Assembly: GCA_021208685.1 (NCBI GenBank)
Contig: JAJOJJ010000035.1
Location: 1-62,024 of the forward strand
Origin: Saccharospirillaceae bacterium
Lineage (GTDB): Bacteria; Pseudomonadota; Gammaproteobacteria; Pseudomonadales; Oceanobacteraceae
Direction: 5' to 3'
Length of the DNA: 62,024 nucleotides
Positions 1 to 62,024 of this stretch are shown one piece after another (position 1 is the first letter of the stretch; the number at the start of each line of letters is the position of its first letter). The notes below the pieces were generated by a model. It was not told the DNA's origin. It searched no databases and was given only the letters and a program-made list of their open reading frames with translations. Made by a program: the position numbers and the translations under genes.

Positions 1-86
1 TTGAACAGGTCACTCAGATCAAGCAGGGACTGTTGAAAATGCATAAAAAAATCCGGCATCAGGGTTCTGATACCGGATTTTCGTAA
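1..86 (+). other. Window-edge sequence, possible 3' end of an unrecognised gene
   Basis: One plus-strand frame (from base 3) is open from the window edge to a TAA at 84-86, giving about 27 residues I do not recognise. On the minus strand a short frame opens with ATG at 44-42 and leaves the window. That ATG directly abuts the T-tract of a terminator, so a start there is doubtful. Neither reading is supported beyond being open. Confidence 0.2.
45..78 (-). terminator. Rho-independent terminator downstream of serB
   Basis: A 12-base stem (51-62 with 67-78, one mismatch, four-base loop) is followed on the minus strand by a run of seven T. It would end leftward transcription from serB. Confidence 0.6.
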
Positions 87-146
87 AAGCCCGTTCGTGC
101 TTCAAATGCTTAAGTGAACAGCATTACGGCAGAACCGGGCTTTTTT
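85..146. terminator. Bidirectional terminator-like stem
   Basis: Bases 85-96 pair with 132-144 apart from one bulge. Six T follow on the plus strand (141-146) and four on the minus strand. The loop is long (about 35 bases). It could stop a rightward gene entering from the left as well as serB. Confidence 0.5.
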
Positions 147-165
147 ATCGAGCGGCAAGGTATTT

Positions 166-1377
166 TCATTCGAGAATATCGCGATCACGATAGCCCAGCA
201 GATACAGGATACCATCCAGCCCAAGAGTCGAAATTGCATTCTTGGCATTTTCCCGCACCAGAGGTTTGGCACGGAACGCAATTCCCAAACCAGCAATACT
301 CAGCATCGGCAGGTCATTGGCACCGTCGCCCACGGCAATGGTCTGCTCCAGACGAATGCCTTCTTTCTCTGCCAGTTCACGCAGCAGTTCGGCTTTACGC
401 TGACCATCCACCACACGCCCGGTCACACGACCAGTGACAACGCCCTCTTCCATTTCCAGTTCATTGGCATACACATAATCGATGCCCAGTTTGTCCTGCA
501 GATAGCGGCCAAAATAATTAAAGCCCCCGGACAGAATGGCCGTTTTGTAGCCCAGCGCTTTCAGGTTACGGATCAGGCGTTCAGCGCCTTCAGTTACCGG
601 CAATTGTTCCGCAATGCCTTGCAACACATCACCACTCAGACCTTTGAGCAGTGCGACGCGCTGTTCAAAACTCTGAATAAAATCCAGTTCGCCTTGCATT
701 GCACGCTCAGTAATTTCAGCGACTTGTTCACCGACACCGGCGGCGCGGGCCAGCTCATCAATCACCTCGGCTTCAATCAGAGTCGAATCCATATCGAAAC
801 AGACCAGGCGACGGGTACGGCGGTAAACATTATCTTCCTGAAACGCAATATCCACGCCCAGCTCATTGGCAACCTGCAGAAACTGCGCACGCATAACACG
901 CTGATCCGCATCACCGCGCACGGAAAACTCAACACAGGCACGGGTATTCTGCTCCGTCTGCACCAGAGGCACACGACCCGACAGACGATTGATCTGATCA
1001 ATATTCAGGCCATGCTCCGCCACAATGGCAGTAATGCGCGCAATCGCCTCGGCTTCAATGGCGCGCGCCAGCAGCGTGATGATATGACGCGGCTTTCCCT
1101 GACCATTAACCCAGTGCTCATAACTTTCCGGAGTAACCGGGGTAAAACGGACAGACAAACCCAACTCATGGGCCTTGAATAAAACGTCTTTTAAAACCGG
1201 TGCCGACTCAGCACGGGAAGGAATGGCGGCCAGAATACCCAGCGACAGAGTATCGTGGATTTCGGCCTGGCCAATATCAAGAATGGTGACATCATATTGC
1301 GCCAGAATGGCGCTGATGCTGGAGGTCAAACCGGGCTTATCGGCCCCAGTCACTCGGATTAGAACCAATTCAGTCAC
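166..1377 (-). CDS. serB: Phosphoserine phosphatase SerB
   Basis: Last step of serine synthesis: hydrolysis of O-phospho-L-serine to serine and phosphate in the cytosol. The N-terminal half carries two ACT-like regulatory regions (about residues 1-180). The C-terminal HAD domain has motif I FDMDST with the nucleophile and acid Asp at about 195 and 197, SGG near 280 and a GDGANDLPM motif III. The frame can be read back to a TTG at 1413, but family proteins begin close to the MTELVLIRVTGADKPGL sequence, so I choose the GTG at 1377 (403 residues). It lies 36 bases after a 56-residue ORF on the same strand and probably shares its transcript. The length and motifs are complete. An AhpA-like gene reads divergently, as I recall for serB in pseudomonads. 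Confidence 0.95.
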   Translation of the reverse strand: MTELVLIRVTGADKPGLTSSISAILAQYDVTILDIGQAEIHDTLSLGILAAIPSRAESAPVLKDVLFKAHELGLSVRFTPVTPESYEHWVNGQGKPRHIITLLARAIEAEAIARITAIVAEHGLNIDQINRLSGRVPLVQTEQNTRACVEFSVRGDADQRVMRAQFLQVANELGVDIAFQEDNVYRRTRRLVCFDMDSTLIEAEVIDELARAAGVGEQVAEITERAMQGELDFIQSFEQRVALLKGLSGDVLQGIAEQLPVTEGAERLIRNLKALGYKTAILSGGFNYFGRYLQDKLGIDYVYANELEMEEGVVTGRVTGRVVDGQRKAELLRELAEKEGIRLEQTIAVGDGANDLPMLSIAGLGIAFRAKPLVRENAKNAISTLGLDGILYLLGYRDRDILE

Positions 1378-1413
1378 GGACGTTACACCTGCAGGCAGAT
1401 CAGTTTGATGCAA

Positions 1414-1584
1414 TTACAGTTTGCCGGCGTCAGCTTTTGCAGCAGCAACAACCGCACGCAGCTCTTCGATCAGCTCAACCGTTTCGTGTACAGACAGCGC
1501 GCGTACGCGGTCAACGCTCATCAGGTACAGACCTTTTTCCAGTTGTTGCAGCTTATCTTGCAGAGACTGTTTCACGTCGCTCAT
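1414..1584 (-). CDS. Small conserved-looking protein, 56 residues
   Basis: I do not recognise the family. The ORF starts at ATG 1584 and ends with TAA at 1414, just upstream of serB. The protein starts MSDVKQSLQDKLQQLEKGLY and ends in an Ala/Lys-rich tail ending AGKL. It is very helical in character, with heptad-like Leu spacing in the first 20 residues, and has no signal peptide or cysteine. The codon pattern is regular (many CTG, GTT and GAA codons) and matches its neighbours, and the ORF sits in the leader of serB, so I think it is real. It is too short for most gene callers. A cytosolic coiled-coil or adaptor role is only a guess. Confidence 0.65.
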   Translation of the reverse strand: MSDVKQSLQDKLQQLEKGLYLMSVDRVRALSVHETVELIEELRAVVAAAKADAGKL

Positions 1585-1705
1585 GGTGAATCCCCATTCA
1601 TCAAAATTATAAATTCGGTTTGCAGCATGTCCGGCTAATCATCTCCAGCCTCAACATGAGGGCTGACAATGGCCGTTTCGGCCTAGCGTTACCGCAGGCG
1701 GCGCA

Positions 1706-1711
1706 TATAAT
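1706..1711 (+). promoter_or_regulatory. -10 box TATAAT for the AhpA-like gene
   Basis: A perfect TATAAT sits 31 bases before the TTG start, followed by GAGGAA (1724-1729) as ribosome binding site. No good -35 hexamer is visible at the normal distance. Confidence 0.45.
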
Positions 1712-1741
1712 ACCACCAATGTTGAGGAAATCTTCGTTTGT

Positions 1742-3106
1742 TTGAGTAATGTGATGCGGATCGCCAGCCTGATTGGGCAAAAGTTGAATACAAGTCAAAT
1801 TTGCGGCCTGCTCGCAGCCTTTCTGATTTTACTGACGGGTCTGCTGATCAGCAGTCTGACGTATACCCATCTGCAGACACAGCTGTCCGCTAAGGTACGG
1901 CAAGATGCTCAGCGTCAGCTGCAGCGCCTGACCGTCGCGCTGGCTCCCAGCCTGCTGCGTCAGGACCGTATCAGCATCAGCCTGACCCTTGACGATTGGA
2001 GCAAAGGACCTGAAATCGACGCGATCCGGGTGCTCAATGCCAATCAACAGGTCATCGCTGAAAGTGGCCGATCTGCGCCCGGCAGCATTGAACTGAGCCA
2101 ACCCGTCACCCAGGACAACCTGTCCATCGGCTTACTGCGCGCCGATATCAATCTCAGCAGCGCCGAACAGACTGCACGCCGCTATCTGGCACTTGGCCTT
2201 ATAGCCAGTGCATTGGCAGCGCTGCTGGCGGCGCTCATTGTGTACCAGCTGAGCGAACGCTATCTCCATTACCTTCGCCAGTTGCAACAACGCCTGCAAC
2301 ACTGGCAGGAAGGTAAAGACCTGCTGCACCTGCCGCCACCTCCCTATCTGTCTGATTTACAACAACTGCACAGCACGCTGAATAAAATCGCTCGGCAAGA
2401 ACAACAACAGAGAGCCATGCAGGAGGCTCTCGGGCGGTTTATTTCAGCGGCGCCAGCCACCAATGAACTGTTGCGTTATCACAACTGCGCCCTGCTCTTT
2501 ATCGAGATTCAGGATCTGGAAGTACTGCAAAGCCGCCTCAGTGCAGAGCAGTTAAGTACCACCCTTAACCAGTACCACCGCTTACTGTCGCATGCTGCCA
2601 AACTCTACAACGGCAAACTGGATCGCTATCTGGGGGATGGTGTTGTCATGCTGTTCGGCATGTCTGCCGATACGCAATCAGTGAATGGACACGAAGCGCT
2701 TCACTGTCTTTATGCCGCCCAATTATTCCTTGGTCTGATCGACCATCTGCGTGACCACGACAGTAAAACACTGCCAATAGATTTCCGCGTAGCCGCGCAC
2801 TGGGGGCCGGTGCTGATGGCACCGCTGAGTGACGACGATCAGATCCAGTGCAGCCTGATCGGCGATACTGTGCACTGGGCTTCGCATCTGGCAACCAGCG
2901 GTGAAGAACACCGCCTTCTGGTCAGCCAGGAGTTGCTTAGCCGCATTCCTCAGGATGCCGGGATTGTCTGGGAAGAAGGCCCCATGGTGTCTGATTTACA
3001 TGGTCGCGAACAAGCCAGCTACTGGCTGAACAGTCTGGCAGAAAAGAATCAGCTGTTAATTAAACGCCAGATAAAACACATTACAGCAATGACAGAAAGC
3101 GCCTGA
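1742..3106 (+). CDS. AhpA-like membrane protein with cyclase-like domain
   Basis: An inner-membrane sensor-like protein. A membrane helix at about residues 20-42 is followed by a periplasmic region (about 43-145), a second helix (about 147-170), a Gln/Leu-rich linker likely to form a coiled coil, and a C-terminal class III nucleotidyl-cyclase fold (about 245-420). In that domain the first metal Asp of the usual F-x-D-I motif is Glu (LFIEIQDLE), while the second region (LGDGVVMLFG) keeps its Asp. Catalysis is therefore uncertain. TTG 1742, GTG 1751 and ATG 1754 are all possible starts. TTG has the best spacing from GAGGAA, and ATG gives 450 residues. It is divergent from serB and its small partner. 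Confidence 0.75.
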   Translation: MSNVMRIASLIGQKLNTSQICGLLAAFLILLTGLLISSLTYTHLQTQLSAKVRQDAQRQLQRLTVALAPSLLRQDRISISLTLDDWSKGPEIDAIRVLNANQQVIAESGRSAPGSIELSQPVTQDNLSIGLLRADINLSSAEQTARRYLALGLIASALAALLAALIVYQLSERYLHYLRQLQQRLQHWQEGKDLLHLPPPPYLSDLQQLHSTLNKIARQEQQQRAMQEALGRFISAAPATNELLRYHNCALLFIEIQDLEVLQSRLSAEQLSTTLNQYHRLLSHAAKLYNGKLDRYLGDGVVMLFGMSADTQSVNGHEALHCLYAAQLFLGLIDHLRDHDSKTLPIDFRVAAHWGPVLMAPLSDDDQIQCSLIGDTVHWASHLATSGEEHRLLVSQELLSRIPQDAGIVWEEGPMVSDLHGREQASYWLNSLAEKNQLLIKRQIKHITAMTESA

Positions 3107-3161
3107 CAAAGTACGTCCGTAAATTAAAAAATAAAACTCTGACAATTTGAACTATTCAATA

Positions 3162-3198
3162 CCTCTACTAAGGTTATCTGTGAAACCAACAGTAGAGG
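3162..3198 (+). promoter_or_regulatory. Leader hairpin covering the porin ribosome binding site
   Basis: CCTCTACT (3162-3169) pairs perfectly with AGTAGAGG (3191-3198), and an inner GGTT/AACC pair (3172-3175 with 3184-3187) extends the stem. The right arm contains the AGAGG ribosome binding site for the ATG at 3208. The fold would hide the site, so porin translation may be controlled by temperature, an sRNA or a protein. Confidence 0.5.
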
Positions 3199-3207
3199 AT
3201 ACTATCC

Positions 3208-4350
3208 ATGGTTCTTCGTAAATCCGGTCTTGCAGCGGCAGTGCTGCTGGCCTGCAGTCCTGCTGCATTTTCTGACGATCTGAATATCAATGGCTTCATG
3301 AATGTGAACGCCGGCAATCTGTCCACCGAAGATATTTCGCTGGATGGTTATGATGACGGTGTTTCATTTGATATCGGCACACTGGCCGGACTGCAGATTT
3401 CCAAACAGGTCAACGATACAACATCAGCTACTGTTCAGTTAATCTCCCGCGGCAGCGATAACTACAGTACTGAAGCATCATGGGCATACGTTACTTACGC
3501 AGCCAACGAAAATACTGATATACGTATGGGCCGTCTGCGTACACCGTTTTTCTATTATTCTGACTTCCTGGAAGTGGGCTACGCATACAACTGGGTACGT
3601 CCACCATCAATGGTTTATCGTCTGGATGCCTTTTCTTCCATCAGTGGTGTTGATGTGACACATCGCTTCGCCATCGGCGGCATGGACGGTTCTGTTCAGG
3701 CTTATACCGGTCGCTACAACGAAGACTTCACACTGAGTGGCGACACCTACAATATTGAACTGCGCCGTGCTGCCGGTATGGTCTTCAGCCTGAACTCCGG
3801 TGACTTCGGTACCCGTCTGAGCTATCACCAGGCGGACATCACGTTGGATGCTGATCCTAGCGCCGTACCAAACCCTTTAGCCCCACCAGCAGATGCACGC
3901 GCACTGGATATTCTTGCCAGTACTGGAGCAGCCTTTGGTGTAGGCGATGAATTCATTGCCGATGAAGATAAAGTTAAGTTCTATCAGGCATCCGTGTCAT
4001 ACGACAACGGCAGCACAGCGGTAATTGCTGAATGGACAGCATTGGATCAGACCACCGCCTTACTGAACGATGACAGCGCCTATCTGATCAGCGCAGCACA
4101 ACGTTTCGGTGATGCAACGGTTCATCTGACTTACACTGCAGCTGAAGACGAACTTGAGTCGGGTGTCGTGGGCCAGATCCAGAAAAATGCCGAGTCCAAA
4201 GAAAACAGCATCATCCTCGGCATGCGTTATGACTACGACAGCAGTACCGCCTTTAAAGTCGATATTCAGCAGCATGACGAAGAACTGGTTAATGGTGCAA
4301 AAGGTGAATCCGGCCTGCTCTACAATGTCGGTATGAGTCTGGTATTTTAA
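3208..4350 (+). CDS. Outer-membrane porin-like beta-barrel protein
   Basis: A 380-residue exported protein. The first ~22 residues form a signal peptide ending in SPAAFS before Asp-Asp. The rest is a beta-barrel: alternating hydrophobic strands, many Tyr, Gly, Asp and Asn residues, and a terminal Phe (sequence ending VGMSLVF) typical of BAM substrates. A motif like MGRLRTPFFYYSDF, common in gammaproteobacterial porins of sulfate/phosphate-type operons, lies near residue 110. The gene is followed after 11 bases by a small PstS-like protein, so the pair may take up an oxyanion. The substrate cannot be read from sequence. The leader can fold over the ribosome binding site. Confidence 0.8.
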   Translation: MVLRKSGLAAAVLLACSPAAFSDDLNINGFMNVNAGNLSTEDISLDGYDDGVSFDIGTLAGLQISKQVNDTTSATVQLISRGSDNYSTEASWAYVTYAANENTDIRMGRLRTPFFYYSDFLEVGYAYNWVRPPSMVYRLDAFSSISGVDVTHRFAIGGMDGSVQAYTGRYNEDFTLSGDTYNIELRRAAGMVFSLNSGDFGTRLSYHQADITLDADPSAVPNPLAPPADARALDILASTGAAFGVGDEFIADEDKVKFYQASVSYDNGSTAVIAEWTALDQTTALLNDDSAYLISAAQRFGDATVHLTYTAAEDELESGVVGQIQKNAESKENSIILGMRYDYDSSTAFKVDIQQHDEELVNGAKGESGLLYNVGMSLVF

Positions 4351-4361
4351 GGAGAGTGACG

Positions 4362-4790
4362 ATGAATATGTTTAAAGTGATCTCCCGACTTGCCATTGCC
4401 ACGACGTTTTTTGTCACTGCTTTAGCTAATGCTGAAGTTGCGGTAATTGTCAGTGCTTCCAATGGTAACTCTGCTCTGGATCAGGATACGATTTCCCGGG
4501 TATTTCTGGGAAAAACATCCAATTTTCCCGATGGCAGTCAGGCAATTCCTGTCGATCAGAACGAAGGAGCTGCCAGCCGTGAAGCCTTTAACGATAAAGT
4601 GCTGGGCAAAAGCTCCAGCCAGTTAAAAGCCTACTGGTCGCGTCTTATTTTTACCGGCAAAGGTACGCCGCCAAAAGAATCCGGTTCTGATACGGAAATA
4701 AAAGATCTGGTTGCCAAAAACCCTAACCTGATTGGCTATGTCGACGCTTCTGTCGTCGATGGTTCGGTTAAGGTTGTCTTTAAATTCTGA
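4362..4790 (+). CDS. Small periplasmic phosphate-binding-like protein
   Basis: 142 residues with a signal peptide (about 1-23, ending ALANA) and a single-lobed PBP-like domain. Motifs such as ISRVFLGKTSNFPDGSQ, a conserved F-x-x-x-V-L-G-K stretch and a C-terminal IGYVDAS are those of short PstS-like substrate-binding proteins, which are about half the length of true PstS. GTG 4356 is possible, but ATG 4362 is seven bases from AAGGAGA and is preferred. It shares an operon with the porin and ends at a strong terminator. It may hand a small anion from the porin to a transporter encoded elsewhere; this is inference. Confidence 0.7.
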   Translation: MNMFKVISRLAIATTFFVTALANAEVAVIVSASNGNSALDQDTISRVFLGKTSNFPDGSQAIPVDQNEGAASREAFNDKVLGKSSSQLKAYWSRLIFTGKGTPPKESGSDTEIKDLVAKNPNLIGYVDASVVDGSVKVVFKF

Positions 4791-4815
4791 TAGTGCTCAG
4801 AATTTAAACCACTCA

Positions 4816-4838
4816 AAAGGCGCTCCGGCGCCTTTTTT
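4816..4838 (+). terminator. Terminator of the porin operon
   Basis: GGCGC/GCGCC stem with a short loop, preceded by AAAA and followed by six T. Confidence 0.85.
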
Positions 4839-4875
4839 AATACTGCAAAAAAAGCTGAAAATATCCCCTTAACCA

Positions 4876-5460
4876 TCAGCCCTTATGGCCAAATCCCTGC
4901 TGAATTTCGACCATTTTATTCAGCACCGTCAATACCGGCTGATAATTCTGCGACGGATCAAGCCATTGCAATGCACTGACACCGGCTTCAATCGTCGACA
5001 ACCCATCACTCTGACGCGACGAGCGTATCGCATATTTACTGGGTTGCTCGGGGGTTATAGCGATATGGGATAATTCATTGAGCCAGGGATTTATGTGCAA
5101 TAAACGCCTGACTTTACGCCAGGTTCCATCCAGTATCAGCAGGTGTTTAATATTGCTGCGCCCGGTGTCTGACAAGGGTAATTTGTGAGTAAAAGGATAC
5201 AGCAATGCGGTTGCGGCCAGATCATCTGACAGCAAAATATCCTCAGGCTGAAGTGTATCGGCAACAACCAGACGACTGCCAACCATACTTTTATGCAGCA
5301 AAGGCGCTGTCGATAAAGGATGGCGCGCCTCCGTAGGGTCCTGCCAGATAATCAGCTTTACCGGGCTGTGCAGTTGTTTCAGATACGGACACAAGCACAC
5401 AGACACCGGACGCCGGCACTGTTCACAGTGCCGGCGTTTCTGAACAACCCCTGAGCTCAT
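4876..5460 (-). CDS. DTW-domain protein, tRNA-uridine aminocarboxypropyltransferase-like
   Basis: 194 residues of the DTW superfamily, whose studied member TapT makes acp3U in the tRNA variable loop from S-adenosylmethionine. The N-terminal CxxC...CxC cluster (Cys12, 15, 22, 24) should bind zinc. The signature D-x-T-W is DGTW at 111-114, followed by a basic patch [18 protein letters not shown] near 40-52 matches the conserved P-x-E-x-x-H-x-x-S/N-T stretch of the family. The start ATG overlaps the uvrA stop by four bases (ATGA), so it is translated from the uvrA message. TapT itself is about 230 residues; this one is shorter but has all motifs. Confidence 0.85.
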
Positions 5461-8294
5461 TTTTTCCGGGGTTTAAGCAACGCTTTAAGAAAGTGACCGG
5501 TGTGTGATGCTTTATTCTTCACCACCTCCTCCGGCGTTCCTTCGGCAATAATATAACCACCTTTAGAACCACCTTCAGGGCCAAGATCAACGATCCAGTC
5601 GGCCGTTTTAATCACATCCAGATTATGCTCAATCACTACAATGGTATTGCCATCGTCACGCAGACGATGCAGAACCGCCAGTAATTGCTCAATGTCATGA
5701 AAGTGCAAACCCGTGGTTGGCTCATCGAGAATATACAGGGTTTTGCCGGTATCGCGTTTTGATAATTCCTTCGCCAGTTTTACCCGCTGAGCTTCACCAC
5801 CGGACAAGGTTGTTGCTGCCTGCCCAAGGCGGATATAACTCAGACCCACATCCATCAGGGTTTGTAATTTACGCGCCACCGCGGGAATGGCATCGAAAAA
5901 GACACGGGCATCTTCAACGGTCATATCCAGCACTTCATGAATATTTTTACCCTTGTAGCGAATATCCAGAGTTTCGCGGTTATAACGCTTGCCCTTACAG
6001 ACATCACAGGGAACATAAATATCAGCCAGAAAGTGCATTTCTACCTTAATAACACCATCCCCCTGACAAGCTTCACAACGGCCACCTTTCACGTTGAATG
6101 AAAAACGTCCGGCTTTATAGCCACGCGAACGGGATTCCTGAGTACCGGCAAACAATTCGCGTACCGGAGTAAAAATACCGGTATAGGTTGCAGGATTGGA
6201 TCGCGGGGTGCGCCCTATCGGGCTCTGATCAATATCAACAACCTTATCCAGCTGATTCAGGCCTGTAATGGAATCATACTCCGCAGCTTTCAGCGTGGTA
6301 GCACCATTCAACGCTGTTGAAGCCAACGGAAACAGTGTGCGGTTAATCAGTGTTGATTTGCCAGAACCGGACACACCGGTCACACAGGTCATCAGTCCCA
6401 GCGGGATCGTCAGATCGACATTATTAAGGTTATTACCGCGTGCACCTTTTAATTGCAGAATTTTATTCCGATCATAAGGTGTTCGGACTTCTGGAATCTG
6501 AATGGATCGTTTACCGGATAAAAACTGCCCGGTAATCGAATCGGGATTGGCAAAAACCTGTTCTGGTGTTCCCTGCGCAATGATTTCACCACCATGCACT
6601 CCCGCCCCCGGACCGATATCAATTAAGTAATCGGCGCTGCGGATAGCATCCTCATCATGTTCGACCACCAGCACGGTATTCCCCAGATCACGCAGGTGGA
6701 ACAGGGTTTTCAGCAGACGGTCATTATCACGCTGGTGTAAACCAATCGATGGTTCATCAAGGATATACATAACCCCCACCAGCCCCGCACCAATCTGTGA
6801 GGCCAGACGAATACGCTGTGCTTCGCCACCGGATAAGGTATCGGAGCTGCGGCTCAGGGTCAGGTATTCGAGTCCGACATTAACTAAAAAGCGCAGACGC
6901 TCGCGGATTTCTTTCAGAATTTTTTCCGCAATTTCACCGCGATGACCGGCCAGATGCAGACCGGTAAAATATTCAAATGCCTGTTCAACCGGCATCGCGG
7001 TGCAAGCATGAATGGTTTTATCGCCCACAAACACATTGCGTGCTTCAACCCGCAAGCGTGAACCTTCACAGGATGGACAAGGTTGCACGCTGAGGTATTT
7101 GCTCAGTTCTTCGCGCACCATCTGTGAATCCGTTTCACGATAGCGACGCTCAAGGTTTGGCAAAACGCCTTCAAAAGGATGGGCTTTGATAATCTGATCG
7201 CCACGGGAATTCACGTAATTAAAATTCACCGCTTCGTCGCCGCTGCCATAGAGCAGGAGATCACGCTGTTTGGCCGATAATTTTCCGAAATTTTTCTCAA
7301 TATCAAAGCCGTAGTGTTCAGCCACCGAACTCAGCATCTGATAGTAATAAATGCTGCGCCGATCCCAGCCACGGATCGCACCTTCACCAATGCTCAGGTT
7401 CTGATCGTGCACCACCAGATCCGGGTCAAAATACTGTTTTACCCCCAGACCATCGCAACTGGTGCAGGCACCGGCAGGATTATTAAATGAGAACAGACGT
7501 GGCTCCAGTTCAGACAAACTGTAGCCACAGTGCGGACAGGAAAACTGTGATGAAAACAATAGCGGCTCGGCATTGTCGTCATCCATGGACGCGACCAGTG
7601 CCAGCCCGCCGCTCAGCTCCAGACAGGTTTCCAGCGATTCTGACAGGCGCTGTTCTATACCTTCTTTCACCTTAAAGCGGTCAACCACAACCTCCACACT
7701 GTGCTTACGGCGTTTATCCAGCTCCGGCGTGTCATCCAGATCACAGACCAGACCATTGACCCGCACCCGGATAAAACCCTGCGAGCGCAGGCTGTCAAAT
7801 ACGTGCAGATGCTCGCCTTTTCGGTCACGCACCACGGGAGCCAGAATCATATGCTTACTGTCATCCGGCAAATCCATAATGCTGTCGACCATCTGACTGA
7901 CGGTTTGCGCTTCAAGCGCGACACCGTGATCCGGGCAACGGGGAATACCTACGCGGGCAAACAGTAAACGCAGATAGTCATAAATCTCGGTAACAGTCCC
8001 CACCGTAGAGCGCGGGTTATGCGAGGTAGACTTCTGTTCAATGGAGATGGCCGGCGACAGGCCTTCAATCAGATCAACGTCCGGCTTTTCCATCATTGAA
8101 AGGAACTGACGGGCATAAGTAGAGAGGGATTCGACATAACGTCGCTGCCCTTCCGCATAGAGCGTATCAAATGCCAGAGAGGATTTACCCGAGCCACTCA
8201 GCCCCGTAATAACAACCAGTTTGTCACGGGGAATATCGATGTCGATATTTTTGAGATTGTGGGTACGAGCCCCTCTCACCTGAATCTTATCCAT
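5457..8294 (-). CDS. uvrA: Excinuclease ABC subunit A
   Basis: The ATP-dependent DNA damage sensor of nucleotide excision repair, acting as a dimer with UvrB. The 945-residue length is standard. Walker A motifs GLSGSGKSS (about 31) and GVSGSGKST (about 645) are present. There are two LSGGEAQR signatures and two zinc-finger clusters (CPHCGYS...CTSCDG and CEACQGDG...CDVCKGK). No frameshift is seen. The start ATG at 8294 has a weak ribosome binding site. I looked upstream for a CTG-N10-CAG LexA box and did not find one. A possible -10 TACAAT lies on the minus strand at 8324-8329. A DTW-domain gene follows with overlap. Confidence 0.98.
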
Positions 8295-8358
8295 AGACGA
8301 CTCATCACATCAGAGAAAAGTCGCCATTGTAGTTCAAGCAGAGGTTGGGTTCAGCCGC

Positions 8359-9039
8359 TTATTCAACGGATTCGTGCAACAGGTCTTCCATATATTCTTT
8401 TGCCCAGTTAACCGCCTGAATACGGTTGCCCGCACCGATCTTTTTGAACAGGTTGTAAATATGGGTTTTAACCGTATGCATACTGACGTTGAGCTTATCG
8501 GCGATCTCAATATTGGTAGCGCCAGTCGCTGTCAAACGGAGGATCTGCTTCTCGCGTTTGGTCAGTACCGTAGTGGTGGTGGTCATTTTGCGCGGCTTGT
8601 GGCGTGTGCGCTCCAGAAATTGCCCGACCAGATGACGTGGCAGCCAGTATTCACCTTCGAACAGACCAACAATGCCTTTACTCAATTGTTGCTGCGAGCA
8701 TTCGCGGTAAAACATGCCATTCACCATTGGCCAGGCCATTAACCGCTCGACCGGATGGCTGTGGGGTGTATTAAAAAATGCCACCTTTGCATCAACCGGT
8801 TGTTCATACACCTGCTCTAACAGGTCATGCAACCTTTCAGGACGTGCACATTCAGCATCAACCAGTACCAGCGTTTTACCGGAATTGCGATTCCAGTCCT
8901 CACGCCACTCTGGCACGCTGACTAACTGACAATCAATATTGGTACGCTGGTGAATGTAACCAATAAGGATGGAGTTCTGCAGATTTTGTTGACCAAATAA
9001 AACAATTCGACGACCAGGAAAACTCGCCTGACGATTCAT
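8359..9039 (-). CDS. CsgD-type LuxR family transcription regulator
   Basis: 226 residues. The C-terminal LuxR helix-turn-helix (about 155-218) includes LTKREKQIL, IADKLNVSMHTVKTHIYNL and FKKIGAGNRIQAVNWA, the last very like CsgD of enteric bacteria. The N-terminal part resembles the CsgD receiver-like domain: LFGQQNLQNSILIGYI at the start, NTPHSHPVERLMAWPMVNGMFY in the middle (compare the CsgD stretch with W-P-x-x-N-G-x-F-Y). As in CsgD it lacks a clear phospho-acceptor pocket. CsgD controls curli and cellulose in biofilms; the targets here are not known and no csg genes are in the window. It has a strong AAGGAG ribosome binding site. Confidence 0.85.
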   Translation of the reverse strand: MNRQASFPGRRIVLFGQQNLQNSILIGYIHQRTNIDCQLVSVPEWREDWNRNSGKTLVLVDAECARPERLHDLLEQVYEQPVDAKVAFFNTPHSHPVERLMAWPMVNGMFYRECSQQQLSKGIVGLFEGEYWLPRHLVGQFLERTRHKPRKMTTTTTVLTKREKQILRLTATGATNIEIADKLNVSMHTVKTHIYNLFKKIGAGNRIQAVNWAKEYMEDLLHESVE

Positions 9040-9056
9040 AACATAGCTCCTTTATG

Positions 9057-9092
9057 CCAGTTGTGATCCATAACTGGTCTTCCGATACCAGT
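9057..9092 (-). promoter_or_regulatory. Alternative-pairing repeats in the leader of the CsgD-like gene
   Basis: CCAGTT (9057-9062), AACTGG(T) (9072-9078) and ACCAGT (9087-9092) lie in a row. The middle arm can pair with either neighbour. The first arm sits next to the AAGGAG ribosome binding site (9047-9052), so two exclusive hairpins could form in the mRNA leader, or the repeats could be operator half-sites. The rest of 9093-9324 shows no gene. Confidence 0.35.
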
Positions 9093-9324
9093 ACTTAAAG
9101 TTTAGGCAATTCGATACTCATTGCCACCTGTGTATGGCTTTTTATCTCAGATTCACGGATTGATCCAAGGTTTTTTGACGCACACTTGTTCCAAATAAGA
9201 ATCAGAATGTTGCCCGCAAGGAATTACTGAGTAAATACTCAGCCCGTTTAACACTTAATCCCTGAGCATCATTACTGTTAAACTGGCGCACTTTTCAGCC
9301 GTACCAACCGGAATACCTGTCCGT

Positions 9325-10725
9325 ATGTCGAGTTTTACCCATTCAGAAACTGAACACAGCGGTACTTCTGCCGTTGAACAGCGTGCAGTCATCTCCCTCG
9401 CGTCACTCTATGCCCTGCGTATGCTTGGTTTGTTTATGGTGCTGCCGGTGATGATGATTGAAGGTCAGAAGCTTGATGGTGCTACGCCTCAGTTGCTTGG
9501 TCTGGCAATGGGGGTGTACGGCCTCACTCAGGCGCTGCTGCAGATTCCTGCCGGTACGCTGTCCGACCGTTTTGGCCGTAAGCCCATTATTATCGGAGGC
9601 TTGCTGATTTTTGCTCTTGGCAGTCTGATCGCCGCCAGCGCCGATACGGTGTATGGCGTGATTATCGGTCGCGCTCTGCAGGGCGGCGGCGCCATTGCAA
9701 GTGCCATTATGGCGCTGGTGACCGACATGACCCGCGAAGAAAACCGGATGAAGGCAATGGCCTCTATCGGTGCCAGTATCGGTCTGTCTTTTTCCGTGGC
9801 ACTGGTACTGGGGCCTTGGCTGGCCGGATTAGGCGGCCTGAGCCTGATTTTTGGCCTTACCGGCGTACTTGCCCTGCTGGGCATTCTGGTGACGCTGTTT
9901 GTGATTCCGACACCGCCGGCCCTGCCTCACCGCGATGCTTCAGCGGTACTGAGCGAAGTGGGTATTCAGCTGCGCAATGCCCAGCTGTGGCCGCTGAACC
10001 TCGGCATATTTTTACTGCACGCCCTGATGGTGGCGATTTTCATTGCCATTCCCGGACAATTACTGACGCTGGACTTACCGGCAGAACATCACAGCTGGTT
10101 GTATTTGCCGGTACTGCTCTGTGCGTTTGTGCTGATGGTTCCGTTTATTATCATTGCCGAAAAACGCCGTAAGATGAAAAGCGTGGTGATCATCGGAGCC
10201 AGCGTCATCGCCCTCAGTTTATTCGGTATGTCAGCCGCTTCTGCCATGTGGCATTGGGTGGTGCTGATGCTGCTGTATTTCTGGGGCTTCAATCTGATGG
10301 AAGCCAGCCTGCCTTCCTGGCTGAGCAAGATAGCTCCGGCCGGAGCCAAGGGCAGCGCCATGGGTATTTATTCCAGTATGCAGTTCCTCGGTGCATTTGC
10401 CGGCGGCAGTCTGGGCGGGTGGCTGATGAGCGAGTACGGCAGCAGTGCATTATTTGTCGGACTGGGGGCATTAGTGATACTTTGGCTGCTGCTTATGTCA
10501 CAGTCCTCCGCCCCGCAGCACCTCACCAGTGTTCGCCTGGAGAGCGCGGATGGTTGCAGCGAACAACAACTCGCACAACTGATGGCACTGGCCGGAGTCT
10601 CGGAAGTCAGTCTGCTTGCCAGTGAAGGCGCAATCTATTTAAAAGTCAGTGCTGATGCCTTTGACCGGACACAGGCATTGGCCATCATTCATTCCACAGG
10701 AGAAGAGCATGGGTCGCAGCGTTAA
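9325..10725 (+). CDS. yajR: MFS transporter of the YajR type
   Basis: 466 residues, 12 predicted membrane helices (about residues 20-395), motif A as [14 protein letters not shown] (about 75-88), then a soluble tail of about 65 residues. The tail has the beta-alpha-beta-beta-alpha-beta pattern of the YAM domain that marks E. coli YajR. YajR is a proton-driven efflux-type carrier of unknown substrate. It sits between uvrA and ssb, a common gammaproteobacterial order. Its stop lies 17 bases inside ssb, so the two are co-transcribed and probably coupled. No strong ribosome binding site precedes the ATG. Confidence 0.85.
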
Positions 10726-11341
10726 CAAAGTGACACTCATTGGTACTCTGGGTCGTGACCCTGAAGTTCGTTATATGCCGAATGGCAATGCCGTGGCCAA
10801 TCTGACACTGGCCACCGACGAAAGCTACAACGATAAAACCACGGGTCAGAAGGTGGAATCCACTGAGTGGCACCGCATTACGGTGTACGGCAAGCTGGCT
10901 GAAATTATTCAGCAATACCTGAAGAAAGGCTCAAAAGCCTACTTTGAAGGCAAGCTGCGTACCCGCGAGTGGGAAAAAGACGGCGTTAAGCGTTACACCA
11001 CTGAAATCATCGCCAACGATATGATGATGCTTGATGGCCGTAACGATGCTATGGGGGCTTATTCTGCTCCTGCAGCGCCATCACAGATGATGAACCCACC
11101 GATGGGAATGAGTGCTCCTCAGGGCTACCAACAGGCTCCGCAAGTTGCACCACAACAAGCGCCGATGGCGGCACCTCAGGCTCCGCGCGGTTATCAGCAG
11201 GCTCCACAACAGGCTCCCCAGCATGCTCCGCAGCCGCCTGTTTATCAGGGAGGTTACCAGCAGCCCCACGCTCCGGTACCGCAGCATGCCCCGCAGCCGA
11301 GCAACAGTTTTGATGATTTCGATGACGACATCCCGTTCTAG
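10709..11341 (+). CDS. ssb: Single-stranded DNA-binding protein
   Basis: 210 residues. The OB fold (about 1-108) starts [20 protein letters not shown] and keeps the family aromatic residues (Trp in [10 protein letters not shown]). A flexible linker (about 115-198) is almost only Gln, Pro, Ala, His, Tyr and Met in repeated QAPQ units. The acidic tip DFDDDIPF recruits partner enzymes. ATG 10709 follows AGGAGA by five bases; longer readings from 10649 run into yajR and are unlikely. It ends at a near-perfect bidirectional terminator. Confidence 0.97.
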
Positions 11342-11400
11342 ATTCTGTACCGGAACTTATTGAGGACCGGCTTCAGCGCGTTTTATGACTGAACCATACT

Positions 11401-11436
11401 CAACAAAAAGCCCTGAAAATTCAGGGCTTTTTGTTG
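11401..11436. terminator. Bidirectional terminator between ssb and the peroxidase
   Basis: A perfect 17-base inverted repeat with a two-base loop and A/T-rich ends. It serves convergent ssb (plus) and the cytochrome peroxidase gene (minus). Confidence 0.9.
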
Positions 11437-11459
11437 CTTGTTCGCCAGAAACATCGCCT

Positions 11460-12455
11460 CTATGGTCGCTGTAATGCCGTTGGCATGGGCGCAGTAACCG
11501 CCTGCAGAAATGCCTGAATCGCCTGATTGTCCTCCGCACTCAGCGTTCGTCCCAACTGTACCTTTGCCATGATGTCGATGGCGTCGTTCAGTTCCGCCAC
11601 TGAACCATCATGAAAATAGGGGGCGGTCTGAGCCGCATGCCGTAATGGTGGCACTTTGAATACACGACGGTCGCTCTCCTTACCGGTAAATGCCATACGG
11701 CCAATGTCTTCCTGTGAGCCGGTATACTGCGTGTAGTCGGCCACAATGCCAAACGTCTGGTAAGAGGTTCCGCCCAGCAAACGGCCATTATGGCAGCCTG
11801 CACAGCCGGTATTGATAAAGGTCTTCAAGCCCTCTTTCTGCGCTGCGTTCAGAGCCTCTGCATCCCCCTGCAGATAGCGGTCAAAAGCCGACGTGGTTAC
11901 CAGATATTCCTGATAAGCACTTAACGCTTTCCCCCAGTTGGCGGCTGTAACCCCATCGTCGTACAACGCATTGAAGCGCTTATTCAGATCTGGCAGAGCC
12001 TGAATGACCGCCAGTGCATCCCCGATGCTGGCATGGGCATAGGCCGGAGGCGCTGTCAGCGAACGGATCGCCTGATCCGCGAGAGATTCGCGGTCGCCGG
12101 TCCAGTGCATACTGATCTGCGGGACAATATCCACAATCGTCGGGGTATTGCGTTTACCCTGCAGGCCGAATGCTCCCTGCGCAGTCTTGCGTCCATCTGC
12201 CCCGCCTTTGCTGTGTTCATGGCAGGTACCGCAGTGGGTGCCATCACGACCAATACGGGCATCGAAGAACAGTATTCTGCCCAATTCCGCTTCGGCTTCT
12301 GAATAGTGCAATTTGGGCGCCTCTCCCGAGCCAAAAACAGCCTGAGCCTGCTGTTGCAGCGCATCTGCGCGGGCGGGTGCCGATAACATGGCGCTCAACG
12401 CAGCAAAGGCCATGAAACCTGCTGCGAATGCGACCGGTCGGGTAATGGGGATCAT
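11460..12455 (-). CDS. Di-haem cytochrome c peroxidase, periplasmic
   Basis: 331 residues of the CcpA/MauG superfamily, which reduce hydrogen peroxide with electrons from cytochrome c in the periplasm. A signal peptide (about 1-30, ending APARA) is followed by two c-haem sites: CGTCH at 75-79 and CAGCH at 218-222. LGRILFFDARIGRDGTHCGTCH is typical of the family. A Met in IGRMAFTGKESDRRVFKVPPLRH may be a sixth ligand. The stretch of about 315 mature residues is normal. No neighbour suggests a dedicated electron donor. Confidence 0.92.
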   Translation of the reverse strand: MIPITRPVAFAAGFMAFAALSAMLSAPARADALQQQAQAVFGSGEAPKLHYSEAEAELGRILFFDARIGRDGTHCGTCHEHSKGGADGRKTAQGAFGLQGKRNTPTIVDIVPQISMHWTGDRESLADQAIRSLTAPPAYAHASIGDALAVIQALPDLNKRFNALYDDGVTAANWGKALSAYQEYLVTTSAFDRYLQGDAEALNAAQKEGLKTFINTGCAGCHNGRLLGGTSYQTFGIVADYTQYTGSQEDIGRMAFTGKESDRRVFKVPPLRHAAQTAPYFHDGSVAELNDAIDIMAKVQLGRTLSAEDNQAIQAFLQAVTAPMPTALQRP

Positions 12456-12538
12456 AATTTACTCTTCGTCAGGGTGTGGACAACAAGCGCTATAGGACGG
12501 GGCTGACTCATGGGAGTTCCATGAGCCGCTGAGCAACG

Positions 12539-13773
12539 TTATCCCAGTAAAGCATCAAAAGGCTCAATCATAACGCTCTCACCTTCTTCAACCTGGCCAC
12601 GCATCTGTTCCAGTACGATGTAGCAATTCGCCTGACTCATGGAACTGAGCACGCCCGAGCTTTGCCCGCCGGTTGGCTTGACCATGATCTGCCCCTGCTC
12701 ATTCAGTTGCCAGATTCCGCGCTGAAAGTCTGTGCGCCCCGGGCTTTTGCGGATAACACTGGCGGCAATCGCTGGTAATCGCAGCGGCTGAACCGCTGTT
12801 TCACCCGCCATTTTGCGCAGCATCGGAGCCGCCAGCTGGTGCATGGTCACCAGTGCCGATACCGGATTACCGGGCAAGCCGATAAACACGCTGCTGGACA
12901 GGCGCCCGCTGGCGAATGGCTTGCCCGGTTTGATCGCCAGTTTCCAGAAGCGGATTTCGCCAAGCTCGGCCAGAATGTCTTTGGTGTAATCGGCTTCGCC
13001 CACCGATACACCGCCGGATGTCATCACCACATCAGCCTGACGGTCGGCCTGAATAAACGCCTGGCGCAGTGCTTCGGGGTTATCATCACGGTGCCCAGAT
13101 CCAGCACATCACACCCCAGACGCCGGGCAACCGCTGCCACGGTAAAGCTGTTACTCTGATAAATCTGCCCATCGGCCAGAGGCTCACCCGGCATCACCAG
13201 CTCGTCACCGGTGGCCAGCAGCGCGACGGTCAGCCGTGGCCGGACAAGAATCTGCGCGATACCAATACTGGCCAGCAGGCCAACATCTGCCGGTCGCAGT
13301 CGCCGTCCGGCACGGAGAATAATCTCACCGGCGCGGATATCATCGCCGCAATAACGCACGTTATCGCCTTGCGGCGCGCCAGCCTGAAACTGTATCCGGC
13401 CGTTGTCCAGCACGATGGTATTTTCCTGCATGACCACGGTATCGGCTCCGGCAGGCAGCAGTGCGCCGGTCATAATACGGACACACTCCCCCTGACCAAC
13501 GCTGCCGCTAAAGGGATGACCCGCCATGCTTTTGCCCAACAGGGTTAACGCACCGCCAGCGCTTAAATCGGCGGCCCGTACGGCATAACCATCCATCGCT
13601 GAATTATCCGCCGGCGGTACATTCAGTGTGCTGCGTACATCCTCCGCCAGCACCCGGCCGACGGCGTACTCCAGTGTTGTGTACTCGCTCGTCTGCAGCG
13701 GTTCAATTCCCGCCAGTAAGGTTTCCAGAGCCTGCGTCAGCGGCGTCAAACCCGGCATATCACAGACCGCCAT
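12539..13773 (-). pseudogene. moeA: Molybdopterin molybdenumtransferase MoeA, frameshifted
   Basis: MoeA inserts molybdate into adenylylated molybdopterin. The reading is split. Bases 13773 to about 13090 give the N-terminal part (PPADNSAMDGYAV, ATGDELV and other family motifs); about 13090 to 12539 in another frame gives the C-terminal part ([38 protein letters not shown]). Inserting a single base near 13088-13091 restores [15 protein letters not shown], matching E. coli MoeA at the same length. Everything else is intact, so this is a recent one-base deletion or a sequencing error. The start ATG 13773 shares one base with the stop of the FAH gene. Other molybdenum cofactor genes are not in the window. 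Confidence 0.85.
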
Positions 13774-14438
13774 CAGCCGGCGTCTCCGACCCGGCAGCGC
13801 ACCGTCAACCAATCCTGCAGGCTCGCTTCCAGCTCATCGCCGGGTAATAAAGGGCCAACACCGGCCGGGGTTCCGGTCATGATGATGTCTCCCGGATTCA
13901 GGGTAAAAATCCGGCTCATATGGGCAATCAGAGGCACTATCGGAAACAGCATATCGGCACTGTTGCCCTGCTGTTGTATCCGGCCATTACGGACCAGTGT
14001 CAGGCTCAGCTGTTGCCAGTTATCCACTGTTGAGGCATCGACAAAATCGCTCAGCGGGCAGGCACCATCAAAGGCTTTGGCTATTTCCCAGGGCTGACCT
14101 TTGGCTTTAAGACCGTCCTGTACATCACGCAGGGTGAGATCCAGGCCCAGACCCACACCCGCCATCGCGGCCAGAACCTCATGCTCCGTCGCCTGACACA
14201 GACGCTGACCGATCAGCACGGCGATCTCCAGCTCGTGATGCACAGCGCCCTGCCCGTCAGGAACAGAGAACGACGGCGCCATAGCTACCGCCGCATCGGC
14301 GGGCTTGATAAACAGAATCGGCTGGCTGGGGATGGGGTTGTTCAGCTCGCGGGCGTGCTCGGCGTAATTACGTCCGACACAGACAATTTTGCCGGCTGGC
14401 TGGTTGAAGGGCTGACCTTCAAGGATGGGAAAAAACAT
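13773..14438 (-). CDS. Fumarylacetoacetate hydrolase family protein
   Basis: 221 residues, the short FAHD1/YcgM type, usually an acylpyruvate hydrolase or oxaloacetate decarboxylase. Metal ligands are visible in HHELEIAVLIG (the E-x-E pair, about residues 68-70) with a later Asp in LGLDLTLRDVQ. KGQPWEIAKAFDGACPLSDF and GDIIMTGTPAGVGPL are family hallmarks. KIVCVGRNYAEHA at the start is typical. The ribosome binding site is weak. Its stop overlaps the moeA start by one base (TGATG), so the two are coupled, although no shared pathway is obvious. Confidence 0.9.
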   Translation of the reverse strand: MFFPILEGQPFNQPAGKIVCVGRNYAEHARELNNPIPSQPILFIKPADAAVAMAPSFSVPDGQGAVHHELEIAVLIGQRLCQATEHEVLAAMAGVGLGLDLTLRDVQDGLKAKGQPWEIAKAFDGACPLSDFVDASTVDNWQQLSLTLVRNGRIQQQGNSADMLFPIVPLIAHMSRIFTLNPGDIIMTGTPAGVGPLLPGDELEASLQDWLTVRCRVGDAG

Positions 14439-14525
14439 AAAAAAACGACCTGATCAGTATCACAGGCCGCTACTATACCTTGTCCGCAGGCTACCTTGTC
14501 AGCACACCGCTGAGCGGACAGAGGT

Positions 14526-14891
14526 TTAATCCATTGTGGCGGGACGCACCAGCTCCGCCAGTTCACGATGAACCGCTTTGGGATCTGCCATATTCAGCTC
14601 CAGCAAACGACGTAATGCCGTCATGCTGTCGAGATCCATGGAGTCGCAGGCACAGCCAACAACGTCATCATCGATATGCACCAGTGAACAACGCATTTCA
14701 ATGGCCTCCTGCGGAGACAGCACCAGCGTCACCACCAATTGTTGCTCCAGCCGCCAGTTCACATCCTGCGGGCGCACCAGTAAAACGCCACGCAAACTGA
14801 TATCCAGGCAATGAGTTTCCATGCGTTCGCCGCCGGTTTCGACCTGAACACGCTGAAGAAAATGCACACGCTTGAACTGCCGAGAATCCAT
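14526..14891 (-). CDS. PilZ domain protein
   Basis: 121 residues, one PilZ domain, a cyclic-di-GMP receptor fold. The ligand motifs are RQFKR (residues 4-8, the R-x-x-x-R motif) and DISLRG (30-35, the D/N-x-S-x-x-G motif), so binding is expected. The last 40 residues are helical and could contact a partner. It has a good AGAGGT ribosome binding site. It is a stand-alone effector whose target is unknown. A GGDEF/EAL protein lies 2 kb away on the other strand and could supply or remove its ligand. Confidence 0.88.
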   Translation of the reverse strand: MDSRQFKRVHFLQRVQVETGGERMETHCLDISLRGVLLVRPQDVNWRLEQQLVVTLVLSPQEAIEMRCSLVHIDDDVVGCACDSMDLDSMTALRRLLELNMADPKAVHRELAELVRPATMD

Positions 14892-15010
14892 GACTTACCT
14901 CTGTCACATTCCGGGACATTATGCCCACAGATGTATAAAGGTTTAGTTGGAATTACTGATATCGCAAACAGCGGGGGCTGCCGTTTGTGACATAAAGGAG
15001 AGCAGAGGGC

Positions 15011-15036
15011 AAAAATCAGCCGCTGATAACGGCTGA
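15011..15036 (-). terminator. Terminator of ettA
   Basis: TCAGCCG (15016-15022) pairs with CGGCTGA (15030-15036). Five T follow on the minus strand. Confidence 0.7.
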
Positions 15037-15058
15037 CCCTGCCCCTGTTATCCGGCGC

Positions 15059-16720
15059 TTAAGCCAGACGCTTGTACTTCATGCGCTTGGGCGATGCATC
15101 GTTACCCAGACGTTTTTTACGGTCGGCTTCGTATTCGGTGTAGTTACCTTCAAAGAACGTCACTTTCGATTCGCCTTCGTACGCCAGAATGTGGGTGGCA
15201 ATACGGTCAAGGAACCAACGGTCATGCGACACCACCATGACCGTGCCCGGGAAAGCGTCGATGGCTTCTTCCAGCGCCCGCAGGGTTTCTACGTCGAGGT
15301 CGTTGGACGGTTCGTCCAGCAGCAGGACGTTTGCGCCCTGCTTCAGGGTGTACGCCAGCTGCAGACGGCCACGCTCACCACCGGACAGCTCGCCCACGCG
15401 CTTCTGCTGATCGCCGCCTTTGAAGTTGAAGCGGCCAATGTAGGAGCGGCTCGGGTAGTCTTTGCCGTTGATGTTGATCATGTCCAGACCGTCGGAAATG
15501 GATTCCCACACGGTCTTCTTGTCATCCAGCTGATCGCGCAGCTGCTCAACAAAAGCCAGCTTAACGGTTTCACCGATCACCACCGAGCCGGAATCCGGCT
15601 GCTCGGTACCGGCAATCATACGGAACAGCGTGGATTTACCGGCGCCGTTACCACCAATGATGCCGACGATGGCACCTGGCGGCACGGTGAAGCTCAGATC
15701 GTCGATCAGCACGCGGTCGCCGTAGGCTTTGGTGACGTTGTGGAACTCAATCACCTTGTCGCCCAGACGCGGGCCTGGCGGAATGTAAATCTCGTTGGTT
15801 TCGTTACGGGTCTGGAACTCACGTGAGTTCATTTCCTCGAAGGCGGCGAGACGGGCTTTGGACTTGGCCTGACGTCCCTTGGCACCTTTACGTACCCACT
15901 CCAGCTCGTGTTTGATGGCTTTGGCGTGCGCCTCTTCCTGTTTCTTTTCCTGCTCTAAACGCTTTTCTTTGGTTTCCAGCCAGGTGGTGTAGTTACCCTC
16001 GTAAGGAATACCGTGGCCACGGTCGAGCTCCAGAATCCACTCAGCACAGTTGTCGAGGAAGTAACGGTCGTGGGTAATCGCGACCACGGTGCCCGGATAT
16101 TCTTCCAGGAACTGTTCCAGCCAGCCCACGGATTCTGCATCCAGGTGGTTAGTCGGCTCGTCGAGCAACAGCATGTCCGGCTTGGACATCAGCAACCGGC
16201 ACAGCGCCACACGGCGGCGCTCACCACCGGAGAGTTTGGTCACATCCGCATCCCAGGGTGGCAGACGCAGCGCATCGGCGGCGACTTCCATGTGACGTTC
16301 CATATCATGCCCACCAGCCGCTTCAATAAAGGCTTCCAGCTGTCCCTGTTTTTTCGCCAGCGCATCAAAATCCGCATCCGGCTCAGCGTATGCCGCGTAT
16401 ACCGCATCCAGCGCGGCACGGGCGTCGAGCAGTTCGCGCAGACCATCTTCAACGTTACCTTTAACGTCTTTGGCCGGATCCAGCTCCGGCTCCTGGGGCA
16501 GATAGCCGATTTTCAGATCCGGCTGCGGACGGGCTTCACCGATAATATCGGTATCCAGACCTGCCATGATTTTCAGCAGAGTGGATTTACCGGAGCCGTT
16601 CAGACCCAACACACCGATTTTGGCGCCCGGAAAGAACGAAAGAGAAATATCACGCAGGATCTGGCGCTTGGGCGGAACAATCTTGCCCAGACGGTTCATG
16701 GTGAATACATACTGTGCCAT
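15059..16720 (-). CDS. ettA: Energy-dependent translational throttle protein EttA (ABC-F)
   Basis: A soluble ABC-F ATPase that binds the ribosomal E site and gates entry into elongation according to ATP/ADP. 553 residues from ATG 16720 (MAQYVFTMNRLGK, the family start), the standard length. Two ABC domains carry GLNGSGKST and GGNGAGKST Walker A motifs, LSGGERRRV and LSGGERGRL signatures and LLLDEPTNHLD and LLLDEPSNDLD Walker B motifs. The arm and linker region is rich in Lys and Glu (about 245-300). A reading that extends to 16984 adds unrelated sequence and is rejected. Confidence 0.97.
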   Translation of the reverse strand: MAQYVFTMNRLGKIVPPKRQILRDISLSFFPGAKIGVLGLNGSGKSTLLKIMAGLDTDIIGEARPQPDLKIGYLPQEPELDPAKDVKGNVEDGLRELLDARAALDAVYAAYAEPDADFDALAKKQGQLEAFIEAAGGHDMERHMEVAADALRLPPWDADVTKLSGGERRRVALCRLLMSKPDMLLLDEPTNHLDAESVGWLEQFLEEYPGTVVAITHDRYFLDNCAEWILELDRGHGIPYEGNYTTWLETKEKRLEQEKKQEEAHAKAIKHELEWVRKGAKGRQAKSKARLAAFEEMNSREFQTRNETNEIYIPPGPRLGDKVIEFHNVTKAYGDRVLIDDLSFTVPPGAIVGIIGGNGAGKSTLFRMIAGTEQPDSGSVVIGETVKLAFVEQLRDQLDDKKTVWESISDGLDMININGKDYPSRSYIGRFNFKGGDQQKRVGELSGGERGRLQLAYTLKQGANVLLLDEPSNDLDVETLRALEEAIDAFPGTVMVVSHDRWFLDRIATHILAYEGESKVTFFEGNYTEYEADRKKRLGNDASPKRMKYKRLA

Positions 16721-16931
16721 GGAAAAATACCTCGTATCAGATGGCGGCAAAGCTACTGAAAAGCGTCGCCAATGGCAACATAGCAGACGACTTCCGCAGG
16801 GTTTTCTGTACGTAAACACCACTTGCTGCGACCCAGACAGAAATATCATCCGTACGTTATTAAGTCGCCTATCCCTCATCAAGCTGTCTATACTTCGGCG
16901 ATGATGATTAATAAAGATAAGACTCTTTAAC

Positions 16932-19900
16932 ATGCTGTTTCGTCTGTTACAGCGGTCTGGCAAGAATGACCTGCGCCGTTCCACGCTGCTGAATGTTCCG
17001 CTGTTTCTGCTCAGCTTTGTCTTTCTGACACTGGTGCTGGCCGCGAATGTCTATCGCCAATGGCATAACGATCAGGAAGCGTTCAATAAAGAAGTGGCGC
17101 TGACGCTGGAGAATTATGTACAGCAGTCCGGTTTACTGGCTCAGGCCGGACTGTCCGCCAATGCGATGTTCAGCCGTGGGTTTGCGGCGCTGCTGGAACA
17201 ATCCGCCAACGCCGACCGGGCAGCCCGTGATCAGCTCTGGGCCGAAATGCAGAAGTCCTTTTTCAACCTCACCGGGTTTGTGTTATTCGATGCCAATGGC
17301 CGCTACCTGAATCATCGCGGTGCACAGCTTCATGCCGATGAAATCCGTGATATTTATGCCAACACGCTGAGTATCGGCGGCAATCAGGGCATGTTCTCCC
17401 TGCGCTACGGCAGCAAAGGCGGATATTACTTTTTTACCCATTTTCAGGGGCCGTCTGGCGCAGCCTATCTGTTTGTCAGCCGCCGCTCTTACAGCAAGCT
17501 GTCGAGCATCATCTACAACGGTAACTTCCCCGGTTTCGAAATGCTGCTGCTCGACACCCGCGATAATTCCATCGGTATCCGCGAACACTACTACGCCGAC
17601 TCATCGCACCAGCCGGTACTCAGCAAAACAGAAGAACAACAGATTCTGTACCGCACCAATATTCCCTTCACACACTGGGATGTCATTGCCCTGCCCGAGG
17701 TCAAAGACATCCGGGCTCAGCTCTGGAACCGGATACATCCGCCACTGGTGGTGCTTGCCACCTTTTTTGTTCTGGCCGGTATTCTGTGGGTATTCCTGCG
17801 CCATCAGGAACGCCGTGCGGCTGAACTTGAAGTCATCCGCCGTCAGACCGAGCAACGTGCCGACCGGGTATTAATGTCAATCGACGATGCCCTGATATCG
17901 ACCGATGCCCTCGGCCTGATTAATTACGTGAATCCGAAAGGAGCCGCACTGTTAATTGAAAATGGCCGCCGCGATTTTCTCGGCGAAAGCCTTGCGGAAG
18001 TCTGGCCGGATAAACAGGCATTATGGAACCGGGGCCTGACGGCTGATGAACTGGAACTGCTGCAGGATAATGGCCGCCAGCTGACGGTTCGCATCGGCGA
18101 AGAACGGCGCATTCTGGAACAGGGATACAACCCCTTGTACGAAGGTCGCCGCATATCCGGCATCGTCTGGTTGCTGCGCGATATTACCGATGCTGTTCAC
18201 GCTACCAACGCACTGGAAGAAAGCCGCTCCCGTTATAAAGCGCTGTTTGAAGAGGCGGGGGTTGCTCATTGCCTGCTCGACATCTCCCACTTTGACGGCC
18301 AGCTCGACAGTGTTCGTCTGGTCAATATTAACGATGCTGCCGTGCGCATGACCAAAGCCCGCGACCGCCAGCAGTTATTGCGGGACTACAGCCAATTACT
18401 GGCACAGGGCAGCCGCGAATTGCGATCGGCCCTGCAACGCGCAGTCGACCTGAAACTGAACACCACCGAATTTGAATTACCCCTGCGCATTTTCAGCGGT
18501 GAATCACGCGACTTCTGGGTTAACCTCAGTCTGCGCTCAGGCACGCCGGGGCAAGCGCTGATGACCATTCTGGATGTGACCGAGCGTAAAAAAGCCACTG
18601 AAAAAACCCGTGAGCGCGAAGCGTTCTGGTCCAAAGTGATGGCGGCCATGCCCGATCTGGTTTACGTCGTGGAAATGACTCCTGACCTCAACCATAAAGT
18701 GATTTATCACAACCGCACCATGGGTGAGGTTCTTGGATACCCTGCGGATCTGCAGTTCAACGCCAACGACTGGTTACGCTATGCCGAACCGGAGGAAGAA
18801 AAAAATCTGGCCATCGCGCTGAATAAAAACCGCTCACTTGAAATGGGCACCACGCGTGAAGCAACCGCCCGCTTCCGTCACTATGATGGCAGCCTGCGCA
18901 TCCTTAAATTCCGCGACACACCCTTCGCGCTGGATAAAGACGGCAAGGTTGTGCGTTATATCGGCACCGCCCGTGATGTAACCGGAGATATTGAAAAACA
19001 GGAACGCATTGTTGAATCCGAGCGCCGCTACCGTTTGCTGGCGGAAAACATGAGCGATGTGATCTGGGCCACCGATCTCGACCTGAACTTTAATTTCGTC
19101 AGTTCATCGGTCGAACGTATTCTCGGCTATAAACCGGATGAATTATTACGCGAAGGTATCGGCGCTATCTTTAAACGCCGGGATATACGCACCCTTTTCC
19201 GTGCCATGCACCATGAAATACAACAGGCACTGCTTGATCCGGCCAGCGCCCAGTCACGCAATGTGATGATCCGTAAAGATGCCATCGCCACCAGTAAAAA
19301 CGGCAAAGAAGTTCTGCTGGAATTACAGGCCAGCCCACTGTGGAATGACAAAGGTGAACTGCAGGGCATGCTCGGTATTTCACGTGATGTTGGCGAAGCT
19401 CGTACCATTGAACGTGAATTACAACTGGCCGGTGAGGTATTCGACAACAGTAATGAAGCTATTTTAATTACCGACCGGACACTGAATATTGCCAATATCA
19501 ACCGTGCCTTTGTGGCCATTACCGGCTTTAAACACGAAGAGGTCATTGGCCGCACGCCGGACTTCCTGATTTCACCGGAACGTCATGGCATCACATTTTT
19601 TGAAGAAATCGGCGAAGCGCTGGTATCTGCGGGCTACTGGCAGGGTGAAATCTTTTATCAGCGCGCCAGTGGTGAAATCCGCACCGGCTGGGCCGGGGTG
19701 AGTGCCATCCGCGACAAAGAACACGAAGTGCAGAGTCTGATTATTATCATGTCTGACATCACCGAACGTAAGGTGATCGAAGAGCGTATCCACAAGCTGG
19801 CTTATTTCGATCCGCTCACCGGCCTGCCTAACCGCAGCCAGATGCATGAACGGCTGGACGTTTTACTGAAAACAGCACAGCGCAACCATCACTGCGTTGC

Positions 19901-21104
19901 CCTGTTATTCATCGACCTTGACCGCTTTAAACCCATTAACGATTCAATGGGACATCCGGCCGGCGATCAGGTGTTAAAACAGGTCGCTCAGAGGCTGCAG
20001 AAATGCACCAAAAAACACGATCTGGTCTGCCGTATCGGTGGCGATGAATTTACCCTGGCCATCGGCGATCAGACCGATAATGAAACCGCCGCCAATACAG
20101 CAGTAAAGGTTGCTGAGCGTATTTTGCATGCTTTAAACCGGCCTTATATTCTGGGTCAGCGCGAAGTCTTTATCAGCGCCAGCATCGGTATATCCATCTA
20201 TCCGCACGATGGCAGCAGTGTGATTGAACTGCTGAAAAATTCCGATATGGCGATGTATCACGCCAAAGATCTGGGGCGAGATAACGTGCAGTTCTTTAAC
20301 GAAAAAATGAACCAGAAAGCGGTTGAATTACTGGAACTGGAAAACGATCTGCGTCATGCATTAGGGCGTAACGAGCTGGAGCTTTATTACCAGCCGCAAT
20401 ATCAGTCCAGCAGCGGCAAAGCCGTCGCGGCAGAGGCTTTATTACGCTGGAATCACCCCACCAAAGGGCTTATTTCTCCCGGGCTGTTCATACCCATTAT
20501 TGAAGATACCGGATTGATCGTCCCTATCGGCCAGTGGGTGCTGGAGCAGGCATGCCTGCACTTTGCCGAATGGCAGCATGAAGCTCTGGATCTGCAACGC
20601 ATCGCGGTTAACGTATCCGCCCGTCAGTTCAAACAGGACGATTTTCTGCAGATTGTAAAAGATGCCATTTTCAAAGCCGGAATACGCCCGGATCAGCTGG
20701 AACTGGAACTGACCGAAAGCATCCTGATCGACGATATCGAACACACGCTGGAAGCGCTGGATGGGTTGCGCAAACTGGGGGTACGTACAGCGATTGACGA
20801 TTTCGGAACCGGTTATTCATCACTGAACTACCTGAAACAATTCCCGGTAGATACCTTAAAAATTGACCGCAGTTTTATTCAGAATCTGCCAGACAACTCT
20901 GATGATGCACAGATCACCCGAACCATTATCGCCATGGCGCACAATCTGGGCATGGGCATTATTGCCGAAGGGGTAGAAACGCGCGAACAGCTGCACTTTT
21001 TAATTTCCGCGCGCTGCGAAGAAGTTCAGGGGTTCCTGTTCAGCAAACCCTTACCGCAGGCTCAGTTTATTCAGTTACTGCAAACTCATGAAACCCAGTG
21101 CTAA
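16932..21104 (+). CDS. Membrane PAS-GGDEF-EAL cyclic-di-GMP enzyme
   Basis: 1390 residues. Membrane helices at about 21-40 and 272-291 enclose a periplasmic Cache-like sensor. About five PAS/PAC modules follow (roughly 305-960), then GGDEF (exact GGDEF at 1036-1040) and EAL (EAL at 1168-1170, ELELTES, DDFGTGYSSL, KIDRSFI). Both catalytic motifs look intact, so it could make and break cyclic-di-GMP. The inhibitory site usually R-x-x-D before GGDEF reads KKHD, so product inhibition may be lost. Its last 17 bases overlap a DUF3570 gene, pointing to a shared transcript. Confidence 0.92.
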   Translation: MLFRLLQRSGKNDLRRSTLLNVPLFLLSFVFLTLVLAANVYRQWHNDQEAFNKEVALTLENYVQQSGLLAQAGLSANAMFSRGFAALLEQSANADRAARDQLWAEMQKSFFNLTGFVLFDANGRYLNHRGAQLHADEIRDIYANTLSIGGNQGMFSLRYGSKGGYYFFTHFQGPSGAAYLFVSRRSYSKLSSIIYNGNFPGFEMLLLDTRDNSIGIREHYYADSSHQPVLSKTEEQQILYRTNIPFTHWDVIALPEVKDIRAQLWNRIHPPLVVLATFFVLAGILWVFLRHQERRAAELEVIRRQTEQRADRVLMSIDDALISTDALGLINYVNPKGAALLIENGRRDFLGESLAEVWPDKQALWNRGLTADELELLQDNGRQLTVRIGEERRILEQGYNPLYEGRRISGIVWLLRDITDAVHATNALEESRSRYKALFEEAGVAHCLLDISHFDGQLDSVRLVNINDAAVRMTKARDRQQLLRDYSQLLAQGSRELRSALQRAVDLKLNTTEFELPLRIFSGESRDFWVNLSLRSGTPGQALMTILDVTERKKATEKTREREAFWSKVMAAMPDLVYVVEMTPDLNHKVIYHNRTMGEVLGYPADLQFNANDWLRYAEPEEEKNLAIALNKNRSLEMGTTREATARFRHYDGSLRILKFRDTPFALDKDGKVVRYIGTARDVTGDIEKQERIVESERRYRLLAENMSDVIWATDLDLNFNFVSSSVERILGYKPDELLREGIGAIFKRRDIRTLFRAMHHEIQQALLDPASAQSRNVMIRKDAIATSKNGKEVLLELQASPLWNDKGELQGMLGISRDVGEARTIERELQLAGEVFDNSNEAILITDRTLNIANINRAFVAITGFKHEEVIGRTPDFLISPERHGITFFEEIGEALVSAGYWQGEIFYQRASGEIRTGWAGVSAIRDKEHEVQSLIIIMSDITERKVIEERIHKLAYFDPLTGLPNRSQMHERLDVLLKTAQRNHHCVALLFIDLDRFKPINDSMGHPAGDQVLKQVAQRLQKCTKKHDLVCRIGGDEFTLAIGDQTDNETAANTAVKVAERILHALNRPYILGQREVFISASIGISIYPHDGSSVIELLKNSDMAMYHAKDLGRDNVQFFNEKMNQKAVELLELENDLRHALGRNELELYYQPQYQSSSGKAVAAEALLRWNHPTKGLISPGLFIPIIEDTGLIVPIGQWVLEQACLHFAEWQHEALDLQRIAVNVSARQFKQDDFLQIVKDAIFKAGIRPDQLELELTESILIDDIEHTLEALDGLRKLGVRTAIDDFGTGYSSLNYLKQFPVDTLKIDRSFIQNLPDNSDDAQITRTIIAMAHNLGMGIIAEGVETREQLHFLISARCEEVQGFLFSKPLPQAQFIQLLQTHETQC

Positions 21105-22245
21105 AAGCGCCCTGCTGGCTTTGGCCGCAACAGCACCGGTTCATGCTCTGGCACCGCCACAGGATGCCGAACTGCGCTATCGCATCAGCCAGTATCAGGA
21201 GCAGGATATCGCGGCTAACCGCGTTGCCACCGGTGCCACTCAACGCTATCAGATTTCCGTGCAGCAACTGCAGTGGCAGACACCGCTGGCCGGGCAATGG
21301 CTACTGAACCTTCAGGGCAGCTATGAAAGTCTGAGTGGCGCTTCGCCATTACAAACCTTTGAAAACAGCAGCGGTCAGAGCGAAGTCATTATGAGCGGCG
21401 CATCCATCGACGAAAGCCGTCAGGACGCGCAGATACAGCTGTCCCGTTATTTCAGCCGTGGCACTCTGGGTGGCGGTTGGTATTATTCCAGCGAAAACGA
21501 TTATCAGGCACAGGCCTGGAATCTGGCCGGCAGTCTCGAACTCTGGGCGGGGATGACCACCCTTAACGCAGGCTTAAGTCAGTCTGATGATCGTCTCAGC
21601 CCCGTGGATACCAGCCTGTCGGTTAACCGCCAGCTGGCAGATGACCAGAGCCGCCAGCGTCAGGAAGGTTATCTTGGCATCAGCCAGATTCTGAATAAAT
21701 ACGAAGTGCTGCAGCTGACGCTGGGTTACAGCCAAAGCAGCGGCTACCTGTCTGACCCGTACCGCACTATTGATCTGCGCCCGGACAACCGCGACAGCCA
21801 GACACTGAGCCTGATGTACCGTTTTTTTATGAAACCCTGGGATGGTGCAGCGCACTGCAATTATCGCCTTTACCGCGACAGCTGGGGCGTGGATTCGCAC
21901 ACGCTTGAGTTGCGCTGGTATCAGAATCCGGGACGCTTTATCGGACGCGACTGGCGCGCCAATATCGGCAGTCGCGTTTACCGCCAGCAGGCGGCCGATT
22001 TTTATTCTCTGGCCAGCAGCGCCAGCGGTGCCGCGCAGAGCAACGATGCAAGGCTTTCTGCCTACGGCGCCATTACGCTGGAGCTGGGCATCGATCTGCT
22101 CTGGTCCCATGCTCTGGAGTTCAGCCTCAGCGGACAACGCTATCGCAGCCGCGAATCCTGGGGGCCGCAGGGCAGCGAAGCCGCCGAAGCCCCGGCACTG
22201 GTGAATTATCAGCTGATCAGTGCCGGAGTGCTTTACCGCTACTGA
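21088..22245 (+). CDS. DUF3570-like predicted outer-membrane beta-barrel
   Basis: 385 residues with a short signal peptide (about 1-20, ending VHALA) and then alternating-strand sequence rich in Tyr, Ser, Gln and Arg, ending in aromatic Tyr-Arg-Tyr. Length and pattern fit DUF3570, a barrel family usually found with DUF4266 and ApbE-like genes. No such partners are here. The start overlaps the GGDEF/EAL gene by 17 bases. A cysteine in GAAHCNYRLY is unusual for a barrel. Its role is unknown; coupling to the signalling gene suggests surface function. Confidence 0.65.
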   Translation: MKPSAKSALLALAATAPVHALAPPQDAELRYRISQYQEQDIAANRVATGATQRYQISVQQLQWQTPLAGQWLLNLQGSYESLSGASPLQTFENSSGQSEVIMSGASIDESRQDAQIQLSRYFSRGTLGGGWYYSSENDYQAQAWNLAGSLELWAGMTTLNAGLSQSDDRLSPVDTSLSVNRQLADDQSRQRQEGYLGISQILNKYEVLQLTLGYSQSSGYLSDPYRTIDLRPDNRDSQTLSLMYRFFMKPWDGAAHCNYRLYRDSWGVDSHTLELRWYQNPGRFIGRDWRANIGSRVYRQQAADFYSLASSASGAAQSNDARLSAYGAITLELGIDLLWSHALEFSLSGQRYRSRESWGPQGSEAAEAPALVNYQLISAGVLYRY

Positions 22246-22253
22246 GCGGCGAT

Positions 22254-23561
22254 TCAGCCAAACAAACGGATGGTCTCAGCCTGTAATGGATAACGGGCAC
22301 TCAGTTCATGCCCGGCGATTCCGGCCAGTTCGCGCATCGCCTGCTGCATATGCTTGGGCTGCAACAGAATGCCGCTGCTGTCGGCGGCCAGTGTCTGCGC
22401 ATTGATCGCCAGCGCTTCGTGCGCGGCGCTGGTTAAGCCCACGCTGCGGTTTGCCCAGCTGGCATGTTTGCTCATAAAAATGGTGCTGCTGATCGGCCAG
22501 TGATCTTTACCGTTACCGTCGTTGTAACCCGGTGTACGGGCAAAGTCGGAACTGATCATCACCACCAGTTTGTCATCGATGCCTAATCGCTGTGCTTCCG
22601 CCCAGAGGTATTCCACACCGTTCTGCAAGCGCATTAAGGCCGCCGCATGGTCGGCATCGTGATTGGCATGGGTGTCAAAACCCCAGGCCACCAGATCCGT
22701 GCTCACGCACAATCCGGACTGATACGCGGCCAGCGCAATCTGTGCCTGACGTAACAGTGGATTCCAGTAACCGTCAGCATCGGTGTAATCAACCAGCGTC
22801 TGTGGCACGTACTGCGCCAGCAATTCCAGTAACTGCTGACCCTCTTTGGCCGCCGAAAACTGATTCAGCGCGGCCTGCATCCGCGCAGCCATGTGCGGTT
22901 GGGCCGCCTGCAAGCGGGCCAGACGCTCAGCACGGTGGCGGTTGATAATGTCGCGTGTACTCTGGCGGTGAAAATACTTCGCCGCATCCCAGTCACTGCC
23001 CGCATCAAGAAACTGATCCTGATACACCAGTTTATTGAGCGCACCGGGGTCCTGCATCAGGGTGTAATTAATTAATCCCGCCGTCTGGTTGTAACCGCCG
23101 TTGCTGAGATACGCCAGCGGTAGCCCGCTGCCGTAGACCGCCGCTGCCAGCGCGGCAAACGACGGATACCCTTCCGCCAGTCGACCACTCCAGTTGTAAC
23201 GCTGACCGGCCTGATGGGCGTTGGTCTGGGCATCAATGCCATTCACCACCAGCATGTGGGGATGCAGGTTAGAAAAGAAGCGCTGGTTATGGGCAAAGGG
23301 CGCGTAAGTAATGGAGCTGCCGCTGATGCTTTGTACCCCCTGGGTACTGGCCCAGTGATTGATCGCCGGGTTGGCTTTGGGATCACAGAAACTGGTGACA
23401 TCCCAGCCACCTCCGGCCTCAATGCTGACAAAAAACGGCCCCGTATATGGCGTAAAATGGCTGTCGGCCGCCCGTGCCCGCAATGACAGAGGCAGACCTG
23501 CCGCCAGACCGGAAGCCACCAGCAACTGCAGAAAGTGACGACGATTGATTCCTCTATTCAT
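22254..23561 (-). CDS. DUF1501 family Tat-exported protein
   Basis: 435 residues. The N-terminus carries a twin-arginine signal (NRRHFLQLLVASGLAAG) ending near ARAA at about 31. The body is the alkaline-phosphatase-like DUF1501 family: GGGWDVTSFCDP, SSDFARTPGYNDGNGKDHWP and AWGFDTHANHD are the metal-site-like motifs. ATG 23561 with AGGA eight bases before it is better than the upstream ATG 23579. It overlaps the stop of the haem lipoprotein gene by eight bases. Such pairs are common in marine bacteria and planctomycetes, but their substrate is not known. Confidence 0.88.
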   Translation of the reverse strand: MNRGINRRHFLQLLVASGLAAGLPLSLRARAADSHFTPYTGPFFVSIEAGGGWDVTSFCDPKANPAINHWASTQGVQSISGSSITYAPFAHNQRFFSNLHPHMLVVNGIDAQTNAHQAGQRYNWSGRLAEGYPSFAALAAAVYGSGLPLAYLSNGGYNQTAGLINYTLMQDPGALNKLVYQDQFLDAGSDWDAAKYFHRQSTRDIINRHRAERLARLQAAQPHMAARMQAALNQFSAAKEGQQLLELLAQYVPQTLVDYTDADGYWNPLLRQAQIALAAYQSGLCVSTDLVAWGFDTHANHDADHAAALMRLQNGVEYLWAEAQRLGIDDKLVVMISSDFARTPGYNDGNGKDHWPISSTIFMSKHASWANRSVGLTSAAHEALAINAQTLAADSSGILLQPKHMQQAMRELAGIAGHELSARYPLQAETIRLFG

Positions 23562-25977
23562 AAAGCATCCTGAAATCACTGAGCAGATACGTCAGCACAG
23601 CCATCCAGCTGCGCAGGGTGTGGTTCGGGTCCTGTTTCAGGGCCGCATCGTTATCCCAGTCGAGCAGGCAGAACTCATCCTGCTGATCATCAAGGGTGTC
23701 GTTATGGTACAGCCAGTCGCTGGGCGCATTGGCCACCCGCTCACTCCAGACTTCGTTAAACAGGGTGTAGGCGCTGTTCTGCTCCAGCGCCAGATCGGTC
23801 AGCGGATCGCCCCAGATAATGTCCATCAGCCGGTTCACCTGCGCCTGCACCTGAGCCGGGGCATTGGCCGGGGTATCGGTCATATCCACCAGCGTAAACA
23901 AGGTGCGCTGCGCCCTGGGCCGTTCAAACTCGGCCACCACCCGCTGACACACCATTTCCTGCGACATACGTCCGGCGACGGCGTACATCAGGGTGTTCAG
24001 ACTTTGCCCGCGCTGCACCACCGTATCGCTGTCGATGCCGCCATACAGGCCGTAATAATCCCGCGCCAGCAGATCGTAGTTGTCATCCCAGCTGTGATGC
24101 CAGAGACCACCACTCACCGCCTGAATCTTGCGGCTCAGCTGCTCTGCCGTAAGTAACTGACCTGCGCCCATATCGCCATAATCCGCACTTGCCGGAGCCT
24201 GTAACGCGCGGAATACCGGGCTCATCGCCATATCGGCGAGCAGATCCTTGAGCGGATAACCGCCGCGGCGGAAGGCTGCCGCCAGCTCACCCACCATACG
24301 CTGCTGTTCGCTGTAACGGGCCAGCTTATCCGCGTAATCCCTGTCACTGGGCTCGGTGGGTTGTGGCAACAGCTCACTCCCAAACACCGCCGGCCACCAG
24401 AACGCGACGGTACCACTGGCAAAGCGCTCGTCGGCAACCATCTGCTGAGCCAGCCATTGCAGGCTGTTATCGTTATTGGCAGCCGGCAGTACCTGCCCGG
24501 CAAAACCGGGTGCGCGCATATCGCGGTACCAGAGATCACCATCCTGATAAAGGTCACCGGCTTTGTAGGTATCCGGCAGTGAGTCATCGCCATCCCAGGC
24601 ATCACGGTAATGACCATTATCGCCATAGTTCTGAAAGGCACCGGCCACCGGGTCCATGATTTCGTGGCAAACCGCACAGGATGGGTTATTCAGCGTCGGA
24701 TTATTGGTGTCCGTCAGATCCTCCGTAGCCATGGAGCGCAAGGCCAGCCCTTCAATATCCACATTGAGGAAAAAATAATACGCCCAGCGGGCCCGGGCAC
24801 GGTTGCGGTTGGTATCCGTTGAGGGATAGCGCGCCAGAAACATCTGAGAACTGAGCAGACCAGCCTGAGGCAATGGCCCGCCGCCATAACCATCGGTAAT
24901 GCGTGCCGGACGCCAGTCGTCCGGATCATTGTTATCCGGGAAGCTGATGCCGGTGTGATACACGTCGTTGGAAAACGGATTGACCATCAGATAATCCGCC
25001 GTCAGCACTTCCGTGTAGGGTCGGTCGTGGGTAACGACATAGTTAATCAGCTGCAGCGGCGCCGTCGCTACGGCGTGATTGGTATTCGACCAGGCGAAAC
25101 CAAAAGCCTCATTCGCGGCCTGACGCTGTTCATCCGTAGAAGCCGAGTTCACCGCCTGCTGCAACGGTGCCAGCCGCGATTCGATATAGGTAAAACGCCC
25201 GCCTTCATAAAGCAGCTCAAGCCCCGGCGTGCGGCTGTTGGCGAATTTATTGGTGAGCAAGCGGTCATTCGCGCTTTCCAGCAGAAAATCGCTGAAATGC
25301 TCTCCCGTCATCAGATAACGGATGGCATTACGCAGGCTGACGTCCGTACCATCCGCAACCGAAGCGAGCTCGGCAGGCGTTGGCAGGCGTCCGGCAAATA
25401 GCAGTGCGGCTTTACGCAATGTGGCATGACTGTCCAGCAATACCGCCTCGTCCCAGAATGCCGACAGACTGACACTGCCGTCGCCGCCATCCGCCTCGGT
25501 GCAGCTGGCAACCGGCCCGGCAAGCCAGCGCTGTAAACTCTGGTGAGCCACGGAGCCCACATCGAATACCCGCCCGCCACCATGAACAACCTGCCCCAGC
25601 GGCTTGGCTTCGATATTCGCAAGACCGGCCTCAGAGGCAATGTAAGTATTCACTGCGCTTAAGTTATCCGCCAGATAAGAACTGACCGAAGCGGGTTGCA
25701 GCACCAGCCCGGATTCTCTGGCAATGCCACCACTCTGATGACACTGCATACAGGAAGGAGCCAGCAGCGGTGCCCATAATTCCGCATTGAAACGCTCCAG
25801 TTCAGCCGCACAGGCCGAAGCCCCATGACCATCTGTCGGGGTTTTGTCCGGCGTATTGTTCTGCGGATGACTGTCGCTGATCAGCTCCCCCTGATATTGG
25901 GTTTCGCCGCAGGCTGACAACAGCACCATGAACAGCGCAGCCAGCCCCCACCTCCTGAACACGACCGGTAACACCAT
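23554..25977 (-). CDS. Haem-binding lipoprotein of the DUF1592/DUF1588 type
   Basis: 807 residues. The signal has lipobox LLSAC with lipidated Cys at 23. Two c-type haem sites are visible, CMQCH at 76-80 and CAVCH near residue 433; the second is followed by EIMDPVAGAFQNYGDNG, which resembles DUF1588 proteins. The middle contains the long alpha-helical DUF1592-like region. The partner DUF1501 gene starts eight bases inside its 3' end. The two are probably a secreted oxidation or electron-transfer module; the reaction is not known. Its start faces the ubiquitin-domain gene across a 240-base divergent intergenic region. Confidence 0.75.
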   Translation of the reverse strand: MVLPVVFRRWGLAALFMVLLSACGETQYQGELISDSHPQNNTPDKTPTDGHGASACAAELERFNAELWAPLLAPSCMQCHQSGGIARESGLVLQPASVSSYLADNLSAVNTYIASEAGLANIEAKPLGQVVHGGGRVFDVGSVAHQSLQRWLAGPVASCTEADGGDGSVSLSAFWDEAVLLDSHATLRKAALLFAGRLPTPAELASVADGTDVSLRNAIRYLMTGEHFSDFLLESANDRLLTNKFANSRTPGLELLYEGGRFTYIESRLAPLQQAVNSASTDEQRQAANEAFGFAWSNTNHAVATAPLQLINYVVTHDRPYTEVLTADYLMVNPFSNDVYHTGISFPDNNDPDDWRPARITDGYGGGPLPQAGLLSSQMFLARYPSTDTNRNRARARWAYYFFLNVDIEGLALRSMATEDLTDTNNPTLNNPSCAVCHEIMDPVAGAFQNYGDNGHYRDAWDGDDSLPDTYKAGDLYQDGDLWYRDMRAPGFAGQVLPAANNDNSLQWLAQQMVADERFASGTVAFWWPAVFGSELLPQPTEPSDRDYADKLARYSEQQRMVGELAAAFRRGGYPLKDLLADMAMSPVFRALQAPASADYGDMGAGQLLTAEQLSRKIQAVSGGLWHHSWDDNYDLLARDYYGLYGGIDSDTVVQRGQSLNTLMYAVAGRMSQEMVCQRVVAEFERPRAQRTLFTLVDMTDTPANAPAQVQAQVNRLMDIIWGDPLTDLALEQNSAYTLFNEVWSERVANAPSDWLYHNDTLDDQQDEFCLLDWDNDAALKQDPNHTLRSWMAVLTYLLSDFRMLYE

Positions 25978-26174
25978 GACATCACCTGTAATAACGAACG
26001 GATATCAGTATGGAACACGCCGCAAGGGTTATCTGTAAGGAGAGGTAACGTCCTGTAGTTTTATTCAGCCTTGTGACAAAGGTCGCGTCATGGGTCGTTG
26101 TCTGTTGGCAGCGGCTTGTTTCTGATCGTTATGAAAACCAAACAAAAGTACACAATCACCGCACCGTGAAACGC

Positions 26175-26180
26175 TACAAT
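26175..26180 (+). promoter_or_regulatory. Possible -10 box TACAAT of the ubiquitin-domain gene
   Basis: TACAAT lies 37 bases before the ATG. No strong -35 match is visible 17 bases upstream. A GAGAAAG ribosome binding site precedes the ATG. The remaining divergent region 25978-26217 shows no gene. Confidence 0.35.
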
Positions 26181-26217
26181 CGTCTGGCAGCCTTCCCTCC
26201 CCCCTTTGAGAAAGATT

Positions 26218-28758
26218 ATGGCAAAACAATGCCTTACCCCATTCAGCGCAAAATTCGCGCTGCTGTGTATGATAATGCTGTTCAGTGTTCCCACGATGGC
26301 CATGCAGATATTCGTGAAACTGCCGGGCGGTAAAACCATCACGCTGGACGTAGAAGCCAGCGACTCTATTGAAAGTGTCAAAGCCAAAATTGAGGACAAA
26401 GAAGGCTTCCTGCCCGATCAGCAAATCCTGACGTTTGCAGGAAATACAATAGAAGACGGTCGCACACTGTCGGATTACAACATCCAGAAAGAAAGTACGC
26501 TGCTGCTGACGTTGCGCCCGTTTGTTCAGTTCACGCTTAACGATATTGTCACGATCAATGCCACCGGGCTTTTAACCCCTCTGCCGCAGAATCTTGCCAG
26601 CGCCGTCGACATTAACGGGCTGGAACTGGAACCCTGGCATAATCTGCCGTCTGAATGGTTAGCTCCGGGCCAGCACATCATCACCTGGACAGCTGAAGAT
26701 GGTCAGGGTAATCAGGCACAGCAACAGCAAACGCTGAACATCAATCCCATTGCTGACTGGGCAGCAGACCAGCAGGTAAGCGAGGGAAGCCGTGTCAGTG
26801 TGATGCTGAATTTAAACGGCGATGCTCCGGCCTACCCGGTTGAAGCAACCTTCCGCATTTCCGGAACCGCCACGTTTGGCGATGATCACAACGCTCAGGA
26901 CGGCACACTGATCATCAACAGTGGCCGCTACGGTGAACTGATCATTGATATTACTGAAGACAGCATCGCAGAAAGTCCGGAAACGCTGTTGATTACCCTG
27001 GAAAGTATCAGCCATGCCACTCCCGGAACCCAGACCACTCACCGCATAGATATCAGCGAACACAGGGTTTCCCCCCAACTCAGGCTCAGCGCCGCTGCAG
27101 ACACCACACCGGCGCAGCAACAGCAGATATTTACCACGAACACCGGAGCCATCACCGTCAGTGCGCTGCTGAGCGGCCTGAACAGTATTGAGACACATCA
27201 GTATGAGTGGCAAACCGGCGGACTGACAGGCAATGCGGAAGGCCCGCACTTCCGCTTTAACCCGCTGAACCAATCCCCCGGCGTCTACCCGATCCGCCTG
27301 CGGGTACCCGACAAGACCTCGCCAACGGCATACCGCAGTGCCACCCTGCTGCTTTACCTGACCCTGCACATGCCAGAACTGAGTGCAGCCCTGGACAGCG
27401 ACGCCGATGGTATTGATGACGCCACTGAAGGCTATCAGGACAGCGATAACGATGGCGTCCCGGATTACGCTGATACCATATCCGCCAGCAACGTGCTGGC
27501 CATCTACCCACGGGGTAATGCACCGGTTACAGGAGCCTGGCAGGTGGAAACCGAGCCGGGGCTGCACATCGCCCTGAATGTTTATGGCATCAGCAGCGGC
27601 GACTACAGCCCGTTGCTGACTGACGACAGCCTGTTACTGAGCGATCAGCACTATGAATACACCGCCGGATTATTCGATTTTGTTGTGTCCAACATGCCGG
27701 TAGCCGGAGCCAGTGTGAATATTGTTCTGCCGCAGGATGCGCCTGTCCCGCAGCAGGCGGCCTACCGTAAAACCATCGATCAGCAGTGGCATGATTTTGT
27801 CGAAGATACCCGCAACCGCATCCGCTCTGCCCCCGGTCAGCGTGGCTATTGCCCGCCCCCCGGAGACAGTCGTTATAACGACGGGCTGACCGCCGGTCAT
27901 TATTGTGTGCAGCTGACGATTGAAGACGGCGGCCCGAATGATGCAGACGGTGAAATCAACGGCCGGATTGTTGATCCTGGTGGTATCGCCAGCATCATCA
28001 CCAGCGATGCCGACAACCGCACCAGCGTCCACACCCGCGCGGCGGGATCGCTGGCACTGCCGTTTTTTGCTCTGCTCGCACTCCTGAGCCTGATCCGTCG
28101 CCGCAACACAACATCCGCCAGTAAGGCGGCATGGTGGTTGGTTGCGGTTTCCAGCCTGGCACAAGCAACGGAAACACCGCCCGTTGCCGCAGCGAATATG
28201 TACCTGAACCTGAGTGCTGGTATTGCCCACTCCCCTGTACGCAGTCAGGACATCCGGCAGCAACTCGCTGCAGACAATACCGATGTACGGCTGGAAAGCT
28301 CTGATGCAACGCAAACCGCAGGCAGCATAGGTCTGGGCTACCGAATGAATAATCGCCTGTCGGCTGAACTGTCCTACGCCGATCTGGGACAGGTCGATCT
28401 GGAACTGAGCAGCAGTCAGGGTATACAGCGGTTAACCGATATCCACCCTGAAGGTGGTCATGGCATCAGCGCGTCAGGCGTTCTGGATTACCCGCTGACA
28501 GGGCTTCTGTATCTGCGCGCCAGAATGGGTCTGTTCCACTGGCAGGCCCGTTACCGCAGCATTGCAGCACCCGGCGACCGCACTGAAACCGTTTCAGATT
28601 CGTCAACTGACCTCTACTGGGGAATCGGTACAAGGTATCAGCTGTACCCGGACTTCGGCTTAACCACCGAAGTGCAGCGTTTTGAATTCGATAATCAGCC
28701 ACGCCACTATGCCGGCATCGGAATTGAGTGGCACTTTATGGCACCGTCTGGCCACTGA
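26218..28758 (+). CDS. Secreted ubiquitin-domain / anchor-U / outer-membrane barrel fusion protein
   Basis: 846 residues. Signal peptide 1-28, cut predicted before Met29. Ubiquitin-like domain 29-100, identical to human ubiquitin at 55 of 72 aligned positions without gaps. Then HYR-like (about 101-175), Calx-beta-like (about 178-285) and PKD-like (about 286-390) beta-sandwich regions. An acidic Asp-rich calcium-repeat stretch at 393-420. A choice-of-anchor-U-like domain (about 421-605, with [19 protein letters not shown] and NGRIVDPGG). A hydrophobic helix ended by RRR (612-629), a second signal-like stretch ending AQA (about 640-655), and a beta-barrel (about 662-846) with terminal IEWHF. 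ATG 26218 is preferred to TTG 26206. The function is unknown. Confidence 0.9.
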
Positions 28759-28777
28759 CGATCCCTCCAGGCGTCTC

Positions 28778-28816
28778 CGCATGGTCAGCTTTCCTGACCA
28801 TGCGGTCACGTTTTTT
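28778..28816 (+). terminator. Terminator-like stem after the ubiquitin-domain gene
   Basis: A perfect 11-base stem (28778-28788 with 28794-28804), loop of five; six T begin six bases later, so it is somewhat loose. Confidence 0.6.
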
Positions 28817-28885
28817 CATCCCCAGATGAGCGCTGCTCACGCCCATAATGACACCTTCTCAAGTGCCAGACGGCGCAGTTTGCGC

Positions 28886-28891
28886 TAGAAT
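28886..28891 (+). promoter_or_regulatory. -10 box TAGAAT of glyA
   Basis: GCTAGAATGCCGCCC context, common at gammaproteobacterial promoters, 55 bases before the start. The -35 is poor. GAGGAA precedes the ATG. Confidence 0.4.
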
Positions 28892-28945
28892 GCCGCCCTT
28901 CTGATTTCAACCCCTTTTTCTACCACCCTGTGTGAGGAAGCTCTG

Positions 28946-30208
28946 ATGTTTAGCCGTGATATGAACATAGCGGATTTTGACCCGGAACTGTGGTCAGCGA
29001 TGAAAGCCGAAGATGCCCGTCAGGAGCATCATATCGAGCTGATCGCCTCCGAAAACTACACCAGCCCACGGGTAATGGAAGCTCAGGGCTCCCAGCTGAC
29101 CAACAAGTACGCCGAAGGTTATCCGGGCAAGCGTTACTACGGCGGTTGCGAGCACGTTGATGTGGTCGAACAACTGGCCATCGACCGCGCCAAAGAACTG
29201 TTCGGTGCAGGTTATGCCAACGTCCAGCCACACTCCGGTTCCCAGGCCAACGCGGCGGTTTACTTCGCCCTGTGCCAGCCCGGCGACACCATTCTGGGTA
29301 TGAGCCTGGCGCACGGTGGTCACCTGACTCACGGTGCTGCGGTATCCTTCTCCGGTCGTGTTTATAACGCCGTACAGTACGGTCTGAACCCGGAAACCGG
29401 CGAAATCGATTACGCCGAGGTTGAGCGTCTGGCGCGTGAACACAAGCCCAAAATGATCGTTGCCGGTTTCTCTGCCTACTCCCGCGTGGTGGACTGGCAG
29501 CGTTTCCGCACCATCGCCGACGAAGTGGGCGCTTACCTGTTCGTTGATATGGCCCACGTTGCCGGCCTGATCGCCGCTGGCGTTTACCCGTCACCGGTAG
29601 GTATCGCTGACGTGGTAACCACCACCACTCACAAAACCCTGCGCGGTCCGCGTGGTGGCCTGATTCTGGCCAACGAAGACGAAGAGCTGAACAAAAAGCT
29701 GAACTTCGCCGTATTCCCTGAATCCCAGGGCGGCCCGCTGATGCACGTCATTGCGGCCAAAGCGGTGTGTTTCAAAGAAGCCATGAGCCCTGAATACAAA
29801 GCGTACCAGGCTCAGGTAGTGAAGAACGCTCAGGCCATGGCCAAAACCTTTATCGAACGCGGCATCAACGTCGTATCCGGTGGCACCGACGACCACCTGT
29901 TCCTGGTTGACCTGATCGGCAAAGAGTACACCGGTAAAGACGCTGACGCTGCTCTCGGCCGCGCCAACATCACCGTGAACAAGAACTCGGTACCGAACGA
30001 TCCGCGCTCTCCGTTCGTCACCTCCGGCCTGCGTATCGGCTCTCCGGCCATCACCAGCCGCGGCTTCAAAGAAACTCAGGCAACCGAACTGGCTGGCTGG
30101 ATCTGCGACGTACTGAACGGTCTGGAAAACGGCAACTCAGATGCCGTGGAAGCTGAAGTCAAAGCCAAGGTAATTGCCCTGTGTGAACAGTTCCCGGTTT
30201 ATAAATAA
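28946..30208 (+). CDS. glyA: Serine hydroxymethyltransferase
   Basis: A PLP enzyme that moves the serine hydroxymethyl group to tetrahydrofolate, giving glycine and 5,10-methylene-THF. 420 residues, normal. The PLP lysine is in [14 protein letters not shown] (about residue 231). [20 protein letters not shown] and [17 protein letters not shown] are the family start region. The gene has strong codon bias, and a terminator at 30226-30261 shows it is monocistronic. I saw no glycine riboswitch upstream. It precedes the nrdR-rib operon as in many gammaproteobacteria, but with two extra genes between. Confidence 0.98.
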
Positions 30209-30225
30209 GCCGGGCTGAACGCCAT

Positions 30226-30261
30226 TAAAAACCGCCCGGTGCCTGCACCCGGCGGTTTTTT
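30226..30261 (+). terminator. Terminator of glyA
   Basis: Long stem 30226-30240 with 30245-30259 (one C:C mismatch) flanked by A and T runs, seven T after. Confidence 0.85.
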
Positions 30262-30387
30262 TATACCCCGTTCACCGCGGATACTGTCACACAATGGTCA
30301 CAGAATTGTCATAGGGTGTTTACACGAGCAAGTGCTGCGTTTGTAACAATAGCCGCCATTCACCGATGAACAGAGAGATGCCATACC

Positions 30388-30735
30388 ATGACCAAGTACT
30401 GGACTCCCGTGACCGAACGCCATCTGGCCGACATGCTGCGCACAGCCGAACAGCAAATGCCCCTCTCCCTGCGCCACACCTGGCAACTGATCCGCCTGCC
30501 TGCACCGGAACTCTGGCATCAACACCCATGGGGTGATGAGGGTTGTGGCTTCTGGGTCGTGGCGGTTTTCGGCAAAACCTGCGTGTATTTCAACGACATT
30601 ACCCAGGGATTTAACTCCAGCATTTTTATGCGCTGGGGGTACATCGAAGACTACCAGACCCGTACCGATACACTGGACAGTCATCTGGCCGGGTTGTTTC
30701 ACAATCAGATCAGCCTGACCTCCGACCCCGCCTGA
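30388..30735 (+). CDS. Hypothetical protein, 115 residues
   Basis: I do not recognise the family. The protein is globular and cytosolic-looking, with no signal peptide or membrane helix. It has many Trp and His residues: TWQLIRLPAPELWHQHPWGDE is compact and aromatic, and GCGFWVVAVFGKTCVYFND looks like two beta strands. The ATG at 30388 follows an AGAGAG sequence. The gene lies alone between the glyA terminator and a 358-base gap, so it has its own promoter. Codon use resembles its neighbours. Confidence 0.6.
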   Translation: MTKYWTPVTERHLADMLRTAEQQMPLSLRHTWQLIRLPAPELWHQHPWGDEGCGFWVVAVFGKTCVYFNDITQGFNSSIFMRWGYIEDYQTRTDTLDSHLAGLFHNQISLTSDPA

Positions 30736-31093
30736 GCCTGTTAAACAGCACAACAACTCAGCCAAACCACACAGCAATATGCGGCACACACAGGCGTTAT
30801 TTGTGCCGCATTGCTGGCCAAAAAAGCCATTGGCTGATTCAAACCCCCCAAACCGATCCGCCAGACCTGTTGAGTCAGGCATAAATAAGATAAAAAACCG
30901 TGAAATAACGCCTCTGCCGACACGGCCAAGCAGAGAAGGGTCAACTCCGGCCAAAGCCAGCCATTAACCTGTCTGACCTGCACCAGCCAGCCCCATTAAA
31001 GATTGACCGATTGCTACCTTCACCCCTCCAGCCTGCAAGCGTCTAATACGCTGACATTGATAAACAACAACAAAAGTATCAAAGGAATCAGTT
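30736..31093 (+). other. Intergenic gap of 358 bases
   Basis: No gene is supported. A stem pairs GCGGCACA (30781-30788) with TGTGCCGC (30802-30809), and weaker outer pairing (CAAT/ATTG) extends it. It may be a structure at the end of the 115-residue gene. AAGGAATC before 31094 is the ribosome binding site of the next gene. Confidence 0.35.
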
Positions 31094-31993
31094 ATGACTC
31101 ATGCAAGCACTGCCGATGCTGGCACTGTCCGTCAGACTGCCGGAGCCAAGGCCAACATCCCGCCACGTCGTATGGACTTCGAATTTGCAGATGACACCAA
31201 ACGCTACTGGTACAAAGACAGCCCGTTCCTGACCACCTTCTGGTCAACGCTGTCGACCCTGTTCCCGGAAGGTGAAACCTTCTTCGTTGATTCTGTGCGT
31301 AACTACCGCAAAGACATCACCGACCCGCTGCTGAAAGCTCAGGTATCCGGTTTTATCGGTCAGGAAGCGATGCACAGCAAAGAACACAAAGCCTTTAATG
31401 ATCTGGCCGAAAAGCATGGTTTCCCGGCCAACAATCTCGATCGTGACCTGGGCATTCTGCTGCGTTTTGCGCGCAAAGTACTGCCCAAGAAAATCCAGCT
31501 GGCCATTACCGTGGCACTGGAGCATTACACCGCCATTCTGGCCGAACAGCTGCTGCGTGACCCATCGCACCAGTCCAATATTCAGGACCCGGAAGCACTG
31601 AAGCTGTGGATGTGGCACGCACTGGAAGAGAACGAACACAAAATCGTGGCCTACGATGTGTACAACCTGGTTGGCGGTGGGTATTTCACCCGCGTTCTGA
31701 CCATGCTCATTGTCACCTTTTTCTTCTTTACCGTGGTCGGCATCGGCCATATCCGTATGCTGTGGGCCGACCGCAAGCTGTTTGATATCTGGGGCAACCT
31801 GAAAGGTTTCTGGTATCTGTGGAGCCCGAAAGGCCTGTTCCCGAAACTGCTGCCGCAGTATCTGGACTTCTTTAAGCCGGGCTTCCACCCGAATGACCAC
31901 GATACCGTACAGTTGCTGGACGACTGGCGTGAAAAGTTGCTGGGTAAAAACGGCATGCTCGCCGATCAGATCAAAAACCCGCAGCGCGCTTAA
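31094..31993 (+). CDS. Metal-dependent hydrolase, di-iron-like (Metal_hydrol family)
   Basis: 299 residues of the predicted metal-dependent hydrolase family (Pfam PF10118). The fold is a ferritin-like four-helix bundle, with Glu and His ligands in FIGQEAMHSKEH (Glu91, His94, His98), VALEHYTA (about 138-144) and HALEENEHK (about 179-187). A hydrophobic stretch near 200-225 (LTMLIVTFFFFTVVG) probably sits in or on the membrane. The N-terminal ~20 residues are disordered. Relatives occur near fatty acid and lipid genes. It has a good AAGG ribosome binding site and is upstream of nrdR but separated from it. Confidence 0.8.
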   Translation: MTHASTADAGTVRQTAGAKANIPPRRMDFEFADDTKRYWYKDSPFLTTFWSTLSTLFPEGETFFVDSVRNYRKDITDPLLKAQVSGFIGQEAMHSKEHKAFNDLAEKHGFPANNLDRDLGILLRFARKVLPKKIQLAITVALEHYTAILAEQLLRDPSHQSNIQDPEALKLWMWHALEENEHKIVAYDVYNLVGGGYFTRVLTMLIVTFFFFTVVGIGHIRMLWADRKLFDIWGNLKGFWYLWSPKGLFPKLLPQYLDFFKPGFHPNDHDTVQLLDDWREKLLGKNGMLADQIKNPQRA

Positions 31994-32092
31994 GCACCAC
32001 GAGGCCGCTCAACCGTCAGCCGCCGTTCACACGGCGACTGACGGCACATCCCGCTGACCCGCCAGCCTCTGGCGCCGCCAGCGCAAATCCTT

Positions 32093-32098
32093 TAGAAT
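32093..32098 (+). promoter_or_regulatory. -10 box TAGAAT for the nrdR-rib operon
   Basis: TTTAGAATCCGCCC context 41 bases before the nrdR start. The -35 is not clear. Confidence 0.4.
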
Positions 32099-32138
32099 CC
32101 GCCCTCCTTAAGCTCACCTGAGTCGCTCTTTACCAGTT

Positions 32139-32627
32139 ATGTATTGCCCGTTCTGTACTCATCCGGAAACCAAAGTTATTGATTCACGCCTGGTTGCCGA
32201 TGGTGAGCAAATCCGACGCCGACGGGAATGCATCAGCTGTGGTGAACGCTTTACCACCTTCGAAAGTGCCGAGCTGGTGATGCCACGCATCATCAAACAG
32301 GACGGCACCCGCGAACCCTTCAACGAAGACAAACTCCGTTCCGGTATTCACCGCGCGCTGGAAAAACGCCCGGTCAGTGTCGAAGACGTTGAAGCCGCCA
32401 TCGTCCGTATCAAACAAAAACTGCGTGCCACCGGCGAGCGTGAAATCCCCAGCCGGGTTCTGGGTGAATGCGTCATGGCCGAGTTACGCCAGCTTGATCA
32501 GGTCGCCTATGTGCGCTTTGCCTCGGTATACCGCAGCTTTCAGGATCTGGATGAGTTCCGCGCCGAAATCGAACGCATCTCCTCACCGTTAAGCCCTCCC
32601 GCTGACAGTAAGGAAGAACCGGCATGA
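32139..32627 (+). CDS. nrdR: Transcriptional repressor NrdR
   Basis: 162 residues. A zinc ribbon with CPFC at 3-6 and CISC at 31-34, then an ATP-cone (about 50-140). NrdR senses ATP/dATP and represses ribonucleotide reductase genes by binding NrdR boxes. It starts the seven-gene operon nrdR-ribD-ribE-ribBA-ribH-nusB-thiL. The ribosome binding site is poor. Its stop overlaps the ribD start by four bases. Confidence 0.97.
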
Positions 32628-33733
32628 ACCACGAATTCTATATGGCCCGGGCTCTGCAACTGGCCGAACTCGGGCGCTACTCCACCAGCCCCAACCCACG
32701 GGTTGGCTGCGTGATTGTGAATAACGGCGAGATTGTCGGTGAAGGCTGGCATCAGAAAGCGGGTGAACCCCACGCCGAAGTGCATGCCCTGCGCATGGCC
32801 GGTGATAACGCCCGCGGGGCCACCGCTTACGTCACTCTCGAACCCTGCAGTCATCATGGCCGCACCCCACCCTGCGCCGAAGGTCTGATTAACGCCGGTG
32901 TTGCCCGGGTTGTCGGCGCCTGTTCCGACCCCAATCCGCTGGTCGCCGGACGTGGCTACAACCGGCTGCGCGATGCCGGTATCGAGGTGATTACTCCCTG
33001 CCTTGAAGCTCAGGCCATCGACCTGAACAAAGGTTTTATGCAGCGAATGCGCAGCGGCATGCCCTGGGTCCGGGCCAAATCAGCGCAAAGCCTGGATGGC
33101 CGTACCGCCATGGCCAGTGGCGAAAGCCAGTGGATCACAGGCCCTGCAGCCCGCGCCGATGTTCAGCGTCTGCGCGCACAAAGCTGCGCGGTGATTACCG
33201 GCGCCGGTTCCGTATTAACGGATAACCCGTCCATGACCGTACGTCCGGCGGAGACCGGCATCGAACTGGAAGAACGCCTGTGGCGTCAGCCATTGCGGGT
33301 CATCATTGACGGACAGCAACGGCTGAGTGGCAATGAACAGATATTCTCCCTGCCCGGCGATATCCTGCTGGCGGTCAGCGATGCAGCACGCTGTACAGTG
33401 CGCCGCGATGCGTCGCTGGGCACACTCAGCATCTGGCAGGCACCGCTGACCATCGGCAATAAAGTCGATCTGTCAGCACTGCTGGCTGAACTGGGCGAAC
33501 GTGGCTGTAATGAGGTGCTGCTGGAAAGCGGCGCCCAGCTGACCGGGGCCTTTGCCGCCGCCGGACGGATCAACGAGCTGGTGCTGTACTGCGCTCCGAC
33601 GATCCTCGGGAGTGAGGCGCGGCCACTGCTATCCTTAGGGCTTGAGCGTATGGAGCAACAGCTGCGCTGGCGCTGGCAGGATGTCCGCATGGTTGGCGGC
33701 GATTTAAAACTGGTGCTGACGCCAGACGCATAA
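32624..33733 (+). CDS. ribD: Riboflavin deaminase/reductase RibD
   Basis: 369 residues with two domains. The N-terminal deaminase (about 1-145) has HAEVHAL and [11 protein letters not shown] zinc motifs. The C-terminal reductase (about 148-369) begins [24 protein letters not shown] and has the NADPH-binding region. It carries out steps 2 and 3 of flavin synthesis on the pyrimidine from GTP. The ATG is coupled to the nrdR stop. Confidence 0.97.
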
Positions 33734-33783
33734 CAGAGCCCTGCCGCGAACCGGCAGAGCAAGAAGAGAGTGACGGAAAGTCC

Positions 33784-34446
33784 ATGTTTACCGGAATTAT
33801 TGAAGCCATCGGCACCGTTGCCGCGGTTAAAAACCAACAGGGCGACCTGACGCTGCAGATCAACAGCGGCGCACTCGACCTGACGGATGTAAAGCTCGGT
33901 GACAGCATCGCTACCAATGGCGTGTGCCTGACCGTCGTTGGTCTGCCCGGTCATGGTTTTATCGCCGATGTCTCACGCGAATCCCTGGCGCACACCCATA
34001 TCGGGCGCTGGAGCGCGGGGACGAAAGTGAATCTGGAAAAAGCCATGCTGCCGACCACACGCATGGGTGGCCATCTGGTTACCGGCCACGTTGACGGTGT
34101 CGGTATCGTGAAAAAACGCAGCGCCGATGCACGCTCAATCCGCTTTACCATTGAAGCACCGGCGGCACTGCGCAAATACATCGCCGCCAAAGGCTCGGTC
34201 ACCGTTGATGGCGTCAGCCTCACCGCCAATGCGTTAAGCGCCGATGGCTTTGAGCTGAATATCGTACCGCACACCGCGCAGCAGACCACGTTAATCGGTC
34301 TGCAACCGGGCCGTGAGGTACACCTGGAAGTCGATATTATTGCGCGTTATCTGGAGCAGTTACTGCGTCCGGACAACCGCGCCGAACAGGCACCGGACAC
34401 TGGCATCAGCCAGACGTTTCTGGCGCAAAACGGATTCTGGAAATAA
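33784..34446 (+). CDS. ribE: Riboflavin synthase alpha subunit
   Basis: 220 residues made of two internal repeats of the lumazine-binding barrel: the first from [10 protein letters not shown], and the second from about residue 100 ([12 protein letters not shown]). It dismutates two 6,7-dimethyl-8-ribityllumazine molecules to riboflavin and the pyrimidine. The 50-base gap before it is too short for an FMN riboswitch and I saw no RFN fold. Confidence 0.97.
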
Positions 34447-34458
34447 CAGGCTGAACAC

Positions 34459-35574
34459 ATGGCACTGAATAACATCGAAGACATCATCGCCGATATCCGC
34501 CAGGGTAAAATGGTCATCCTGATGGATGATGAAGACCGCGAAAACGAAGGCGACATTATTGTTGCCGCCGAAAAAGTGACACCGGAAATCATCAACTTTA
34601 TGGCCAGCGAAGCACGCGGTTTAATCTGCCTGACCTTAACCGGTGAGCGTTGTGATTACCTCGGCCTGCCGGCCATGGTGACCGGTAACGGCGCAAAATT
34701 TTCCACGCCGTTTACCGTCTCAATTGAAGCCGCCGAAGGTGTGACCACCGGTATTTCCGCGGCTGACCGGGCGCACACCATCCGCGTCGCTGTTGACTCC
34801 TGCAGCAAGCCGGAAGACATCGTGCAGCCAGGCCATATCTTCCCGCTGCGCGCCCGTCCCGGCGGTGTGTTAAGCCGTGCCGGTCATACCGAAGCCGGTT
34901 GCGATCTGGCGCGTCTGGCGGGCCTGATTCCGGCGGCAGCCATCGTCGAAGTGATGAACGCAGACGGCACCATGGCGCGTCGTCCGGATCTGGAAGTGTT
35001 TGCTGCCAAACACAACCTGAAAATCGGCACCATTGCCGATCTGATTCACTACCGCATCGCCAACGAAAAAACCGTGGAAGTGATCAGCCGCGACAGCGTG
35101 CACACCGAATTCGGTGAATTCACCCTGCACACCTTCCGCGACACGATTCAGAACGAAACGCACCTGGCACTGACCATGGGCGATATCCGCGCGGATGAGC
35201 CCACCCTGATCCGCGTGCAGACCAACAATATGCTGCGCGACGTACTGGGTCTGCGCAAACCGCAATCCGACAGCTGGTCATCGACCCAGGCACTGAGCCG
35301 TATTGCCGAAGAAGGCAAAGGTGCGCTGGTGCTGTTGTCCGCCGGTCAGAGCGAATGCGTGAGCGACAGTCTGGATGATTTCTTCGGCCGTGCGCGTCCG
35401 CTGCGCAGCTCGAATAAAGACAGCTCCGGTGCCTTTTTAACCATTGGTACCGGCTCGCAGATTCTGCGTGATCTGGGTGTGCAGAAAATGCGCCTGCTCA
35501 GCTCCGAAATGAAATACAGCGGCATTTCCGGCTTCGATCTGGAAATTGTCGAGTACATCCCTTTTAACGAATGA
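34459..35574 (+). CDS. ribBA: RibB with a degenerate GTP cyclohydrolase II domain
   Basis: 371 residues. The N-terminal ~200 are 3,4-dihydroxy-2-butanone-4-phosphate synthase: [11 protein letters not shown] (acidic metal loop), [10 protein letters not shown] and [15 protein letters not shown] are intact. The C-terminal ~165 look like GTP cyclohydrolase II, but the zinc cysteines and catalytic region are replaced ([17 protein letters not shown]). That half is probably inactive, as in several gammaproteobacterial homologues; a separate ribA should exist. It is mid-operon. Confidence 0.93.
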
Positions 35575-35587
35575 ATGGATAAAACCC

Positions 35588-36064
35588 ATGAAACACATTA
35601 ATACCATTGAGGGGAACCTGACCCCGAACGACGGCAAATACGCCATCGTAGTTGGCCGCTGGAATGCCTTTGTTGTTGAAAGCCTGCTCGAAGGTGCCGT
35701 GGATTCGCTGCTGCGTCACGGCGTGGACGAAGAAAACATCACCATCATCCGTGCACCAGGCGCGTTTGAAATTCCGCTGGTCGTGCAGAAAGCCGCCGCG
35801 ACCGATAAATTCGACGCCATCATCGCACTGGGTGCGGTTATCCGTGGCGGCACGCCGCATTTCGAATACGTGGCCGGCGAATGTGTAAAAGGTCTGAGCT
35901 CGGTATCTCTGGAATTCGGCATTCCGGTTTCCTTCGGTGTACTTACCGTCGATACCATCGAACAGGCGATCGAACGTTCCGGCACCAAAGCCGGTAACAA
36001 GGGCGAAGAAGCAGCCATGTCTGCCTTCGAAATGGTTGCCCTGCTGAAAGCCATGGAGGCCTGA
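35588..36064 (+). CDS. ribH: 6,7-dimethyl-8-ribityllumazine synthase
   Basis: 158 residues from ATG 35588 (an earlier in-frame start at 35546 lies inside ribBA and is unlikely). [20 protein letters not shown] and [17 protein letters not shown] are the substrate loops, including the His that acts as base. It condenses the RibB and RibD products and forms an icosahedral or pentameric shell. It is 13 bases after ribBA and six before nusB. Confidence 0.97.
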
Positions 36065-36069
36065 TTTCC

Positions 36070-36540
36070 ATGTCCCGCACTTCCGGCAATCAGAAAGCCA
36101 GCCCGGCAGCCCGTCGCAAGGCCCGCCATTACGCTGTTCAGGCTCTGTACCAGTGGCAACTGGCAGGCGCAGATCTGTCTCAGATTGAGGCTGAATTCCG
36201 CACCGATAACGACATGAGCAAGGTGGATCTGGAATATTTCCACGACATTCTGCACGGAGTGCCCCGCGAGAAATCCCTGCTCGACGAAAAAGTAGCCCCG
36301 CTGCTCGACCGCCGCATGGACGAAATGACACCGGTCGAACTGGCGATTGTGCGCCTCGGTGCGTTCGAAATGCTGCGCCGCATCGACGTGCCGTATAAAG
36401 TCGTGATTAACGAAGCGATTGAACTGGCGAAAACCTTCGGTGCCACCGATGGCCACAAGTTTATCAACGGTGTACTGGATAAACTGGCCCAGCGTGAGCG
36501 CAGCGTTGAAATCCGCGGACCACGCGCTGCCCGCGACTGA
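36070..36540 (+). CDS. nusB: Transcription antitermination protein NusB
   Basis: 156 residues, an all-helical RNA-binding protein that with NusE binds boxA of rRNA leaders. [19 protein letters not shown], the N-terminal basic helix, and [27 protein letters not shown] are hallmarks. The N-terminal ~10 residues ([10 protein letters not shown]) are an unfolded extension. GGAGG precedes the ATG. Confidence 0.97.
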
Positions 36541-36559
36541 TCGTTAAACGGAGGCCGCC

Positions 36560-37516
36560 ATGAGCAAAGCAACGGGCTCCGGTGAATTCGCCCTGATCCG
36601 CGAATTTTTTGCCTCCGGCTTTCCGCGTAATCAACACACCCGTCTGGGCGTGGGTGACGATGCCTCCATCGTTATGCCGCCCGCCGGTTGTGACCTGCTG
36701 CAAAGCATCGACACCCAGGTGGCCGATGTGCATTTTCCGGCGACCGCACCTGCCCGTTTAATTGCCCAGCGCGCGCTGCGTTGCGCCGCCTCCGATCTGG
36801 CGGCCATGGGCGCTGAGCCGCAGGGATTTCATCTGGCGCTCACCTTACCTGATGCAGAGCATGAATGGCTGGCTGATTTTGCCAGCGGTTTGCGCGATGC
36901 GGCTCACACACTTGATCTCGATTTACTCGGCGGCGACACCACCTCCGGCCCCTGTCTTGTCATTACCATTCAGGTTCAGGGCTGGGCGCCGGCAGGTGCC
37001 GCACTTATACGCGCAGGTGCACAGGCAGGCGATGATATCTGGGTATCCGACACCATCGGCTGTGGCGCTCTGGCCCTGCCGCAGGTGCTTGAAAATCCGG
37101 CGCAATTCAGTGGTCTGGCACGGCATTATTATTTTCCGCAGGTGCAGATGCCACTGGGCATTAAACTGCGCAATCTGGCGACCAGCTGCATGGATATTTC
37201 CGACGGTTTATTACAGGACGCCGGACACATTGCCCGCGCTTCCGGCGTCACTCTGGAATTCGATGCCGCTACCATTCCGACCATGGCCGAACGCACTGAC
37301 CGACGCTGGCTGCAGTGCCTTACCGGTGGCGATGATTATCAGTTGCTATTTACGGTACCGGCAGCGCGGCGCAAAGACGCAGAAGCGTTGCGCGAAGAAT
37401 TTTCTGGAATTGCCCGTATAGGTAAAGTCATTGCCCATAACGGAGAAGATGTCGTGTTGCAGGACGAAGGCCGCCCTCTCGAATTACCGCAACATAATGG
37501 CTACCAGCATTTCTGA
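36560..37516 (+). CDS. thiL: Thiamine-monophosphate kinase
   Basis: 318 residues, AIR synthase-like fold. FALIREFFA at the start, the metal-binding VGDDASIV, GGDTTSGP, SCMDISDGLLQDAGHIA and LTGGDDYQLLFTVP are complete. It makes thiamine diphosphate from the monophosphate using ATP. It is the last gene of the operon; pgpA, which often follows, is not next. A bidirectional-type terminator follows at 37540-37568. Confidence 0.97.
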   Translation: MSKATGSGEFALIREFFASGFPRNQHTRLGVGDDASIVMPPAGCDLLQSIDTQVADVHFPATAPARLIAQRALRCAASDLAAMGAEPQGFHLALTLPDAEHEWLADFASGLRDAAHTLDLDLLGGDTTSGPCLVITIQVQGWAPAGAALIRAGAQAGDDIWVSDTIGCGALALPQVLENPAQFSGLARHYYFPQVQMPLGIKLRNLATSCMDISDGLLQDAGHIARASGVTLEFDAATIPTMAERTDRRWLQCLTGGDDYQLLFTVPAARRKDAEALREEFSGIARIGKVIAHNGEDVVLQDEGRPLELPQHNGYQHF

Positions 37517-37539
37517 TTTTCGGGGGGCGGTTCAATAAT

Positions 37540-37568
37540 AAAAAGCCCGGAAAACTCCGGGGCTTTTT
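37540..37568. terminator. Terminator between thiL and rsgA
   Basis: AAAAAGCCCGG pairs with CCGGGGCTTTTT with one bulged G. It serves both convergent genes. Confidence 0.8.
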
Positions 37569-37583
37569 GTGATGATCAAACCA

Positions 37584-38648
37584 TTACTGATCCGGACGTT
37601 TTTGCCGTTTACGCTCATTGATTATGCGCTTATGCAGCTTACCGATTTCCCGCTCACCGGCACGGCGTTGTGCCAGGGTTGCGCTGTTCAGCTGCTGCTC
37701 ACGCTGCAGTTTTTCATAATGACGTAAACGCCGTTCATCCAGCATGCCATGTTGCAGCGCCTGGCGTACTGCGCAACCTGGTTCATTGCTGTGTCCACAG
37801 TCGGCAAAACGGCATTGTCCGGCCAGTTCTTCGATATCGGCGAAGGTCTGTGCCAGACCATCAGCGCAATCGGCCAGCTGCAATTCACGCATGCCCGGTG
37901 TATCCAGAATCATCGCACCACCTGGCATGCTCAGTAATGAACGCCGGGTCGTGGTATGGCGACCCTTACTGTCGTCCTCACGAATAGCCGCAGTGGCCTG
38001 CATTTCCGCCCCCAATAACTGATTACTGAGGGTCGATTTACCGGCACCGGATGAGCCCAGCAAGGCAACGGTTTTACCACAGCCACACCAGGGCATTAAT
38101 TGCTGAATGCTGTCCTGCTCAAACGCACTGACAATGACCACTGCCAGCATGGGATCAAGCCGCTGCACCTGTTGTTGCCACTCATCGGCCTGCTCACACA
38201 GGTCCGCTTTACTGAGCACCACCACCGCTTCTGCGCCGCTTTCGTGCACAATACTGAGGTAACGCTCAATACGGTTCAGATTAAAATCATCATTTAATGA
38301 GCAGACAATAAAAGCCGTATCGACATTGGCCGCAATGAGTTGCAAGCCGACTTTACTGCCCGCCGCACGGCGCTGAAAACAGCTGAGCCGTTCAAGCCGG
38401 CGGATAATCTGCGGCTGATCACGGTTATCCAGCAACAGCCAGTCACCGACACACACAGCGCCATGCTGACTGAGCGCCGCAGGTGTATAAGGCAAACGGA
38501 CAATTCCCTGCCCGCCACATACTTCCAGCACTGTTTTATGTTGCTCCAGTACCCGTACCGGATGGCCATGCTGCCATTCTTCGAGACTGAGTTGTTGTTG
38601 AAAAAAAGCCTGCCAGCCAAGACTGGTAAGAGAGATTTGTGTGGTCAT
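37584..38648 (-). CDS. rsgA: Ribosome small subunit-dependent GTPase RsgA-like
   Basis: 354 residues. A circularly permuted GTPase with the order G4 (VVLSKADL), G5 (VSA), G1 (GSSGAGKST) and G3 (DTPGMREL), an OB-fold at the start and a zinc site CRFADCGHSNEPGC. RsgA releases maturation factors from the 30S subunit. The tail of the protein is basic and helical. ATG 38648 with AGGG upstream is chosen over a start 25 codons earlier. The N-terminus is unlike E. coli RsgA and closer to the second YloQ-type paralogue seen in several bacteria, so a second copy may exist. Confidence 0.88.
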   Translation of the reverse strand: MTTQISLTSLGWQAFFQQQLSLEEWQHGHPVRVLEQHKTVLEVCGGQGIVRLPYTPAALSQHGAVCVGDWLLLDNRDQPQIIRRLERLSCFQRRAAGSKVGLQLIAANVDTAFIVCSLNDDFNLNRIERYLSIVHESGAEAVVVLSKADLCEQADEWQQQVQRLDPMLAVVIVSAFEQDSIQQLMPWCGCGKTVALLGSSGAGKSTLSNQLLGAEMQATAAIREDDSKGRHTTTRRSLLSMPGGAMILDTPGMRELQLADCADGLAQTFADIEELAGQCRFADCGHSNEPGCAVRQALQHGMLDERRLRHYEKLQREQQLNSATLAQRRAGEREIGKLHKRIINERKRQKRPDQ

Positions 38649-39053
38649 GATAAAGCCCTGACGCAAAGCATTATCGCGTACAGGCACACTGCCAATATAA
38701 AGGCAGCAAAAGGCCGTACACAATCATGCAAAAAAATATCGGGGGCATTTTTGCCCCGGTTTAAAAAAACAGATAAACCGGGCGGGGAAGGCAGAAAAAC
38801 GGCAGTGATGCACAAAGCATTCGATGCTGTGCTCACTCAATGTACGCATTCGATCGGCGAACGCACTATACAGGTCGGGAGCCGTTTAAGCTGTAATACA
38901 AGCCCGGTCAGAGGTTACGACAATCATCAAATGTTCTCCTGACCGTTTAAAAGAGCCTGCACTATATTACGTTGCCAACGGTGCAACAAGCCTGCTGCTG
39001 ACACCAGCCACATCGTTTACACTGATTGCTTTGCCATCGTTATGGAGACCTGT
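38649..39053. other. Gap of 405 bases with a leftward leader-like structure
   Basis: No sizeable gene is supported. On the minus strand a strong CAGGAGA ribosome-binding-like site precedes a 13-codon reading frame (38927-38886). Further on, GGGGCA (38742-38747) pairs with TGCCCC (38752-38757) and a T-rich run follows (38740-38731), about 85 bases before rsgA. This looks like an attenuator leader or the end of a short transcript. A ribosome binding site GGAGA and ATG for the plus-strand gene close the gap. Confidence 0.35.
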
Positions 39054-39353
39054 ATGACACCTGATCAGCAAACCGCCATTGAAGCCGCCGTACTGCGCCG
39101 TCTGCTTAAGCATCTGGATGAACGCAACGATGTACAGAATATTGATTTAATGAATCTCGCCGGTTTCTGCCGTAACTGTCTCGCCAAATGGACCGTCAGC
39201 GCTGCAGCCGAACAGGGAGTCGACATGGATTATGATGCCGCCCGTGAAAGGATTTACGGCATGCCCTACAGCGAGTGGAAAGAAAAGTACCAGAAGGAAG
39301 CCAGCGCAGAGCAACTGGCCGCCTTTAATGCTGGCCAGAACGATAAGGTCTGA
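39054..39353 (+). CDS. DUF1244 family protein
   Basis: 99 residues, cytosolic. The family core NIDLMNLAGFCRNCLAKWT has a CxxC pair (NCL preceded by FCR) and YGMPYSEWKEKYQKEAS follows. A structure of a homologue is known but its function is not. ATG 39054 after GGAGA is preferred to 39042. It is in its own transcription unit ahead of the SIMPL-domain gene. Confidence 0.9.
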   Translation: MTPDQQTAIEAAVLRRLLKHLDERNDVQNIDLMNLAGFCRNCLAKWTVSAAAEQGVDMDYDAARERIYGMPYSEWKEKYQKEASAEQLAAFNAGQNDKV

Positions 39354-39466
39354 CACTTAATGGACATACAGCGGCGTAAAGATCAGGCAAAGACCTGCCA
39401 TCTGCCGAACGTCAGACAACATGCTGTATCGAATATGCTTATTCAATTGTTCTTCAGGAAATAACC

Positions 39467-40180
39467 ATGAAACTGAACACCGCCTCTGCCGCTTTACTGT
39501 TTTCCGTCTGTGCGTTATTCAGCACTCAGCAGGTGCTGGCCGATGACGACCGCTACATTGATGTTACCGGTCAGGGCGAGGTGGAAGCCTACCCGGATTA
39601 TCTGCAATTACATCTGACCATCAGTGATACCCAGCCGACCGCCAAAGCGGCCAAGGCCAAAGTAGATACGGCGATGAACAATGTACTCGCCATCAGCAAA
39701 AAGCTCGGTATCCGTGAAGACGATATCGACGCTGCACAGATCAGTAACCAGGCTATTTTCGAATACGACTACAGCGCTGGCCGTAACCAACGCGAATACA
39801 AGGGCGAACAGGTCAGCCGCAACGTCAGCCTGACGCTGCGCGACATGGAACAATACGGCGTGCTGGTGCATGAATTGCTGCAGAATTCGCTGGTAAAACT
39901 CCATAACACCGAACTGCGCTTTAATGACCGCGCGGCACTGGAACAGCAGGCGATGACACTGGCCCTGACCAACGCCCGCAATAAAGCCAGCAATATGGCC
40001 AAAGCCCTGGATAATCAACTCGGTAAAGTGCTGCGTATCGAAGAACAGGGTGGCGGTGGCCAGCCAATGTTTGAAATGCGTGCCATGAGCATGGCCAAAG
40101 CCGATTCAGCGCCGGCACCGATGCTGATCCAGAAACAAAGCATCAGCGCCAGTGCCGGTGTGCGCTTTGAACTGAAGTAA
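39467..40180 (+). CDS. SIMPL domain (DUF541) periplasmic protein
   Basis: 237 residues with a signal peptide (about 1-24, ending VLA). DRYIDVTGQGEVEAYPDYLQLHLTIS is the typical start of the SIMPL domain. The family includes periplasmic and outer-membrane-associated proteins linked to oxidative stress and biofilm; the role here is unknown. The end, with KQSISASAGVRFELK, is standard. AGGA precedes the ATG. A DUF1653 gene follows closely. Confidence 0.9.
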   Translation: MKLNTASAALLFSVCALFSTQQVLADDDRYIDVTGQGEVEAYPDYLQLHLTISDTQPTAKAAKAKVDTAMNNVLAISKKLGIREDDIDAAQISNQAIFEYDYSAGRNQREYKGEQVSRNVSLTLRDMEQYGVLVHELLQNSLVKLHNTELRFNDRAALEQQAMTLALTNARNKASNMAKALDNQLGKVLRIEEQGGGGQPMFEMRAMSMAKADSAPAPMLIQKQSISASAGVRFELK

Positions 40181-40200
40181 TATTGTCAGAAGGAAACCGA

Positions 40201-40443
40201 ATGAGCGCACAAGCCACCATCCCACAGATTACTCCGGGCATTTACCGTCATTACAAAGGTAACGACTATCAGGTGCTGGGACTGGTACGCCACAGCGAAA
40301 ACGAAGAGTGGCTGGTGCTGTACAAAACGCTGTATGGCGACTTTTCCAGCTGGGTGCGGCCTTATGCAATGTTTGTTGAAGACATCGAACATAACGGCGT
40401 GCGCCAGCCACGTTTTCAGCTGATCCGCCCGGAGGCCTGCTGA
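40201..40443 (+). CDS. DUF1653 domain protein
   Basis: 80 residues with a small beta-barrel domain: GIYRHYKGNDYQVLGLVRHSE, VLYKTLYGDFSSWVRP and MFVEDIEHNG. DUF1653 proteins are uncharacterised. ATG 40201 has AGGA upstream; the frame runs back to TTG 40183. The TGA overlaps the next ATG by one base, so the two are co-translated. Confidence 0.9.
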   Translation: MSAQATIPQITPGIYRHYKGNDYQVLGLVRHSENEEWLVLYKTLYGDFSSWVRPYAMFVEDIEHNGVRQPRFQLIRPEAC

Positions 40444-40919
40444 TGACACCAGCCATCAACAGCGCCAAAAAAGCCGGTATTACTTTCACTGTGCACGAAT
40501 ACCAGCACGACCCGGCAGCAGAATCCTACGGCGAAGAAGCCGCCGAAGCACTGGGGCTTGATCCGGCACTGGTATTCAAAACCCTGCTGGTGAGTTTGAC
40601 CGGCCATAAAAGTACGCTGGCCGTCGCCGTGCTGCCGGTCACTCATATGCTCAGCCTTAAAGCCATTGCCAAAGCACTGGGCGCCAAAAAAGCCGAAATG
40701 GCCGACCCTAAACTGGCTGAACGCACCACCGGCTATATCGTCGGTGGCATCAGCCCTATCGGTCAGAAGAAAGCGCTGCCAACGGTCATTGACCGCAGCG
40801 CCGAAACCTTAACAACCCTCAACGTCAGCGCCGGTCGCCGTGGTCTGGAAATAGAATTATCACCGGCTGATCTGGCAACGCTTACCCGGGCAGTCTTTGC
40901 CCCGATTACCAGCGACTGA
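40443..40919 (+). CDS. ybaK: Cys-tRNA(Pro)/Cys-tRNA(Cys) deacylase YbaK
   Basis: 158 residues of the YbaK/EbsC editing family that removes cysteine from mischarged tRNA(Pro). The family Lys and pocket residues are in FKTLLVSLTGHKS, LKAIAKALGAKKAEMAD and YIVGGISPIGQKK. It ends in a conserved GLEIELSPADLATLTRA region. It is coupled to the DUF1653 gene. Confidence 0.95.
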   Translation: MTPAINSAKKAGITFTVHEYQHDPAAESYGEEAAEALGLDPALVFKTLLVSLTGHKSTLAVAVLPVTHMLSLKAIAKALGAKKAEMADPKLAERTTGYIVGGISPIGQKKALPTVIDRSAETLTTLNVSAGRRGLEIELSPADLATLTRAVFAPITSD

Positions 40920-41022
40920 ATCCCCGTTCTGCGTCAGCCGGATGTTATAAAGGACTCGCCATTCACGGTAATCGCGCCTTGAACAAGGTTATTGCAACCC
41001 GCGTGACGGTCTCTGATCCGGG

Positions 41023-42393
41023 TTAATTGGCCAGCTCATGAATCGCTTCCTGCAACGCCATCACCAATCGATCAATCTGTTCGCGTGAAATGGTTAACGG
41101 CGGCGAAATGGCCAGCGTTGCCACGCTGGGCAGTGGCCGCACAATCACGCCCCGCTCACGCACCGCGTTACTGACCTTAAGCGGCCATTTTGCGCTGACA
41201 TCCGGTAATATCCGCTGCGCCTTATCGGCCACCAGCTGCACCCCGGCCAGCAAGCCGCGCCCACGGATTTCACCGACCAAAGAGTGACTGTCCAAGGCAT
41301 CGTGCAAACGCTGATGCAGATAAGCCCCGTTTTCCCGCGCCTTATCCACCAGCCCTTCGCGCTCCAGCAACTCAATATTCGCCAAAGCCACCGCCGCGCC
41401 GACCGGATGGCCGGAATAGGTATAGCCGTGGGAAAAGGCACCGAGTTTATCGGAACCCTGTTTCAGTACCTGCCAGATCTCATTGGTTATAAAGGCCGCC
41501 GACATCGGAAAATAGCCACTGGTCAGGCCTTTGGCCGTGGCCATCATATCCGGCACCAGACCCAGCTGCGGCGAACCGAACCAACTGCCCAGGCGGCCAT
41601 AACCGCACACCACTTCATCAGCCACGAGTAAAATATCGTGCTCGGCCAGCAAGGTTTTCAGCTTTTGATAATAACCGGCGGGCGGCTCAATAATGCCTCC
41701 GGCGGCGTGAATGGGCTCAGCAAAAAAAGCGGCAATATTGTCGGCCCCGGTGGTGTTAATTAACTGCCGTACCTCGTCAATCAAACGCTCACAGAATTGC
41801 GCTTCGTTCTCGCCGGGCAGACTGCGGGTATAAAAATGCGGACACTCGACCCGCAGGACAAAATCCAGTGGCAGCGGAAATTCTTTATGGAAACCACCCA
41901 GCCCGGTCAGGCTGGCAGTACTGACCGAGGTACCGTGATACGCCTGCTGGCGGGCGATGATTTTGATTTTTTCAGGCCGGCCACGCAGCGCGTGATAATG
42001 CCAGGCAATTTTAATCAGCGTGTCGTTGGCATCGCTGCCGCCACTGCCAAAAAACACTTTGCCTAACCCGGCCGGTGCAATACTCAACAGTTTTTGCGCC
42101 AGTTGTACCTGCCAGGGGTTCGAAGCATTGCTGAAGGTATGGTAGTAACTGAGCGTTTCCGCGGCGTCTTTCATTGCCTGCGCCAGTTCGGCCCGGCCAT
42201 ATCCGGCGTTCACGCACCAGAGTCCGCCCACCGCATCCAGATAACGCCGCCCCTGCGCGTCTTCGATCATGCAGTCATCAGCGGCGCAGATCATCTGCGG
42301 ACCATTGCTGAGCAATGCGCTGATGGATGATGCCGGATGCAATAGGACGTCCGCATCCCCGGCCATCAGCTTTTTCAGGTCAGAATCGTCCAT
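41023..42393 (-). CDS. Class III PLP aminotransferase
   Basis: 456 residues. PLP site in MMATAKGLTSGYFPMSA (the Lys), Asp in ADEVVCGYGRLGSWFGS and EPIHAAGGIIEPPAGYY. The length and features are those of omega-amino-acid, putrescine or aspartate-aminotransferase-family class III enzymes, not the ~400-residue AstC of arginine degradation. It is divergent from the M20 hydrolase-ast operon, so it may work on a linked amine or amino acid, but the substrate is not known. AGGGG ribosome binding site. Confidence 0.85.
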   Translation of the reverse strand: MDDSDLKKLMAGDADVLLHPASSISALLSNGPQMICAADDCMIEDAQGRRYLDAVGGLWCVNAGYGRAELAQAMKDAAETLSYYHTFSNASNPWQVQLAQKLLSIAPAGLGKVFFGSGGSDANDTLIKIAWHYHALRGRPEKIKIIARQQAYHGTSVSTASLTGLGGFHKEFPLPLDFVLRVECPHFYTRSLPGENEAQFCERLIDEVRQLINTTGADNIAAFFAEPIHAAGGIIEPPAGYYQKLKTLLAEHDILLVADEVVCGYGRLGSWFGSPQLGLVPDMMATAKGLTSGYFPMSAAFITNEIWQVLKQGSDKLGAFSHGYTYSGHPVGAAVALANIELLEREGLVDKARENGAYLHQRLHDALDSHSLVGEIRGRGLLAGVQLVADKAQRILPDVSAKWPLKVSNAVRERGVIVRPLPSVATLAISPPLTISREQIDRLVMALQEAIHELAN

Positions 42394-42541
42394 AAGGCAC
42401 CCCTTTTATGTTTAAAAACAGACAAACCGGTCAGGCTGTATTTTCAGTGTAATCCGCTTCTGAGAAAGTAAACCGATCAATCCGCTGGGCTTTGCCGATC
42501 CGCCGATGCTATACCTGTCACAGTGAAAGAGGAGATTGCCG

Positions 42542-43792
42542 ATGCAAGACATCTGTCACACCGACCGACAACCACTGCTGGCCGCACTGGAAGCTGGCAG
42601 CGGCCGTATGATTGAGACTCTGCGGGCGTTATGTGACATCAACTCCGGCAGCCGCCATCTGAGCGGCATCCGGCAGGTGCAGGCTGGCCTGCATCAGCTG
42701 TTTGAGCCCCTATCCGATACGGTGGAATACCGTGAGCTGGCCCCCCTCCGCCAGATCGCCGACAACGGCAGCCTGCTCGAATCCCCCTGCGCACCGATGC
42801 AGATCTTCCGTGCCCGCCCCGCTGCCCCCCTGCAGATTCTGTTTACCGGCCACAGCGATACCGTTTTTCCGGCCAACAGCGCGTTTAACCAGTGCGAAAT
42901 CCGCGCTGACCGTCTGCACGGTCCCGGCACAGCCGACATGAAAGGCGGGCTGGTCATACTCGCCGAAGCCCTGCGCTGGCTGCAGCAGTCGCCATTAAAA
43001 GAGCAGTTTGGCTTTACCCTCGCCATCTCCCCTGATGAAGAAATCGGTTCACCATCGTCAGCCCCGGTATTGGCTGAACTGGCTGCTCAGGCCCATGTCG
43101 GCATGACCTACGAACCGGCGCTGGAAGACGGCACGCTGGCCGGAGCACGCAAAGGCAGCGGTAACTTTACCCTCAGTGCCCGTGGTCACAGCACCCATGC
43201 CGGGCGCGATTTCTTTTCCGGCCGTAATGCCGTACTGGCCATCGCCGACGCCGCACGGCAACTGGCACAGCTCAGCGATCCGCAACAGGGCATTACCGTC
43301 AACATTGGCCAGATCGTCGGTGGCGGAGCGGTGAATGTGGTACCCGATCAGTGCCTCTGCCGGTTTAATGTCCGCATGAATGACATCGCACAGATGGCCA
43401 TACTTGAACAACAGATGCAGCAGATCGTACAGCGGGTTCAGGCCAGCAGTGGCTGCGAACTGACCCTGCACGGCCACTTTAACCGCCCGCCCAAGCCGAT
43501 GAACGAGCGCCAGCAGGCGCTGTTCAGCCTGTTGCATGAATGCGGTGCTGAGCTCGGGCTGGATATCCGCTGGGTCGCCACCGGCGGCTGCTGCGAAGGC
43601 AATAATCTGGCCGCCGCCGGGCTTGCCAATATCGATACCCTTGGCGTGCGCGGTGCCAACATTCATACCGAACAGGAATACGCCTGCACCGACAGTTTTG
43701 CCGAACGCGCGGCGCTGACGGTGGTTTTTATCGAAAAGCTGATTCAACGGAAACTCTCTGACCCTGACAAGGAGAACCCCGCCTTATGCTGA
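42542..43792 (+). CDS. M20 family metal hydrolase
   Basis: 416 residues from ATG 42542 (AAGAGGAGA upstream; a TTG six bases earlier is worse). Dinuclear zinc site of peptidase family M20: GHSDTV, GPGTADMKGG, PDEEIGSPSS and a terminal His in GANIHTEQEYA. It resembles carboxypeptidase G2/ArgE-like enzymes that cleave N-acyl amino acids. It overlaps astA by seven bases and begins the ast operon. AstE, which would remove succinate from succinylglutamate, is missing here, so this gene is a candidate stand-in; that is inference. Confidence 0.88.
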   Translation: MQDICHTDRQPLLAALEAGSGRMIETLRALCDINSGSRHLSGIRQVQAGLHQLFEPLSDTVEYRELAPLRQIADNGSLLESPCAPMQIFRARPAAPLQILFTGHSDTVFPANSAFNQCEIRADRLHGPGTADMKGGLVILAEALRWLQQSPLKEQFGFTLAISPDEEIGSPSSAPVLAELAAQAHVGMTYEPALEDGTLAGARKGSGNFTLSARGHSTHAGRDFFSGRNAVLAIADAARQLAQLSDPQQGITVNIGQIVGGGAVNVVPDQCLCRFNVRMNDIAQMAILEQQMQQIVQRVQASSGCELTLHGHFNRPPKPMNERQQALFSLLHECGAELGLDIRWVATGGCCEGNNLAAAGLANIDTLGVRGANIHTEQEYACTDSFAERAALTVVFIEKLIQRKLSDPDKENPALC

Positions 43793-44862
43793 TTGTCCGG
43801 CCGGCCATCGCCACCGATGTACACGATCTGCTGGAACTGGCAGAAAAAGCCGGTGAAGGCATGACCTCACTGCCGCAGGATGAAGACGCCCTGCTTGAAC
43901 GGATTCAGCTGTCCTGTGACAGCTTCGGACGTCAGGACAAACACCGTGACGACTTCTTCTTTCTGGTGATGGAAGACAGCCGCCGCAACAAAGTGGTGGG
44001 AACAGCAGGGGTACATGCCATGACCGGTGCGCGTCAGGCGTTCTATGCCTACCGCCTGATGAGCCTGACCCACCACTCACACTCGCTGCATAAACAGGTA
44101 CGCAGCCAGCTGCTGCATCTGACCAACGATTACACCGACTGCTCCGAAGTCGGCGCCCTGTTTCTTGATCCCGCCTACCGTGGCAACGGCCACTGGCTGG
44201 CACGCTCGCGTTATTTGCTGATGGGCCTGTTTGCCGGACGTTTTGCCGAGTCGGTCATTGCCGAGTTGCGTGGCTGGACCGACGAGCAGGGCAACAGCCC
44301 GTTCTGGGATGCCATTGGCCGCCACTTTTTTCAGATGGAATTCGATGAGGCCGACACCCTGTGCGGCATTGGCTCCAACCAGTTTATTACCGAGCTGATG
44401 CCCAAATACCCGATCTACACCAGCCTGCTGCCGGAAGCGGCTCAGGCCGTAATCGGCAAGCCCGCCGACGCCGGGCGGCGCGCCAAACAACTGCTGGAAC
44501 TGGAAGGTTTCAGCTACGACCGGGTGGTGGATATCTTCGATGCCGGGCCGTTAATGCGGGCCGAGCTGAGCAATATCCGCAGCGTGCGCGCGATCCGCCA
44601 GCTGAGCAGTGCGCTCTGCGCCGACACCGCCGACACCGGAGACGCCGCCAATACCGGAGACGCCGGGAATGCCGCGGATAGCAGCCAGTCGCTGATCATC
44701 GCCAACCCCAGCTGGCAGCAGTTCCGCGTGATCTGTACTGAGGCGCAACTGATTGCGCAAAACGGTCAGCAGCGGCTGGCACTGAGCGCCCGCGCTCTGG
44801 GTCATCTCGGCGTACAACCAGGCCAGCCGCTGGCCTTTATTCCGGAACAGCCGGGGGCATGA
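43786..44862 (+). CDS. astA: Arginine N-succinyltransferase
   Basis: 358 residues. GNAT fold; RPAIATDVHDLLELAEKAGEGMTSLP, FFFLVMED, AFYAYRLM, SEVGALFLDPAYRGNGHWLARSRY and DEADTLCGIGSNQFITELMPKYPIY are the family core. It succinylates arginine with succinyl-CoA, the first step of the AST route. Residues 279-300 are an insertion of Ala/Asp/Thr/Gly repeats (18-base tandem units in DNA) that makes the protein a little longer than the usual ~340. It is coupled to both neighbours. Confidence 0.95.
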   Translation: MLIVRPAIATDVHDLLELAEKAGEGMTSLPQDEDALLERIQLSCDSFGRQDKHRDDFFFLVMEDSRRNKVVGTAGVHAMTGARQAFYAYRLMSLTHHSHSLHKQVRSQLLHLTNDYTDCSEVGALFLDPAYRGNGHWLARSRYLLMGLFAGRFAESVIAELRGWTDEQGNSPFWDAIGRHFFQMEFDEADTLCGIGSNQFITELMPKYPIYTSLLPEAAQAVIGKPADAGRRAKQLLELEGFSYDRVVDIFDAGPLMRAELSNIRSVRAIRQLSSALCADTADTGDAANTGDAGNAADSSQSLIIANPSWQQFRVICTEAQLIAQNGQQRLALSARALGHLGVQPGQPLAFIPEQPGA

Positions 44863-46301
44863 TGAGCCTGTTAATCAATGGCCAGTGGGTAGCGGGCGAA
44901 GGCCCGGAGTTTGAGTCCTTAAACCCGGCCGACGCCACACCGGTCTGGCGCAAGGCCAGCGCCAGCGCTGCTCAGGTTGCGGCCGCCGTTGCCGCCGCAC
45001 GGGCTGCGCAACCAGCCTGGGCTGCTCTGGGGTTTGAGCAACGAATGTCCGTCCTGCAGGCCTTCGCCGCACAGTTACAGCAACAGCAGAATGCTTTCGC
45101 CGATACCATCCGCCTCGAAACCGGCAAGCCGCATTGGGAAGCCCTGACCGAAGTCAGCGCCATGATCAACAAGGTTGATATCAGCATCCGCGCCTACCAG
45201 CAGCGCACAGGCAATGACCAGCCCGGCCTGCAGCATCATGCCCACGGCGTCATGGCCGTTTTCGGCCCTTATAACTTTCCCGGCCACCTGCCCAACGGCC
45301 ATATTGTTCCGGCGCTGCTGGCGGGCAATACCCTGGTCTTTAAACCCAGTGAAGAGACGCCGTTGTGCGCCGAACAAACCGCAGAACGGTGGCAGGCCGC
45401 CGGATTGCCTGCGGGCGTACTGAATCTGCTGCAGGGCGGGCGAGAGGTCGGCGAAGCTCTGGCGCAGCAGCCGATTAATGGCTTGCTGTTTACCGGCTCG
45501 TCCAATACCGGACGCCTGCTGCACCAGCAGTTTGGGGGCCGACCGGAAGTGTTACTGGCGCTGGAGATGGGCGGCAATAATCCGCTCATCGTCGATGGTA
45601 ACGTACATCCGCAACACGCCGCCGAGCTGATTGTGCGCAGCGCCTTTATCAGCGCCGGACAGCGCTGCACCTGCGCCCGGCGCCTGATTCTGACCGGCAC
45701 AGCCGCCCAGTGCGACGCCATCGTACAGGCGCTGCTGGCGCTCTGCGCGCGGCTGATTCTGCAACCAAAGGGCGATGAGCAGGCGTTTTACGGGCCGGTC
45801 ATCAGCGCCCGTGCGCAACAGCAATTGCTGGCCGCGCAACAACAGTTAATCCGCCTCGGCGGCACGCCATTGCTGAGTATGAGCCCCCTTGGCAGCGCCG
45901 GTTTTCTACTGACACCAGGACTGATCGACATGACCACAGCCCGGCCCGCGCCGGATGAAGAATGGTTTGGCCCGCTGTTACAGCTGTACCGCACGACCCG
46001 CTTTGACGACGCCATCCGGCTGGCCAACAACAGCCGCTTTGGTCTGGCCGCGGGTTTAATCAGCGATGATCCACAACAGCAGCAACAGTTTCGCGCGCAG
46101 ATACGGGCCGGAGTGATCAGTATGAACGCGCCGACCGCCGGAGCCTCCAGCGCCCTGCCGTTCGGCGGTATCGGAGCCAGTGGCAACCATCGCCCCAGCG
46201 CATTTTACGCCGCCGATTACTGCGCCTGGCCACAGGCCATCAGTCAGGGGCCGTCAACCGGTGATTACACTTCCCCTTCGAGTACAGGTTTCCGCCCATG
46301 A
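44859..46301 (+). CDS. astD: N-succinylglutamate 5-semialdehyde dehydrogenase
   Basis: 480 residues, aldehyde dehydrogenase fold. Active Cys in FISAGQRCTCARR, Glu in LEMGGNNPLIVDG and FTGSSNTGRLLHQQ (NAD binding). It oxidises succinylglutamate semialdehyde, step 4 of the AST route. It starts at an ATG overlapping the astA stop by four bases (another ATG follows directly). Confidence 0.95.
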   Translation: MMSLLINGQWVAGEGPEFESLNPADATPVWRKASASAAQVAAAVAAARAAQPAWAALGFEQRMSVLQAFAAQLQQQQNAFADTIRLETGKPHWEALTEVSAMINKVDISIRAYQQRTGNDQPGLQHHAHGVMAVFGPYNFPGHLPNGHIVPALLAGNTLVFKPSEETPLCAEQTAERWQAAGLPAGVLNLLQGGREVGEALAQQPINGLLFTGSSNTGRLLHQQFGGRPEVLLALEMGGNNPLIVDGNVHPQHAAELIVRSAFISAGQRCTCARRLILTGTAAQCDAIVQALLALCARLILQPKGDEQAFYGPVISARAQQQLLAAQQQLIRLGGTPLLSMSPLGSAGFLLTPGLIDMTTARPAPDEEWFGPLLQLYRTTRFDDAIRLANNSRFGLAAGLISDDPQQQQQFRAQIRAGVISMNAPTAGASSALPFGGIGASGNHRPSAFYAADYCAWPQAISQGPSTGDYTSPSSTGFRP

Positions 46302-47695
46302 ACACCCAGACTGCCCATCCACAACAGAAACAACAGGCTCAACAGACCGTACAGGAAGTTAACGTTGATGGGCTGATTGGCCCGACCCACCATTACGGTG
46401 GCCTGGCCAGCGGCAATCTGGCCTCCAGCCGCAATGCCCTGAGCCGCTCCAGCCCGAAACAGGCCGCATTGCAGGGGCTGGAGAAAATGCGCACGCTGCT
46501 GAAGATGGGTTATCCACAAGGTTTTATGCCACCGCAGATGCGCCCGGACCTGAGCGTGCTGCGCCGTCTGGGCTTCAGCGGCAGCGATCACCAACTGCTG
46601 AACCGCGCTGCGAAAGAAGCGCCCTCACTGCTGTCGATGGTGTATTCGGCTTCGTCGATGTGGGCCGCCAATGCCGCCACCGTCACACCATCCGCCGACA
46701 GCCTCGATGGCCGCGTACATTTTACCCCGGCCAACCTGCTCACCACCGCCCACCGCGCTATAGAACATGAGCAGACCTTCGTTACTTTGAATGCCATGTT
46801 TGCCGATCAAGAGCACTTTGCCGTGCATCCGGCGTTACCGGCCATTCACCGCTTTGCCGACGAAGGAGCGGCCAACCACACCCGCCTGAGTGCCGATTAT
46901 CAAAGCCCCGGCGTGGGCTTATTTGTGTATGGCCGTGATACCAATACCGATCTCAGCGCCCTGACCTTTCCGGCACGACAAAGCCGTGAAGCCTGCGAAG
47001 CCATCGCCCGCCAGCACGGGCTGCGCCATGCCGTGTTTTTACAGCAGAGCCGCCATGCGATTAATGCCGGGGCCTTTCATAACGATGTGGTGGCGGTGGG
47101 GAATGGGCCACTGCTGTTTTTTCATGAGCAGGCCTACGAAACCAAAGCGCGCGACCGCGCCTTCGGTGAATTAAACCAGTGGTTGCCCCTGCAAAGCCTG
47201 TGCGTACCGGCCAGCAAAGTCAGCCTTAGTGACGCCATCAGCAGTTATTTATTCAACAGCCAGTTGCTGGCCACGCTGAACGCTGATGGCAGCGCCGATA
47301 TGAACAACATGTGTTTAATTGCCCCTTCAGAATGCGCCGAAAATCAGGCCGTAAAAAGCTATCTGCATGAACTGCTGACGGACCACAGCCAGCCCATCCG
47401 TCAGGTGCATTTTGTTGATGTGCGCCAGAGCATGAGCAACGGTGGTGGCCCGGCCTGTTTACGTCTGCGGGTGATATTAACCGCCCGCGAACAGGCAGCG
47501 GTTAATCCGGCCTTTATGCTCAGCGACGAAAAAATCAATACCTTACAGGATTGGGTAACACGCCATTACCGCGACGAATTAGTACCTGCCGATCTGGCCG
47601 ACCCGGCCTTGTTTGATGAATCACAGAAGGCTCTGGACGAGCTGACGCAGATGCTCGGACTGGGAAGTTTTTATCGTTTTCAGCAGCAATCGTGA
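46298..47695 (+). CDS. astB: N-succinylarginine dihydrolase
   Basis: 465 residues. Guanidine-modifying fold; VNVDGLIGPTHHYGGLASGNLAS, HNDVVAVGNG and NGGGPACLRLRV with the catalytic Cys are diagnostic. It makes succinylornithine, CO2 and ammonia from succinylarginine. It overlaps astD by four bases and ends the operon. A Gln-rich leader (residues 3-16) precedes the fold. Confidence 0.95.
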   Translation: MNTQTAHPQQKQQAQQTVQEVNVDGLIGPTHHYGGLASGNLASSRNALSRSSPKQAALQGLEKMRTLLKMGYPQGFMPPQMRPDLSVLRRLGFSGSDHQLLNRAAKEAPSLLSMVYSASSMWAANAATVTPSADSLDGRVHFTPANLLTTAHRAIEHEQTFVTLNAMFADQEHFAVHPALPAIHRFADEGAANHTRLSADYQSPGVGLFVYGRDTNTDLSALTFPARQSREACEAIARQHGLRHAVFLQQSRHAINAGAFHNDVVAVGNGPLLFFHEQAYETKARDRAFGELNQWLPLQSLCVPASKVSLSDAISSYLFNSQLLATLNADGSADMNNMCLIAPSECAENQAVKSYLHELLTDHSQPIRQVHFVDVRQSMSNGGGPACLRLRVILTAREQAAVNPAFMLSDEKINTLQDWVTRHYRDELVPADLADPALFDESQKALDELTQMLGLGSFYRFQQQS

Positions 47696-47733
47696 ATGAA
47701 AACTGGCCTCTGCCCGTTTAAAAAACAGAAGAA

Positions 47734-48624
47734 TCAGGGCCGCAAGACATCCTGTTGCCAGTGTTCTGCGGCAAAATCAATAAAGGCACGGATAACCGGC
47801 TGCTGATAACTGCGCGATAAATACACCGCCCACAGCGCATGCTGCGGCAGCGGATACGCTTCCAGCAGCGGCTCTAATGCGCCACTGGCCAGCAACGGAT
47901 TGCCGAGATCACAGGGCAGCCGGACAATGCCCATCCCCTTGCAGGCAGCCCGCACCAACACGCCCATATCATTGGCATATAAAGAGCCATTCACCTCCTG
48001 CTCCAGCAGCTGACCGTTATGCAGAAATTGCCAGCGCTGCTGCACCAGATGAATCAGGCAGTTATGACTGGCCAGCTCCGCCGGTGTCAGAGGTTTTCCG
48101 TGGCGGGCCAGATAGTCCGGGCTGGCACAGAGCATGGAGTCCACCGCCATCAGCCGCCGGGCAATCAGGCTGTCATCCGGCTGCACGGTATAACGCAGGG
48201 CAATATCGACCCGCTCGTCCACCAACCGGGCATTTTTATCCGACAGCAACAGATGAAAACGCACCTGCGGATGCTGGGCGCTGAAGTGCCCGATCAGATC
48301 CAGCAGCAGATTCTGCCCCAGACCAATCGGGCTGGCGATGCGGATATCGCCGACCAGTTCAGCGGTGTGCAGCCGCGCCCGGCTCTCCAGCTCAGCCGCT
48401 TCGCTGAGAATACGCTCACAGTAACGCAAGGCTTCCTCACCGGCACCGGTCAGGCTGACCCGGCGCGTGGTGCGGTGCAGCAGACGCAGTTGCAGCCAAT
48501 CCTCCAGTTCCTGCACATCGCGGCTGATACGCAGACGGCTCTGGCCGAGCTGCTCAGCCGCTGCGGTAAAACTGCCACAGGCGGCGACCTCCACAAAGCT
48601 GCGCATGGCATTGAGTTTATCCAC
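47734..48624 (-). CDS. LysR family regulator
   Basis: 296 residues from GTG 48624, preceded by AGGGG. This gives the family start VDKLNAMRSFVEVAACGSF; the frame extends to 48726 but those residues are not LysR-like. Winged HTH at 1-60 (FTAAAEQLGQSRLRISRDVQELEDWL) and a substrate-binding half of CrgA-type sequence. Divergent to the NAD(P)-binding gene 130 bases away, which is probably its target; the effector is unknown. Confidence 0.92.
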   Translation of the reverse strand: MDKLNAMRSFVEVAACGSFTAAAEQLGQSRLRISRDVQELEDWLQLRLLHRTTRRVSLTGAGEEALRYCERILSEAAELESRARLHTAELVGDIRIASPIGLGQNLLLDLIGHFSAQHPQVRFHLLLSDKNARLVDERVDIALRYTVQPDDSLIARRLMAVDSMLCASPDYLARHGKPLTPAELASHNCLIHLVQQRWQFLHNGQLLEQEVNGSLYANDMGVLVRAACKGMGIVRLPCDLGNPLLASGALEPLLEAYPLPQHALWAVYLSRSYQQPVIRAFIDFAAEHWQQDVLRP

Positions 48625-48753
48625 AACGGCCCCTATTTGATCAATATTGGATACAAACAAGATCATATAGGAATATTTATCGGCATACACTGAACCAATA
48701 GACTGGTCGCATTCAAACACAGACAACCACTTTCAAACACGAGAGGACAGATT

Positions 48754-49398
48754 ATGAAAATTGCCATTATTGGTGCGACCGGCTGGATTGGTTCAACGCT
48801 GGTAGCAGAGGCACAAAGCCGCGGCCACGACGTCATCGCCATTGCCCGCGACAGCAGCAAAATTGCGGCGACGGGTGTGGAAAAACGCAGCCTCGACCTG
48901 AGCGCAGCGGCAGACAGCGCTGCCCTTGCCAGCGCCGTTGCCGGTGCGGATCTGGTGATCGCCAGCATCGGTGGCCGTGCCGCCGGTCATCATGAGATTG
49001 TTGCGGCATCCGCTCAGCGTCTGCTCAATGAATTACCGGCAGCCGGGGTTAATCGTCTGCTCTGGGTCGGCGGTGCCGGCAGCCTGGAAGTTGCCTCTGG
49101 CGTTACCCTGTTATCGCTGCCGGAATTCCCGGAAGCGTACAAAGGCGAAGCCATCGCTCAGGGGGAAGCGCTGGCGGTATTCCGTAACAGCGACAGCACC
49201 GTTAACTGGACCTTTGTGAGCCCGGCAGCAGAGATTTTTCCCGGTGAACGCAGCGGCCATTACCGTACCGGCGGCGATAGTCTGGTCAGCGACAGCGAAG
49301 GCAAGAGCCGTATTTCAGTGCAGGATTATGCGCTGGCAATGATCGACGAAGCCGAGAAAAATGCCCATCCGAAACAACGGATCGGTGTTGCTTACTGA
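48754..49398 (+). CDS. NAD(P)-binding Rossmann protein, atypical SDR
   Basis: 214 residues. GATGWIGS at 7-14 is the nucleotide loop, with an Arg in IARDSSK that suggests NADP. The protein resembles NAD(P)H-binding/atypical SDR proteins of the YwnB type. The catalytic Tyr-x-x-x-Lys is not clear, so it may be a reductase or a sensor. GAGAGGA ribosome binding site. It is controlled perhaps by the divergent LysR gene. Confidence 0.85.
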   Translation: MKIAIIGATGWIGSTLVAEAQSRGHDVIAIARDSSKIAATGVEKRSLDLSAAADSAALASAVAGADLVIASIGGRAAGHHEIVAASAQRLLNELPAAGVNRLLWVGGAGSLEVASGVTLLSLPEFPEAYKGEAIAQGEALAVFRNSDSTVNWTFVSPAAEIFPGERSGHYRTGGDSLVSDSEGKSRISVQDYALAMIDEAEKNAHPKQRIGVAY

Positions 49399-49411
49399 GA
49401 ACGTTTTCAGC

Positions 49412-49440
49412 AATAAAAGGAGGTATTTCCTCCTTTTATT
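49412..49440 (+). terminator. Terminator after the Rossmann protein gene
   Basis: Perfect 12-base stem AATAAAAGGAGG/CCTCCTTTTATT with a five-base loop. Confidence 0.85.
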
Positions 49441-49748
49441 ACTCCCTTAATCAGTTCCGTTCATCAGCTGCGGATTCTCTGCCCCCCCCCTAAAAGACGC
49501 AAAAAACATCTGAAAATTCGCGTTCATGTTCAATTTTTCTGGCGGCCCGAATCAACAAGTTCACGTAACGACAGGTTGTATCAGGTAACCTCCGGTAACC
49601 AGAACAACGCGGGCAGCGGAAACGTGTTGTGCCTTTGTAGCGGCGCCGGAAATTTTCATAAAACCTTCACATCCCCCACTTAAAAGCTGCACCCTGACTT
49701 CTATTCTTTCCTCAGACTTTCTGAACTCTTTTAAATACAGGTACCTGC
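49441..49748 (+). other. Gap before the chemoreceptor gene
   Basis: Contains a run of nine C (49482-49490) and a direct repeat of GGTAACC (in the interval 49584-49602). No FliA-type promoter (TAAA-N15-GCCGATAA) or gene was found. Confidence 0.4.
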
Positions 49749-51362
49749 ATGCGAATCCGCCACCGTTTGATTCTGATGGCTGCACTGCCAGCCTTACTGG
49801 CCAGTGTGATGTTTTTTTACGTCTGGATACAGATGCCGGTGGTGGTGAATAACGCCACCCGTTTATTTGAACAAAGGATGCAGCCAGTCTGGCTGCTGAG
49901 TGGTATCCGTCGCGCTTATGCTGCCAACGTGGTGGATGTCGCCCACCAGAGCCGTGCCCAGATGCTGCTGTGGGATGATGCTGCCAGACGCCTGCAGCAA
50001 GCCCGCGAACAGATTGAAAACAACTGGCAGCAGTACCTCAACAATGGCCTGACCCCAGCGGAGCAGGAAGCCATCCGTCAGCAGCCCGATGCACACGAAA
50101 AAGCCCTGGCGGTCATTACCCGTTTGCAGCAGTTTGTTGCCGACCGCGAGTCGTACAGTATGGGTGGCTACATTGATATGGATATGTACCCGCAGCTGGC
50201 ACCGATGCTGCAGCTGACCGATACACTGGTCAGCCTGCAGAGTGAGCTGGCCGCCGCAGGGCAGCAGCAGGCGGTCAGCGATACCGGTGCCACCATCGGC
50301 ACCATCGCGCTGATGGCAATCATTACCATCAGCGCCATGCTGGCTCTTGGCTGGCTCGGTTATCACCGTATTCTTAACCCGTTACGGACAATCCGTAACC
50401 ATGTGATTGCCATTGAGCAGAGCAAAGACCTGAGCCGCCGTACCGGTATAACCAGCCGGGATGAGCTGGGCGAACTGGCGGCGGCGTTCGATAAGATGCT
50501 GAACACCATGGCGGCAACCCTGGGCGGCATGCACAACAATGGCCAGCACCTGAGCCGGGCCGCTGCGACACTGCTGCAACTGGCGCAGGAAACCGGTCAG
50601 GTGGCGCAACAACAGGTACAGGAAGCCGCCACCAACGGCCAGCAGATGGAGCGGGTGGCTGAAGCCGCTGAAGAAGTACGCAATGTCGCGCAGCGCGCTG
50701 AACATGACACGCTGGAAGCAAGCTCCCGGGTCGCTGAAGGCAGCACCACCGTGCAACAGCTGGTCAGCGCCATCAGCCGTTCCGGCGAGCAGGTACAACA
50801 GGCGGCGGATAAAGCGGAGTCTCTGCGCCGTCATTCGGAGAATATTGGCAGCGTGCTGGATGTGATCAACAGCATCGCCGAACAGACCAATCTGCTGGCG
50901 CTGAATGCCGCCATTGAGGCCGCCCGCGCCGGCGAACAGGGGCGCGGCTTTGCCGTGGTCGCCGACGAAGTCCGCACGCTGGCAAGCCGCACATCGGCGT
51001 CCACGCGTGAAATCCAGCAACTGGTCGATGATCTGCAACAGGGGGCTAACCACACGGCCAGTGATCTGATCGCCGTCAATCAATTGAGTGAGCAGATGGT
51101 CACTCACGCCCGACAGGCCGGTGATGCACTGCAAGGCATACAGCAGTCGGTAGAGGCCATGCGCCAGACCAGTGAACGTGTGTCACGCCTGAGTGCTGAG
51201 CAGTTACAGTTAACCCAGAGCATTCAGAACCGGAGCACCGAGGTGACGCAGCAATCACGCCGCACCGAAGAAAAAGCCAACGACACCAAACAACTGAGCC
51301 ATGAACTGGCCGGTCTGGCGGAACAACAGCGACAGGCGTTATTGGTGTTTAACGTGGATTGA
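49749..51362 (+). CDS. Methyl-accepting chemotaxis protein
   Basis: 537 residues. Membrane helices at about 7-28 and 180-203 enclose a helical periplasmic ligand domain (about 30-178, four-helix-bundle type). A HAMP domain (about 204-258) is followed by the signalling helices with the CheA/CheW contact tip [23 protein letters not shown] at about 377-399. It signals to flagellar motors; the ligand is unknown. No CheB/CheR pentapeptide tail is seen. It is monocistronic. Confidence 0.95.
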
Positions 51363-51497
51363 GCCAAGACTGACCTCTAAGCCTAAATTCTTATTGTTCA
51401 GCCCAAACGAGTTCGATAGTCTCAGCAATCCACTCTTTGGCAAAGGCGCTGTCCAGTCCGGCTGACAGCCCTTTGTTCCGTTTTTCCCCGCGCAGCC

Positions 51498-52133
51498 TTA
51501 ATTCACGGCCGGCAGCCAGTTGTCTTCCGGCTTGAAGGTATCCTGCATAATGTCCGGATGTTCCTGCTGCAGTTTGAGAGCCATTGCTTCAATTTTGCGG
51601 ATTTTTTCCCGTGCGAAGGCGACGTCTACTTCACTGATACCGCCCGCCTCAGCCTGATCAATATACTGCTGAATCAGCGCCGTTTTCTGTTTGCTGGCTT
51701 CCACAAAGGCGCGGAACATGCGCTTTTCCTGACGCTGTTCATACGCCAGATACTGCTCTTCATCGGCCAGCTCTTCAGCCGTCGGCATGTCCCGCGGGCG
51801 CGAAGGTGACCGTTTCGGCGCACGCGGGTCGCCGTTAATACGCGCCGCCTGCATGCTGGCAATGGCATCGCTGTTCAGTCGTGGCAGCCAGGCATCCAGC
51901 TCACTGTCATCCAGATCATGAATGGCGCTGTCTGCGGTTTTTCCGTTGGCAGAATCCGGCACAGCCGCTGCTTGCTCTGGTGGCACAACGGTTGGTGTGT
52001 AAGCTGGCTCCTCTGTCTGCGGCGAAGCATTGTTCTCACCCACCCGCACCTCCACCTGACGCAGCCACAATAAAACCACCATCAGACCCGCGCCACCACA
52101 CAGCAGCAGAACCTTTAGCCATATTGAGTTCAT
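51498..52133 (-). CDS. Single-pass membrane protein, hypothetical
   Basis: 211 residues from ATG 52133, seven bases after the PPIase gene. One N-terminal membrane helix (about 5-24), a Pro/Glu/Ala linker, and a long charged helical region with DEEQYLAYEQRQEKRMFRAF and KQKTALIQQYIDQA that looks like a coiled coil. I do not recognise the family. It is probably anchored in the inner membrane with a periplasmic tail and works with the foldase upstream. The frame before 52133 lies in the PPIase gene and is not used. Confidence 0.7.
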   Translation of the reverse strand: MNSIWLKVLLLCGGAGLMVVLLWLRQVEVRVGENNASPQTEEPAYTPTVVPPEQAAAVPDSANGKTADSAIHDLDDSELDAWLPRLNSDAIASMQAARINGDPRAPKRSPSRPRDMPTAEELADEEQYLAYEQRQEKRMFRAFVEASKQKTALIQQYIDQAEAGGISEVDVAFAREKIRKIEAMALKLQQEHPDIMQDTFKPEDNWLPAVN

Positions 52134-52140
52134 CGCGTTT

Positions 52141-53481
52141 TCAGCTCTGTGGTCTGAGGCGACGGTTAAGCTGAATGTCGGCGTCGGTGCGCAGTTGTTT
52201 CTGCAGCGCCTGTAAATCCTGCTGTAAAGCCTCCCGCGCCAGTTGGTGCGAGAGTTCGTAACGCACGCCTTCATCGCTCAGTGGTAAATAGCCATCCACC
52301 CGTTCATCCACCCAGAGAATTTCGTACACTACTTCGCCTTCATTCTGCGGGCTGCGGAACGCCGGTGACACCTGATTTTCTGGCTGCACAAACGCCACGG
52401 AATGCAGCCAGGTGCGGTTTGTGTCACTGCGCTTAAGCCAACCCAATTCGCCACCGTTATGTTTATCGGCGGCAATGGAATAGCGTGTTACTGCATCAGC
52501 AAAGGATAAACCGCCACGGATTTCGGCCACGATCGCATCCGCCTGCTGCTGATCAGCGACACGGATATGTCGCACTTTAGCCCGCTCAACCACACGAAAA
52601 TCGTCTTTATGCTGATCATAACCGGCCCGTAATTCCGCATCGGTAATACGCGCGGCACGTGCACGCAGGGCCGGATTATCATCATGGATATCCATATGAA
52701 TACCCATACTTTCCATTAAACGCAGACGATGTTCCTGATTCAGAATCACCTGTTGCAGCGCCTGCCAGTCTTCGGCACTGAGCTGCTTTTGTGCCCAGTT
52801 CAGCACATATAAACCGCCGACATATAAGCGCGTCTGTTGGTGCAGATAATCGAGATTACCGCTCTGCAATGCCAGACGCCCCTGCACATTCTGGCGCTGA
52901 TAAATATCCAGCAGACTGACACTTCCGCTCTCCGCCAGTGCCGTATTCAGCACAACAAAACCGGCAGCCGCACTTTTTTGTTCCGGGGTCAGATCAATGG
53001 TCAGCCCGGGCTGTAATTTAATCAGCGCATTCAGTCGCGCGGTTGTCAGCTCCGGATTCCATTGCACCAGACTGGAAAAATTCTTCCCCGGCAAGGCATT
53101 CACACTGGCGACAATCGGCTCATTAAAATAATCACGCAGCAGCGATACCAGCCGGTTATGGCGCTCAACACGGGAAGCAAAAGCCACGCGGTTTTCCGGG
53201 TTCAGTTGCTCAGCACTGAGATGCCTGCGGGCGTACTCCGCCATTAAGGCGTCATCGAGTAATTGCTGCAGAATGGTTTGTAATGTCAGGGTTTTACCAC
53301 TGGCCTGCGCGGCTTTCTGCTGTTTATGCAGAAAAATATCCAGCAGGGTACGGCTCAGGGTCAGATCACCGACACGGGCAATCTGCTTTTCATGTTCCAG
53401 ACTGTACTGAATGCCTGCCGAGGCCGTGGCAGGCACAAAAAAAGACAATATAACGGCAAAGAATACGGCGTGTGTTTTCAT
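52141..53481 (-). CDS. Parvulin-type peptidyl-prolyl isomerase, exported
   Basis: 446 residues with a signal peptide (about 1-22, ending ASA). A long helical chaperone-like region covers about 25-280. The rotamase domain (about 285-385) includes KVRHIRVADQQQADAIVAEIRGGLSFADAVTRYS and NGGELGWLKRSD. The layout resembles SurA and PpiD, but it has only one parvulin domain and its surroundings differ. It likely helps fold outer-membrane or periplasmic proteins. The single-pass membrane gene follows at a seven-base gap. Confidence 0.88.
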   Translation of the reverse strand: MKTHAVFFAVILSFFVPATASAGIQYSLEHEKQIARVGDLTLSRTLLDIFLHKQQKAAQASGKTLTLQTILQQLLDDALMAEYARRHLSAEQLNPENRVAFASRVERHNRLVSLLRDYFNEPIVASVNALPGKNFSSLVQWNPELTTARLNALIKLQPGLTIDLTPEQKSAAAGFVVLNTALAESGSVSLLDIYQRQNVQGRLALQSGNLDYLHQQTRLYVGGLYVLNWAQKQLSAEDWQALQQVILNQEHRLRLMESMGIHMDIHDDNPALRARAARITDAELRAGYDQHKDDFRVVERAKVRHIRVADQQQADAIVAEIRGGLSFADAVTRYSIAADKHNGGELGWLKRSDTNRTWLHSVAFVQPENQVSPAFRSPQNEGEVVYEILWVDERVDGYLPLSDEGVRYELSHQLAREALQQDLQALQKQLRTDADIQLNRRLRPQS

Positions 53482-53618
53482 GGCTTGGTTATCGATCCGG
53501 TTGCGGTGTAAACGACGATAATACAGCGTCTTTCAACGGTTATTTTTTCATGTAATCGGTCTGATCATGAAGGATGACCTGCACAGATGACAAAAGAATT
53601 TTCTGCCGTGCTGTCAAT

Positions 53619-53654
53619 AAAAAAGCAGGATGATCCTCACGCAAATCATCCTGC
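53619..53654 (-). terminator. Terminator after the phospholipase-like gene
   Basis: GCAGGATGAT (53625-53634) pairs perfectly with ATCATCCTGC (53645-53654). Six T follow on the minus strand. Confidence 0.75.
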
Positions 53655-53660
53655 AAACAC

Positions 53661-53763
53661 CTGAAAAAATTTTCAGAGTGGGGCCTTCACACCGGCTGCC
53701 CTGACAATCCATACCAGGGCAACCTTTGTGATTCTGGACAGCAACACCATTAAGGTGCTGCTG
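53661..53763 (-). repeat. Run of inverted repeats in the 3' region of the phospholipase-like gene
   Basis: Three further stems lie in a row: CTGAAAA/TTTTCAG (53661-53676), TGCCCTG/CAGGGCA (53697-53721) and CAGCA-N-CACC/GGTG-N-TGCTG (53739-53763). They sit between the stop codon at 53774 and the terminator and may protect the mRNA end. Confidence 0.4.
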
Positions 53764-53773
53764 CCGCTATTCG

Positions 53774-54805
53774 TTAAAAGCGATTGGCAGCGTGATTCAG
53801 GACATGCACCGTCATGGCGATTGCGTGCGGGATGACAACCTGTGCAACCTGAGCACGGTCACTGGCAGAGGTGCTGCTCAGTACAATACCGCCCTGACTG
53901 TAAGAGATCGCTCCCCCCTGAGTCAGCAGTGGACGAATGTCTTTCTGATTGGCCGGCACCGGGGTAAAGCTGTTCAGTGCATTGGTGACCAGGGCATCGT
54001 TATTCAGATTCAGCGCGGTGTAGTTGTCTTCTACCCAGCCTTCCCAACCAGAATGATTCAGATCCGAAGTCGTCCAGGTGTGGTGCGGTTGCAGCAGATC
54101 GGTGGTGTGCAGGGTAAAGCCCAGCATCTGTGCGGTCGGGTTTTTCCAGAATTCGTTGTACCAGTGCTGACCGAGGTTATCGATTGGCTGGAACGGGATT
54201 TTTTCGAAATCGGCATACATGCCTTTATTGGAGCTGCTGCCCTGACGGTAATTCGCTTCGGTAATACCGTAGCTGTTGTACTCGGAATCTTCTGAGCACG
54301 ACCAGAAGAAACACCAGCCGGTCATACCGCCTTTGCCGTCATCCAGATGGTCGCCCACCAGCCAGGTGGCTGCCAGATTATCAACCGTCCCCCAGACCGT
54401 CAGCAGATCGTAGTTATAACCGCCCAGATCATTACCATGAGCATCACCACCACGGGTGTGGTTCTGGAAATGCCAGTAAGAGGTGTATTTAACGATGGAC
54501 GCACCCGCCCCCCATACCGGCGCTTCGACACAATCGCCAGTGACCGCGCCACAGATAAACGTATCAGCAAAATCATCCACATCGTAAGCACCCTGCCCCA
54601 GTACTTCAGCAAATTGCTCCATGCTGTAACCAGCGGCCTGTGCTGCAGCTGCCAGTTTATTGTATTCCGTCGTATCCGGATGCGCGGCCATGTAGCTGAT
54701 GGCATCTTTTACAATGCGCTTGTGGGTTGGCTGGGTGAATGCTTCCGCATGCATTGCGCCAAGGGTCAGTGCGGCGCAGACAGAAAGAGCCAGAGTGTGT
54801 TTCAT
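53774..54805 (-). CDS. Secreted zinc-dependent phospholipase C-like protein
   Basis: 343 residues, signal peptide about 1-22 (AEA). The mature protein starts FTQPTHKRIVKDAISYM. His-rich sites YWHFQNH, GDHLDD and LGFTLHTTDLLQPHHT suit the three-metal site of phospholipase C/P1 nuclease folds, so a zinc hydrolase is likely. Cysteines near 85-92 and 165-170 suggest disulfides. I am not sure of the substrate. It is monocistronic with several stems before the terminator. Confidence 0.6.
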   Translation of the reverse strand: MKHTLALSVCAALTLGAMHAEAFTQPTHKRIVKDAISYMAAHPDTTEYNKLAAAAQAAGYSMEQFAEVLGQGAYDVDDFADTFICGAVTGDCVEAPVWGAGASIVKYTSYWHFQNHTRGGDAHGNDLGGYNYDLLTVWGTVDNLAATWLVGDHLDDGKGGMTGWCFFWSCSEDSEYNSYGITEANYRQGSSSNKGMYADFEKIPFQPIDNLGQHWYNEFWKNPTAQMLGFTLHTTDLLQPHHTWTTSDLNHSGWEGWVEDNYTALNLNNDALVTNALNSFTPVPANQKDIRPLLTQGGAISYSQGGIVLSSTSASDRAQVAQVVIPHAIAMTVHVLNHAANRF

Positions 54806-55335
54806 AAAGAATTCGCCTGTGTGTTTTTGGTCTTACTAAACTCGCACAGCATTGTGAATACCGCGTTGCGCTGCGGTTACGACTCTGGGTCAGAACAATG
54901 AATAACGAGTGTATTTTTATTGTTTTAAAACCGTCACGACGACCGTGATGGCAGTAGCCTAATAACTGGCAGGCACTGCCGACAATACGTCTTCCGGCAC
55001 TTGGCCTGAATAGCTGCGGATTAATTTCAAACTGTCCCGAACGGTGAATACGGCGACTTTTTTAGTCCATCATTAAAAAGATATCTATTAACGATGCCGT
55101 CATTTACCACACTGGCCAGACCATACCTGAAAGCAAAAATAACCGGAAAATCATGAGATCAGCCGATTTATGGAAATAATAAACGAGCAGCAACGACGGC
55201 GATTTTCCACCCTTTCCCGCAGTATGTATTCTGCAGCGGTAAGATACTGATATCCTTATTGGCTAAGAACATTGTGCGCCGGTGCGGATCTGTTCTGCTA
55301 CGCTCAGACTGAACTTTTTATACAGGATGTACGCC
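54806..55335. other. Divergent gap of 530 bases
   Basis: No gene supported. The sequence is A/T-rich in parts. It must hold the promoters of both flanking exported proteins. For the rightward gene an extended -10-like TGCTACGCT lies about 30-40 bases before the start. A weak TCACG/CGTGA stem lies at about 54930-54950. Confidence 0.35.
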
Positions 55336-55704
55336 ATGAAACGACCTCTGAGTTTTCTTCTGCTGACCGCTCTGGTTCCGGCCAGTGAAGCACTCGAAGC
55401 AGACCGCGATGTTTGGATTAACGCCATGACCACAGCGCTGCCCAATGCGTTTTGTCAGCCGCAACAGTTTTTCCGTCAGTGTTTTGATATCAGCGAAGCG
55501 CTGTGTATGGAAACGGCAACCCAAACCACCCGTCAGTGCCTGCAACAATTTTCAGCGCAGTTCCCACAGGTATTTCAGCAACCGGCGGATGGTGCTTACT
55601 GGGGAACCAAAGTGGGTGAGTGTGCCGGCGAGGCGTATCAGTCAACACTGAGCAAAGCGTTTAAAAATACCGCCAAATGCAATGACGTAAACCAGTGGCT
55701 TTGA
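55336..55704 (+). CDS. Small secreted cysteine-containing protein
   Basis: 122 residues with a signal peptide (about 1-19, ending SEA). Six cysteines in the mature part (FCQ, QCF, LCM, QCL, ECA, KCN) suggest three disulfides. The remaining chain is helical. I do not recognise it. ATG 55336 has AGGA before it. A strong terminator follows. Confidence 0.65.
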   Translation: MKRPLSFLLLTALVPASEALEADRDVWINAMTTALPNAFCQPQQFFRQCFDISEALCMETATQTTRQCLQQFSAQFPQVFQQPADGAYWGTKVGECAGEAYQSTLSKAFKNTAKCNDVNQWL

Positions 55705-55737
55705 GCGGCATACAATCCGGTAAAAAAATAAAGTCGT

Positions 55738-55764
55738 AAAAAAACCCGCCGCAGCGGGTTTTTT
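55738..55764. terminator. Terminator between the small secreted protein and fba
   Basis: AAAACCCGC/GCGGGTTTT stem, loop CGCA, with T and A runs. It suits both converging genes. Confidence 0.85.
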
Positions 55765-55793
55765 ATGGCCGGTTAAACCAACGCGGTAAACGC

Positions 55794-56858
55794 TCAGTTT
55801 ACTTTGGCATTCAGCTCGCCACGGGCGTAACGCTGGTACATACCTTCCAGAGAGATCGGTTTGATCCTGGAAGCGTTACCGGCAGTACCGAAGGCTTCGT
55901 AACGGGCGACACAGATATCGCGCATTGCGGTTACGGTCTGGGCGAAAAATTTACGCGGGTCGAACTCGCTTGGGTGTTCCGCCATAAAGCGACGCATCGC
56001 ACCGGTTGAGGCCAGACGCAGGTCAGTATCGATGTTGACTTTACGCACACCGTACTTGATGCCTTCCACGATTTCTTCCACCGGTACACCGTAGGTTTCT
56101 TTAATGTCGCCACCGTACTGGTTAATAATCGCCAGCCACTCCTGCGGCACAGAAGAAGAACCGTGCATCACCAGATGGGTGTTCGGAATGCGCTTGTGGA
56201 TTTCCTTAATGCGGTCAATCGCCAGGATATCCCCTGTTGGTGGCTTGGTGAATTTGTACGCGCCGTGGCTGGTACCAATGGCAATGGCCAGAGCATCCAC
56301 CTGGGTGCGCTTCACAAAGTCAGCGGCTTCTTCCGGATCGGTCAGCATCTGGCTGTGATCCAGTACGCCTTCGGCACCAACACCGTCTTCTTCACCGGCC
56401 ATACCGGTTTCCAGCGAACCCAGACAACCCAGCTCACCTTCTACCGATACACCACAGGCGTGCGCCATTTCAACGGTACGACGGGTCACATCCACGTTGT
56501 ATTCGTAAGAGGTCGGGGTTTTGCCGTCTTCACCCAGCGAACCATCCATCATCACTGAACTGAAGCCCAGCTGGATAGAACGCTGACAGACGTCCGGAGA
56601 CGTGCCGTGATCCTGATGCATACACACCGGGATGTGCGGAAACTCTTCGATTGCGGCCAGAATCAGGTGACGCAGGAAAGGCGCACCTGCGTATTTGCGG
56701 GCACCGGCAGACGCCTGAACAATCACCGGAGAATCGGTTTTGTCGGCAGCTTCCATGATGGCGCGCATCTGTTCCAGGTTGTTCACATTAAATGCCGGTA
56801 CGCCGTAGCCGAATTCGGCGGCGTGATCCAGCATCTGACGCATGCTGATTAATGCCAT
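55794..56858 (-). CDS. fba: Class II fructose-bisphosphate aldolase
   Basis: 354 residues, zinc-dependent. Splits fructose-1,6-bisphosphate to dihydroxyacetone phosphate and glyceraldehyde-3-phosphate. Metal and substrate motifs include [41 protein letters not shown] and [12 protein letters not shown]. CbbA/FbaA long type. It follows pgk and a lipoprotein on the same strand, after a hairpin, and a palindrome precedes its start. Confidence 0.97.
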
Positions 56859-56889
56859 GTCAAAATACCTTAATTGTGAAAATAGGCTG

Positions 56890-56906
56890 GCCGCTATTCT
56901 AGCGGC
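56890..56906 (-). promoter_or_regulatory. Palindrome over a -10-like box of fba
   Basis: GCCGCTA/TAGCGGC with a three-base centre. The minus strand reads TAGAAT in the middle, 32 bases before the fba start. This could be an operator overlapping the promoter or an mRNA 5' hairpin. Confidence 0.4.
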
Positions 56907-57106
56907 TTATGTTGTGGATAGAAACGGCTATTGGCCACTGTCCGCAACCTCATGCGCACTCCGCTGGCCGATGCCGCGGAGTATGTCAACCCGTCGTTCA
57001 TAAGCCAGTTTGTGCAGTGGCTGCGGCTGAATCATGCCACTATCCATTCGCGGGGATTCATCCCTGATTTCCGTTAATGACGCTTATCCATGGTCTGGAA
57101 AATGTC

Positions 57107-57138
57107 CGGGTTAAACCCGGCATCTGTCTGCCGGGTTT
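57107..57138 (-). terminator. Hairpin after the small lipoprotein
   Basis: AAACCCGGCA (57113-57122) pairs perfectly with TGCCGGGTTT (57129-57138). CCGGGTT/AACCCGG at its edge can form an alternative stem. The T-run is short, so it may only partly stop transcription into fba. Confidence 0.5.
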
Positions 57139-57144
57139 GATGCC

Positions 57145-57333
57145 TCAGAAGCCGCGCAATGTATCGTGCGGCAGTTGCTGAGGAACACCGGTGGCTTCAA
57201 AGGTACGGTTTTGCTGCTCGGCAGAGCCTTTGGCTGCGCTGTTATCATCCACGTTGTGCGGCACAGAACTGCAGGCCGCTATGGCTGAAGCCAGCAAAAT
57301 CATGCAACAGCGCACCATCATCCCACCGTTCAC
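57145..57333 (-). CDS. Small lipoprotein
   Basis: 62 residues from GTG 57333 (GTGA overlap with the pgk stop) or about 58 from ATG 57321. The lipobox is SAIAAC with Cys at about 21; the mature part is only about 40 residues, rich in Asn, Ser and Gln, and ends DTLRGF. No known family. It is probably an outer-membrane lipoprotein, and its place in a glycolysis operon is unexplained. Confidence 0.6.
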
Positions 57334-58493
57334 TGCTTGGCACGCGCTTCAAGAATGGCAACCGCTGGCAGCACTTTGCCTTCGACGAATTCCAGGAACG
57401 CACCACCACCGGTGGAGATGTAAGACACCTTTTCGGCGATGCCATATTTATCAACCGCCGCCAGGGTGTCACCACCACCGGCAATAGAAAAGGCATCGGA
57501 TTCGGCAATCGCCAGTGACAGGGCTTTCGTGCCTTCACCGAACTGGTCGAATTCAAACACGCCGACCGGACCGTTCCAGATAATGGTTTTGGCGCTCTTC
57601 AGCTGTTCGGCCAGTGCTTTGGCGGAATCCGGGCCGATATCGAAGATCATATCGTCGGCGTCTACCGCGTCAGCGCTTTTCAGTGTCGCGGCAGCCGATT
57701 CAGAGAATTCTTTACCGCAGACAACGTCCGTTGGCAGCGGAATAGAGACTTTTTCCATCAGCTTTTTCGCCGCCGGAATCAGGTCTTCTTCACACAGGGA
57801 TTTACCCACCGGCTTACCGGCAGCGGCCAGGAAAGTATTGGCAATACCACCACCGACGATGATCTGATCACACACATCCGACAGGCTTTCCAGTACTTCC
57901 AGTTTGGTCGACACTTTTGAGCCGCCAACGATGGCCACCAGCGGACGGGCCGGCGTTGCCAGGGCTTTGCCCAGTGCATCCAGTTCAGCGGCCAGCAACG
58001 GACCGGCACAGGCAACCGGTGCGAATTTAGCCACACCATGAGTAGACGCCTGAGCACGGTGTGCGGTGCCAAAGGCATCCATCACGAATACGTCGCACAG
58101 GGCGGCGTACGCCTGCGCCAGTTCGTCAGCGTCTTTGTTCTCGCCTTTGTTAAAGCGCACGTTTTCCAGCACGACCACTTCGCCAGCGGCTACATCTACG
58201 CCTTCGCGGAAATCATTAATCACCTTAACCTCACGGCCAAGCAATCCGGCCAGATGAGCGGCCACCGGCTTGATGGAAGACTCTTCGTCGTACACGCCTT
58301 CTTCCGGACGTCCCAGATGCGACATTACGATCACTTTCGCACCGGCATCCAGTGCCAGCTGAATGGTTGGCAGAGATGCACGGATACGTGCATCGGATGT
58401 GACCTTGCCGTTCTTCACCGGAACGTTCAGGTCTTCACGGATCAGAACACGCTTGCCGCTCAGATCCAGATCGGCCATTTTCAATACAGTCAT
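57330..58493 (-). CDS. pgk: Phosphoglycerate kinase
   Basis: 387 residues from ATG 58493, giving [26 protein letters not shown], as in E. coli. Substrate and nucleotide sites: the DLNVP loop, [21 protein letters not shown] and GGGDT. Transfers phosphate from 1,3-bisphosphoglycerate to ADP. It ends four bases into the lipoprotein start. Residues before 58493 are non-coding leader. Confidence 0.97.
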
Positions 58494-58816
58494 GATAACC
58501 CCACTCACAATATCCATTAGCTGATGCCACCCGTGCTGCGGGTTCACTCCGTAAACCTGCAGCCACCGGGCGATGAAAAATTTGGGGCGCGATTATAGCA
58601 GCAAGCGCACGCCGACCCTAGCCCTGCGGGCAGCACCCTGCTGGCCTGATCGTCCCAATCTGACCAACCCTTATGGTGGTTATTGATAGAGCTTGCAGCT
58701 AGAATCGGCGATCTCTGTATGGCTCAACCCGGAGCGAGCCGTCGTTATACGTTCTGTCACAACATCAGCCGGGTTCGGCCAACGCTGAACAGGCCTGACT
58801 GCCAAAGGAAGATCCC
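58494..58816. other. Divergent gap with pgk promoter
   Basis: 323 bases without a gene. The minus-strand TATAAT at 58592-58597 has an extended TG (TGCTATAAT) and is the likely pgk -10. For the plus-strand gene AAGGAAG is the ribosome binding site; its promoter is not clear. Confidence 0.45.
58592..58597 (-). promoter_or_regulatory. Extended -10 box of pgk
   Basis: TGCTATAAT on the minus strand about 100 bases before the start. The -35 region is weak, which fits an extended -10. Confidence 0.5.
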
Positions 58817-59998
58817 ATGTTCAAATCCTGTTTACGCCTCGGCAGCCTGCTGCTGGCCACGTCACTGTCTTTGCCGGCGGTGGCACTGGAAGTCAAAGTA
58901 CTGAGCGCCATGGTTAAAGATGAAACCATCGCCGATGCCAAAATTACCTGGCAGCGCAACGGCGAAAGCTCTGTACGTGCCACATCCGCCGCTAATGGTA
59001 TGGCCAGCGCCAGCAACACCCTGTCCGATGATAGTGACACCACCATGATTATCGACAAGGCCGGTTACTCCACACTGGTGGTGAAGTGTCCATGTGATGG
59101 CTTTACCTTCGCCCTGTCACCGGTAATGCAGAACCTCGATGGCCTGCGTGTGGTACTGACCTGGGGCAGAACCCCCTCGGATCTGGACTCTCACCTGAGC
59201 TACCCGGCAAACCATGTGTACTACGTGAATAAACAGGGCCGTGATGCCAACCTGGATGTGGATGACACTGACAGCTACGGCCCGGAAACCATCACCATCG
59301 AGCAGAAGCACAACGGTGAACGCTACGTCTACGCTGTGCACGATTACACCAACCACAGCAGCAAATCCTCCAAAGCTCTGGCCAACAGCAATGCCCGTGT
59401 TCAGGTTTACGTCGGTCAGACACTGATCCGCACGTACACGGTTAAGCCGGATAAGACCGCGTCCAGCTGGGTGGTATTCGGCATCGATGACAACGGCGCC
59501 TTCCACGATATTGATCAGTACCTGAGCCTGAACCGTGAAGGTCTGGCCTCGCACCTCAACAGCCTGATCAGCGCGGCATCCTTCGAGAGCCACTCACTCA
59601 TCACCGACGCCATCAAAAGTGAAGCCAAACGCATCAATACCCGTGGTGAAAAACTCTATGGCGAGAAGAAACTGGAAGAAGCCATGTACGCGTTCCAGGA
59701 CGCTGTTAACCTTTACCCAGGCTTTGGCCAGGCCTACAGCAACCTGGGTCTGACGTATCAGAAGCTGGACCGTACCGCCGAAGCACTGTGGGCTAACCGC
59801 AAAGCCATCGAACTGGCGTCCGGTAACAGCAAGGCACGGGTTCAGGCCAGCAGCTATTACAATATTGCCCGTATTTATGAAGCCAGTGGCCGCTGGCAGG
59901 ATGCGCTGGACAATTTCCGCAAAGCCAAATCGCTGCGTGAACACAGTGCTTACGACAGCGGCATCACACGGATGCAGGAAAAACTGAATCAGCAGTGA
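58817..59998 (+). CDS. Exported DUF2135-like protein with TPR repeats
   Basis: 393 residues with a signal peptide (about 1-23). A carboxypeptidase-regulatory-like beta domain (about 24-95) is followed by a DUF2135/YfaP-like domain (about 105-225) with LRVVLTWGRTPSDLDSHLSYP and RYVYAVHDYTNHS. The last ~120 residues are TPR repeats (YSNLGLTYQKLDRTAEALWANRKAIEL). It is periplasmic and probably binds proteins or peptides. The strong ribosome binding site and terminator make it a single gene unit. Its role is unknown. Confidence 0.75.
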   Translation: MFKSCLRLGSLLLATSLSLPAVALEVKVLSAMVKDETIADAKITWQRNGESSVRATSAANGMASASNTLSDDSDTTMIIDKAGYSTLVVKCPCDGFTFALSPVMQNLDGLRVVLTWGRTPSDLDSHLSYPANHVYYVNKQGRDANLDVDDTDSYGPETITIEQKHNGERYVYAVHDYTNHSSKSSKALANSNARVQVYVGQTLIRTYTVKPDKTASSWVVFGIDDNGAFHDIDQYLSLNREGLASHLNSLISAASFESHSLITDAIKSEAKRINTRGEKLYGEKKLEEAMYAFQDAVNLYPGFGQAYSNLGLTYQKLDRTAEALWANRKAIELASGNSKARVQASSYYNIARIYEASGRWQDALDNFRKAKSLREHSAYDSGITRMQEKLNQQ

Positions 59999-60016
59999 GC
60001 TAAAACGGTGAAAACG

Positions 60017-60040
60017 AACCCCGCTCCTGCGGGGTTTTTT
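60017..60040 (+). terminator. Terminator of the TPR protein gene
   Basis: AACCCCGC/GCGGGGTT stem, loop of four, six T at the end. Confidence 0.85.
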
Positions 60041-60081
60041 ATTCCGCTGATCCCTTCTGGTTCATGGCAACAGGACATCCC

Positions 60082-61224
60082 ATGCGTTTTATTTTTCCGC
60101 TATTACTCGGCCTGATCATCAGTCCCCTCACTCTGGCCGCCGGGCCTGCCAAAGTCGCCACGCTGGAACGCAGCCTGTGGCCACAAGCGTTAACCAGTGC
60201 CGCGGCGTTTGACCGCGCATCTGCCGCTGAAATTCTGACCTTCGCCCGACTGCTGAATGCCACACCGCTGAGCAGCGCAGAGGAAATAAAGGCCTTCACT
60301 GATGTGGATAAGCCGGAAATGGCGAGCGTGGAGCTATGGCTGGCGAAAACCCGGCAGCGGCTGCTGACCAACTATGCCCAGGCCTGTGGTCAGTGTGCCG
60401 CGTCCGCCAGCTGGGCGACGTTAATAACGGCCAGCCAACAGCCTGTTGCCGACGGTTATCAGCAATGGGCCAGCGCCAGTGAGGCGTTCCAATTACGTTA
60501 TTTATATGAACAGGTTCGTCTGGCCGCGTTGTTCCCGCGCATTACCAGTGAAATTGAGACCGTACATGATCACGAAGTGAATGGTTTTGAACTACCCGAC
60601 CGCCAGTTTCTGCTGAGCTACGATGACGGCCCGGCACCCGACCGGTTACAGGATGGCTTAAAAGTAAACGGCACAGAGCAGTTGGTTAAAGCACTGGAAA
60701 GCGCTGGCATGCGTGCACAGTTTTTCGTACTGGGCGAACGTATTAAACAACAGAAAGCGCCGCAGGATTTTTACGCCAGCCAGTGTCTGGGCTCCCACGG
60801 TGAAGTCCATAAAAGCCACCAAAAATGGCAAGGCTGGGCCGATTCCATCAGCACCACACGCACCCGTCTGCATGCTTATCAGCCGGGCCCTTACTGGTTC
60901 CGCCCGCCTTACGGTCAGCGCAGCGAAGCTCTGACCACCGCACTGCAGCAGGCGGATGAAGGCGTGATGCTGTGGAATATCGACAGTCAGGACTGGAACC
61001 GTTCATTAAGCGATAAAGACGTTGAAGACCGGGTGATTACCCTGATGCTGTTATGGCGTCGCGGTATTATTCTTTACCACGATATTCACCCGCGGGCGCT
61101 GGCGAATTTAGCGGCATTGCAGACACTGCAGCAACAAACCGGACTGAACTGGCGCGACTGTCGCAGCCTGCGGCCACAAACCGCTGACCGTGCAACACCC
61201 CAAAACACAGGAACAAAACCTTGA
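60082..61224 (+). CDS. Polysaccharide deacetylase-like exported protein
   Basis: 380 residues from ATG 60082 (AGGA upstream; ATG 60064 is also possible). A signal peptide covers about 1-19 (LTLAA). The NodB fold has SYDDGPAP (the Asp pair), SHGEVHKSH (the H-x3-H type metal site) and FRPPYGQRS, with the helical N-terminal part of about 180 residues before it. It may remove N- or O-acetyl groups from a cell-wall sugar polymer. It overlaps the LysE-type gene by four bases. Confidence 0.85.
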   Translation: MRFIFPLLLGLIISPLTLAAGPAKVATLERSLWPQALTSAAAFDRASAAEILTFARLLNATPLSSAEEIKAFTDVDKPEMASVELWLAKTRQRLLTNYAQACGQCAASASWATLITASQQPVADGYQQWASASEAFQLRYLYEQVRLAALFPRITSEIETVHDHEVNGFELPDRQFLLSYDDGPAPDRLQDGLKVNGTEQLVKALESAGMRAQFFVLGERIKQQKAPQDFYASQCLGSHGEVHKSHQKWQGWADSISTTRTRLHAYQPGPYWFRPPYGQRSEALTTALQQADEGVMLWNIDSQDWNRSLSDKDVEDRVITLMLLWRRGIILYHDIHPRALANLAALQTLQQQTGLNWRDCRSLRPQTADRATPQNTGTKP

Positions 61225-61847
61225 ACAGTGAACTGTATCTTATATTTCTGGTGACAACCGTCCTGTTGATTATGGTTCCCGGCCCTTCTGCCATTACCGC
61301 TGCCAGTCAGGGGGCCAGCCATTCACAGGGCAAAGCCTTTTGGGGAGTACTGGGCATATCCTGCGCCGATGTGTTGTATTTTTCGCTGTCGGCCACCGGC
61401 ATTGCCTCGCTGATTATTGCCTCGGCCACCCTGTTCGCCCTGATTAAATGGGCAGGGGTCGCCTACCTGTTTTATCTGGGTATAAGCGCCATATTCAGCA
61501 ACGCTGGCCCCATTAATATCAGCCGCGAGACCAAGGTGAGCAAACGCGGAAAACTGTTTTATCAGGGATTAATCGTGCAGCTCGCCAACCCCAAGGCACT
61601 GCTCTATTTTTCTGCTCTGCTGCCACAGTTTATTGATCCGGCCAAACCGGTGCTGCTGCAACTGTTGATTATGGGGGCTTCCTGCCTGCTTGCCGACCTG
61701 CTGGTATACAGTGCGTTCAGTTATATGGGGAATCATCTGGCGCGCAAACAACTGAAAGCCCGGGTGATTAATGCGATTAATAAAACCGCAGGTTTAACTC
61801 TGATTGCGACCGGGGTCAGAATCGCGATGATGGAAGCTAAGAATTAA
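61221..61847 (+). CDS. LysE family exporter
   Basis: 208 residues from TTG 61221, coupled to the deacetylase stop (TTGA) with AGGA upstream. About six membrane helices. VPGPSAITAASQGASHSQGKAF and FYQGLIVQLANPKALLYFSALLPQFI are RhtB/LysE motifs. Exports an amino acid or similar small molecule; which one is unknown. Confidence 0.9.
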   Translation: MNSELYLIFLVTTVLLIMVPGPSAITAASQGASHSQGKAFWGVLGISCADVLYFSLSATGIASLIIASATLFALIKWAGVAYLFYLGISAIFSNAGPINISRETKVSKRGKLFYQGLIVQLANPKALLYFSALLPQFIDPAKPVLLQLLIMGASCLLADLLVYSAFSYMGNHLARKQLKARVINAINKTAGLTLIATGVRIAMMEAKN

Positions 61848-61876
61848 TCGTTGGCGGATAGCCTAAATAAAAAAAC

Positions 61877-61936
61877 CTGCCGAAGCACACTGCTGTTCCA
61901 CAGTTTGGAGTGACATCGTGTCACTCCAAACGGCAG
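61877..61936. repeat. Large palindrome at the window edge
   Basis: GTTTGGAGTGACA (61903-61915) pairs perfectly with TGTCACTCCAAAC (61919-61931), loop of three. CTGCCG (61877-61882) and CGGCAG (61931-61936) can extend it. It may act as a terminator for the LysE gene although no T-run follows directly. Confidence 0.6.
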
Positions 61937-62024
61937 CATTAGTCGACGACTGTTTTTCAATCTGAAACGCCTTTCCGGGGCAAGCCCCTGGCCCCCTGCA
62001 AGGAGAGGTATCTCCTTCCGATCC
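61937..62024. other. Noncoding end with further inverted repeats
   Basis: GGGGC/GCCCC (61977-61988) and AAGGAGA/TCTCCTT (62000-62017) stems lie close together. AGTCG/CGACT at about 61951-61961 is another. No gene is seen. The structure-rich sequence could be a repeat element or the start of a mobile or RNA feature cut by the window end. Confidence 0.35.

Follow-up and report, generated by a model that had tools for sequence, protein, structure and literature searches.

Gene and domain order of the ubiquitin-headed protein

The stretch of DNA analyzed here (the window; 62,024 nucleotides of a contig from a Saccharospirillaceae bacterium) carries on its forward strand, at 26218 to 28758, an open reading frame of 846 amino acids with an ATG start at 26218. 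All features described below lie on the same strand. Residues 1 to 28 (MAKQ...TMA; 26218 to 26301) form a predicted signal peptide whose best 11-residue hydropathy mean (2.75) lies directly before a ubiquitin domain, with Ala at position -1 of the predicted cut (TMA/M). Based on hydrophobicity and the residues preceding the cut, this prediction bears out the earlier note on this DNA, which had placed the cut before Met29 and proposed export. The predicted mature N terminus, residues 29 to 100 (26302 to 26517), aligns with human ubiquitin without gaps and is identical at 55 of 72 positions. The domain scores 87 to 90 bits per ubiquitin repeat with phmmer and 74.1 bits against the Pfam family PF00240 (cut-off 25.4; E 7.8e-21). 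Its 17 differences (T7L, L8P, T9G, E16D, P19A, T22S, N25S, Q31E, I36F, P37L, R42I, I44T, K48N, Q49T, L50I, H68L, and V70T) fall exactly at the positions first listed, and the 17-residue stretch at ubiquitin positions 51 to 67 is unchanged, as had also been noted. Structure prediction with AlphaFold2, which had been proposed as a check, returned the ubiquitin fold for the head (pLDDT of 85 to 92 per ten residues; TM 0.98 and rmsd 0.5 Å over 73 columns to 6k2u by Foldseek), in a model built on a 31-row alignment with a whole-protein pTM of only 0.36.

The head lacks the features by which ubiquitin is attached and recognized. The C-terminal RGG/GG is missing, with LLLTLRPF in place of LHLVLRLRGG, and a C-terminal Cys is also absent; as read from its sequence, the head cannot be conjugated. 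All four residues of the Ile44 patch are changed (L8P, I44T, H68L, and V70T), as are R42 and K48; the earlier note lists these positions among the differences but does not comment on the loss of the canonical recognition patch.

Behind the head lies a series of stalk-like domains. A remnant of a bacterial Ig-like Big_13 domain (residues 139 to 174; 26632 to 26739; PF19077, 20.7 to 23.9 bits), a Calx-beta-like domain (residues 214 to 267; 26857 to 27018; PF03160, 19.4 to 20.2 bits), and a PKD-like domain with beta strands in the model (residues 307 to 368; 27136 to 27321; PF18911, 25.1 bits) each score below the cut-off of 27. These are followed by acidic repeats resembling thrombospondin type 3 (residues 393 to 420; 27394 to 27477), read by eye and with a very weak match to PF02412 (E 1.1), and by a choice-of-anchor U domain (residues 477 to 591; 27646 to 27990) that scores 57 bits against NCBIfam NF041766 (cut-off 32). 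A helix with an Arg cluster at residues 611 to 629 (28048 to 28104) resembles a sorting tail but is internal rather than terminal, and its matches to the CGP-, JDVT- (12.5 of 27 bits), MYXO-, and GlyGly-CTERM (TIGR03501, rhombosortase; 8.1 of 15.5 bits) families are all below cut-off. At the same place in five scanned relatives without ubiquitin, GlyGly-CTERM just passes in L125 (16.1 of 15.5), just misses in L126 (13.3), and has no match in L123, L127, or L129. By sequence reading, a second signal-peptide-like stretch occupies residues 631 to 650 (28108 to 28167), and the ubiquitin-less relatives have a similar stretch there. The protein ends in an OmpA-like outer-membrane beta-barrel (residues 651 to 840; 28168 to 28737), which exceeds the cut-offs of PF13505 (37.2 of 28.7 bits) and PF01389 (36.6 of 21 bits) and whose predicted model matches OmpA 9fzd with a TM of 0.76 by target; a Pfam scan gave no match to the autotransporter beta-domain PF03797 in this protein. 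Behind the gene, at 28777 to 28805, lies a hairpin resembling an intrinsic terminator (12 pairs, 8 of them G-C, with a T tail); such sites number 10 in the region versus 2.5 in shuffled sequences.

Genomic context and related anchors

The window gene is the single PF00240 match in its own 4.0-Mb genome, and such matches occur in 2 of 9 genomes of the genus and 2 of 44 of the family. A search of this genome for 16S returned no match; its gene order and GlyA matches suggest a gammaproteobacterium. The second carrier, G038, is a single-contig genome of another species of the genus and has the gene at the same place, between glyA and a DUF1588/DUF1501 pair. In G036 and G040 (GlyA 98 to 99% identical), this pair directly adjoins glyA and the ubiquitin gene is missing; in the other five genus members, the 10-kb stretch beside glyA contains neither the ubiquitin gene nor the pair. 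The whole gene is thus present or absent at one fixed site. No E1- or E2-type gene was found by Pfam among the seven neighboring genes scanned. Between the window and G038, the ubiquitin-headed protein is 65% identical, compared with 98.6% for GlyA, 93% for DUF1501, and 88 to 89% for DUF1588, and is therefore fast evolving. Nevertheless, the head itself has a dN/dS of 0.15 (pN 0.14, pS 0.56; 72 codons, two species), indicating that its sequence is held by purifying selection. Taken together with the in-frame fusion and the synteny in G038, this answers the earlier question of whether the domain might be contaminating eukaryotic DNA: it is not a contaminant. Trees of glyA and DUF1588 place the window species outside G038 and G036 (and, on weaker branches, G040), which is compatible either with a single old gain and two losses or with transfer between species. 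The G038 head keeps I44 and H68; either the window lineage would have lost both after the split from G038, or the G038 copy would have another history.

The body of the protein is more widespread than its head. Residues 101 to 846 have relatives at E 0.001, many of them weak, in 20 of 44 family genomes (own included). Long relatives in genus g6 share the anchor and barrel (frames of 2,467 to 3,348 amino acids; 2,085 in L127, whose 5' end is cut), and a search of these with filters off found no ubiquitin, in agreement with the whole-genome PF00240 scan. Choice-of-anchor U proteins of Pseudoalteromonas and Vibrio also have an anchor region homologous to that of the window (31 to 50% identical). 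Three of those examined carry an N-terminal ubiquitin: L089 (2,525 amino acids, from the genome of L032, Vibrio sp. ES.051) and the proteins of two Pseudoalteromonas shioyasakiensis megaplasmids (L073 and L130). The other four, from Pseudoalteromonas sp. CF6-2, P. piscicida, and P. xiamenensis (two proteins), have other heads and no ubiquitin. Since homologous anchors occur with and without ubiquitin, the anchor behaves as a chassis with exchangeable heads. An OmpA-like barrel is also associated with these proteins in P. shioyasakiensis, where it has a gene of its own, located upstream and beginning with a signal-peptide-like stretch, and resembles the window barrel only distantly (E 4e-8 and 5e-9). 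Because the barrel is a separate gene there, the window protein looks like a fusion of a surface protein with a barrel in which the sorting-tail-like helix has been left inside.

The two P. shioyasakiensis strains are only 46% identical over the first 690 residues, compared with 87% over the C-terminal 1,942. Divergence of the head region within a species is what might be expected of an antagonism head that kills or inhibits neighboring bacteria on contact, and there is a precedent in BfUbb of Bacteroides fragilis, a secreted ubiquitin without GG that inhibits other B. fragilis strains (PMC5705921). The layout of the window locus argues against such a function, which we consider improbable here: the gene is flanked by a DUF1588 protein gene and glyA, and the hairpin closes the unit. 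In polymorphic toxins, moreover, the toxic part is usually at the C terminus, whereas ubiquitin is at the N terminus of the window protein.

A set of bacterial ubiquitin-headed proteins and their origin

We assembled a set of similar domains from several collections. Scanning a species-genome collection with exact peptide patterns from the window head gave 32 loci, 18 of them in records titled MAG and 14, from six phyla, in records not so titled. PF00240 exceeded its cut-off in 2 of 369 genomes of the window's class (own included; three more matched below cut-off). It also did so in five samples drawn around other centre genomes: a verrucomicrobial centre (phylum; 9 of 288), a Pontibacter centre (phylum; 6 of 345), a Rhodopirellula centre (phylum; 1 of 216), a Pseudovibrio centre (class; 3 of 210), and a Saccharibacillus centre (phylum; 4 of 219, two barely over 25.4, at 28.0 and 25.8 bits). 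These five samples each include their own centre genome, which was picked because it had a match. Without own and centre genomes, the counts in the same order are 1 of 368, 8 of 287, 5 of 344, 0 of 215, 2 of 209, and 3 of 218. Fourteen control genomes gave no PF00240 match. Matches were present in 3 of 72,556 plasmid records, with members of the set on complete plasmid records, while 50,697 phage records gave none and no match in viral contigs was confirmed; we therefore found no virus carrier. The 97 tblastn pieces collapsed into 61 distinct ubiquitin sequences, which do not include the weak PF00240 matches L036, L037, and L038 (below cut-off) or L083 and L084 (28.0 and 25.8 bits). One of the 61, L003, on a 4-kb low-coverage contig of a Nitrospinota MAG, is a tetra-ubiquitin gene of eukaryotic build and was dropped, leaving 60. 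The titled loci among these 60 represent ten phyla by NCBI names, four of which (Thermodesulfobacteriota, Actinomycetota, Lindowiibacteriota, and Myxococcota) are represented by MAGs alone, where misbinning is possible. At the level of sequence, these counts suggest that non-conjugating, exported ubiquitin is uncommon in bacteria yet broadly distributed among them.

The members share a layout. A signal-peptide-like stretch (11-residue hydropathy mean of at least 1.8 within the preceding 35 residues) lies directly before ubiquitin in 56 of 60; in the remaining four (L030, L039, and L022, the last with two copies), ubiquitin starts within the first 16 codons of the frame. No internal ubiquitin was seen among the 60. 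Of 59 members (L030 was not counted), 58 have A, S, G, or C at position -1; the exception, L073, reflects a one-residue alignment offset. Met1 of ubiquitin is kept in 56 of 60, and none of the 60 has GG within residues 74 to 78.

The bodies are diverse. The 58 downstream regions longer than 20 amino acids (the two L077 tails are shorter) fall into 30 blastp components at E 1e-5, 22 of them single, indicating that the ubiquitin head has been combined with many bodies. A family scan found an autotransporter barrel in 10 of the 52 members it covered; near-duplicates within a single locus, L085, L068, and both L077 genes were not included. When members were scanned singly, 7 of 10 had such a barrel (L004, L006, L013, L025, L026, L075, and L081, but not L005, L009, or L080), and 7 of 10 had a sorting tail: type A T9SS tails in L010 and L033, a type B T9SS tail in L019, IPTL-CTERM in L015 and L035, VPDSG-CTERM in L067, and PEP-CTERM in L069, with none found in L031, L014, or L064. 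Several members are very short. L010 and L033 have 86 and 82 amino acids after ubiquitin, mostly T9SS tail; L015 has 39, with an IPTL-CTERM tail; and in L004 a helix of 39 residues links ubiquitin to an autotransporter barrel with about 12 strands (model, mean pLDDT 78), a layout that in autotransporters puts the N terminus outside. In these four, ubiquitin looks like nearly the sole cargo. L077 comprises two stand-alone genes side by side in one genome, with frames of 106 and 102 amino acids, one of them ending in TPPCN.

The identities among these domains form a star with eukaryotic ubiquitin at its center. Mean identity is 77% to human ubiquitin and 78% to the L003 repeat, whereas bacterial members average 66% among themselves. 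For every one of the 60, human or L003 ubiquitin is no more distant than the median other bacterial member, and for 33 a eukaryotic ubiquitin is nearest or tied. The window head shares 58 of 72 residues with L003 but only 54 of 72 with its G038 orthologue. Eukaryotic ubiquitin hardly changes, and the star pattern thus supports, from sequence comparison, derivation of the domain from eukaryotic ubiquitin by transfer. The pattern fits one transfer followed by spread as well as it fits many transfers, and 72 residues resolve neither the donor nor the number. In a tree of 64 rows and 72 columns, 8 of 61 inner branches are well supported and 36 are open, and the bootstrap did not settle. Its four eukaryotic rows lie dispersed between bacterial rows, and three have branches of zero length. 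The nesting inside a eukaryotic clade that the earlier note had looked to as support for transfer was accordingly not found in this sparsely supported tree. Of the note's proposal of transfer from a eukaryote, the eukaryotic origin stands, but direct transfer into this organism is not the most economical account, since ubiquitin-headed proteins are scattered through about ten phyla and because a Vibrio and two Pseudoalteromonas strains carry ubiquitin before regions homologous to the window protein. The window domain may have been acquired from another bacterium. The combination D16/A19/S22 occurs in 21 of 60 members and in L003; positions 16, 19, and 22 vary among eukaryotes and the other 39 members differ, and we do not claim a single donor lineage from it.

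We regard it as extremely improbable that these domains are ancient bacterial beta-grasp proteins or products of assembly contamination. L003 shows that contamination does occur in such collections, to which the 18 of 32 pattern-scan loci in MAG-titled records also belong. For the window, however, the fusion to bacterial domains and the synteny in G038 refute contamination, and elsewhere the 14 loci in records not titled MAG and the members on complete plasmid records speak against it. Identity to human ubiquitin ranges from 33 to 68 of 72 across the set (66 to 68 in the closest members), whereas ancient beta-grasp relatives are far less similar to ubiquitin.

The domains have not diverged evenly. 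At 16 positions that we take to be the core, identity to human ubiquitin averages 0.90 over the 60 domains, compared with 0.76 at other non-core positions and 0.59 at L8, I44, H68, and V70, our working list for the patch; neither list was computed from coordinates. With rows that are not independent, the permutation P value for the four-residue patch is 0.05 for all 60, 0.17 for the 23 found by HMM alone, and 0.04 for the 34 found by peptide patterns, so that erosion of this patch across the set appears marginal. A seven-residue patch that adds R42, K48, and Q49 averages 0.54 (P = 0.002 for all 60, 0.007 for HMM alone, and 0.003 for patterns). All four patch residues are kept in 21 of 60 members and none in 11, among them the window (P, T, L, and T). 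Members with short bodies keep 2.76 of 4 patch residues (n = 37) and those with long bodies 1.70 (n = 23; P = 0.012), with no such difference in the remainder of the domain (P = 0.74); this comparison is exploratory, with relatives included and a length cut-off chosen without control. The set offers a natural experiment for separating the parts of ubiquitin needed for the fold from those needed for recognition.

These patterns bear on two further explanations. Ubiquitin could be a stability cap, a very stable, fast-folding N-terminal shield of exported proteins with no binding role. Such a cap would account for a core that is kept while the patch is kept less than other non-core positions, and the loss of all four patch residues from the window head fits a mere cap too. 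We nonetheless find a cap rather unlikely, given that ubiquitin is almost the whole cargo in L010, L015, L033, and L004 and that the patch is better preserved in short-bodied members than in long-bodied ones with the domain otherwise equal. Alternatively, the head could act by mimicry, engaging, in a eukaryotic (protist) host or grazer, either E1 or the receptors for ubiquitin. The members that retain an intact patch and those closest to human ubiquitin are in keeping with this, as is the covalent complex that BfUbb forms with human E1 under non-reducing conditions (PMC3352274). The window head, in contrast, has changes at L8, I44, H68, V70, R42, and K48 and has neither GG nor a C-terminal Cys, and the protein is predicted to be anchored outside the cytoplasm. 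The lost patch speaks against receptor mimicry for the window protein, making it a reading of very low probability here, and leaves the question open for patch-bearing relatives.

Proposed role and comparison with known systems

We propose that a ubiquitin of eukaryotic descent now serves as a display head that is exported, is not conjugated, and binds through a non-canonical surface, a reading to which we give an even chance. A piece of a eukaryotic ubiquitin gene, cut at the end of the folded domain without the conjugating tail, would have been fused behind a Sec signal peptide, so that ubiquitin would form the N terminus of the mature protein, which is exported and anchored in the envelope. 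This head would be carried by the stalk of Ig-, Calx-beta-, and PKD-like domains, acidic repeats, and the choice-of-anchor U domain, and the sorting-tail-like helix and OmpA-like barrel would tether the protein to the outer membrane. The stable folded domain could then bind an extracellular partner via surfaces other than the Ile44 patch, serving as a contact or adhesin-type head. The proposal draws on the occurrence of the same head on many unrelated exported proteins and on anchors that occur with or without it. We infer signal cleavage, surface exposure (for the head, from the architecture only), and the existence and identity of a partner. Against a display head are the GlyGly-CTERM score below cut-off and the 6 of 20 singly scanned members without an anchor family (L005, L009, L080, L014, L064, and L031). 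In addition, both ends of an eight-stranded OmpA barrel are in the periplasm, and unless the internal sorting tail is processed, the window head could be periplasmic.

More broadly, bacteria of some ten phyla may repeatedly have taken eukaryotic ubiquitin for display outside the cell as a ligand, an unnamed class with many anchoring routes in which young copies would still have the patch and interact with protists or animals, whereas in older ones, such as that in the window, a new binding surface would have replaced it; we offer this tentatively and think it could well be wrong. Ubiquitin is held to be a eukaryotic hallmark and is normally an intracellular tag. Such proteins may offer a testable way in which bacteria, bearing a eukaryotic protein on the surface, encounter protists, hosts, or rivals.

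Our search of the open-access literature, with subscription journals and preprints outside its range, returned papers on BfUbb and, among the titles and abstracts listed, no description of ubiquitin-headed surface proteins. Eukaryotic ubiquitin itself is like the window head in sequence and predicted fold, but the head differs in its predicted export, its lack of GG, its lost patch, and the absence of a polyubiquitin or ribosomal fusion. Other prokaryotic ubiquitin-like proteins, namely those of bacterial Bil operons, Pup, and archaeal SAMP/CsUb (named in PMC11354881), belong to conjugation or degradation systems, whereas the window protein has no conjugable tail. Autotransporters (PF03797) share their barrel type with the 10 of 52 scanned members that carry one, and the window barrel is OmpA-like instead. 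The nearest known system is BfUbb. Patrick et al. (2011) presented BfUbb as unique, ubiquitin having until then been known only in eukaryotes, and read its complex with human E1 as a possible suicide substrate (PMC3352274). We compared the two by published description. In both, a signal peptide (predicted here for the window protein) lies directly before a ubiquitin without GG. BfUbb, however, is described as a short, stand-alone, antibacterial protein with a C-terminal Cys (PMC3352274, PMC5705921), while the window protein has 846 amino acids, with a stalk and a barrel, no such Cys, and a lost patch; the contrast with a stand-alone BfUbb that had been drawn at the outset holds. The window protein would thus be of the same kind as BfUbb in origin and export but of another build, perhaps within a wider class that has gone unrecognized.

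Layout of the fused surface protein and its gene neighborhood

Within the window protein, a helix resembling a sorting tail and a second signal peptide-like stretch (28048-28167) lie mid-protein, between the surface protein and the OmpA-like barrel fused to it. The same layout, with surface protein and barrel in one frame, recurs in five relatives of its body that lack ubiquitin (L123, L125, L126, L127, and L129). In both the window protein and these relatives, the helix and second signal peptide-like stretch mark a possible site of mid-protein cutting. In Pseudoalteromonas shioyasakiensis, the barrel is encoded by its own gene, located upstream (L073:8110-8784 and L130:3219-3893). The window locus is adjoined by DUF3570, DUF1501, and DUF1588 (PSCyt3) genes (21088-25977), and the DUF1588/DUF1501 pair occupies this site in four of the nine genus members.

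Divergence of ubiquitin heads

The two P. shioyasakiensis loci, on megaplasmids from two strains of one species, encode proteins that are 87% identical over the C-terminal 1942 residues but only 46% identical over the N-terminal 690, which include the ubiquitin head, as if heads had been exchanged or diversified. Duplicate ubiquitin-headed genes with diverged heads adjoin within single loci in L014, L022, L026, and L063.

Other ubiquitin-encoding loci

A tetra-ubiquitin gene of eukaryotic build (L003:2901-3818) lies on a 4-kb contig with 2x coverage binned as Nitrospinota, and this contig is probably a contaminant of that MAG. The Ruminococcus albus plasmid pRUMAL01 (L072), typed as mobilizable, encodes a ubiquitin-headed protein predicted to be exported, with hypothetical genes on either side and a dockerin protein close by. 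Two adjacent stand-alone ubiquitins with putative signal peptides occur together in one of the sampled Bacteroidota genomes (L077); one terminates in ..TPPCN, recalling BfUbb, the secreted ubiquitin of Bacteroides fragilis.
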